Assembly (NCBI GenBank): GCA_026989495.1
Contig: JALSJE010000010.1
Location: 1 to 32,979, forward strand
Direction of reading: 5' to 3'
Source of the DNA: Gammaproteobacteria bacterium
GTDB lineage: Bacteria; Pseudomonadota; Gammaproteobacteria; S144-34
Length of the DNA stretch: 32,979 nucleotides
Shown here: in pieces, positions 1 through 32,979 of the stretch
Position numbering within the stretch: the first letter of the stretch is position 1
Layout: every line of letters starts with the position of its first letter
Notes under the pieces: generated by a model
What the model saw: only the letters and a program-made list of their open reading frames with translations
What the model was told of the DNA's origin: nothing
The model's database searches: none
Program-made: the position numbers and the translations under genes

Positions 1-75
1 ATGGTGGCGGAGCTTCCCAAGGAGGAGAAGGAGGGCGCCGGCGCCGGCATGGGCGGCGGCATGGAGGACTTCTGA
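1..75 (+). CDS. groEL: GroEL chaperonin, C-terminal end only (partial)
   Basis: Only the last 24 residues and the stop codon lie in the window. The frame is open from base 1 and ends in a Gly/Met-rich tail (GAGAGMGGGMEDF), the flexible C-terminus typical of GroEL subunits, which lines the folding cavity. The preceding residues (MVAELPKEE) also fit the usual end of the equatorial domain. A strong intrinsic terminator follows 35 bases later, as expected for the last gene of a groES-groEL operon. The body of the gene is outside the window, so the call rests on the tail alone. Confidence 0.85.
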   Translation: MVAELPKEEKEGAGAGMGGGMEDF

Positions 76-109
76 GGCCGCGAGGGAGCGCAGCCGTCAG
101 GGCTCCCGG

Positions 110-142
110 CCCCGCGCCCGCAAGGGCGCGGGGTTCTTTTTT
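110..142 (+). terminator. Rho-independent terminator of groEL
   Basis: A perfect 10-bp GC stem (CCCCGCGCCC at 110-119 with GGGCGCGGGG at 124-133), a 4-base loop, then TTCTTTTTT. This is a textbook intrinsic terminator on the plus strand, just after the groEL stop. Confidence 0.93.
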
Positions 143-607
143 GGGCTCTTCTGCCTTTTTCGTGGGTGCCTTGATTCGTGCGGCTGCTGTCGGGCGGGGC
201 GCGTGTGCCTGGATCCGTTGCGGGGCGGTATGGCGCCGGGGCCCGCGTGGAGCCGGCGCTTGGGCGATCCTTGCAGCCGCACCGGCCCCTCCGGCACCGT
301 CCCGACGCCTTCGAGGCGGCTTCACCTCCGTCCGTGAACCGGGCTTTCAGCCCCGATCCCCTGCCTCCGTAGGCGCGGCTTCCAGCCGCGCCGGGCCGGC
401 TGGAAGCCGGCCCCCACAGGGCGGGGGCGCCGGGGGGCTGGCACCCGCCCCGCGGGGAGGGGCCGGTATGCCCTTTTTCGCGAGGGGCTTGTGTCCGACG
501 GGGTCCCGGCCCTGTGCGCTGCGCGCTTCCATGGATCTTGCCGCGCATGCCGGACGCGATGCGCATCGACGAAGGGATTGCCCACGAGAACGGCAGAAGA
601 GCCAGAA
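143..607. other. Gene-free stretch with one hairpin-doublet repeat
   Basis: I find no convincing coding region here. Open frames on both strands have low-complexity Arg/Pro/Ala translations and no recognisable motifs. The stretch holds one copy of the intergenic repeat (372-413). It probably includes decayed remains of the element to which the neighbouring integrase relic belonged. Confidence 0.6.
372..413. repeat. REP-like hairpin doublet, copy 1
   Basis: Two adjacent 9-bp-stem hairpins with 3-base loops: GGCGCGGCT/AGCCGCGCC at 372-392 and GGGCCGGCT/AGCCGGCCC at 393-413. Their cores, GGCTTCCAGCC and GGCTGGAAGCC, are reverse complements, so the unit is an inverted pair. It is followed by a CCACAGGG tag. 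Near-identical units lie at 17779-17820, 17839-17859 (half) and 28128-28169 (inverted), all in intergenic DNA. Confidence 0.9.
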
Positions 608-1268
608 AGTATCTCTCCCCGCCGCATGGCCGTGGCCCAGGCAAGCTTGATGAGCGGCCAGAGCCACGGCAGGCGTTGATGGCTCGCAGGCGTCTTGGCC
701 TTCTCCCGGCAGGCTCGGCCCAGCGCCAGCATCTCGCGCCAGGACACCCGGCGGTCGCGACCTTGCGGGCGCGGCGGGCGCCGGACGTCGGAGAGGGGGT
801 TCTTCCAGCCTTCGAGGCCGGGGATCTCGCGCCGCGCCTAGGTGCAGGCGGCAGACAGCAGCCCGAGCTCGCGAATGACGGTCTCCGACGACGCGCCGTC
901 ACCCAGCCGCTCGTCGCGCCACCTGGCGAAGTCGGCCGGCCGGAGGTCGCGGAGGGGCTTCTCCCGCAGCGGGTGGGACTCGATCCAGCGCTGGAGGCGG
1001 TAGCGTTCGCTCTCCGCGCCGCGGCGCTTGGGCACCTCGCGCTGGAGGTATTCCCGCCAGAGCTCCTTCAGCGGCATCGCCAGGGCCTCGCTGGGCAGGC
1101 CATCGCGGTCGAGGTCGGCCTCGACCTGCCGGGCCCAGGCCTTGGCTCGCGCTGGGTCGCGAACGTCTGTGCGGCGCGGAAGGCGACCTGGCCGTCGCGC
1201 TTGCGGATCACCTCCGCGAGCCAGCGCACGTCTCCCCGGGCGGTGCACCGTTTCCGGATCCGGGCCAC
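608..1268 (-). pseudogene. Decayed phage/island-type tyrosine recombinase (integrase)
   Basis: Reading the minus strand from 1268, the N-terminus MARIRKR and a strand ending in TFATQ resemble the arm-binding domain of tRNA-targeting integrases. A one-base deletion near 1141-1148 shifts the frame. The next frame continues with KAWARQVEADLDRDG and a core-binding helix region. An in-frame TAG at 838-840 interrupts it, after which the same frame resumes (WKNPLSDVRRP) and reaches AWATAMRRGEIL, the box containing the first catalytic arginine. The rest of the catalytic domain, with the HxxR motif and the tyrosine, is missing. The gene is therefore broken three ways: frameshift, stop and 3' truncation. 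It points in the same direction as tRNA-Val and starts about 120 bases past its 3' end, the classic arrangement of an element integrated into a tRNA gene. Confidence 0.82.
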
Positions 1269-1340
1269 GCCATCCCCTCTGCGCTTGCGGGGTCCGTTGA
1301 GAGATTGCCACGGCGGACTCGGTCGGACAGGCGGCGGACA

Positions 1341-1368
1341 AAAGAGAGCCCGGCGCTGGGCCGGGCTC
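1341..1368 (-). terminator. Terminator of tRNA-Val
   Basis: A 9-bp stem (1346-1354 with 1360-1368, GAGCCCGGC/GCCGGGCTC), a 5-base loop, then TCTTTT when read on the minus strand. It lies 19 bases beyond the tRNA-Val CCA end. Confidence 0.82.
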
Positions 1369-1386
1369 GTAACTGATTGTTTTTCA

Positions 1387-1461
1387 TGGTGGGCGCTCCA
1401 GGGATCGAACCTGGGACCTCTGCCGTGTGAAGGCAGCGCTCTCCCGCTGAGCTAAGCGCCC
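1387..1461 (-). tRNA. tRNA-Val (anticodon CAC)
   Basis: The minus-strand cloverleaf starts GGGCGCTTAGCTCAG and has a 7-bp acceptor stem pairing with GAGCGCCC. The anticodon arm is CTGCC-TTCACAC-GGCAG, giving CAC (reads GUG). The T arm GGTTCGATCC is intact, and ACCA is encoded at the 3' end. The length is 75 nt. The nearby integrase relic suggests this gene once served as an attachment site. Confidence 0.95.
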
Positions 1462-1475
1462 GGGACGGGATGCGG

Positions 1476-1505
1476 ATTCTATGCCCGCCCTCTGCCGGCG
1501 GTCAA
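1476..1505 (-). promoter_or_regulatory. Sigma70 promoter of tRNA-Val
   Basis: On the minus strand TTGACC (1505-1500) and TAGAAT (1481-1476) are separated by 18 bases. The -10 lies about 15 bases upstream of the tRNA 5' end, leaving only a short leader. Both hexamers match the consensus at five of six positions. Confidence 0.72.
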
Positions 1506-1544
1506 ACCGGGGCCCGGCCGTGCCCTGTGCCGGACGGATGGGGG

Positions 1545-2417
1545 CTATGCCCTCCTCCGGATCCGTGGCGGCGTCCGGCGGTAGAGGATGAAGGTGAGGT
1601 CGTCGGGCTTGTGGGGTGCGCCGGCTCCCGTGGCCGCCATGCGCGCGGCGCAGGCGGCGCGCAGGGCCTCGGCGGCCGCCATGAGGGGGCCCTTGCGGAC
1701 GAGGGCCACGATCTCCTCCAGATGCAGGTTGTCGAAGAGCCCGTCGCTCGCGAGCAGCACGGTGTCGCGCGGGGCGAGCCGCAGCACGGGCCCCACCTCG
1801 ATGCGCATCTCCGGCGAGCCGATGAGGTTGGTGACCAGGTGGCGGTCGGCGTGGTGCAGGGCCTCGCGCTCGTCGATGAGCCCCGCCTCCACGCCGTAGG
1901 CCACGGGGGCGTGGGAGACGGTCTGCCACTTGACCCGCCCGCGCTGGCCCACGACGAGCAGCTCGGAGTCGCCCACGTGGTAAGGGCGCAGGGTGCCGGC
2001 CCGGATTTCGGCAGCCACCAGGGTGGTGCCGGCGCCGAGGCCTTTCGCCAACAGGCCGCGGTTGGCCTGCTCGATGGCGTCGAGGATGGCGCCGCGCAGC
2101 TCTCGCCCCGCGCGCGCGGCGGTCACCAGCGCCGCCCTGAGCGCCCGCATGGCGCAGGCCGAGGCCTGCTCGCCCGCGCGTTGTCCGCCGAGGCCGTCGG
2201 CCACGGCGAGCACCCCGGCCTCGGCCTCGAGCGGCAGCACGGCGGCGGCGTCCTCGTTCGGCCCCTCCTTGCCCGGGGCGCGGCGGGTGTAGAGGACGGC
2301 CTCGCCGCCGGCGAGCGCGAAGGGGAGCGGCGCCTCCAGGTCCTCGGCCAGGAACAGGGCCGGGTCCGGCAGCGGCGCGGCGAGCGTAGCGGGCGTGTCC
2401 TCGCGTCCGGTGGCCAC
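1545..2417 (-). CDS. PP2C-family serine/threonine protein phosphatase
   Basis: A 290-residue, metal-dependent PPM/PP2C phosphatase, predicted cytosolic. The family motifs appear in order: NEDAA (about 54-58), VADGLGG (about 72-78, metal-binding Asp and Gly), GTT in the central strand, HVGDS, LLASDGLFD and near the end KPDDLT, which supplies the last metal-binding Asp. There is no membrane segment. The start is GTG, preceded by a GAGGGGA ribosome-binding site that overlaps the stop of the upstream kinase gene, so the two are probably translationally coupled. The kinase-phosphatase pairing implies reversible Ser/Thr phosphorylation of a shared set of targets. The family assignment is secure, but the substrate is unknown. 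Confidence 0.93.
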   Translation of the reverse strand: MATGREDTPATLAAPLPDPALFLAEDLEAPLPFALAGGEAVLYTRRAPGKEGPNEDAAAVLPLEAEAGVLAVADGLGGQRAGEQASACAMRALRAALVTAARAGRELRGAILDAIEQANRGLLAKGLGAGTTLVAAEIRAGTLRPYHVGDSELLVVGQRGRVKWQTVSHAPVAYGVEAGLIDEREALHHADRHLVTNLIGSPEMRIEVGPVLRLAPRDTVLLASDGLFDNLHLEEIVALVRKGPLMAAAEALRAACAARMAATGAGAPHKPDDLTFILYRRTPPRIRRRA

Positions 2418-2429
2418 GGCCGGGTCCCC

Positions 2430-3173
2430 TCAGTCCCAGTGCAGCGTCTCCAGGTGCTCGCGCAGGCGCCGCGCCGTGCGGAAGCGGCGCAGGATGAGGC
2501 TGCGCTTGAGCCCGCAGACGATCTCCTTGACCTGCCGCGGCTGGCGTGCGTAGTGGCGGCGGCCTCCGAGGGCGTCGTAGAAGAGGCGCACCAGGTCGAG
2601 CACGTCCTGGCGCATGGCCTCCGCGGTGGCCGGCCCCGCGTGGAACAGGTCGATCAGCTTGATCTCGAAGCCGAGCCCGATCTGGCGCACGATCACGTTG
2701 TCCGAGTGCAGGTCCCCGTGGTACTCGCGGGCCTCGTGGATGCACTCCACCCCGCGCGCGAGCGCGTGCAGGAGGTGCAGCCCCATGAAGGGCTCCACGC
2801 GCCGGCCCGGCTGGCGGGCGAGCCAGTCCGTGAGCAGCTCGCCCTCCACGTAGTCGGAGACCAGGAAGGTGACGGGCATGCGCCGCACCAGCAGGGTCTC
2901 CTGCGTCCGGTACTGGATGACGATGGGGCAGTGGCGCAGCTTGTGGAGCTTGCGGGCGTAGGCGCGCGCTGTGCGGTTGCCGGGGTTGCGGTGGGGGAAG
3001 AAGAACTTGCCCGCCCGCTCGATCCCGGTGGCCAGCTCGCGCAGCATGTAGACCTCTCCCTCCCAGCCGCTGCCGAGGCGGGAGAGGACCTCGTACTTCC
3101 TGAGCAGGACGCGGCCCGGCTCGAAGTCGAAGCGCTCGATCACCGGGGACCGCGTGCGCGCCCGGCCCGCCAT
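2430..3173 (-). CDS. Minimal eukaryotic-like protein kinase
   Basis: A 247-residue protein with the main landmarks of the protein-kinase fold: glycine loop GSGWEGEV (34-41), a candidate ATP-anchoring Lys at about 56 (AGKFFF), the catalytic loop HGDLHSDN (152-159), and a metal-binding Asp at about 175 within IDLFH. The usual DFG therefore reads DLF. The HGDLH form is shared with atypical kinases such as the RIO and ABC1 groups. The C-lobe is short and there is no transmembrane or PASTA segment. I chose ATG 3173 because GGAGGGGG precedes it at good spacing; the frame stays open upstream but lacks such a site. It lies 12 bases before the phosphatase gene and diverges from gltX. Kinase fold likely, activity not certain. 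Confidence 0.85.
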   Translation of the reverse strand: MAGRARTRSPVIERFDFEPGRVLLRKYEVLSRLGSGWEGEVYMLRELATGIERAGKFFFPHRNPGNRTARAYARKLHKLRHCPIVIQYRTQETLLVRRMPVTFLVSDYVEGELLTDWLARQPGRRVEPFMGLHLLHALARGVECIHEAREYHGDLHSDNVIVRQIGLGFEIKLIDLFHAGPATAEAMRQDVLDLVRLFYDALGGRRHYARQPRQVKEIVCGLKRSLILRRFRTARRLREHLETLHWD

Positions 3174-3231
3174 CTTGCCCCCTCCGGGGCCCGCCCGGGC
3201 CCCGCGGACCGCGCCATGATAGCGGAAAACC

Positions 3232-3259
3232 GTGCCGTGGCGGGCGGTTCTGCTACAAT
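3232..3259 (+). promoter_or_regulatory. Probable promoter of gltX
   Basis: TACAAT at 3254-3259 is a good -10. A poor -35 (GTGCCG at 3232-3237) lies 16 bases upstream. The implied start near 3266 leaves a leader of about 26 bases before the gltX ATG. The -10 is convincing; the -35 is weak. Confidence 0.55.
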
Positions 3260-3291
3260 GCGCGGCCTTCCGCAGGCCGGGAGACGCCGGG

Positions 3292-4701
3292 ATGACGGTC
3301 AGGACGCGCTTCGCCCCCAGCCCCACCGGATACCTGCACATCGGTGGGGCGCGTACCGCGCTCTACTCGTGGCTGCATGCGCGCCGCCACGGGGGGCGCT
3401 TCGTGCTGCGCATCGAGGACACCGACCGCGAGCGCTCCACGGAGGCGTCGGTGCGCGCGATCCTGGAGGGCATGGAATGGCTCGGCCTCGCCTGGGACGA
3501 GGGGCCCCACTTCCAGAGCCGGCGCTTCGAGCGCTACCGCGAGGTGGTCGAGCGGCTGCTGGCGAGCGGCCACGCCTACCTTTGCTATTGCTCCAAGGAG
3601 CGGCTCGAGCGCCTGCGCGCCGAGCAGCTCGCGCGCAAGGAGAAGCCCCGCTACGACGGGCTGTGCCGCGACCGCACGGATCCTCCCCCGGAAGGCGTGC
3701 AGCCGGTGGTGCGCTTCCGCAACCCGCGCGAGGGCGAGGTGGTGGTGGAGGACCTCATCCGCGGGCGCGTGGTCTTCGCCAACGCCGAGCTCGACGATCT
3801 CATCATCCAGCGCGCGGACGGCACCCCCACCTACAACCTCACCGTGGTGGTGGACGACTGGGACATGGGCATCACCCACGTCATCCGCGGCGACGACCAC
3901 CTCAACAACACCCCGCGCCAGATCAACATCATGCGTGCGCTGGGGGTGGAGCCGCCGACCTACGCCCACGTGCCCATGATCCTGGGGCCGGACGGCAAGC
4001 GCCTGTCCAAGCGCCACGGGGCGGTCTCCGTGCTCCAGTATCGCGACGAGGGCTACCTGCCGGAGGCGCTGCTCAACTATCTGGTGCGGCTCGGCTGGTC
4101 GCACGGCGACCAGGAGATCTTCTCCGTGGAGGAGATGATCCGCCTGTTCGACATCCGCGAGGTCAACAAGGCCGCCTCCACCTTCAACCCGGACAAGCTC
4201 CTCTGGCTCAACCACCACTACATCCAGTCGAGCGACCCCGCCCACGTGGCCCGCCATCTCGCCTGGCACATGGCGCGCCTCGGGATCGACACCGCCGGGG
4301 GGCCGCCGCTGGAGGCGGTGGTGCTGGCCCAGCGCGAGCGCTGCAAGACCCTGAAGGAGATGGCCGAGCGCAGCCGCTACTTCTACGAGGAGCCGGCCGG
4401 CTACGAGGAGAAGGCCGCCGCCAGGCACCTCACCCCGGAGTCGGCCCCGGTGCTGGAGGCGCTGCGGGAGCGGCTCGCCGCCCTCGAGGAGTGGACGCCG
4501 GAGGCCATCCACACCCGCGCCGTGCTGCCCGTGACCGAGGCGCTGGGGCTCAAGCTGGGCAAGGTGGCCCAGCCGCTGCGGGTGGCGCTCACGGGCGGCA
4601 CCGTCTCGCCCCCCATCGACCAGACCGTGGCCCTGATCGGGCGCGAGCGCACGCTGGCGCGCATCGACCGGGCGCTCGACCATATGGGGACCGGCGCCTG
4701 A
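3292..4701 (+). CDS. gltX: Glutamyl-tRNA synthetase
   Basis: A 469-residue class Ib aminoacyl-tRNA synthetase that charges tRNA-Glu with glutamate in the cytosol. The N-terminus [18 protein letters not shown] carries the HIGH signature. The KMSKS-equivalent KRLSKRHG lies near residue 238, and the C-terminal anticodon-binding domain has ordinary length. ATG 3292 places the conserved FAPSPTG immediately after a five-residue lead, as in the family. The gene is followed by tRNA-Ala and tRNA-Glu(TTC), so the enzyme and one of its substrates are encoded within 400 bases. A related GluQ-RS is encoded at 28297-29265. Confidence 0.97.
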
Positions 4702-4737
4702 GCGCGTGCCGTGATGGGGTATAATTCAGCTTCCGGG

Positions 4738-4766
4738 TTGACAGCGCAGGGGTGCCTGCGTAGATT
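4738..4766 (+). promoter_or_regulatory. Strong sigma70 promoter for the tRNA-Ala/tRNA-Glu unit
   Basis: A perfect -35 TTGACA (4738-4743), an exact 17-base spacer and TAGATT (4761-4766). The bases after the -10 are GC-rich (GCCCGGCGCGC), the discriminator type associated with ppGpp/DksA stringent control of stable RNA genes. A second -10-like TATAAT at 4720-4725 has no good -35. The mature tRNA begins at 4785. Confidence 0.85.
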
Positions 4767-4784
4767 GCCCGGCGCGCTTTTCAC

Positions 4785-4860
4785 GGGGCCATAGCTCAGC
4801 TGGGAGAGCGCCAGCATGGCATGCTGGAGGTCGCCGGTTCGATCCCGGCTGGCTCCACCA
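4785..4860 (+). tRNA. tRNA-Ala (anticodon GGC)
   Basis: A 76-nt cloverleaf: acceptor GGGGCCA/TGGCTCC (one G-U), D arm AGCTCAGCTGGGAGAGC, anticodon arm CCAGC-ATGGCAT-GCTGG giving GGC, T arm GGTTCGATCC, and encoded ACCA. Confidence 0.96.
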
Positions 4861-4866
4861 GAGGCG

Positions 4867-4890
4867 GACGGGCCCCGCGCGGGGCCCGTC
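4867..4890 (+). other. Strong hairpin after tRNA-Ala (processing or partial terminator)
   Basis: A perfect 10-bp stem GACGGGCCCC/GGGGCCCGTC with loop GCGC lies 7 bases past the tRNA end. No T-run follows, so it is more likely a pause or RNase-processing structure than a full terminator. That allows read-through into the small gene and tRNA-Glu. Confidence 0.55.
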
Positions 4891-4908
4891 TCGTGAGCGG
4901 AGGCAGGC

Positions 4909-5097
4909 ATGGGCCGCATCGGCCGGCTGACCGTCTTGGCCGGCGCCGCCCTGAGCGGGGTGGGGCTGGCGGCGGGCTTCGGGGCGCTCTTCCTCGATGC
5001 CCACGGCGCTGCGGTCGAGCTGCTCGGCATGGTGCCGATCGGTTTCGTGCTGCTGCTCACGGGGACGGTGATCTCCCAGCTCCACCGCCCCCGCTGA
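4909..5097 (+). CDS. Small two-helix membrane protein between tRNA genes
   Basis: A 62-residue protein with two hydrophobic segments (about 8-30 and 38-57) joined by a short polar turn and ending in a basic QLHRPR tail, the layout of a small inner-membrane hairpin protein. A GGAGG ribosome-binding site stands at the proper distance before the ATG, and hydrophobic residues occur in two clean blocks, which argues for real coding. It sits between tRNA-Ala and tRNA-Glu in the same direction and probably shares their transcript. I recognise no family and assign no function. Confidence 0.7.
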   Translation: MGRIGRLTVLAGAALSGVGLAAGFGALFLDAHGAAVELLGMVPIGFVLLLTGTVISQLHRPR

Positions 5098-5111
5098 GGC
5101 GCAGGTTCCTC

Positions 5112-5188
5112 GTCCCCATCGTCTAGCTGGCCTAGGACTCAGCCCTTTCAAGGCTGCAACACGGGTTCGAATCCCGTTGGGGACGCCA
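5112..5188 (+). tRNA. tRNA-Glu (anticodon TTC)
   Basis: Cloverleaf with acceptor GTCCCCA/TGGGGAC, anticodon arm CAGCC-CTTTCAA-GGCTG giving TTC, T arm GGTTCGAATCC, discriminator G and encoded CCA. No separate good promoter is seen between the small membrane-protein gene and this tRNA, so it is probably read from 4738-4766. Confidence 0.95.
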
Positions 5189-5210
5189 CCGATCTCCCGG
5201 TTGGACGGAG

Positions 5211-5879
5211 TCAGCCGGGAGCCGCTCCGAGGGATGCGAGCGATTCGGCGGCGATCTCGCGCACGTCCGGGTGGTCGTCCGCCAGCAGCCGCTCCAGCCA
5301 GGGGCGCGCGGAGGGTGCGCGGGTGAGGCCGAGGTAGTGCGCCGCGTCGGCGCGCAGCGCCGGGCGCACCGAGCGGGTGAGCGCCCCCAGCGCGTCGATC
5401 CAGGGCGCGAGCGCACCTTCGGCCGCGAGCTGCTCCAGCAGGGCGGCCACGCCGAAGCGCGCCTTGAGGTCGGTCTCCTCCGCCTCCAGGAGGCGCAGCA
5501 GGGCGGGCACCCACAGCCCGGGCGCCGCCCGCGCGCGCCGCAGCATGGGTTCCAGCCGTCCGGCGACGAGTTCCGCTTCCACGTAACGGGCCCGCCCCGC
5601 CACGGTGCCCGCCGCGCGGGCCCATTCGCGCAGCTCACCCTCCGTGTGCAGGCCCTCGAGCTCCAGCGGCCCGAGACGCAGCCACGGCACGGCCCGGATG
5701 CCGAGGGCGCGTGCCCGGTCGGCCTCGCGTGCGACGTCGTGGACCGTGAGCGCACCGATCTCGCCGGCCGCGCGCAGCCGCTCCAGCGCCGCGCGCACCC
5801 GCGGGCAGTGGGGGCAGCCCGGCGCGGTCCACAGCTCGGCCTCGGGCGCCGGGCGGGCGGTTTCGGATGTCCCGGTCAC
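5211..5879 (-). CDS. Thioredoxin/glutaredoxin-fold protein with C-terminal HEAT-like repeats
   Basis: A 222-residue protein. Residues about 15-90 look like a glutaredoxin/thioredoxin domain: a strand followed by the redox-type motif CPHC, a helix rich in Arg/Ala, and the cis-proline region IRAVPWLRLG. From about residue 110 onward the sequence is helical with paired leucine-rich helices, ending in a segment (LLADDHPDVREIAAESLASL) typical of HEAT/PBS-lyase-type repeats. The combination suggests a disulfide-active or metal-binding head on a protein-docking scaffold. The start is GTG with no strong ribosome-binding site, and no better start lies upstream. It diverges from recC. The domain calls are fairly safe, but the role is unknown. 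Confidence 0.8.
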   Translation of the reverse strand: MTGTSETARPAPEAELWTAPGCPHCPRVRAALERLRAAGEIGALTVHDVAREADRARALGIRAVPWLRLGPLELEGLHTEGELREWARAAGTVAGRARYVEAELVAGRLEPMLRRARAAPGLWVPALLRLLEAEETDLKARFGVAALLEQLAAEGALAPWIDALGALTRSVRPALRADAAHYLGLTRAPSARPWLERLLADDHPDVREIAAESLASLGAAPG

Positions 5880-5952
5880 GGCCCGGCCAGCTTAGCACCG
5901 GCGGGGCACAGGCTCACGGGCTGAGCCCCTTGCCGGGGTACACTTGCCCGGC

Positions 5953-8900
5953 ATGTTCCACCTGCACCACTCGAACCGCATGGAGCGGCTCGCCGATGCG
6001 CTCGCCGGGCTGCTCGAGACCCCGCTGCCCGATCCCTTCCAGCCGGAGGTGGTGGTCGTCCAGCACCCGGGGCTGGCGCGCTGGCTGGAGATCGCGCTCG
6101 CCGAACGGCTCGGCATCTGCGCCAACGTGCGTTTCCCCCTGCCGGCGCGCTTCGTGTGGGAGACGGCGCGGGCCTGGCTGGGCCCCGATGCCGTGCCCGA
6201 GCACGACCCGCTCGACCGCGAGGCCCTGGCGTTCAGGGTCTACGGGCTGCTGCCTGCCGTGCTGGAGGAGGCGGCCTTCGCGCCGCTGCGGGACTGGCTG
6301 GCCCCGGGGGCGGCGCAGGGTGCGGGGCCTGGGGCGCTGCGGCGCTGGCGGCTGGCCGATCGCCTCGCCGACGTGCTCGACCGCTACCAGATCTACCGCC
6401 CCGACCTGATCGAGGCCTGGGAGCGCGGAGAGGAGCCAGACGCATGGGACGCGCGCCTGTGGCGGCGTCTGCGCGATGCGGCAGGTCCCGGCCGGGTGAA
6501 CCTCCTGCGCGCCTTCCTCGAGGCCCTCGCCCGCGAGCCCCAGCGGGGGCTCTCGGCGCTGCCGCCCCGGGTGGCGGTGTTCGGCATCTCCAGCCTGCCG
6601 CCGGCTTACCTGGCGGTGCTGCGCGCCCTGGGACGGGTGCTCGACGTGCACGTCTTCTTCCACGACCCCGCGCGGGAATGGTGGGGCGACGTGGTGCCGG
6701 AGCGGGTGCGGGCGCGCATCGCCGCCCGCGACCCCGCACGCGCCGCCTACTACGAGGTGGGCAACCGGCTGCTTGCCTCCCTCGGTGCGCAGGGGCGCGA
6801 CTTCCTGGTGCTCCTCTACGAGGGCGAGGGGCCGGACGAGCAGCATTTCCATCATGAGGAGCCCGCCGCCGGCCCCGGGGCGCCCCTGCTGCACCGCGTC
6901 CAGTCGGACGTCCTGGCGCTGCGCGACGGCCCGCCGGAGGCCGCCTGGCGGCCGGTGGCGCGTGAGGACCTCTCGCTGCGCGTGCACGTCTGCCACGGGC
7001 CCATGCGCGAGTGCCAGGTCCTGCACGACCAGCTCCTGGAGCTGTTCGAGACGCTCCCCGGGCTGGAGCCGCGCGATGTGGTGGTGATGGCGCCCGACAT
7101 GGAGCGCTACGCCCCTTTCGTGGACGCCGTGTTCGGGCCCCAGGGACGCATCCCCTACGCGATCGCCGACCGTCCGTCGGTGTGCCATCCCCTGGCGCAC
7201 TGGCTGCTCGATCTGCTCATGCTGCCCCAGGGGCGCCTGGCGCTGTCGGAGGTCGTGACGCTCCTCGAGGCGCCGGCCGTCCTGCGCCGCCTCGGGCTGT
7301 GCGCCGAGGACGTGGAACCGGCGATCGGCTGGCTGCAGCGGCACGGGGTGCGCTGGGCGGAGGATGCGCAGGACCGCGCCGCGGCGGGCCTGCCGGCCGA
7401 GCATCTCCATACCTGGGCGTACGGGCGCGAACGCCTGCTGCTCGGCTACGCCCTGCCCGATTCGGACGGGCTCTACGGGGAGGTCGCGCCGGGCGAGGGG
7501 GTCGAGGGCGATCAGGCCGACCGTCTGGGGCGGATCTGGCTCTTCGTGGAGCGTCTGGCGGCCTGGCGGCGCACGCTCGGACAGGCGAGGCCCGTGCGGG
7601 AGTGGGAAAGCCTTCTCGGCGAGGCGCTGGACGGCTTCCTGGCGCCGGCGCCGGGAGAGGAGGAGGCGGCGGTCCTCGCCATCCGCGACGTCCTCGCCGC
7701 GGTCTCCGAGGCGGCCGGGCGTGCCGGGCTCGACGAGCCCGTGCCCGTCGAGGTGTACCGGGCTTGGCTGGCGACGCGGCTGGCCGAGCCGGGCACCGGC
7801 GAGCGCTTCCTGGGCGGCGCGGTCACCTTCTGCCGGCTCGCGCCCATGCGCAGCATCCCCTTCCGGGTGGTGTACCTGCTGGGGATGCAGGATGCGGATT
7901 TCCCGCGCCGGCTGCGGCGGCCCGATCTCGACCGCATGCGCGAGGGGCGGCGGCGCGGCGACCGCAGCCCGCGCGACGACGACCGCTACCTGTTCCTGGA
8001 GGCGCTGCTCTCCGCCCGGGATGCCTTCCACGTGAGCTATGTGGGACGCGACCCCCGCGATGACACCGAGCGCGAGCCGTCCGTGGTGGTGAGCGAGCTC
8101 CTCGCCTACGTCGATCGCCACTACCGGGACGCGGCCGAGCCGGAGCGGCCCGCGGGCGCGCTGCTGGTGCGCAGGCATCCGCTCCATCCCTTCAGCCCCG
8201 ACTGCTTCCTTCCCGGCACGTCCCGGGGACTGTGGAGCTACGACGCCTTCTGGGCGGAGGTCGCGGCAGCGTCTCGCCGGAAGGAGGGGGCCGCGGCGCA
8301 GGAGCCCGCGCCGCTCCCTCCTCCGCCCGACCCGCCCGACGAGCTGGGTCTGGAACGGCTCGAGCGATTCCTCGCCAGCCCGCCGCGGGCCTTCCTCGAG
8401 GCGCGTCTTGGGGTGCGGATGGAGCGCATCGAGGCGCCGGCGCCCGAGGACGACGAGCCGCTCGCCCTGGATCCGCTCGTCGCCTACCGCATCCGTGAGC
8501 GGATGCTCGCCCTGCGGCTGCGGGGCATCCCGCCCGAGGAGGTGCGCCGGCGGCTCGAGGCCGAGGGTCGCTTCCCGCCCGGCGCCCTGGGGCGGGCGGT
8601 GGCGCGGCCGGTGGAAGACGACATCGACCGATTGTGGCCGCGGCTGGAGCCATGGCTGGGTCCGCCGGCCGAACCCCTGCGCGTGGTGGTGGACCTGGTG
8701 CTGCCGGCCCGGGATGACGGGGAGGCCCGGTTGCGGCTGGCTGGCGTGCTTGCGGGACGCATCCAGGGGAGGGGGCTGCTGCGCAGCCGGCCGGGCAACC
8801 TGCGGGCGCGGGACGTGCTCGGCCTGTGGGTGTCGCATCTGGCCCTGTGCGCCATGGAGGGCGAGGCCGCGGGCGAGAGCGTGTTCGTGGCGCGCGACCG

Positions 8901-9261
8901 GTTCTGCCGCATGCCGCCGATGGGTCGTGACGAGGCACGCGGGCATCTGTCGGCGCTGGCCGCCCTCCACCGGGAGGGCCTGGCCAGGCCCCTGCCGCTG
9001 CCGGTCGAGGCGCTGTGGCCCGCCTTCCGGGATGCAGGCGGCTCGATGCCCCCGCCGCAGGGACAGGCCCGTGCCCGCAAGGCCTTCCTGTCCGACGGGG
9101 GCGGCCGCGCCGCACCGGGCGAGGCGCACGACCCCGCCTTCCGGCGTGCCTTCGGCGAGGGCGTGGCGACGCTGCTCGAGCGCTCGGAGCCGTGGCGCCT
9201 CGGGGAGGCCCTGTTCGGGCCGCTGCTCGCCCATGTCCATGTCAGCAAGGGAAGGGGATGA
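5953..9261 (+). CDS. recC: RecBCD enzyme subunit RecC (exodeoxyribonuclease V gamma)
   Basis: A 1102-residue Chi-recognition subunit of RecBCD, which processes double-strand ends for recombination and degrades foreign DNA. The N-terminus MFHLHHSNRMERLADAL matches the RecC opening (HSNR and Leu-rich helix). QHPGLARWLEIALAE and FPLPARFVWE follow as in the family. RecC keeps a dead helicase fold, so no Walker motifs are expected and none are seen. I chose ATG 5953 over ATG 5944 because it starts three residues before the conserved strand. There is no clear ribosome-binding site, and a TACACT hexamer at 5939-5944 lies so close that a near-leaderless message is possible. It overlaps recB by 4 bases (ATGA). 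Confidence 0.95.
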   Translation: MFHLHHSNRMERLADALAGLLETPLPDPFQPEVVVVQHPGLARWLEIALAERLGICANVRFPLPARFVWETARAWLGPDAVPEHDPLDREALAFRVYGLLPAVLEEAAFAPLRDWLAPGAAQGAGPGALRRWRLADRLADVLDRYQIYRPDLIEAWERGEEPDAWDARLWRRLRDAAGPGRVNLLRAFLEALAREPQRGLSALPPRVAVFGISSLPPAYLAVLRALGRVLDVHVFFHDPAREWWGDVVPERVRARIAARDPARAAYYEVGNRLLASLGAQGRDFLVLLYEGEGPDEQHFHHEEPAAGPGAPLLHRVQSDVLALRDGPPEAAWRPVAREDLSLRVHVCHGPMRECQVLHDQLLELFETLPGLEPRDVVVMAPDMERYAPFVDAVFGPQGRIPYAIADRPSVCHPLAHWLLDLLMLPQGRLALSEVVTLLEAPAVLRRLGLCAEDVEPAIGWLQRHGVRWAEDAQDRAAAGLPAEHLHTWAYGRERLLLGYALPDSDGLYGEVAPGEGVEGDQADRLGRIWLFVERLAAWRRTLGQARPVREWESLLGEALDGFLAPAPGEEEAAVLAIRDVLAAVSEAAGRAGLDEPVPVEVYRAWLATRLAEPGTGERFLGGAVTFCRLAPMRSIPFRVVYLLGMQDADFPRRLRRPDLDRMREGRRRGDRSPRDDDRYLFLEALLSARDAFHVSYVGRDPRDDTEREPSVVVSELLAYVDRHYRDAAEPERPAGALLVRRHPLHPFSPDCFLPGTSRGLWSYDAFWAEVAAASRRKEGAAAQEPAPLPPPPDPPDELGLERLERFLASPPRAFLEARLGVRMERIEAPAPEDDEPLALDPLVAYRIRERMLALRLRGIPPEEVRRRLEAEGRFPPGALGRAVARPVEDDIDRLWPRLEPWLGPPAEPLRVVVDLVLPARDDGEARLRLAGVLAGRIQGRGLLRSRPGNLRARDVLGLWVSHLALCAMEGEAAGESVFVARDRFCRMPPMGRDEARGHLSALAALHREGLARPLPLPVEALWPAFRDAGGSMPPPQGQARARKAFLSDGGGRAAPGEAHDPAFRRAFGEGVATLLERSEPWRLGEALFGPLLAHVHVSKGRG

Positions 9262-12200
9262 GGACGAAGCTCCTCACCGCGGAGAACGTGCTGACGGTGC
9301 CGCTCGAGGGCGTGAGCCTTGTGGAGGCGAGCGCAGGCAGCGGCAAGACCCACATGCTCGCCGCCATCGTCCTGCGGTGGCTGCTCGAGGGCCATCCGGT
9401 CGAGTCCATCCTCGCCGTGACCTTCACGCGGGCCGCGACCGAGGAGCTGCGGGGCAGGGTGCGGCGCATGACGGCCGCCTGCCTCCAGGCCTTCGACACC
9501 GGGAGACCGCCGGAGGGGGACGCGCTGCTGGCCGCGGCGCTCGAGCGCTGGTGCGGGCCGGAGCGCGGGGCCGCGGCCCGGCGGCTCGAGGCCGCCCTGG
9601 CGGCCATGGACGAGGCGCCCATCCACACCATCCACGGGTTCTGCCAGCGCCTGCTCCGCGAGCACGCGTTCGCCGCGCGGGGGGAGTTCGATCCCGAGAT
9701 CCTTGAGGACGAGAGCGAGCCGCTGCTGGCGGTGGCGCGGGATCTCTGGCGCGCCCGGGTGGCCACCCTGCCGCCGCGCGAGCTCGCCCTCGTGCGGGCC
9801 ATGTGGTCGGGGCCCGAGGACATGCTGGCCTTCGCGCGTCCCTATCTGGCGCGCGTGCCGCACGTCCGGCGCGGGAGCGTGGAGCCGGCGGCCGGGCTCG
9901 GCGAGGCGCTGGCGGCGGCGGCGCGGGAGGCGCGCAACCTCGCCGCCGGGGGGCTGGAGGGGCTGCTCGAGGCCATGGCGGCCTGGGCGAAGGGAGAGGG
10001 ACCCTACAAGGAGCCCGGGTGGCAGGACGAGGCCCTGCACACCCTCGGGGCATGGCTCGCCGGCGAGGCCGCGGGCTGGCCGCAGGCGCTCGCCGCGGTC
10101 AGCCTGCGGCGTCACGCGCGCAAGCGCGGGCCCTCGCAGGCCGGCGTGCCTGACCTCGAGGCGCTCGTCTCGCACCCCCTGCTCACGCTCGGCGACCGGG
10201 TGCTGGCCCTGGAGGCGGCCTACGGCAGGGCCTTCGCCGCCGAGGCCCTCTGCGCCCTGCGCGAGGCCTGGGCCGCCTGGCGGGCGCGGAAGGGCGTGCT
10301 TTCCCACGACGACCTGCTCACGCGCGTGCGCGACGCGCTCGCGCGCGGGGCTGGCGGCGGGCGCCTCGCCGCCGAGCTCGTCCGGCGCTGGCCGGTGGCC
10401 CTGGTGGACGAGTTCCAGGACACCGACCCCGTGCAGAGTGCGATCCTGGGAGCGCTGGCCGCGGCCGGCCAGCGCCAGGTGCTCATCGGCGATCCCAAGC
10501 AGGCCATCTACGCCTTCCGCGGCGCCGATGTCTTCGCCTACATGAAGACCTACCGCACCGTCCCGCCCGAGCGGCGCTACGGTCTGCCCCACAACTGGCG
10601 CTCGCGCCCGGCCTGCGTCGAGGCCGTGAACGCCCTCTTCGCCAGGCCCGAGGCCTTCCTCTACGACGAGATCCCCTTCCAGCCTTCCGCGCCTGCCCCG
10701 GGGCGGACGCTGCCGGCCCTGAGGCTGCCGGACGCCGACGGCGGCGAGGCCGGCCTCTGCATCTGGCGGATGCCGGAGCCCGATCCCGCGCCGAGCGGCA
10801 GGCCGCGCTATTTCTGGCCGCCGGGGGAGGCGCGCCAGTGGGCGGCCCGGTGCGTGGCGGCTCATGCGGCCGGGCTGCTTGCGGCAGCCCGTGCCGGCGG
10901 TGCGCGTATCGGCGCACGGGCCCTGCGGGGCGGCGATCTCGCCGTGCTCGTCTTCACCCACCGGCAGGCGCAGCTCGTGCGCAGGGAGCTCGGCCGCTGC
11001 GGCGTCGCCAGCGCCTATGTGGGCAGCGACTCGGTGTGGGCGACGGAGGAGGCCGAGGAGCTGGAGACGCTGCTTGCGGCGGTGGCGGCACCGGGCGACG
11101 CACGGCTGCTGCGGCGCGCGCTCGCAAGCCCCCTGCTCGGCTGGGACCTGGCGCGGCTGGCGCGCGAGCTGGGCGAGCCCGGCCGCTGGGAGCACTGGCT
11201 GGAGCGGTTCGCGCTCGCCCGCGAGCGGTGGGAGCGTCAGGGCTTCATGGCCGCCTTCCATGGCCTGATGCGGGACCTGGGCCTGCCTGCGGCCCTGGCC
11301 GGCCGCATGGGCGGCGAACGGGCCCTCACCAACCTCCTGCACCTGGCCGAGCTGGTCCAGGAAGCCGCCGGGAGCCGCCACGGCGTCGAGGACCTGCTCG
11401 CATGGTTCGTGCGCTCGCGCCGCGAGAGGCGGGGCGGTGGCGAGGCCTCGCTGCTGCGGCTCGAGAGTGACGCGGACCTGGTGCGCATCGTCACGGTCCA
11501 CCGGGCCAAGGGCCTGCAGTTCCCGATCGTGTACCTGCCTTTTCCGTGGGAGCCGCCGGCGGCTCCGCCGCCGCCGCCGGCGGCCGCGGTCTGGCACGAC
11601 GACGAGGGGACGCTGGTGCTGGATCTCGTGGAGGAGCGCCCGGGGCGGGCTGCCCGCGAGCGCCTCGCCGAGTGGGTGCGCCTGCTGTATGTGGCGCTCA
11701 CGCGGGCCGAGCTCCGCACCTATCTCCCGTGGGGACCGGTCGGCTGGCCCGCGGGCTCCGCGAGCTCGCCCTTCGCCTGGCTGGTGCACGGGCGGGATGT
11801 CACCGCGCGGGCCATCGAGGAGACGGGCGAGGCCGTCTTCCTCGACCGCACGGCCGGCGAGGAGATCGACCACGACCTCGCCGAGCTGGCCGCGCGCGCG
11901 GGGAAGGCGGCGGTGCGGGTGCTGCCTGCGCCCGAAGCGCAGGACTCCGCGGGGCCGCCGGCCCCCGTCACGCCGGCCTCGTCCGGACCTGAAGCGGCGC
12001 CGGCGGTGCAGACGCGGCCTTTCCGGGGCGCCGTCCGGCAGCATTGGCGGGTGACGAGCTATTCCCAGCTCGCGGGAGGCGGGGGCGGCGTGCGGGATCG
12101 CGACGCCGATCCGAGGCAGGCTGTGGAGGGAGAGCCCCCGCCGGCGGCGCCGGCGGACGTGCACGCCCTGCCGCGCGGGGCGCGCCTGGGCAATCTGCTC

Positions 12201-12881
12201 CACCTCCTGCTCGAGCGCCTGGGACCGCGCATCCCGGACCGGACGGCGGCGGCCGAGGCGGTCGCCCGGCTGGCACCGCGCTTCGGGCTCGAGGCCGCGC
12301 ACCATGGGCTGATCGCCGAATGGCTCGTGCGCGTCTCGACCACGCCGCTGCCGACGGGCTTCCGCCTCGCCGACCTCGCCCCCGGCCATTGGCTGACGGA
12401 GCTTCCCTTCCATTTCGGCGCCTGCGGCCTGGATCTGGAGGCGCTGGACCGGCTGCTCAGGCGCCACGGCGTGGCGCCGCTGCCGCGGCCGCTGCCGTTC
12501 GGGGCCATGACGGGCCTGTTCGCCGGACAGATCGATCTCGTCTTCCGGCACGAGGGCCGCTGGTATCTCGCCGACTACAAGACCACCTGGCTCGGGCCCG
12601 ACGCGGCAGCCTATGCGCCCGAGCGGCTCGGCGAGGCCATGCGCCGCCACCGCTACGACCTCCAGTGCCTGATCTACGCGGTGGCCCTCCACCGCTATCT
12701 GGTGCGACGGGTGCCGGAGTACCGTCCCGGGCGCGACTTCGGGGGGGCGCTCTATCTGTTTCTGCGCGGCATGGACGGTCCCGACGGGGACGGGCGTGGC
12801 GCGCACCTGGTGCAGCCCGCCCCCGCGCTGGTGGAGGCGCTGGACCGCCTGCTGCAGGGAGGGGGCTGCGATGCAGGCTGA
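9258..12881 (+). CDS. recB: RecBCD enzyme subunit RecB (exodeoxyribonuclease V beta)
   Basis: A 1207-residue UvrD-type 3'-5' helicase plus nuclease. Visible motifs: Walker A EASAGSGKTHML (about 23-34), AVTFTRAATEELRGR (motif Ia), DEFQDTDPVQ (about 384, Walker B), IGDPKQAIYAFRGAD (motif III), TVHRAKGLQFPIVYLPF (motif V region) and LYVALTRAE (motif VI). The C-terminal nuclease domain has the signature QIDLVFRHEGRWYLADYKT (about 1090-1106), with the catalytic Asp and Lys, then HRYDLQ. All catalytic landmarks are intact. The start overlaps the recC stop as ATGA and is preceded by AAGGGAAGGGG. It overlaps recD by 11 bases, so the three subunits are translationally coupled. Confidence 0.97.
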   Translation: MRTKLLTAENVLTVPLEGVSLVEASAGSGKTHMLAAIVLRWLLEGHPVESILAVTFTRAATEELRGRVRRMTAACLQAFDTGRPPEGDALLAAALERWCGPERGAAARRLEAALAAMDEAPIHTIHGFCQRLLREHAFAARGEFDPEILEDESEPLLAVARDLWRARVATLPPRELALVRAMWSGPEDMLAFARPYLARVPHVRRGSVEPAAGLGEALAAAAREARNLAAGGLEGLLEAMAAWAKGEGPYKEPGWQDEALHTLGAWLAGEAAGWPQALAAVSLRRHARKRGPSQAGVPDLEALVSHPLLTLGDRVLALEAAYGRAFAAEALCALREAWAAWRARKGVLSHDDLLTRVRDALARGAGGGRLAAELVRRWPVALVDEFQDTDPVQSAILGALAAAGQRQVLIGDPKQAIYAFRGADVFAYMKTYRTVPPERRYGLPHNWRSRPACVEAVNALFARPEAFLYDEIPFQPSAPAPGRTLPALRLPDADGGEAGLCIWRMPEPDPAPSGRPRYFWPPGEARQWAARCVAAHAAGLLAAARAGGARIGARALRGGDLAVLVFTHRQAQLVRRELGRCGVASAYVGSDSVWATEEAEELETLLAAVAAPGDARLLRRALASPLLGWDLARLARELGEPGRWEHWLERFALARERWERQGFMAAFHGLMRDLGLPAALAGRMGGERALTNLLHLAELVQEAAGSRHGVEDLLAWFVRSRRERRGGGEASLLRLESDADLVRIVTVHRAKGLQFPIVYLPFPWEPPAAPPPPPAAAVWHDDEGTLVLDLVEERPGRAARERLAEWVRLLYVALTRAELRTYLPWGPVGWPAGSASSPFAWLVHGRDVTARAIEETGEAVFLDRTAGEEIDHDLAELAARAGKAAVRVLPAPEAQDSAGPPAPVTPASSGPEAAPAVQTRPFRGAVRQHWRVTSYSQLAGGGGGVRDRDADPRQAVEGEPPPAAPADVHALPRGARLGNLLHLLLERLGPRIPDRTAAAEAVARLAPRFGLEAAHHGLIAEWLVRVSTTPLPTGFRLADLAPGHWLTELPFHFGACGLDLEALDRLLRRHGVAPLPRPLPFGAMTGLFAGQIDLVFRHEGRWYLADYKTTWLGPDAAAYAPERLGEAMRRHRYDLQCLIYAVALHRYLVRRVPEYRPGRDFGGALYLFLRGMDGPDGDGRGAHLVQPAPALVEALDRLLQGGGCDAG

Positions 12882-14673
12882 GCTCGCCCGCGCCCTGGCG
12901 CTGGGGCTGGCGCGCCCCATCGACGTGCAGTTCGCGCGCTTCTGCGCGGAACGGGCCGGCGGCGACGATCCCGATCTGGTGGCGCTGACCGCCTGTGCGC
13001 TCAGCGCGCGCACGGGCGCGGGCGACGTCTGCCTGGACCTCGCCCGCCTCGCCGGGCGGCCGCTGCTCGCGGGCGGCGAGGGCGCGAGCGCGCTGCGTCT
13101 GTGCGCCCCGCCGCTCGAGCGCTGGCTCGAGGCGCTGGGGCGCTGCCCCTGGGTGGGCCGGCCCGGGGAGCGCGCCCCCATGATCCTGGACGGCGGGCGG
13201 CTCTATCTCGGCCGCTACTGGGCCTGGGAGTCGGACGTGGCCATGGGGCTGCGCGCGCGGCTCGCGCGGGATGCGCCGGTCGATGAAGCGCGCCTGCGCC
13301 ATGGCCTGGAGCGGCTGTTCGGGCCGCTGCGCGCGGAGGGCGTGGACTGGCAGCGCGTGGCGGCCGCGCTCGCCTGCCTGCGGGATCTGGCCGTGATCAC
13401 CGGCGGCCCCGGCACCGGCAAGACCACCACCATGGTGCGCATCCTCGCGCTCATGCTCGATCAGCGGCCGGATCTGCACGTGCGGCTGCTCGCGCCCACC
13501 GGCAAGGCGGCGGCCCGCATGACCGAGGCGGTGCGCCGCGAGCTGGCGCGGCTCGAGCTGCCGGCGCCGGTGCGCGCGGGCCTGCCGACCGAGGCCGCCA
13601 CGGTGCACCGCTTCCTGCGGCCGGATCCCGAAGGACGCTTCCGGCATCACCGGGACAATCCGGTGCCCGCGGATGTGGTGGTGCTCGACGAGGCCTCGAT
13701 GGTGCCCCTGCAGCTCATGGCGCGTCTGCTCGACGCCCTGCTGCCGCGTTGCCGGCTGGTGCTGCTGGGCGATCGCGATCAGCTCGGGCCGGTCGAGGCG
13801 GGGCATGTCTTCGCCGACCTCTGCGGGGGCGGCCCCCGCCACCGCCCCGCCACCGCGGTGGCGCTGGCGCGGGTCGGCGCGGTGCCGACGCCCGCGGCGC
13901 TCGCACCCGACGCCCGTGCGCCGGAGGTCGCCGACGCCCAGGTGGGGCTCACCGAAGGGCGGCGCTTCGGTGCCACGAGCGGCATCGGGCGGCTGGCCGC
14001 GGCGGTGCGCGCGGGCGCCGGTGCGGATGCCTACGGCCTCGAGGCGCCGGATCTCGCCTGGAGCGTGTGGCTGCCGGACGGTGCGCCGCCGCCCGCGGTA
14101 GCCGAATGGCTGCGGGCGCGGCTCGCGCGGGTGCGCGAGGCGCGCAGCGCGGAGGAGGCACTGGCGCGGCTGGCCGAGGCGCGGGTGCTGTGCACGGTGC
14201 GCGAGGGGCCCGCCGGCGTGGCCGGGCTCAACGCGCTCGCCGAGCGCGTGCTGGGCGTCGAGGGCGGCGACTACCCGGGCCGCCCGGTCATCGTCACGCG
14301 CAACGACTACCTCCTCGAGCTCTACAACGGGGACACGGGCGTGCTCTGGCCCCATCCCGGCGATCCCCGCCGCCTCGCCGCCTGCTTCGAGGACGGCAAG
14401 GGCGGCATCCGGCACGTGCCGCTGCAGCAGCTGCCGGCCCACGAGACGGCCTATGCGCTGACCGTGCACCGCGCGCAGGGCTCGGAGTACGAGGAGGTTC
14501 TGCTCGTGCTGCCGGCCGAGCCCGTGCGCGTGCTCGCGCGCGAGCTGCTCTATACCGGGATCACGCGCGCCCGCAGGGGGCTGCACGTGCTGGCCTCGCG
14601 CGCGGCCTGGGAGGCCGCCTGCGCGCGTGCGGCCGAGCGCAGCTCCGGCCTCGCCGCCCGGCTCGGCTGGTGA
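12871..14673 (+). CDS. recD: RecBCD enzyme subunit RecD (exodeoxyribonuclease V alpha)
   Basis: A 600-residue SF1B 5'-3' helicase, the fast motor of RecBCD. Walker A TGGPGTGKTTT lies near residue 177, followed by LLAPTGKAAARM, VVVLDEASMVPLQLM (Walker B), LLGDRDQLGPVEAG, and the C-terminal VHRAQGSEYEEV and YTGITRAR motifs. The short N-terminal domain that contacts RecB is present, and the length is normal for the RecBCD-type protein rather than the longer RecD2. ATG 12871 overlaps the recB end by 11 bases and follows GCAGGGAGGGGG. Confidence 0.97.
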   Translation: MQAELARALALGLARPIDVQFARFCAERAGGDDPDLVALTACALSARTGAGDVCLDLARLAGRPLLAGGEGASALRLCAPPLERWLEALGRCPWVGRPGERAPMILDGGRLYLGRYWAWESDVAMGLRARLARDAPVDEARLRHGLERLFGPLRAEGVDWQRVAAALACLRDLAVITGGPGTGKTTTMVRILALMLDQRPDLHVRLLAPTGKAAARMTEAVRRELARLELPAPVRAGLPTEAATVHRFLRPDPEGRFRHHRDNPVPADVVVLDEASMVPLQLMARLLDALLPRCRLVLLGDRDQLGPVEAGHVFADLCGGGPRHRPATAVALARVGAVPTPAALAPDARAPEVADAQVGLTEGRRFGATSGIGRLAAAVRAGAGADAYGLEAPDLAWSVWLPDGAPPPAVAEWLRARLARVREARSAEEALARLAEARVLCTVREGPAGVAGLNALAERVLGVEGGDYPGRPVIVTRNDYLLELYNGDTGVLWPHPGDPRRLAACFEDGKGGIRHVPLQQLPAHETAYALTVHRAQGSEYEEVLLVLPAEPVRVLARELLYTGITRARRGLHVLASRAAWEAACARAAERSSGLAARLGW

Positions 14674-14685
14674 AGGCCTTCCCGA

Positions 14686-14719
14686 AAGGGATAGCCGCGG
14701 CCGCGCCCCTCTATCCCTT
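14686..14719 (+). other. Stem-loop after recD
   Basis: AAGGGATAG (14686-14694) pairs perfectly with CTATCCCTT (14711-14719) over a 16-base GC-rich loop. It lies 12 bases past the recD stop. No T-run follows, so it may be a 3'-end stabiliser or a weak terminator. Confidence 0.5.
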
Positions 14720-14734
14720 CCGCGCCGCACCCCA

Positions 14735-14776
14735 TTGATCTGCATCAATCCGTCCCCTGAGGGGGGAGCCTAGGCT
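14735..14776 (+). promoter_or_regulatory. FNR-type anaerobic promoter upstream of dsrA
   Basis: TTGAT-CTGC-ATCAA at 14735-14748 is a perfect FNR/ANR-type box. A -10-like TAGGCT lies at 14771-14776, which puts the start near 14783. The box centre is then at about -41.5, the exact class II activator position. No good -35 is needed in this arrangement and none is seen. The close agreement of site and spacing makes chance unlikely, but a DNR/CRP-family relative could be the real ligand. Confidence 0.75.
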
Positions 14777-14788
14777 TGCACGCGGACC

Positions 14789-14848
14789 ATGGCGAGTCTC
14801 TTTGCCTTCGCAAGCCCCGGCCGCCCCTTGGCCGGGGCGCTTTTCTGA
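14789..14848 (+). CDS. Possible leader peptide of dsrAB
   Basis: A 19-codon open frame (MASLFAFASPGRPLAGALF) starts a few bases after the predicted FNR-dependent start. Its last codons run through the terminator-like hairpin at 14814-14844. No Shine-Dalgarno is visible, and the predicted leader before the ATG is only about 6 bases. The peptide has no obvious run of a regulatory amino acid. It could be chance, so confidence is low. Confidence 0.2.
   Translation: MASLFAFASPGRPLAGALF
14814..14844 (+). terminator. Intrinsic-terminator-like hairpin in the dsrAB leader
   Basis: GCCCCGGCC (14814-14822) pairs with GGCCGGGGC (14830-14838), loop of 7, followed by GCTTTTC. It lies about 30 bases after the predicted FNR-dependent start and 58 bases before the dsrA ATG. 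It could act as an attenuator, or end a short RNA of about 60 nt. Confidence 0.7.
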
Positions 14849-14901
14849 CGAAGGCCGATTCCCGACACCCGGACACCGGACACGAGCGCGGAGGGTTCGC
14901 G

Positions 14902-16146
14902 ATGCCGAAGCCGATGCATGAGACGCCCATGCTGGACGAGCTGGAGAAGGGCCCGTGGCCGAGCTTCATCACGGGCATCAAGCGGCTCGCCCGGCGCAAG
15001 GACATGATGGTGGACCTGCTGGGCCAGCTCGAGCACTCCTACCAGACCCGCAAGGGCTACTGGAAGGGCGGCACCGTCGGCGTCATCGGCTACGGCGGCG
15101 GCGTCATCCCGCGCTTCTCCGAAGTGGCCGACGCCTTCCCGGAGTCCAGGGAGTTCCACACCATCCGCATCATGCCGGCGCCCGGCATGCACTACACCAC
15201 CGAGGTCCTGCGCAGGATCTGCGACGTCTGGGAGGAGCACGGCTCCGGCCTCATCTCCATGCATGGCCAGTCGGGCGACCTCCAGCTCCAGGGCTGCGCC
15301 ACGGACAAGGTGCAGGTGGTCTTCGACGCGCTCAACGAGATGGGCTTCGACATGGGCGGGGCGGGCCCGGCGGTGCGCACCGCCATGTCCTGCGTGGGGC
15401 CGGCGCGCTGCGAGCATGCCTGTTACGACACCGCACGCGCGCACCGCGAGGTGCTCAACGTCTTCCTCGACGACCTGCACCGGCCCGCGCTGCCGTACAA
15501 GTTCAAGTTCAAGTTCTCGGGCTGCCCCAACGACTGCATGAACGCCCTGCAGCGCGCCGACATGGCCGTGCTCGGCATCTGGCGCGACACCATCCGCATC
15601 GACCAGGAGCGGGTCAGGGAGTACGTGGCCGAGAAGGGACGCCGGCACGTGCTCGACAACGTGGTCACGCGCTGCCCCACCGGCTGCATCTCGCTCAAGG
15701 ACGACGACACGCTCGAGATCCGCGACAAGGACTGCGTGCGCTGCATGCACTGCATCAACGTCATGACCAGGGCGCTCTCGCCCGGCAAGGAGCGGGGCGT
15801 CACGGTGCTGCTCGGCGGCAAGCGCACCCTCAAGATCGGCGACCTCTTCGGCACCGTGATCGTGCCCTATCACCGCATGGAGACCGACGAGGACTTCCGC
15901 TGGCTGGTGGAGCTCGCCCAGCGCATCGTGGACTTCTGGGCCGAGAACGCGCTCGAGCACGAGCGCGTGGGCGAGACCATCGAGCGGATGGGGCTCGCCA
16001 ACTTCCTCGAGGGCATCGGCATCGAGCCCGATCCCCACATGCTCAGGCATCCGCGCACGAGCTCCTACGTGCGCACCGACGGCTGGGACGAGGCCGCCCG
16101 GCGCTGGTACGAGCGCCGGGACGCGCGTGAGCGCGCCGCGGGCTGA
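14902..16146 (+). CDS. dsrA: Dissimilatory sulfite reductase alpha subunit
   Basis: A 414-residue subunit of the siroheme/[4Fe-4S] enzyme that interconverts sulfite and a sulfide-level sulfur in the cytoplasm: reductive in sulfate/sulfite reducers, oxidative in sulfur oxidisers. The opening TPMLDELEKGPWPSFITGI is typical. Cluster cysteines near the siroheme site are C164 and C170 (CVGPARC), then C208 and C212 (CPNDC). A ferredoxin insert follows with C258 and CVRCMHC (278, 281, 284). RRVEPF-type substrate arginines were not individually assigned. ATG 14902 follows GGAGG and gives the family length. The gene lies behind the FNR-type box and 20 bases before dsrB. Oxidative versus reductive type cannot be settled by eye. 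Confidence 0.96.
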   Translation: MPKPMHETPMLDELEKGPWPSFITGIKRLARRKDMMVDLLGQLEHSYQTRKGYWKGGTVGVIGYGGGVIPRFSEVADAFPESREFHTIRIMPAPGMHYTTEVLRRICDVWEEHGSGLISMHGQSGDLQLQGCATDKVQVVFDALNEMGFDMGGAGPAVRTAMSCVGPARCEHACYDTARAHREVLNVFLDDLHRPALPYKFKFKFSGCPNDCMNALQRADMAVLGIWRDTIRIDQERVREYVAEKGRRHVLDNVVTRCPTGCISLKDDDTLEIRDKDCVRCMHCINVMTRALSPGKERGVTVLLGGKRTLKIGDLFGTVIVPYHRMETDEDFRWLVELAQRIVDFWAENALEHERVGETIERMGLANFLEGIGIEPDPHMLRHPRTSSYVRTDGWDEAARRWYERRDARERAAG

Positions 16147-16166
16147 ACGAGAGGAGGGCACAGACG

Positions 16167-17243
16167 ATGGCACAGGCACAGCCGCGCATGCCCATCGAGA
16201 GCGGGGTTCCGGACCACTTCCAGTACATGCACCCGGCGCTGCGGCGCAACTACGGCATGTGGGCCTGGCACGACCGCCCGCGGCCGGGCGTGCTGCACCA
16301 CGTCTCCGAGACCGGCGAGGAGGTGTGGACCGTGCGCGCCGGCACCCAGCGTCAGCTCGACGTGGACACCGTGCGCAAGCTCTGCGACATCGCCGACGAG
16401 TTCGCGGACGGCCACATGCGCTTCACCATCCGCAGCAACGTGGAGTTCACGGTCACGGACGAGAGCAGGGTGGAGCCGCTGATCGAGCGCCTGCAGGCGG
16501 AAGGTTTTCCCGTCGGCGGAACCGGCCCCTCGGTGTCCATGATCTCCCATACCCAGGGGTGGCTCCACTGCGACATCCCGGGCACCGATGCCTCGGGCGT
16601 GGTCAAGGCCATGATGGACGAGCTCTACGAGGAGTTCGTCAACGAGCGCATGCCCAACCGCGTCAAGATCACCACCTCCTGCTGCCAGATCAACTGCGGC
16701 GGACAGGGCGACATCGCCATCAACGTGCAGCACACCAGGCCGCCGCGCATCAACCACGACCTGGTGGCGGACGTATGCGAGCGTCCCGCGGTGGTGGCGC
16801 GCTGCCCGGTGGCGGCCATCCGTCCGGCGCTGGTGAACGGCAAGCCCTCGCTCGAGATCGACGAGCGCAAGTGCGTGTGCTGCGGCGCCTGCTACCCGCC
16901 CTGCCCGCCGATGCAGATCAACGATCCCGAGCACACCAAGCTCGCCATCTGGGTCGGCGGCAAGTTCTCCAACGCGCGCTCGCGCCCGAGCTTCCACAAG
17001 CTGGTCGCCGCGGGCATCCCCAACAACCCGCCGCGCTGGCCGGAGGCGACGGCCATCGTCAAGCGCATCCTGCGCGCCTACCAGCAGGACGCGCGCGACT
17101 GGGAGCGCATCGGCGAGTGGATCGAGCGCATCGGCTGGCCGCGCTTCTTCGAGCTGACGGGGCTGCCCTTCACGCGCTACCACATCGACAACTGGCGCGG
17201 CGCGCGCGCGAGCCTCAACGCCTCCACCCATCTGCGCTTCTAG
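16167..17243 (+). CDS. dsrB: Dissimilatory sulfite reductase beta subunit
   Basis: A 358-residue partner of DsrA in the alpha2beta2 enzyme; the catalytically active siroheme is coordinated mainly through DsrB. Visible features are RAGTQRQLDVDTVR in the N-terminal domain, FTIRSNVEFT, GWLHCDIPGTDASG (C135), TSCCQINCGGQGD (C172, C173, C177) and a ferredoxin domain with KCVCCGACYPPCPP (C236-C246). The C-terminus ends STHLRF. A GAGGAGGGC ribosome-binding site precedes ATG 16167. No dsrE, F, H or C follows. Instead a convergent gene shares the CTAG at the stop, so the transcription unit is just dsrAB. Confidence 0.96.
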   Translation: MAQAQPRMPIESGVPDHFQYMHPALRRNYGMWAWHDRPRPGVLHHVSETGEEVWTVRAGTQRQLDVDTVRKLCDIADEFADGHMRFTIRSNVEFTVTDESRVEPLIERLQAEGFPVGGTGPSVSMISHTQGWLHCDIPGTDASGVVKAMMDELYEEFVNERMPNRVKITTSCCQINCGGQGDIAINVQHTRPPRINHDLVADVCERPAVVARCPVAAIRPALVNGKPSLEIDERKCVCCGACYPPCPPMQINDPEHTKLAIWVGGKFSNARSRPSFHKLVAAGIPNNPPRWPEATAIVKRILRAYQQDARDWERIGEWIERIGWPRFFELTGLPFTRYHIDNWRGARASLNASTHLRF

Positions 17244-17488
17244 CCGTCGTGGCCGCGGCGGACGGCCGCCGCGGCCACGGCCCGCCAGTGCCTGAGAAGC
17301 CGCAGGCAGGCGCAGCGCGCCACCGGGTCGCGCACCGACGGATCGGCCGCCATCGCCTCCAGGTGGCTGACGATGGCCGCCGCGCACCAGGGCGAGCCCG
17401 TGCGGGCAAAGTGGCGCAGCAGCCGCGCCAGCGCCGGGCGCAGGTCCCGGGCCGGTTCGGGCCGCAGGGGATCGAGCACGCCATCCAT
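17240..17488 (-). CDS. Small Fur-box-controlled protein of unknown function
   Basis: An 82-residue, mostly helical, Arg/Ala-rich protein starting MDGVLDPLRPEP, with three cysteines in SPWCAAAI and VARCAC and a closing LLRHWRAV segment. I recognise no family. It ends on the same CTAG tetranucleotide as dsrB, read on the other strand. A good promoter (17495-17523) places its start exactly at this ATG, suggesting a leaderless message. A TTG six bases upstream is an alternative start. The Fur-type operator covering the -10 implies expression under iron limitation. Cysteine pattern and context hint at an iron or Fe-S link, but that is inference. Confidence 0.65.
   Translation of the reverse strand: MDGVLDPLRPEPARDLRPALARLLRHFARTGSPWCAAAIVSHLEAMAADPSVRDPVARCACLRLLRHWRAVAAAAVRRGHDG
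17248..17279. other. Perfect 14-bp hairpin between dsrB and the convergent small gene
   Basis: CGTGGCCGCGGCGG (17248-17261), loop ACGG, then the exact complement (17266-17279). It begins five bases after the dsrB stop and also encodes the tail of the opposite gene. It can fold in both transcripts and may act as a bidirectional 3'-end structure. No T-run follows on either strand. Confidence 0.6.
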
Positions 17489-17490
17489 AC

Positions 17491-17523
17491 GCAAATGATA
17501 ATCATTTGCATTCGTGGGCGCAA
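17491..17523 (-). promoter_or_regulatory. Fur-type operator over a sigma70 promoter
   Basis: A 19-bp perfect palindrome at 17491-17509 with core AATGATAATCATT, closely matching the classic Fur-box consensus. On the minus strand TTGCGC (17523-17518), a 17-base spacer and TATCAT (17500-17495) form a promoter whose -10 lies inside the palindrome, so bound repressor would block RNA polymerase. The expected start is at about 17488, the ATG of the small gene. Confidence 0.85.
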
Positions 17524-17991
17524 GGCTGCCGCCACCGGGGCTCCCACCTCAGGTGAAAAAGGGATTTTCGGCCCTTTCGGGGTCGCCTCGTGGGTGCGGC
17601 GGCCGCCTCCGGACCGGGGGCGCCCTGGGCCCCGTGGCAGGAAGCGCGTCGGCGGGGCCTGCGCGGTGCGGTGCTTCCGCGACCCTCGCACGTCACCCCC
17701 GGTCCCGCCGGCCCGGTGCCTCCGCTACCCCGTGGACCCGGTCTGCGGCGGCGGCCGCCGCAATGCCCTTTCGCTGCAGGCGCGGCTTCCAGCCGCGCCG
17801 GGCCGGCTGGAAGCCGGCCCCACAGGGGAGGGGGTGCCGGGCCGGCTGGAAGCCGGCCCCACAGGTGAGGAGGCCCCACAGGGGGGAAGGGCGCCGGGGC
17901 GGCTGGGGGGCGCCCCTCCACGGGAGGTGACGTCGAGGACGGGAGGCTGCCGGGGGGCCGTGCCGGCAGGCCCCTCCGCCGCGGCCTCCGC
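17524..17991. other. Gene-free gap with repeats, between the Fur promoter and the chemoreceptor gene
   Basis: No credible coding region. Contents: a weak hairpin AAAGGG/CCCTTT (17558-17577) that could end minus-strand transcripts, one full and one half copy of the hairpin-doublet repeat (17779-17859), and an inverted repeat near 17947-17969 just past the chemoreceptor stop (CTGCCGG/CCGGCAG on the minus strand). The rest is GC-rich low-complexity DNA. Confidence 0.6.
17779..17859. repeat. REP-like hairpin doublet, copy 2, plus a half copy
   Basis: The full unit at 17779-17820 is identical in its two stems to copy 1 and is followed by CACAGGGG. After 18 bases the second hairpin alone recurs (17839-17859), again followed by CCACAGG. 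Shared flanks indicate that the repeated unit includes the CCACAGG tag. Confidence 0.9.
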
Positions 17992-19596
17992 TCAGCGGAT
18001 GCCTGCCGCCACCAGGGTGTCGCTGTAGCGCTTGTCCACCCGGTAGATGTGGTCCACGAGCCAGCTCTTGAGGAACCACACCAGGTCGAGCAGCGCCTTG
18101 CGTGAGCCCTCCTGCTCGTAGCGCGCCACGTGGGCGTCGAGGTCGGCCAGCAGCTTGGCGTGGCAGGCCTTGTGGGAATCGAGCTCCTCGTAGCCGGCCT
18201 TCGCCATGAGCCCCTCCTCGTCGGCGAGGTGCCGCCGGGCCAGGTCGATGAGCGCGTCGAGGTCGCGGCGCAGGCGCTCCTGGTCGCCGTCGCGGAAGGC
18301 GGCATAGACGGCGTTCATGAGCTCGAACAGGCGCCGGTGCTGCTCGTCCAGCGTCGGGACGCCCACGAGGAAGCCGTCGTGCCACTGGACGATGGTGCGG
18401 TCCACGTCGCCGCCGCCTGCGCGGTGCGTGACGCTGAACTGGCTGAGGAGCATGTCGATCTCGGCCACCGTCAGCCGCACCATGTCGGTGGTCTCCAGCG
18501 CGTTGGCGGCCACCTCGCGCACGTGCCGGGCGGTGCGGGCCGCCGCGGCCGCGTTCTCGCGCAGCTGCTCGGAGACGGCCGCCTGCTCCTCGGCCGCGGT
18601 GGCGATCTGGGCGTTGGCGTCGGCGGTGGAGCCGATGCGGTCGGCGATGCGCTCGAGCACCTCCCCCGTCTCGCGGGCGTGGCTGACGGCCTGCTCGCTG
18701 GAGCCGGCGATGGCGCTCATGCGCTCGACCACCTCCTCGGTGCCCGCCTCGAGGCGCCCGATCATGGCCTCGATCTCGGCCGTGGACTCGTGCGTGCGCT
18801 GGGCGAGGGAGCGGACCTCGTCGGCGACCACGGCGAAGCCACGGCCGGACTCGCCGGCCCGCGCCGCCTCGATGGCGGCGTTGAGCGCGAGCAGGTTGGT
18901 CTGGGCGGAGATGTCGCGGATGACGTCCAGGATGGAGCGGATCTGGCCGCTCTGCTCCGCCAGGCGATGGATCGCCTCGGTCGCCTCGCCGATGCTCGCG
19001 GCCATGCCCTGGATCAGCTCCACCGAGCGGCCGACCACCTCGCGGCCCTGGGCGGCGGCCTCGCGCGACTCGTCGGACAGGGCCCGTGCGGTCTCGGTGG
19101 CGCGCGCCACCTGCTGGATGGCCTCCGACATCTCCTCGATCGCCCGGGCGAGGTCGTCCGTGCTCGACTGGATCGCCTCCACGCTCTGCCCGGCCTCTTC
19201 CATGGCGCCTGCGACCCGCTTCATGCGCTCGCCGGCCTGCTGCGAGACGGAGACGACCGTGCTGGTCAGGCCGTCGAGGCTGTCGAGGAAGCGGTTGAGC
19301 TCGCAGGCGATGCTGTCGAGCACGCACCAGCCCATGCGGGGAAAGCGCTGGGTGAGATCCTTGCTGCCGCGGTGGAGCTCGCGCACGCCCGCGGCGAGCC
19401 GCGCGAGGCCGCGGTCGATGCGGACGATGAAATAGAGCAGGAAGGCGGCCAGCGCGGCGGCGGCCGCCGCCGCGGCGGCGTTGGCGGGCGTGCCCGAGCG
19501 GGCCTCGGCCACGGCGACGGCCAGCGAGAGCGTGGCGCTCGCGGCGGCGGCGGTGCGGACCAGGATGGACATGCGGTTGGCTCTGGGTTTCTTCAT
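17992..19596 (-). CDS. Methyl-accepting chemotaxis protein with C-terminal hemerythrin domain
   Basis: A 534-residue receptor. The N-terminus has two closely spaced hydrophobic stretches (about 10-30 and 38-58) and almost no periplasmic domain, so sensing is probably cytoplasmic. A short HAMP-like linker leads into long methylation helices and the conserved hairpin tip ([20 protein letters not shown]), where CheA and CheW dock. The last 130 residues are a bacteriohemerythrin. All seven di-iron ligands are in place: about H420, H456, E460 (HxxxE), H475, H479 (HxxxH), H516 and D521 (HxxxxD). Hemerythrin-receptor fusions such as DcrH sense O2 or redox state. ATG 19596 follows GGAG, and a sigma28-type promoter lies upstream. 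Confidence 0.95.
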
Positions 19597-19644
19597 CGTT
19601 CTCGCGCTCCGTGTGCCACGGCTCGGTCGGATGACGCGTCCATG

Positions 19645-19672
19645 GAATCGGCGTGGGGCGACGGAAACTTTA
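19645..19672 (-). promoter_or_regulatory. Sigma28 (FliA) promoter of the chemoreceptor gene
   Basis: On the minus strand TAAAGTTT (19672-19665), 12 bases, GCCGATTC (19652-19645). The enterobacterial consensus is TAAAGTTT-N11-GCCGATAA, so the match is close, with one extra spacer base. The predicted start lies about 40 bases before the ATG at 19596. Flagellar sigma control is normal for chemoreceptor genes. Confidence 0.82.
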
Positions 19673-19705
19673 GCCCGCACGCCGCACCGGGGAATCGCGG
19701 GCGGG

Positions 19706-20905
19706 TCAGCCGGCGCGCAGGGCCTCGACCGGGTCCAGGCGCGCCGCGCGCAGCGCAGGGACGATGCCCGCCGCCAGCCCCACCGAGAGCCCCAGGGCCA
19801 CGGCGAGCGCCACGAAGCGGAGGTCGACACCGACGGGCAGGCCGGGCACGAGCGCCGCGAGCAGCCCGGCGAGGCCGAGCCCCAGGCCCAGGCCCGCGCC
19901 GCAGCCGGCGAGCGCCACCGCCAGCGCCTCGGCCAGGAACAGACCCAGCACCTGCGCCTGCGTCGCGCCCAGGGCGCGCAGCAGGCCGATCTCGCCGCGC
20001 CGCTCCGAGACGGCGATGACCAGCACCGTGAGGATGCCCACCGCGCCCACCAGCAGGGAGACCGCGCCGATGGCGCCCACCGCGAAGGTGAGCATGCGCA
20101 GCACCGAGCCCAGCACCTGCAGCATCTGGTCCTGGGTGGTGAGGGTGAAGTCCTCGCGGCCGTGGCGCGCGGCGAGGACGCGCCGGATGCCCGCGGTGAC
20201 TTCCCGCACCGGCGTGCCGGCGCGGTACATCACGTCGATCTCCATCAGCCCTTCGCGCCGGAACAGTTCGAGCCCCCAGGCGGCGGGGACGTACACGGCA
20301 TCGTCCAGGTCGAAGCCCAGCACCCGGCCCTTCGGCTCCATGGCGCCGATCACGCGGAAGCGGTAGCCGGCCACCCGCAGGCTCGCGCCCAGGGGGCTGG
20401 CATCGCCGAAGAGCTCGCGGCGCACGGTCGCCCCCACCACGGCGAAGGGGCGCGGCGCGCGCACGTCGTCGGCCGGGAGGAAGCGGCCCACGGCGGGGCC
20501 GAAGGCGAACACGCGCGGAAAGTCGGGCCCGACGCCGAGCACCATGGTGCGCCGGGCGCGCCCGCGCGCCTCCACCTCGGCGTTGCCCTGGACCACGGGC
20601 ACCACGCCTCGCACCCAGGGCAGCGACCGCAGGGCCTCGGCGTCGGAGAGGGTGAGGGGCCGCACGGTGCCGAAGATGCCCGTGCTCACACCGTGGGTCA
20701 TCGTCCGACCCGGGTTGATGGCGACGAGATGCGTGCCGAACTGGGTGAACTGGGCGAGCACATAGCGGCGCGCGCCCTCGCCGAGCGCGGTGAGCAGCAC
20801 CACCGCCGCCACGCCCACGGCGATGCCGAGGGCGGTCAGCGCCGTACGCGCGGGCCTGGCCGCGAGCGCGCCCGTGACGAGGAGCGTCAGGTCCGCCGCA
20901 CGCAT
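19706..20905 (-). CDS. MacB-type ABC transporter permease (second of a tandem pair)
   Basis: A 399-residue permease with the FtsX/MacB layout: one N-terminal membrane helix (about 20-42), a large periplasmic MacB-core domain (about 50-260) and three C-terminal helices, ending [14 protein letters not shown], the family tail. It begins 13 bases after the first permease gene and has no ATPase of its own, so it probably shares the ATPase at 22127-22813. Similarity to the first permease ([10 protein letters not shown] in the first helix region, RRGEIGLL-type coupling helix, C-terminal tail) suggests duplication. Start ATG 20905. Substrate unknown. Confidence 0.9.
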
Positions 20906-20918
20906 GCCGGCTTCGCGC

Positions 20919-22130
20919 TCATCCCCTGTCGGCCAGCGCGGCCACGGGGTCGAGCCTAGCCGCGCGCCTTGCGGGGAGCAGGCCGAAGAGCGTCGCGCCC
21001 GCCAGCGCGACGCCGAAGGCGGCGGCCGCCGCCCAGCCGGGCGCGGCGATCGGGAAGGCGGGGTAGATGCGGCCCACGAGCAGCACGGCGAGCCAGCCCA
21101 CGCCCAGGCCGGCGAGCCCGCCGGCGGCGCCGAGCAGCGCCGCCTCGGCCAGGAACAGGCGCCCGATCAGCCCCGGCGGGGCGCCCAGGGCCTTGAGGAG
21201 GCCGATCTCGGCGCGGCGGGCGGCCACGCCGATGAGCATCACGTTCATGACGAGGATGCCGGCCACGCCGAGGCTGATGCCCGCCAGCCCGGCCAGGGCG
21301 TAGGTGAGCGCGCGGAGGATGCGGTCGAAGGCCCCGAGGACCGCGTCCTGGGTCACCACGGTCACGTCCTCCTCGCCGCCGTGGCGCTCGCGCAGGATGG
21401 CGCGCACCGCTTCCCGGGCCAGCGGGACGGCCTCGCGCGAGCGCGCCTCCACCATGATGCGGAACAGGCTCTCGGTCCGGAAGAGCGCCATGCCGGTGGC
21501 CACCGGCACGATCACCATGTCGTCGGTCTGGATGCCGAGGCCGAAGCCCTGGGCGGCGAGGACGCCCACCACCCGCAGGCGCCGGTCGCCGACCCGCACC
21601 CAGCGCCCCAGGGCGGGCTCGGCGCCGAAGAGCTCGCGCGCGAGCCGCGCGCCCAGCAGGCACGCGCTGCGCCCGCGCCGGGGATCGCCCTCGGGGAGAT
21701 TGCGCCCGCGCGCGATGCGCCAGCGGCGGATGGCCACGAGCCCGGGCGTGGAGGCGAGCACGGTGGCCTCGCGCGCGCGGGCGCCGTGCGAAACCCGGGC
21801 CGAGCCCACCACGATGGGGGCCACCCGGCGCACGTGGGGGCTGCGGGCGAGCGCGAGGGCATCGTCGAGGGTGAGGTCACGCGGGGTCTCGCCCAGGAAC
21901 AGCCCCGGCGTGACCCCCGCCGTCTCGCTGCGCCCGGGCAGCACCACGAGCAGGTTCGTGCCCAGCGCCGCGAACTCGCGCGTCACGTAGCGGCGCGCCC
22001 CTTCGCCCAGGGCGCTGAGGGTGAGGACGGCGCCGGCCCCGATGCCCACCGCGAGCAGGGTGAGCGCCGTGCGCAACGGCACGGCGGCGAGGCTGCGCAG
22101 GGCGAAGGCGAGCACGGCCGGCGGGCTCAT
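20919..22130 (-). CDS. MacB-type ABC transporter permease (first of a tandem pair)
   Basis: A 403-residue FtsX/MacB permease: a helix near 15-40, a periplasmic MacB-core domain, then three helices with coupling segment RRAEIGLLKALGAPPG and the tail [11 protein letters not shown]. The ATG overlaps the ATPase stop as ATGA, showing translational coupling. Domain order and length match canonical permeases partnered with a separate ATPase. These systems use mechanotransmission across the periplasm rather than lumenal transport. It may pair with the next permease as a heterodimer. Confidence 0.92.
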   Translation of the reverse strand: MSPPAVLAFALRSLAAVPLRTALTLLAVGIGAGAVLTLSALGEGARRYVTREFAALGTNLLVVLPGRSETAGVTPGLFLGETPRDLTLDDALALARSPHVRRVAPIVVGSARVSHGARAREATVLASTPGLVAIRRWRIARGRNLPEGDPRRGRSACLLGARLARELFGAEPALGRWVRVGDRRLRVVGVLAAQGFGLGIQTDDMVIVPVATGMALFRTESLFRIMVEARSREAVPLAREAVRAILRERHGGEEDVTVVTQDAVLGAFDRILRALTYALAGLAGISLGVAGILVMNVMLIGVAARRAEIGLLKALGAPPGLIGRLFLAEAALLGAAGGLAGLGVGWLAVLLVGRIYPAFPIAAPGWAAAAAFGVALAGATLFGLLPARRAARLDPVAALADRG

Positions 22131-22813
22131 GCCCTGCCGTCCCCTTCTTCCGGAAGGATCTGCCCGTCGCGCATGCGCAGGCGGCGGGTGGCGCGCGCGC
22201 CGAGCTCCGGATCGTGGGTCACCAGCACGAGGGTGCTGCCGTGCTCGCGGTGGAGGCGCTCGAGGAGGGCGATCACCTCGGCGCCTGCGGCGTGGTCCAG
22301 GTTGCCCGTGGGCTCGTCGGCCAGGATCAGGCGCGGGCGCATGACGGTGGCGCGGGCGATGGCCACGCGCTGGCGCTGGCCCCCCGAGAGCTGGTCGGGC
22401 CGGTGTCGGGCCCGGTCGGCGAGCCCCACCGCCGCCAGCGCCTCGGCCGCGCGCCGGCGGCGCTCGGCGGGCGGCACGCCGGCGAGCAGCATGGGCAGCT
22501 CCACGTTGGCCTGGGCCGTCAGGCGCGGCACCAGGTGGAAGAACTGGAACACGAAGCCGATGGCCTCGCGCCGCAGGCGCGCCTGCGCGTTCTCGTCGAG
22601 GCCGGTCACGTCGAGCCCGTCGAGCAGGTAGCGGCCGGCGGTGGGGCGGTCCAGCAGGCCCAGGATGTGGAGCAGCGTGCTCTTGCCCGAGCCCGAAGGG
22701 CCCATCAGGGAGACGTACTCTCCCGTCCCGATCTCGAGGTCGATCCCCGCCAGCGCGCGGACCGCCTCGCCGCCCACCCGGTAGACGCGCTCGACGCCCT
22801 CGAGACGGATCAT
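22127..22813 (-). CDS. ABC transporter ATPase (MacB/LolD type)
   Basis: A 228-residue nucleotide-binding subunit. Walker A GPSGSGKST (about 38-46), Q-loop region, signature LSGGQRQRVAIARA, Walker B LILADEPTGNLD and switch His in VLVTHDPELG are all intact. DEPTGNLD is characteristic of the MacB/LolD/FtsE group. It overlaps the fusion-protein gene upstream and the permease gene downstream by 4 bases each, so the cassette is one operon. Confidence 0.95.
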   Translation of the reverse strand: MIRLEGVERVYRVGGEAVRALAGIDLEIGTGEYVSLMGPSGSGKSTLLHILGLLDRPTAGRYLLDGLDVTGLDENAQARLRREAIGFVFQFFHLVPRLTAQANVELPMLLAGVPPAERRRRAAEALAAVGLADRARHRPDQLSGGQRQRVAIARATVMRPRLILADEPTGNLDHAAGAEVIALLERLHREHGSTLVLVTHDPELGARATRRLRMRDGQILPEEGDGRA

Positions 22814-23958
22814 CCGCCGTCTTCCGTCTCCGGCACGGCGGGCACCCCCGGGCGCACCCCTTCGCGGTCGAGCGAGCGCACCACCCGCTCACCCGCGCGC
22901 AGCCCCTCGAGCACCTCCGTCCAGCGCCAGTTGGCGAGCCCCGCGCGGATGGGGCGCGCCACCAGCCGGCCGTGCGCCGGGTCCAGGACCAGCACGCGGG
23001 GCCCTTCCTGCACGGCCTCCGTGGGCACGCGCAGCACCTTCTCGCGGCGCTCGATCACGATCTCCACGTCGGCGCTGTAGCCCGGAAGCAGGGGGACGCG
23101 GGGCGGGGCCTCGAAGCGCACCTCCACGTCGACCGTGCGGGCCTGGCGCTCGGCCTCGCGCACGTAGGCCGCCACGCGCCGCACGCGCCCCGCGAAGACG
23201 TGTCCCCGGAAGGCGTCGAGCGTCACGCGCACGGGCAGCCCCGTCCGCACCCGCGCCGCGTCCACCTCGTCGATGGGGGCGCTGACGTAGAGGCAGCCCG
23301 GGTCGATCAGGTCCACCGCGGGCGGCGTGGCCACACCCAGGGGCGAGGGGGTGATGTACTCGCCCACCTCGCCGTTGACCTCGGCCACGACGCCGGCGAA
23401 GGGGGCGTGCAGGCGCGTGCGCGTGAGCTCGGCCTCGGCCAGCCGCAGGTTTGCGTCCGCGACCCTGATCCCGGCCTCGGCCGCGGCGCAGGCGGCCGCG
23501 CGCGTCTCGGCCTCGCCGAGGGCGCGGTCATGCGCCTCCTCGGAGGCGAGCCCCCGGCGGCGCAGGCGCGCGAGGCGCTCGGCCTCGCGCCGGGCCACGC
23601 GCGCGGCGATGCAGGCCTCGCGCGCGCGGGCGCGCGCCGCCTCGGCGCGGGCGGCGGCGAGCGCGCGCCGCGCGGCGAGGTCGCGGTTCCACAGCTCGAG
23701 CAGGAGCGCGCCGGCCGCCACATGCTGGCCCTCGCGCACCAGCAGCCGTGCGATCTGGCCGCCGACGGCCGGGGAGAGGCGCGCGCGCCGGCAGGCCTTC
23801 ACGGTCCCCGCGCGGGTGTTGGTGACGGTGGCCTCGACCGGACCGTAGCCCACGGCGGCCACCTGCACCGCCACCGGCTCGGGCCGGCCCAGACGCCACA
23901 GGGCGAAGGCCGCGGCGGCCGCCGCTGCGAGCAGGAGCGGGGCGGCGAGCCTGCGCAT
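22810..23958 (-). CDS. Periplasmic membrane fusion protein (HlyD/MacA type)
   Basis: A 382-residue adaptor with an N-terminal membrane anchor (about 4-20), a split biotinyl-lipoyl domain (GGQIARLLVREGQHV and LHAPFAGVVAEVNGEVGEYI) flanking a long Ala/Arg/Glu-rich alpha-hairpin (about 95-185), then beta-barrel and membrane-proximal domains. This is the standard adaptor of tripartite exporters. No TolC-like outer-membrane gene is near, so a genome-wide TolC would be needed. No strong ribosome-binding site precedes the start. It is the first gene of the cassette. Confidence 0.92.
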   Translation of the reverse strand: MRRLAAPLLLAAAAAAAFALWRLGRPEPVAVQVAAVGYGPVEATVTNTRAGTVKACRRARLSPAVGGQIARLLVREGQHVAAGALLLELWNRDLAARRALAAARAEAARARAREACIAARVARREAERLARLRRRGLASEEAHDRALGEAETRAAACAAAEAGIRVADANLRLAEAELTRTRLHAPFAGVVAEVNGEVGEYITPSPLGVATPPAVDLIDPGCLYVSAPIDEVDAARVRTGLPVRVTLDAFRGHVFAGRVRRVAAYVREAERQARTVDVEVRFEAPPRVPLLPGYSADVEIVIERREKVLRVPTEAVQEGPRVLVLDPAHGRLVARPIRAGLANWRWTEVLEGLRAGERVVRSLDREGVRPGVPAVPETEDGG

Positions 23959-24006
23959 CGGCTGGTGGGGGCGTTCCCGGTCCCGCGCCGGCGCGGTGGC
24001 CGGGGC

Positions 24007-24513
24007 TCAGGCGAACATGGCCGCCACGGTGATGCCGGAGGCGAGCAGGCCGAAGCCGGCGAACAGGCGCTGGCGCTGGCGCAGCAGGAGCCAGGCCGAG
24101 ACCAGCATGCCCGGCACGACGACGAACACGCCGAGCGCGATGCCCGCCATGGTGAGCCCGTCGCCGCGGTGCAGATGCTCCAGGTACCAGTGGCCGTCGG
24201 GACGCTCGCCGACCGTGTCCTGCCAGATCTCGTCGACGCTGCGGCCTTCCCAGATGGCCGAGAGCACCAGCTCGGGCTCCATGAAGTTGAGCTCGGTCAC
24301 GAAGGCGAGCACGGAGCCGAGGATCGTGATGAAGGATCCCAGGATCGTGCCCCAGTAGACGACGTCGCCGTAGGCGACGGCGGCCCGGGGCACGGTCGGC
24401 CGCTCGAGCTCATGCTCGAGCATCTCCTCGACATGCCCGATCTCGTGCTCGAGCGCTTCCTCCACATGCTCGGCCTTCTCCTTGAGTCTCCTCTCGATCT
24501 CCCGCATCGTCAT
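24007..24513 (-). CDS. Small membrane protein with a His/Glu-rich N-terminal helix
   Basis: A 168-residue protein of no family I recognise. Residues 4-37 form a charged helix holding a tandem 11-residue repeat (HVEEALEHEIG, HVEEMLEHELE), with His at 16, 23, 27 and 34. Three hydrophobic segments follow (about 50-70, 118-143, 148-168), with a polar loop in between containing WYLEHLHRGDG. The gene starts 13 bases after the TauE/SafE permease gene with a GAGGGGGG ribosome-binding site, so the two are co-transcribed. A role in metal sensing or as a helper to the permease is inference. A second ATG two codons downstream is possible. Confidence 0.78.
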   Translation of the reverse strand: MTMREIERRLKEKAEHVEEALEHEIGHVEEMLEHELERPTVPRAAVAYGDVVYWGTILGSFITILGSVLAFVTELNFMEPELVLSAIWEGRSVDEIWQDTVGERPDGHWYLEHLHRGDGLTMAGIALGVFVVVPGMLVSAWLLLRQRQRLFAGFGLLASGITVAAMFA

Positions 24514-24526
24514 GGTCGCGCCCCCC

Positions 24527-25534
24527 TCACAGCATCGGGACGTCGAAGCCGAACAGCGTCTCGGCCCCGCGCACCACCAGCTTGATGCTGGTCAGGAACA
24601 GAAGGACGATGAGTATCTTGCGCACGAAGCCGGCCTGGATGCGCGCCAGGATGTGGGCGCCCAGGATGCCGCCCACCACCTGCCCCAGCATCCAGGGGGC
24701 GGCGAACAGCGCGATGAGCGCGCCCTTGGTGATGTAGGGCCAGATGGCCGCGGCGTTGCCGATCGCGAGCAGCACGCCGCTGGAGGCGGCCGCCACCTTG
24801 AGGGGCACGTCCATCACCAGGTTGAGCACGGGCACCACGGCCCAGCCGCCCCCGAGGCCGAAGAAGCCGCCGACGAAGCCGACCGCCAGGAACAGCAGCC
24901 CGCCCGGCAGCACGCGGTTGGCGTGGTAGGTGACCGGCCTGGCCAGGGACTCTTCCCAGTAGGTGTTGCGCATGCCGAGCCTGCGGCTGAGGCCGTCCAG
25001 GTTGCGCGGCACCGGATACTCGGTCTTGGAGCCGCCGAGGACGAACATGAGGGCGATGAAGATCAGCAGCCCGCCCAGCAGCAGCCGCACGATGGCGTCG
25101 CCCGTGGCGCCCATGGTGTCGGCGAGCACGATCGCGGCCTTGGCGCCGAGGATGGCCCCCACGATGATGGGCACGGCGCAGTAGAAGACCAGCCGCACGT
25201 CGGCCAGGCCCTTGCGCATGAAGGGGCCGGAGGAGACCAGCCCGCTGAACATGGCCACCACCAGGCCGGTGGAGCGGATCAGGAGGGTGTCCACGTTGGT
25301 GAAGCCCAGCATCACCGGGGTGAACAGCACCCCGCCGCCGACCCCGCCCAGCACCGCCACCACGGCGATGAGGGTGCTGAAGAGGAAGGAGGCGGCGAGG
25401 ATGAGCCACATCCCCCCGGCCGTGAGCACCTCGGTGCTCTCCACGGCCGAGAACATCGCCATCGCCGCGTAGGCCACCACGATCGCGACGAGAAGGAAGG
25501 TCAGCTCAGGTATGCGCCGCGCGAGCTCGAGCAT
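24527..25534 (-). CDS. TauE/SafE-family permease (possible sulfite/organosulfonate exporter)
   Basis: A 335-residue polytopic membrane protein with about eight hydrophobic helices in two repeated halves. The glycine motifs GGVGGGVLFTPVM and GGFFGLGGGWAVVPVL are the internal-repeat signatures of the TauE/SafE (DUF81) family, which exports sulfite, sulfoacetate or related anions. A long central loop (about 170-205) separates the halves. Given dsrAB about 7 kb away, sulfite is an attractive substrate, but the family is broad. It is followed by the small membrane protein gene, and a GGGGGGA ribosome-binding site is present. Confidence 0.9.
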   Translation of the reverse strand: MLELARRIPELTFLLVAIVVAYAAMAMFSAVESTEVLTAGGMWLILAASFLFSTLIAVVAVLGGVGGGVLFTPVMLGFTNVDTLLIRSTGLVVAMFSGLVSSGPFMRKGLADVRLVFYCAVPIIVGAILGAKAAIVLADTMGATGDAIVRLLLGGLLIFIALMFVLGGSKTEYPVPRNLDGLSRRLGMRNTYWEESLARPVTYHANRVLPGGLLFLAVGFVGGFFGLGGGWAVVPVLNLVMDVPLKVAAASSGVLLAIGNAAAIWPYITKGALIALFAAPWMLGQVVGGILGAHILARIQAGFVRKILIVLLFLTSIKLVVRGAETLFGFDVPML

Positions 25535-25587
25535 CGTTGCGGAATCCCCCCTGGCAGCGGCCGCCGGGTCGGCGGCGCCTGACGCAT

Positions 25588-25617
25588 AAAAAACCCCGCC
25601 CCGGAACGGGCCGGGGC
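25588..25617 (-). terminator. Rho-independent terminator of the MbcA/ParS-type gene
   Basis: On the minus strand GCCCCGG, a 6-base loop and CCGGGGC are followed by GGGGTTTTTT. It lies 66 bases past the stop of the gene at 25683-26090 and separates it from the TauE/SafE operon. Confidence 0.88.
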
Positions 25618-25682
25618 AGCGGGGCCGGGGGGATTATACGGATCCCGGCCGCCCGCCGCACCCTGCCGGGAGGGCGCCTGCC

Positions 25683-26090
25683 TCAGGCGCTCTGCCAGGC
25701 GAAGATGCAGTCGAGGTGCGCACGCACGGCGATGAGGCCCTCGAGGCCGTCGTCGATCATGACGGCGAGCGGCGCGCGCGCACCGAAGCGGCGGTTGGGG
25801 CGCTGGAGCCAGACCGTGGTCATGGCCGGGTCGCGCGGGAAGGTGGTGCGCAGGGCCTCGGCGATGCCCACCAGGTGCTCGACCCGCTCCATGAGCTCCA
25901 GGTTGTCGGTGGGGAAGGGCGTGCCCTGGCGCCAGCGCCGCAGGACGCGATGGGGCGTGTCCGGCGGAAAGCCGAGCAGGGTGAGCTGGTCCTCCTCGCG
26001 CAGGCCCCAGACCTCGAGCATGTGCATGACCGCGCGGGTCAGCTCCGCCTGGTCGGCGAGGGTCATCTCGTGCATCTTGGGGGTGCTCAC
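25683..26090 (-). CDS. Solitary MbcA/ParS/Xre-type (DUF2384) protein
   Basis: A 135-residue protein. The N-terminal part is helical and resembles an Xre-like DNA-binding head (LGFPPDTPHRVLRRWRQG). The C-terminal part carries the MbcA/ParS toxin-binding landmarks (WLQRPNRRFGARAPLAVMIDDGLEGLIAVRAHLD). Members of this family usually neutralise RES-domain toxins, but no RES or other toxin gene is adjacent, and a terminator follows directly. It may be an orphan antitoxin or a housekeeping regulator of the same fold. I take the GTG at 26090, with GGAGG nine bases upstream; ATG 26075 is an alternative. Confidence 0.82.
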   Translation of the reverse strand: MSTPKMHEMTLADQAELTRAVMHMLEVWGLREEDQLTLLGFPPDTPHRVLRRWRQGTPFPTDNLELMERVEHLVGIAEALRTTFPRDPAMTTVWLQRPNRRFGARAPLAVMIDDGLEGLIAVRAHLDCIFAWQSA

Positions 26091-26216
26091 CTCGATACGC
26101 CTCCGGGCACGCTGAGTCTGACATCCGTCACCTTAGCAGAAGCCGCGGTGTCCCGCCATCGTCCCCGCGCTCCCCGGCCTTGGCGCGCCGGCCCGCCGGG
26201 GCCATCATGGGCCTCG

Positions 26217-27536
26217 ATGCCGCTCACGCTCCGTTCCCGGTCTTCCGGCAGAGGCGAGGAAGCAGCCGCTGTCCGCGCATGGGCCCTGTACGACTGGGGG
26301 AATTCGGCCTTCGCCACGGCGGTGGTGGCGGGGCTCTATCCCGTGATGCTCAAGGGCTGGTGGGGCGCGGAGCTCGAGTCCACGCGCACCACCTTCCTGC
26401 TGGGGCTGGTGAGCGCCGCGGTGGCGCTGGGGGTGGCGGTGCTCGCCCCCCTGCTCGGGGCGGTGGCCGACGGCCTCGGCCGCCGCCGGGCCTTCCTGGG
26501 CGCCTTCGCCTTCCTGGGCGCGGCGGCCACCGCCGGCCTGGCGCTGGCGGGCGAGGGGGCGTGGCGCACGGCGCTCGCCCTCTATGGAATCGCGGCCCTC
26601 GGCTTCGGCGCCGCCAACGCCTTCTACGACGCGCTCCTGACCCAGGTGGCCTCGCCGCGGGACTACGACCGCGTCTCGGCCTACGGCTACGCCCTCGGCT
26701 ACCTGGGCGGGGGGCTGTTCTTCGCGGCGGCGATGGGGGTGGTGCTGGGGCACGAGTCGCTGGGGCTCGACTCGCGTGCGCAGGCGGTGCAGGGGGTGCT
26801 CGTGGCGACGGCCCTGTGGTGGGCGGCGTTCACGGTGCCCGTGCTGCGGCGCGTGCGCGAAAGTCAGGCCGCGGAGCCCGGCCTGCACGGCGTACGGGCG
26901 GCGCTGGGCGCCGGCTGGCGGCGGCTGCGCGAGACCTTCCACCATGTCCGCCGGCTGAAGCCCGTGGCGTGGTTCCTCGCGGCCTACTGGCTCTACATCG
27001 ACGGGGTCAACACCGTCTTCCGCATGGCCGTGGACTACGGGGCCGCGCTCGGTCTCGGCACCGGCCATCTGCTGGGGGCGCTGCTGCTCACCCAGTTCGT
27101 CTCCTTTCCGGCCGCGCTCGCCTTCGGACGCATCGGCGAGCGCTGGGGGAGCCGCGCCGGCATCTGGCTGGGGCTCGCCGTCTACGGCGCGGTGACGGCG
27201 TGGGGGTACTTCCTGGTGGCGGCGTGGCAGTTCTACGTGCTGGCGCTCGCCGTGGGCCTGGTGCAGGGCGGTGTGCAGTCCCTGAGCCGGGCCTGGTATG
27301 CGCGCCTCGTTCCGCCGGAGGCCGCCGCGGAGTTCTTCGGCTTCTACAACGTGGTGGGGCGCTTCGCGGCGGTGCTGGGACCGCTCGCCGTCGGCCTCAC
27401 GGCGGAGCTCGCGGGCAGCCACCGGCTGGCGCTGCTCGCGCTGCTCGCCTTCTTCGGCCTCGGCGGCCTGCTGCTCGCCCGGGTGCCGGACCCGGCCCGT
27501 CCGGGGCTCAGGCGCTCGCCCGCGCCGCCTCCCTGA
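26217..27536 (+). CDS. MFS transporter, UMF1 (Atg22-like) family
   Basis: A 439-residue, 12-helix transporter. The opening RAWALYDWGNSAFATAV is the hallmark of the UMF1/Atg22-like family. The loop-2 motif GAVADGLGRRRAF, YDALLTQVASPRDYDRVSAYGYALGYLGG and the second-half GRIGERWGSR agree with it. Substrates of bacterial members are unknown; the yeast relative exports amino acids from the vacuole. The ATG at 26217 has no clear ribosome-binding site, so the start is uncertain by several codons. The 3' end overlaps the convergent PilZ gene by 29 bases. Confidence 0.9.
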   Translation: MPLTLRSRSSGRGEEAAAVRAWALYDWGNSAFATAVVAGLYPVMLKGWWGAELESTRTTFLLGLVSAAVALGVAVLAPLLGAVADGLGRRRAFLGAFAFLGAAATAGLALAGEGAWRTALALYGIAALGFGAANAFYDALLTQVASPRDYDRVSAYGYALGYLGGGLFFAAAMGVVLGHESLGLDSRAQAVQGVLVATALWWAAFTVPVLRRVRESQAAEPGLHGVRAALGAGWRRLRETFHHVRRLKPVAWFLAAYWLYIDGVNTVFRMAVDYGAALGLGTGHLLGALLLTQFVSFPAALAFGRIGERWGSRAGIWLGLAVYGAVTAWGYFLVAAWQFYVLALAVGLVQGGVQSLSRAWYARLVPPEAAAEFFGFYNVVGRFAAVLGPLAVGLTAELAGSHRLALLALLAFFGLGGLLLARVPDPARPGLRRSPAPPP

Positions 27537-27852
27537 GGAGATCCCGCAGGGTGCGCACGACCTCCAGGTCGATGCGGTCGAAGCGCACCGCCACCCCCTC
27601 GGACGTGCGGTAGACGGCGTGCCCGCGCACCGTGCAGTAGCCGTCGGGCGCGCCCCGGCGCCCTTTGCAGGGGAAGCGCAGCAGCACCTCGCGGTAGGCG
27701 GGCAGCTCCGGCTCGTCGGTGAGGAGGAACATGCCCCCGAAGCTCACGTCGCGCGTGCGCGCGCGCAGCACGCGCCGCGAGGGCTCCCTGCCGCAGCAGA
27801 AGACCTCGACCTCCATCTCCACCGGTCGCCGCTCGCTCCAGCGTCGGTCCAT
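27508..27852 (-). CDS. PilZ-domain c-di-GMP-binding protein
   Basis: A 114-residue single-domain protein. The c-di-GMP motifs are present: the Arg-rich RRWSERRPVEM near the N-terminus (RxxxR) and RDVSFGGMFL (D/NxSxxG) at about 35-44. Strands of the PilZ barrel and a C-terminal helix (VVRTLRDLLREA) follow. Such proteins switch motility, adhesion or exopolysaccharide output in response to c-di-GMP. GGAGGAGGG precedes the ATG at 27852. The 3' end overlaps the MFS gene tail-to-tail by 29 bases, so simultaneous transcription would generate an RNA duplex. Confidence 0.92.
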   Translation of the reverse strand: MDRRWSERRPVEMEVEVFCCGREPSRRVLRARTRDVSFGGMFLLTDEPELPAYREVLLRFPCKGRRGAPDGYCTVRGHAVYRTSEGVAVRFDRIDLEVVRTLRDLLREAARASA

Positions 27853-27873
27853 GGGACCCTCCTCCGGCTCAAC

Positions 27874-27903
27874 GTGCGGTGGCACCGCACCACTGAAACT
27901 ATA
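27874..27903 (-). promoter_or_regulatory. Possible promoter and palindromic operator of the PilZ gene
   Basis: GTGCGGTG-G-CACCGCAC (27874-27890) is a perfect 17-bp palindrome directly downstream of a -10-like TATAGT (minus, 27903-27898), covering about +1 to +18 of the predicted transcript. No good -35 is visible, so the promoter may be activator-dependent. A second palindrome, CCGACCT-T-AGGTCGG, lies at 27939-27953 further upstream. Both could be regulator sites or RNA hairpins. Confidence 0.5.
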
Positions 27904-28296
27904 GACCACATCGGGGCAGGGGGTTCCCTCCGGCTTTGCCGACCTTAGGTCGGGGCGCAGCGCGGCCGGAAGGCGCGGGTGGGGCACACGGCAGCGGAGC
28001 GCCCACGGGCAGGCCCGCCGTGTCACCGGCGCGCCCAGAAGGGGTTCACCGTCCCTGGCAGCGTTCTGCCCGCACCGCTTTTCCCCCTGGGGGGACTCCT
28101 GTTCCCCGCGTCCCTTTATCCCCTGTGGGGCCTGCTTCCAGCCGGCCCGGCGCGGCTGGAAGCCGCGCCTGCGGGCGAGGAGGCACGGTGCCGCGGAGAC
28201 GGGGAGCGGCCTGCGAGGGCCGCGGAGGCGCCGCATCCGCGCCGGCCCCGTGTCCGCGCGGCCAGGAGGCGCATCGCGCGGGTGCCCTCAGGCGGT
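27904..28296. other. Gene-free gap upstream of the PilZ gene
   Basis: Holds the palindrome at 27939-27953 and one inverted copy of the hairpin-doublet repeat (28128-28169). I see no credible gene; open frames through it are low-complexity. No clear T-run terminator follows the GluQ-RS gene. Confidence 0.6.
28128..28169. repeat. REP-like hairpin doublet, copy 3 (inverted orientation)
   Basis: The same two hairpins as copies 1 and 2 on the opposite strand, with the tag appearing as CCTGTGG just before. One stem base differs (GGGCCTGCT instead of GGGCCGGCT), opposite AGCCGGCCC. Confidence 0.88.
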
Positions 28297-29265
28297 CTAG
28301 GCCCCGGCGGCGGAGCCCCTTGCCTTGGTGCCGGCCTCCGGCACGGCGGGCAGGGCCCGCGCCCGTGGCAGGCGCGCCGCCGACCACGCCTGCACCGCCC
28401 AGGCGAGGAGCTCGGCCGGCGGCGCGCCGCGCAGCGCCTCGGGCGGGGCATGGCCGAGGAAGGCGAGCGCCGCCTCGAGGGCGCGGCCGGGACGGCGCAG
28501 ATCGACGGGCATCGCCCCCGTCTGCTTGCTCAGCTTGGCGCCGTCGGGTCCGGTCGCGACCGGGAGGTGCAGATAGCGGGGCGTGGGCAGGCCGAGCAGG
28601 CGCTGGAGATGGATGTGGCACCAGGTGGCCTCCAGCAGGTCGGCCCCCCGGACCACGTCGGTGATGCCCTGGGCGGCGTCGTCCACCACGACGGCGAGAT
28701 GGTAGGCCGTGAGCCCGTCGCGGCGGTGGACCACGAAGTCGCCCACCTGCTCGGCGAGCCCGGCGTGGCAGGGGCCCTGGAGGCGGTCGTCGAGCGCCAC
28801 GCGGACCCCGTCCACGCGCACCCGCAGCGCATGGGGCCCCGGGCCGGGCGCGCGGGCGCGGCAGGTGCCGGGGTACACGGGCCCGAGGGGGCCGCGGCGA
28901 CGGGCCTCGCGCGCGATGCGGCTGCGCGGGCAGGTGCAGGGGTAGGTCCAGCCCGCCTCGGCGAGGTGCTCCAGGGCGGCCCGGTAGGCCTCGGCACGCG
29001 TGCTCTGATGGAGCACGGGGCCGTCCCAGTGCAGTCCCAGGAGCTCGAGCGCCGCCAGGATCGCGGAGGCCGCGCCCGGGACCTCACGGGGCGGATCCAG
29101 GTCCTCGATGCGGACCAGCCACTCGCCACCGTGGGCCCTGGCGTCGAGCCAGCTCCCGAGGGCCGCCACCAGGGACCCGAAGTGGAGTGGGCCGGTGGGC
29201 GAGGGCGCGAAGCGCCCCCGGTAGGCGGGGGCAGGCGGTCGGGGGCGGGCTGGAAACCCGCGCAT
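28297..29265 (-). CDS. gluQ: Glutamyl-Q tRNA(Asp) synthetase
   Basis: A 322-residue truncated paralogue of GltX that attaches glutamate to the queuosine base in the tRNA-Asp anticodon. [25 protein letters not shown] is the catalytic HIGH region. The zinc ligands CTC (110, 112), Y131 and C135 (YPGTC) are diagnostic of GluQ-RS. KLSKQ replaces KMSKS, and the anticodon-binding domain is absent. It follows dksA by 25 bases on the same strand, a common gammaproteobacterial pairing. No strong ribosome-binding site is seen; ATG 29265 gives the expected short lead before RGRFAPSP. Confidence 0.95.
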
Positions 29266-29290
29266 CGGCGCGCCCCGGCAGGACCGGCCC

Positions 29291-29971
29291 TCAGAGGCCC
29301 ATCTGGCGCTCGCGCACCTCGTCGAGGGTCTTGCAGTCGATGCAGAGAGTGGCGGTGGGCCGCGCCTCCAGCCGGCGGATGCCGATCTCGACCCCGCAGG
29401 ACTCGCAGTAGCCGTACTCGCCGTTCTCGATGCGCGCCAGCGCCTCGTCGATCTTGCGGATGAGCTTGCGCTCGCGGTCGCGCGTGCGCAGCTCCAGGCT
29501 GAACTCCTCCTCCTGCGTGGCCCGGTCGTTGGGGTCCGGGAAGTTGCCCGCCTCGTCCTGCATGTGGTGCACGGTGCGGTCCACCTCCTCCATGAGCTCA
29601 CGCTTCCAGGCCAGCAGGATCTGGCGGAAGTGCTCGAGCTGGCGCTCGTTCATGTACTCCTCGCCCTTGCGGGGCTGGTAGGGCTCGAAGCCCCGGATCG
29701 GGCCCACGTCCACGGCGGCCGCGCCCCGGCCGCTCTCCACGCGCGCCTTGGGCTGCCTCGGTGCCCTGGCGGCGGATTTCCCGGCGGCAGACGTGGACCT
29801 GGCAGCCTTGGGCTTGGCGGCGGTCCTCGCCTTGCCGGGCGCGGCCTTCTTCGCCGCGGGCTTCGTGGCTGCGCTCTTGGCCTTCTTGGCCGTGGAGGCC
29901 TTCTTCTTGGCCGCGCCCGCCGCCTTCTTCCGGGCGGCGCCGGTGCCGGTCTTGCGCTTGGTGGCAGGCAT
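29291..29971 (-). CDS. dksA: DksA RNA-polymerase-binding regulator with histone-H1-like N-terminal tail
   Basis: A 226-residue protein. The C-terminal part, about 140 residues, is a full DksA: coiled-coil with tip [12 protein letters not shown] (the D-x2-D-x-A tip residues kept), then a zinc finger CESC (189, 192) and CIDC (210, 213). DksA binds the RNA polymerase secondary channel and, with ppGpp, represses stable RNA promoters. The first 80 residues are almost only Lys, Ala, Arg, Pro, Thr and Ser in KKAA/AAKP-like repeats, resembling histone H1/AlgP tails, and make the protein about 75 residues longer than the E. coli one. GAGG precedes ATG 29971, and the frame and promoter support this start. 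Confidence 0.95.
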
Positions 29972-30016
29972 GTCCTCGACTCCCGGGCCCGTCGGGCCCG
30001 CCGAACAAATCGGGGT

Positions 30017-30045
30017 TCTATACCAGAACGCCCCAGGACCCGCAA
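30017..30045 (-). promoter_or_regulatory. Sigma70 promoter of dksA
   Basis: On the minus strand TTGCGG (30045-30040), an exact 17-base spacer, and TATAGA (30022-30017) preceded by TGG, an extended -10. The leader is about 40 bases, including a GC-rich GGGCCC inverted repeat. Confidence 0.78.
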
Positions 30046-30075
30046 GCGAGGGCGCTGCGCTATCCTTGCGGCGCC

Positions 30076-30867
30076 ATGCTGCCCCAGGCCCTGATCTTCG
30101 ACGTGGACGGGACGCTCGCCGAGACCGAGCGCGACGGCCACCGCATGGCCTTCAATGCCGCCTTCCGCGAGGCCGGGCTTGGCTGGACCTGGGACGAGGC
30201 GCTCTACGGGGAGCTGCTCGCCGTGGCCGGCGGCAAGGAACGCATCCGGGCATTCCTCTCACGCCACCAACCCGGCTTCGATCCCCCGGGCGGCGAATCC
30301 CTCGAGACGTTCGTCGCGCGCCTGCACCGGATGAAGAACGCGCACTTCGCGCGCCTGCTGGAGCAAGGCGCCGTCAACCTGCGTCCGGGGGTGGCGCGCC
30401 TCATCGGCGAGGCGCGCGCCGCCGGCGTGCCGCTCGCCATCGCCACCACCACCTCGCCGGAGAACGTGGAGCGCCTGCTGGCGCGCACGCTGGGGCCCGA
30501 GGCGCCGGGCTGGTTCGCCTGCATCGTCGCCGGCGACATGGTGCCCGCCAAGAAGCCCGCGCCGGATGCCTACCTGCGCGTGCTCGCGGAGCTGGATGCC
30601 GACCCGGGCCGCTGCATGGCCTTCGAGGATTCGGCCCAGGGGCTGAAGGCCGCCCGGACGGCGGGGCTGCCGGTCGTCGTCACGCCCAGCCACTATACCC
30701 GCGGCGAGGATTTCACCGGGGCCGCGCTGGTGGTGAGTGATCTCGGCGAGCCCGCGCGACCGTTTCGTGTCCTTGCCGGCGATGCCGGCGGGGCGGGGTG
30801 GGTGGACCTCGGCCTGATCCGTCGCCTGCTCGAGGGGCAGGCCCGCGCGCGCGAGGCCGTGCGGTGA
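30076..30867 (+). CDS. HAD-superfamily phosphatase, CbbY-like
   Basis: A 263-residue haloacid-dehalogenase-type hydrolase. Motif [11 protein letters not shown] carries the nucleophile and acid/base Asp residues, motif II is ATTTS, the motif III Lys is in AKKPAPDAY, and motif IV is [12 protein letters not shown]. The alpha-helical cap sits between motifs I and II. The sequence style is that of CbbY proteins, which dephosphorylate xylulose-1,5-bisphosphate in CO2-fixing bacteria, but other sugar phosphates are possible. The start at 30076 puts the nucleophile at about residue 9, as is normal. It overlaps the aminotransferase gene by 4 bases (GTGA). Confidence 0.9.
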
Positions 30868-32051
30868 TCGATGCCGCCGGATGCGGGCGCGCTTCCGCGC
30901 CCCGTATGGCCGACATCGAGGGCTTCCGTGTCATGGCCCTGCTCGCGCGGGCGCGGGCGCTGGAGGCGGCAGGGCGCGACATCGTCCACATGGAGATCGG
31001 CGAGCCCGATTTCCCCACCCCGGCACCCGTGGTGCGGGCGGCGCAGGCGGCGCTCGCCGCCGGCCGGACCCATTACACGCCCGCCGCGGGGCTTCCGGCG
31101 CTGCGCGAGGCCATCGCCGGGTGGTATCGCGACCGCTTCGGTGTGGCGGTGGCGCCGGAGCGGGTGCTGGTGACCCCGGGGGCCTCGGGCGCGCTCCACC
31201 TGGTGCTGGCGGTGCTCGCGGGGCCGGGCGATCGGGTGCTGCTGCCGGAGCCCGGCTACCCCTGCAACCGCCATCTGGTGCGGCTGCTGGAAGCCTGTGC
31301 GGTGGGCGTGGACGCCGAGGGCGGCGGTCCGGCACCCGAGATCGTGGGCGCCGCCGCGCGCGGCGGGGCGGCCGCGCTGCTCGTGGCGAGCCCCGCCAAC
31401 CCCACCGGCGCGGTGCTTCCGCGCGCGCGTCTGGCGGCGCTGGCCGCGGAGGCCCGACGGGCAGGCGCCTGCCTGGTCTGCGACGAGATCTACCAGGGCC
31501 TGGCCTACGAGACCGAGGCCTGCACGGTGCTGGAGGTCGCGCCCGGGGCCTTCGTGGTCAACAGCTTCTCCAAGTACTTCGGCATGACGGGGTGGCGGCT
31601 GGGCTGGATCGTGGCGCCGCCAGCATGGCTCGAGCCCCTCGAGCGTCTCGCCCAGAACCTCTATCTCGCCGCGCCCACCCTCTCGCAGCATGCCGCGCTC
31701 GCGGCCTTCACCCCCGAGGCCCTGGACGAGCTCGAGCGGCGGCGCGAGGCCTTCCGTGCCCGCCGGGACTACCTCGCGCCGGCGCTCGAGTCCCTGGGCT
31801 TCCGGCTCGCGGCGCCTCCCGAGGGCGCCTTCTATCTCTATGCCGATTGCAGCGCCTTCACGGACGATGCCGAGGCCTTCGCCGCGCGCCTGCTGGAGGA
31901 GGCGGGCGTGGCCGTCACGCCCGGGGCCGACTTCGGCGGCGCGCACGCGGGCAGGCGCCTGCGCTTCGCCTATACCGCCCCGATCGAGCGCCTGCGCGAG
32001 GGCGTCGAGCGCCTGCGTTCGTTCCTGGGCCGGCCGCGCCGGACCGGATGA
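30864..32051 (+). CDS. Class I/II PLP-dependent aminotransferase
   Basis: A 395-residue fold-type I enzyme. Landmarks are VHMEIGEPDFPTPAPV near the N-terminus, VTPGASGALHLV (PLP phosphate loop), SPANPTGAV, CDEIYQGLAY, and NSFSKYFGMTGWRLGW with the PLP Lys at about 237. The C-terminal RLRFAYT contains the carboxylate-binding Arg. It belongs to the aspartate/alanine aminotransferase subgroup; the exact substrate is not clear. I prefer the GTG at 30864, which overlaps the HAD stop and gives a lead of ordinary length before DIEGFRVMALLARA. ATG 30906 would start almost inside that segment. Confidence 0.93.
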   Translation: MIDAAGCGRASAPRMADIEGFRVMALLARARALEAAGRDIVHMEIGEPDFPTPAPVVRAAQAALAAGRTHYTPAAGLPALREAIAGWYRDRFGVAVAPERVLVTPGASGALHLVLAVLAGPGDRVLLPEPGYPCNRHLVRLLEACAVGVDAEGGGPAPEIVGAAARGGAAALLVASPANPTGAVLPRARLAALAAEARRAGACLVCDEIYQGLAYETEACTVLEVAPGAFVVNSFSKYFGMTGWRLGWIVAPPAWLEPLERLAQNLYLAAPTLSQHAALAAFTPEALDELERRREAFRARRDYLAPALESLGFRLAAPPEGAFYLYADCSAFTDDAEAFAARLLEEAGVAVTPGADFGGAHAGRRLRFAYTAPIERLREGVERLRSFLGRPRRTG

Positions 32052-32332
32052 TTCGAAATCCTGGCCCAGGGCGTACCCGTGGTGACGTTTTGCGGCACTT
32101 TGTGACCGGTTTCGCAGGGTGCGCGTGACATGGCAGCAGCCATGCCGAGCCACCGTTGAGATCCTGACTCCTGGGCACCTGGCCGGTTTCCCCAGCTCTA
32201 TCAGAGCGTTCCGTCTGTTTCGTTTTCCAGGTGGCAGAGACGCCGTCGCGGCGGTCTCGGCCTTCCCGTAGCAGGCATGCCGATTGCTTGTGAACCCGGT
32301 GGTGACAACGGGCTGGAGGTGGGAGACGGACC
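32052..32332 (+). promoter_or_regulatory. Intergenic region with a sigma54-type promoter (32273-32287)
   Basis: AGGCATGCCGATTGC at 32273-32287 matches the sigma54 consensus TGGCACG-N4-TTGC, with both invariant dinucleotides GG and GC at the correct spacing. The start would be near 32299, 34 bases before the pilin-like gene. PilR-sigma54 control of type IV pilin genes is well known. The remainder has a small hairpin CATGGC/GCCATG (32129-32144) and nothing else I recognise. Base composition is visibly less GC-rich than upstream. Confidence 0.65.
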
Positions 32333-32761
32333 ATGGGCTGGAGCCGTAGGGATCTGATGCATGGTCGCACTAGGGGCTTCACGCTGGTGGAGCTTCTGGT
32401 GACGCTGGCGGTGCTGGTCCTGGTCCTGACCGTTGCGATCCCCTCCATGCGCAATTTCGTAAAAAACGGGCGTCTGACCAGTGCCGCCAACGACCTCGCG
32501 GCTACGCTCGCGTTTGCGCGCAGCGAGGCGGTCCGGCGTGGCCGTCCCGTCACCGTGTGTGCCAGCACCGACGGCTCAAGCTGCGATACCGCAGACTGGG
32601 AGCGGGGCTGGATCGTCTTTACCGATGGCGGCACCGCCGGGAGCGTGGATGGTTCGGACCAGGTGCTTCGCGTGCAGGGAAAGGCTGGTGACGGTGTGGA
32701 GATAGACCTTTCGGGCACGAGCTATGTCCGGTTCCTGGGTACGGGCGAACTTCAGAGCTGA
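32333..32761 (+). CDS. Type IV minor pilin / pseudopilin, FimT/GspH family
   Basis: A 142-residue class III secretion-signal protein. The leader ends in RTRG, and prepilin peptidase should cut before F16 in GFTLVELLVTLAV, with the key Glu at +5 (E20). The hydrophobic helix (16-38) is the pilin spine. The globular part has the GspH/FimT features SAANDLAATLAFARSEAVRRG, two Cys in VCASTDGSSC (likely disulfide) and WERGWIVFTD. Minor pilins of this family prime pilus assembly, and some bind DNA. GGGAG precedes ATG 32333; ATG 32357 would also leave a functional leader. Less GC-biased codon use than its neighbours. Confidence 0.92.
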   Translation: MGWSRRDLMHGRTRGFTLVELLVTLAVLVLVLTVAIPSMRNFVKNGRLTSAANDLAATLAFARSEAVRRGRPVTVCASTDGSSCDTADWERGWIVFTDGGTAGSVDGSDQVLRVQGKAGDGVEIDLSGTSYVRFLGTGELQS

Positions 32762-32790
32762 GGTGGCGTGTGCAAACGTGGGGTAAGGGC

Positions 32791-32979
32791 ATGAGGACAC
32801 GAGATTACGCTGGGTTGGGGGCTGCACGGGGAGATCGCTCTGGTGGCATGGCACGCCTGATCGGTGTGCTGGCTGTGGGCATGGCCTTGGTGTTGGGCAC
32901 GGCCCCCAAGGCTGACGCGCATCCCTGGGGCGGCTGGTGGGGCGGTTCCAGCGGTTCGAGCGGTTCAAGCGGTTCCAGC
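32791..32979 (+). CDS. Secreted protein with Gly-Ser repeats (partial, cut by window end)
   Basis: The first 63 codons only. An N-terminal Arg-containing segment is followed by a hydrophobic core (ARLIGVLAVGMALVLG) and a probable signal-peptidase site after APKADA (about residue 43). The mature part begins HPWGGWWGG and then repeats Gly-Ser-Ser. Initiation at the internal ATG (residue 20) would give a more typical signal peptide. No strong ribosome-binding site is clear (GGGTAAGGGC lies just before ATG 32791). The family cannot be named from this fragment. Confidence 0.65.
   Translation, partial: MRTRDYAGLGAARGDRSGGMARLIGVLAVGMALVLGTAPKADAHPWGGWWGGSSGSSGSSGSS
32944..32979 (+). repeat. Tandem 9-bp coding repeat (GGTTCNAGC)
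   Basis: Four consecutive 9-bp units, GGTTCCAGC, GGTTCGAGC, GGTTCAAGC and GGTTCCAGC, each encoding Gly-Ser-Ser. The array runs off the window end. Only the third base of the middle codon varies, showing selection for the protein repeat or a recent expansion. Confidence 0.9.

Follow-up and report, generated by a model that had tools for sequence, protein, structure and literature searches.

The genes dsrAB are a standard marker of both sulfur oxidation and sulfite reduction; where a genome holds extra copies, these have hitherto been read as redundancy. The closest described cases are Sulfurifustis variabilis (SVA_0258-0259) and Sulfuricaulis limicola (SCL_0256-0257), for which Umezawa et al. 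(2016) reported a dsrAB pair outside the cluster and termed it redundancy (PMC5024460). According to a 2019 study, both DsrAB copies were detected in the proteome of thiosulfate-grown Sulfurifustis (PMC6397845). On the regulatory side, FNR and DNR share the box TTGATN4ATCAA and HcpR binds TTGACN4GTCAA (PMC1274295); due to this overlap, oxygen and NO sensing are inseparable by sequence. Among open-licence papers, no report was found of the clade of stand-alone dsrAB copies, of its promoter box or of its nir neighbourhood.

Two dsrAB copies in one genome

The window analysed is the whole contig C10 (32,979 nucleotides) of a 2.54-Mb genome in 143 contigs that is 99.98% complete. Its recC, recB and recD genes (recD end at 14673) precede, on the same strand, a dsrA and a dsrB gene which are both complete and score above the cut-offs of the curated family models (Table 1). 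The unit stops right after dsrB at a convergent 82-aa ORF, the only gene found downstream; dsrEFHCMK were not found after the window dsrB. A genome search with DsrA revealed a second full-length DsrA on contig C113, 65% identical to the window protein, whose gene heads an ordered cluster continuing with dsrB, E, F, H, C, M, K, L, J, O, P and N (dsrM being assigned from position and homology to other clusters). The dsrEFH, dsrC, dsrL and dsrMKJOP genes of the genome all reside on C113. The gene calls therefore agree with the earlier note, which had described a dsrAB unit ending against a convergent gene with recBCD upstream, and the genome search it proposed bore out its suggestion that this dsrAB is an additional copy, separate from a full cluster at another place in the genome. 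A single normal dsr set without a second dsrAB, which that note had regarded as contrary to its reading, is ruled out by the DsrA on C113. An assembly chimera is likewise ruled out, as the recD-dsrAB linkage is repeated in the relative G001 and both copies occur in two single-contig genomes.

Genus, family and order of this bacterium comprise just three genomes, i.e. the window genome, G001 and G002. G001, of the same genus, carries a stand-alone copy behind the same recD, with a DsrA 96% identical to that of the window. In G002 the cluster copy is present; dsrAB was not found after recD, nor was a stand-alone copy found in this genome. The block 14725–17506 shows 90% DNA identity between the window and G001 compared to 73% for recD, which indicates that promoter and dsrAB behave as a single unit together with the small convergent gene. 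The corresponding values are dN 0.019 and dS 0.308 for dsrA and dS 0.62 for recD. The unit may either have been exchanged among relatives or be unusually constrained. The convergent ORF is conserved and forms, together with a Fur-like palindrome, the region 17240–17509 on the minus strand. A PADLOC run gave no match.

Table 1. Features of the stand-alone dsrAB locus (window positions unless C113 is given)
Feature	Position	Strand	Remarks
Degenerate TATCCC-N4-GGGATA palindrome, CTTCCCGAAAGGGATA	14678-14693	.	2 mismatches
Half site TATCCC of the dsr-upstream palindrome	14712-14717	+	
Perfect FNR/Dnr-type box, TTGATCTGCATCAA	14735-14748	.	motif match
-10 hexamer TAGGCT (TANNNT)	14771-14776	+	class II spacing, sequence only; predicted start near 14783
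19-codon leader ORF	14789-14848	+	read from sequence; also in the G001 relative (L008)
Intrinsic-terminator-like hairpin, then GCTTTTCT (T-rich tail)	14814-14838	+	between promoter and dsrA
dsrA, stand-alone copy, oxidative type	14902-16146	+	414 aa; TIGR02064 572 bits, cut-off 393
dsrB, stand-alone copy	16167-17243	+	358 aa; TIGR02066 531 bits, cut-off 342
Convergent 82-aa ORF closing the dsrAB unit	17240-17488	-	overlaps dsrB stop; homologue in G001 (L008) at equivalent position
Fur-like palindrome, GCAAATGATAATCATTTGC	17491-17509	.	upstream of convergent ORF; named from consensus alone
Palindrome upstream of cluster dsrA	C113:15633-15648		also at many loci in L017-L300

The -10 hexamer of the window copy begins exactly 36 nt past the start of the box, which places the box centre at -41.5. 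The class II FNR/Dnr promoter that the earlier note had claimed from a perfect box at this position is thus real by sequence, and it is common to relatives. Perfect TTGATNNNNATCAA sites occur six times in the 2.54-Mb genome compared to 0.03 expected from base composition and none in a reversed-pattern control. Two of them flank genes of the Crp/Fnr family with N-terminal cysteines, one of which adjoins a heme-copper oxidase-like gene. At L304 (G000:C73) and L175, an Fnr-type box or a stand-alone dsrAB lies next to the gene of a heme-copper oxidase-like protein (about 465 aa, Pfam COX1) that gave neither an NCBIfam match nor a PDB sequence match. The terminator-like hairpin between promoter and dsrA is overlapped by the leader ORF and is a possible attenuator.

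The stand-alone clade and its promoters

From the class, 369 genomes were sampled, 116 of which contain dsrA; dsrA neighbourhoods were fetched for nearly all of these and complemented by 80 loci from a wider scan. In a FastTree phylogeny of 210 sequences, the stand-alone copies of 16 other gammaproteobacterial genomes make up one starred clade that contains no full-cluster member; three of their contigs end soon after dsrB, so that these copies are called stand-alone on account of the clade. This clade is supported at 99/97 in a careful tree of 50 sequences, in which the pair of the window and G001 is placed as its sister with 82/85. Constraining all 18 stand-alone copies to one clade gave a likelihood above that of the free quick tree, and the single clade was not rejected (p-AU 0.74). 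Based on these values, membership of the window copy is likely, not certain, and it is probably the sister of the stand-alone clade. An earlier quick tree had put the window copy beside five full-cluster sequences; this grouping was dropped, as the constrained tree has the better likelihood and the careful tree disagrees.

The members G102 and G329 are single-contig genomes, which dispels the concern over mixed assemblies. In most carriers there is a second dsrAB as well, usually within a full cluster, and in G285 and G008 the stand-alone copy alone was detected. Some members (L179, L190, L015) are followed by dsrC-like or dsrL genes. Residues that would be diagnostic of the stand-alone copies were looked for and not found. 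Two further arrangements were recorded in the sample. One genome (G213) holds two dsrABEFHCMK clusters (L183 and L184), which could be real or reflect assembly redundancy. Another (G215) contains, besides an oxidative cluster, a divergent dsrAB followed by dsrL (L186; 51% DsrA identity) which lies on a long branch near the root and is possibly of another type.

Of the 18 stand-alone copies, 11 have the strict box TTGAYN4RTCAA no more than 300 bp from dsrA, compared to 1 of 182 other dsrA genes (Fisher p about 1e-12, a nominal value as the rows are related); dinucleotide shuffles contained it in 5 of 5400 cases. Counted from the box start, a TANNNT hexamer begins at exactly 36 nt in 7 of the 11 boxed copies, the window included; in two more this distance is off by one. 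In some relatives TTGACN4GTCAA replaces the window-type box. Judged from gene position, the genomes G329 and G102 appear to be those of Sulfurifustis variabilis and Sulfuricaulis limicola, so that the former appears to have the box TTGACCTAGGTCAA and the latter the box TTGATCCAAATCAA. The sole boxed dsrA outside the stand-alone group (L187) is itself an orphan; it combines a perfect FNR-type box with a convergent hemN-like gene. Orphan dsrA genes without adjacent dsrB were also seen at L022/L171, L066/L174, L078, L195 and L278, three of the orphans being in Sedimenticola records.

Outside the stand-alone group a different element prevails. With up to two mismatches allowed, the 16-bp palindrome TATCCC-N4-GGGATA precedes dsrA at 103 of 182 loci, compared to about 1% of shuffles. 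In 16 scanned genomes, most of them picked for having the site, 12 of 17 perfect palindromes precede dsrA and one precedes a dsrC/tusE-like gene, and the reversed control gave none; away from dsr genes the site is nearly absent from the scanned genomes. The palindrome is thus a candidate operator of the dsr operon. We know of no regulator identified for it; a NarX-like kinase and a NarL/LuxR-type response regulator, encoded near the dsr cluster in the window genome (L007:9659-12433, with the NarL-like regulator at 11747-12433) and in G237 (L188), are candidates. The idea that the TATCCC repeats are a NarL-type element special to stand-alone copies was dropped, the palindrome being a general dsr-upstream feature.

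Nitrogen-oxide genes and the possible role

Both DsrAB copies of the window genome and the stand-alone clade belong to the oxidative type, far from the A. fulgidus and Desulfovibrio-type enzymes; the window DsrAB lies outside the reductive clade, which is represented in the trees by three sequences. Alignment with the structures 3mm5 and 2v4j revealed that the window DsrAB keeps the cysteines and basic residues which we take to bind siroheme and [4Fe-4S] and to line the substrate site, respectively.

In G102 and G007, a cytochrome b/Fe-S protein, a hemerythrin and a heme-copper oxidase-like protein are encoded ahead of the stand-alone dsrAB, and a NosR/NirI-like gene (nirI), nirS and heme-d1 genes follow shortly downstream. 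Between dsrAB and nirI-nirS, G102 has an insertion that includes a DNA methyltransferase-like gene. The name of nirI in G102 and those heme-d1 gene names that go beyond the PF02239 matches were assigned by reading the proteins. Cytochrome-d1-type (NirS/NirF/NirN-type) proteins are encoded in 13 of 19 genomes tested, all of them carriers or their sisters. The window genome contains NirF- and NirN-type proteins; nirS was not found in it, and the contig with these genes ends close by. Neither was narG found there; it is absent from the genus and patchy in the other genomes, and was therefore dropped as a shared feature of carriers. Of the nitrate-linked role suggested in the earlier note, the connection to nitrogen oxides is retained on account of the gene neighbourhoods, whereas nitrate itself gives way to nitrite/NO or low oxygen.

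Based on these data we consider it probable that the stand-alone dsrAB encodes a low-oxygen or denitrification isozyme of the reverse Dsr system, switched by a Crp/Fnr-family activator and using the partners of the main cluster. In this scenario, low oxygen and/or nitrite/NO would act via FNR or Dnr to turn on the stand-alone genes, whose product would oxidise DsrC-bound sulfane sulfur to sulfite, presumably together with DsrC, DsrEFH, DsrL and DsrMKJOP of the full cluster, and might thereby serve to oxidise sulfur when nitrogen oxides or oxygen traces are available. As the site motifs are kept and the window copy has no partners of its own, main-cluster partners are the most likely ones, and the recurrence of a lone copy, often with denitrification genes, suggests a form of the enzyme dedicated to low oxygen. 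Several findings count against this isozyme: a clear box is absent in 7 of the 18 stand-alone copies, the window copy adjoins recBCD and not nir genes, its genome yielded no narG, G002 has nirS yet no stand-alone copy was found in it, and the hairpin stands between promoter and dsrA. Moreover, the joint detection in the thiosulfate-grown Sulfurifustis (PMC6397845) means that the second copy is not silent there.

The latter result also favours plain redundancy, the published view of both cultured species (PMC5024460), in which a transferred extra DsrAB does the same job as the main one in all conditions, as a matter of dosage, and the box is incidental. The block shared by the window and G001, far closer than recD, is as expected of a mobile unit. 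However, box and spacing recur across a clade that is old and separate from the cluster copies, among which the box is nearly absent; we thus judge redundancy unlikely, while granting it some weight.

We regard it as doubtful that the stand-alone lineage, instead of duplicating the main DsrAB, belongs to a denitrification regulon and reduces nitrite/NO by its siroheme or links the oxidation of sulfane sulfur directly to nitrite reduction. Slightly more doubtful still is a siroheme enzyme devoted to nitrogen-oxide metabolism (nitrite/NO reduction or detoxification) outside sulfur oxidation. Siroheme sulfite reductases are able to reduce nitrite as well, and such a function fits the FNR/Dnr-type box and the two genomes in which nirI-nirS and heme-d1 genes come soon after dsrAB. 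It is, however, opposed by the fully kept DsrAB site motifs, by the lack of residues setting the group apart and by the dsrC-like or dsrL genes behind some members.

That the pair encodes a reductive enzyme for respiring sulfite anaerobically, the other role envisaged in the earlier note, is very improbable: FNR-type control would suit it and the Dsr reaction is reversible in principle, but the trees put the window DsrAB firmly among the oxidative-type enzymes, a long branch away from the reductive ones, no reductive-type partner lies alongside the window dsrAB, and the partners in the genome (EFH, L) are of the sulfur-oxidiser kind. Equally improbable is a silenced or functionless remnant in which transcription from the promoter would stop at the hairpin with its T-rich tail, a reading to which the missing copy in G002 would conform, since the genes are intact and dN is far below dS between the window and G001.

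Significance and comparison with known systems

If the isozyme reading holds true, a low-oxygen/nitrogen-oxide promoter of the stand-alone lineage would account for the retention of two enzymes by some sulfur oxidisers, and sulfur oxidation would be tied to denitrification at the transcriptional level. Stand-alone copies should then not be counted as a full pathway. As two cultured species appear to hold such a copy, the proposal is testable.

The extra dsrAB of Sulfurifustis and Sulfuricaulis resembles the window copy in being a second pair outside a full dsrABEFHCMKLJOPNR cluster, and the G329 and G102 copies fall into the stand-alone clade. The window copy differs in its lineage and its placement after recBCD, and the redundancy account, in the excerpted text, comes without promoter, clade or nir linkage (PMC5024460). 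Compared to the dsrAB heading the dsrABEFHCMKLJOPN cluster on C113, the window copy shares the oxidative type, the domains and the site motifs; in contrast, it lacks partner genes and has the FNR/Dnr-type class II promoter that is nearly absent upstream of cluster dsrA. FNR/DNR-controlled denitrification promoters share the TTGATN4ATCAA box, the class II spacing and, in some relatives, the nearby nir genes, whereas the target here is a sulfur-oxidation enzyme and the regulator a candidate (PMC1274295). Finally, the second dsrAB of Moorella and organisms with one reductive and one oxidative dsrAB likewise combine two copies of different histories in one genome (PMC10504309, PMC7596348). Where rdsrABL accompanies dsrABD, the copies differ in functional type, while those of the window genome are both oxidative.

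Follow-up and report, generated by a model that had tools for sequence, protein, structure and literature searches.

In the window, which is the whole stretch of 32,979 nucleotides that was analysed, recBCD precedes the gene pair dsrAB-1 on the same (plus) strand. The recD gene (TIGR01447) lies at 12796-14673, upstream of dsrA1 (14902-16146; TIGR02064, 572 bits), which has its Shine-Dalgarno sequence GGAGG at 14890-14894 and is followed by dsrB1 (16167-17243; TIGR02066, 531 bits). Searches at the family and order levels reached three genomes, all of one genus, on which the order-level comparison was based: the window's own genome (G000) and two congeners, G001 (identical with L001, WFOW01000155) and G002. 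G001 shares the recD-dsrAB arrangement and is the only close relative with the leader of dsrA1, and the comparison of leaders was therefore one of two sequences, those of G000 and G001.

Upstream of dsrA1, a perfect TTGAT-N4-ATCAA box, TTGATCTGCATCAA, was found at 14735-14748. In class-II FNR promoters, such a box is centred 41.5 bases before the transcription start. The box found here, with its centre at 14741.5, has the same geometry, which places the predicted start of the RNA near 14783 and the -10 element exactly on TAGGCT (14771-14776, plus strand). TAGGCT occupies the class-II position in L001 as well; both the window and L001 have the box at -41.5 together with a -10 element. G000 encodes Crp/FNR-family proteins with FNR-like cysteines, and we infer that a regulator of the FNR type would be the actual activator. 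In the open-licence literature searched, no description of a class-II FNR promoter driving rDsrAB was found.

The sequence-only reading had described a strong GC hairpin followed by CTTTTC as an intrinsic terminator, which our analysis bore out. The hairpin at 14814-14838 is a 10-pair GC stem, GCCCCGGCCG-CCCCU-UGGCCGGGGC, with CTTTTC at 14840-14845, and the whole element (14814-14845, plus strand) ends about 63 nt after the expected FNR-dependent start. A terminator consensus scan returned two overlapping matches, both representing this one hairpin, compared with 0.2 expected from shuffled sequence over 1.5 kb, and both stem arms are unchanged in L001. The d'Aubenton-Carafa score was +17 when the U-run was counted directly after a stem base extended by GC/GC pairs and -11 when the 10-pair stem alone was scored; judged by these values, the hairpin is a good terminator, if not a textbook one. 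Because the same arrangement is conserved in one relative, a chance origin is unlikely. The predicted RNA of approximately 63 nt (14783-14845, plus strand), a putative 5'UTR-derived sRNA, folds better than its shuffled versions (z -2.2), and the sole structure at its 5' end is a weak hairpin (nt 9-24). Its U-run is shorter than usual for an Hfq sRNA; Hfq is encoded in G000. No Rfam match above the gathering score was obtained for the leader, the matches in the window being three tRNAs only. There is no evident promoter in the approximately 45 nt between the terminator and the dsrA1 Shine-Dalgarno sequence, and read-through would therefore yield dsrAB-1.

The conservation of the leader is concentrated in the body of this RNA. 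From the -10 element to the TGA of a short open frame (14771-14848), 72 of 78 bases are identical between the window and L001, including an unbroken run of 28 (14781-14808) that starts two bases ahead of the RNA and covers its first 26 nt. The stretch upstream of the FNR box could not be aligned with that of L001, and divergence is strong in the spacer and beyond the TGA. Identity to L001 at fourfold sites is 70% in dsrA and 84% in dsrB, and a hand calculation from these rates puts the chance of 28 identical bases in a row at roughly 5e-5 to 7e-4. The block may have been exchanged recently, since recD is 67% identical to that of G001 in protein and dsrAB 91% in DNA, but such an exchange would not explain why conservation within the leader is confined to the RNA body. 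The recD gene of G002 adjoins a different neighbour and lacks such a leader element. A BLAST search with the leader revealed no second copy in its own genus; a 19/20 match in the rplL-rpoB intergenic region of G002, which is on the antisense strand and absent from G000, was taken as chance. In the leader of L002, a hairpin of only 5 pairs with TTTT (-5.2 kcal/mol) was judged too weak to count.

The tiny open frame that had been noticed in the leader is indeed present. It comprises 19 codons, MASLFAFASPGRPLAGALF, from the ATG at 14789 to the TGA at 14846-14848 (14789-14848, plus strand; putative translation), overlaps the terminator hairpin and is open in both genomes. Of its residues, 17/19 are identical between the window and L001, and three of the five substitutions fall at third positions; five substitutions relative to one relative are too few to show translation. 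Its ATG sits in a CCATGG palindrome, which in our model pairs with the start codon of a second dsrA gene, dsrA2, and the frame may therefore be a by-product. A regulatory codon run was sought in the frame and not found. Moreover, no anti-terminator fold came near the energy of the terminator (-6 kcal/mol without the terminator pairs versus -29.5 with them), and therefore classical attenuation, the suggestion that alternative folding controls dsrAB, is not supported. Of the features that a comparison of leaders across relatives was to reveal, the conserved hairpin was found (in L001), whereas an alternative anti-terminator pairing was not. An N-terminal extension of DsrA from the TTG at 14776 was also considered, as the frame is open in the window and at the same distance in L001; it was rejected in view of changes that fall mostly at its first codon positions and of aligned DsrA proteins, which start at the ATG.

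The second gene, dsrA2 (G000:C113:15902, also designated L140), heads a canonical dsrABEFH operon with dsrB, dsrE, dsrF and dsrH. DsrA1 and DsrA2 are 64% identical as against 83% for DsrB1 and DsrB2, which suggests that the two genes have evolved at different rates or that exchange has occurred between the dsrB genes. G001 carries the downstream part of the canonical operon at a contig edge, beyond which its dsrA2 lies, and G002 has dsrA2 along with a dsrB fragment that is 97% identical to dsrB1. Because of these remnants, it is likely that each of the three species possesses both copies and that the assemblies are interrupted at the near-repeats. G000 is the only genome in which both partners are assembled; the G001 assembly lacks the dsrA2 start, and that of G002 lacks the dsrA1 leader.

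The first nucleotides of the leader are antisense to the Shine-Dalgarno sequence and start codon of dsrA2. The segment at 14784-14811 (plus strand; leader nt 2-29) pairs as leader CCAUGGCGA-G-UCUCUUUGCC versus dsrA2 GGUAAGGAGA-A-UCGCCAUGG, followed by UUCGC after a bulge, with a duplex energy of -42.5 kcal/mol. With this energy for leader nt 1-30, dsrA2 ranked first among 316 start regions of G000 taken from about 0.45 Mb of genome stretches (next -38.3; mean -26.4, sd 4.1), although the target was not declared beforehand, the match having been spotted by inspecting the leader fold and two start regions then having been tested. None of 2000 dinucleotide-shuffled leaders matched -42.5, and among 20,000 GC-matched random genomic 30-mers two reached the dsrA2 value. 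When the accessibility cost of both RNAs was included, dsrA2 was again first (-20.7), the next start region reached -16.3 and the leader's own dsrA1 start -10.7. Part of the match is generic (CCATGG and GGAG), and energies of -36 to -38 also occur with other start regions. Additionally, a 20-nt pattern that tolerated G-U pairs and at most one mismatch had three non-self sites in the whole genome; dsrA2 is the only one in the mRNA sense, as the other two are opposite likely coding frames, one of which encodes GTHGKTTTASLLA, a motif resembling that of Mur ligases. Between G000 and G002, the start region of dsrA2 does not differ over the 24 nt upstream of the ATG, the pairing stretch, and into the coding sequence; the sequence before this block diverges, and the fourfold identity is 75%. 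The G001 leader pairs with the G000 dsrA2 about equally well (-41.6 kcal/mol). Eight two-copy genomes were tested for such pairing in trans: G000 alone stands out, and none of those from other genera does. The leader shows several features expected of a 5'UTR-derived trans-acting sRNA, namely its own terminator, a conserved and weakly paired putative seed and a specific complementarity to a start region.

These features can be joined in the following model. At low oxygen, an FNR-type regulator would start the RNA at about 14783, and most polymerases would stop at the hairpin and release a small RNA of approximately 63 nt, while a fraction of the transcripts would read through so that dsrAB-1 is expressed. 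The 5' 28 nt of the sRNA would pair over the Shine-Dalgarno sequence and start codon of dsrA2 and block its translation, by which anaerobiosis would swap one DsrAB isoenzyme for the other. The sequence-only reading had proposed an FNR-type promoter that makes a small RNA of about 60 nt, with dsrAB expressed by read-through, and the promoter geometry, the terminator, the conserved RNA body and the specific target dsrA2 fit it well. We consider the chances about even that an FNR-driven, 5'UTR-derived sRNA acts as a repressor of the paralogous dsrA2, with dsrAB-1 expressed by read-through. The wider claim of an oxygen-controlled isoenzyme switch, in which the leader of one dsrAB shuts off the translation of the other copy, would be the first RNA-level control proposed for reverse Dsr; we advance it tentatively and rate it at somewhat less than an even chance.

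The hairpin could also be a device that acts in cis only, a partial or conditional terminator that sets the level of dsrAB-1, the dsrA2 match then being a chance one helped by generic start-region sequence; possibly, a ribosome that translates the 19-codon frame through the stem would relieve the terminator. The terminator and the frame are both conserved, and premature termination in 5'UTRs is common (PMC7815308). A simple terminator, however, has no need of the 5' 26 nt of the RNA, which are its most conserved stretch, no anti-terminator was found, and the antisense match ranks first of 316; we regard this explanation as unlikely, although it carries real weight. Cis control could take another form, in which the 5' end of the leader folds onto the Shine-Dalgarno sequence of dsrA1 and governs its translation. 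The minimum free energy fold of 14783-14904 does pair nt 6-23 with the dsrA1 Shine-Dalgarno sequence and AUG (z -2.6), and the pairing energy of -29.6 kcal/mol is weaker than that with dsrA2; this fold does not recur in the leader of the relative (z -0.6), and in its best match to the dsrA1 start region the leader does not surpass shuffled sequences (z -0.4), which makes this form of control improbable.

The hairpin might equally have nothing to do with dsr regulation and simply end the transcription of recBCD, since recD ends at 14673 on the same strand and dsrAB-1 follows recD in L001, too. Yet the conserved block begins at the dsrA promoter rather than at recD, and the recD of G002, next to its other neighbour, lacks the element. 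Moreover, because the hairpin is downstream of the dsrA promoter, it would stop the dsrA transcript as well, and we give the recBCD reading little credence. Finally, the direction of the effect could be reversed: the dsrA2 mRNA would pair with the nascent leader, open the terminator and couple dsrAB-1 to the transcription of dsrA2. The duplex with dsrA2 can indeed be extended into the 5' stem arm, reaching -72.6 kcal/mol over the whole leader, but the mRNA would have to catch the nascent RNA within seconds, and the additional pairing is rich in GC and involves a less conserved part of the dsrA2 of G002, so that we consider this coupling very improbable.

The preferred model, in which the terminated leader represses dsrA2, resembles the MicF/OmpF system. 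MicF is encoded adjacent to ompC, is antisense to the start region of ompF, and is divergent with its own promoter. As in the model, an sRNA transcribed beside one isoform gene pairs over the Shine-Dalgarno sequence and AUG of its paralogue in an isoform switch; the RNA predicted here, however, would consist of the isoform mRNA's own leader, released by termination. FnrS, an FNR-dependent anaerobic sRNA, is intergenic and has many targets. The predicted RNA would share its FNR dependence and anaerobic expression, but FnrS is longer, and the leader matches no Rfam family. Small RNAs in nitrate respiration are the subject of a review (PMC8139620). Several 5'UTR-derived sRNAs that arise by premature termination are known, including ChiZ and IspZ (PMC7815308), RhlS (PMC6786874) and Rli51 (PMC11394854), as are the RZ/RA sRNAs, which derive from the leader terminators of SAM-II riboswitches (PMC9373788). 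In these systems, a leader terminator yields a short RNA and a read-through mRNA, as proposed here, and several of the RNAs act in trans. As described there, ChiZ and IspZ differ in being sponges of sRNAs (PMC7815308) and Rli51 in targeting the transcripts of unrelated genes (PMC11394854), and none of these systems concerns an rDsr gene. What would be new is the target, a paralogous isoenzyme, and the control of reverse Dsr by an RNA of any kind: in the open-licence literature, we found neither a 5'UTR-derived sRNA directed at a paralogous isoenzyme nor a paper on the RNA control of dsrAB or reverse Dsr.

Two dsrA genes were present in 11 of the 32 other genomes checked (L002-L006, L008, L009, L015, L055, L059 and L073). 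The two-copy state of dsrAB is frequent in sulfur-oxidising Gammaproteobacteria. The dsrA1-type copy is sometimes under an FNR-type box: exact TTGAT-N4-ATCAA boxes also precede dsrA1-type genes in L001, L002 and L004, and a related box that in L006; the boxes of L002, L004 and L006 are accompanied by possible -10 elements with the class-II spacing. The same scan upstream of dsrA2-type genes revealed no FNR-type box except one degenerate one. Because of the boxes in L002, L004 and L006, control of the additional, dsrA1-type dsrAB copy by an FNR-type regulator probably predates the genus, whereas the terminator and the putative antisense RNA were seen in this genus only. If the model is true, an FNR promoter at dsrA1-type genes in three lineages together with an RNA against the other copy would point to oxygen-specific isoenzymes and a testable switch.

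Some further elements were observed around the dsr genes. The dsrA2 upstream regions of L140, and also of L083, L231, L233 and L234, have in common a block similar to CCCAT-GGGTAGG with CCTAGACT after it, which is probably a conserved promoter. Downstream of dsrB1, within about 17243-17640, there is a Fur-box-like palindrome, CAAATGATAATCATTTGCATT, and dsrAB-1 is adjoined by a gene for a methyl-accepting chemotaxis protein fused to a bacteriohemerythrin domain (17992-19830, minus strand), a possible oxygen sensor. Upstream of the FNR box, GGGATA (14688-14693) and TATCCC (14712-14717) form an inverted pair (14688-14717). These motifs occur in 22 of 38 dsrA upstream regions, where about 5 would be expected, often as an inverted pair; besides the window, the carriers include L140 (with the motifs some 270 and 260 nt before dsrA2), L002, L003, L004, L006, L026, L036, L048 and L049, which makes GGGATA/TATCCC a candidate for a conserved operator of dsr operons.
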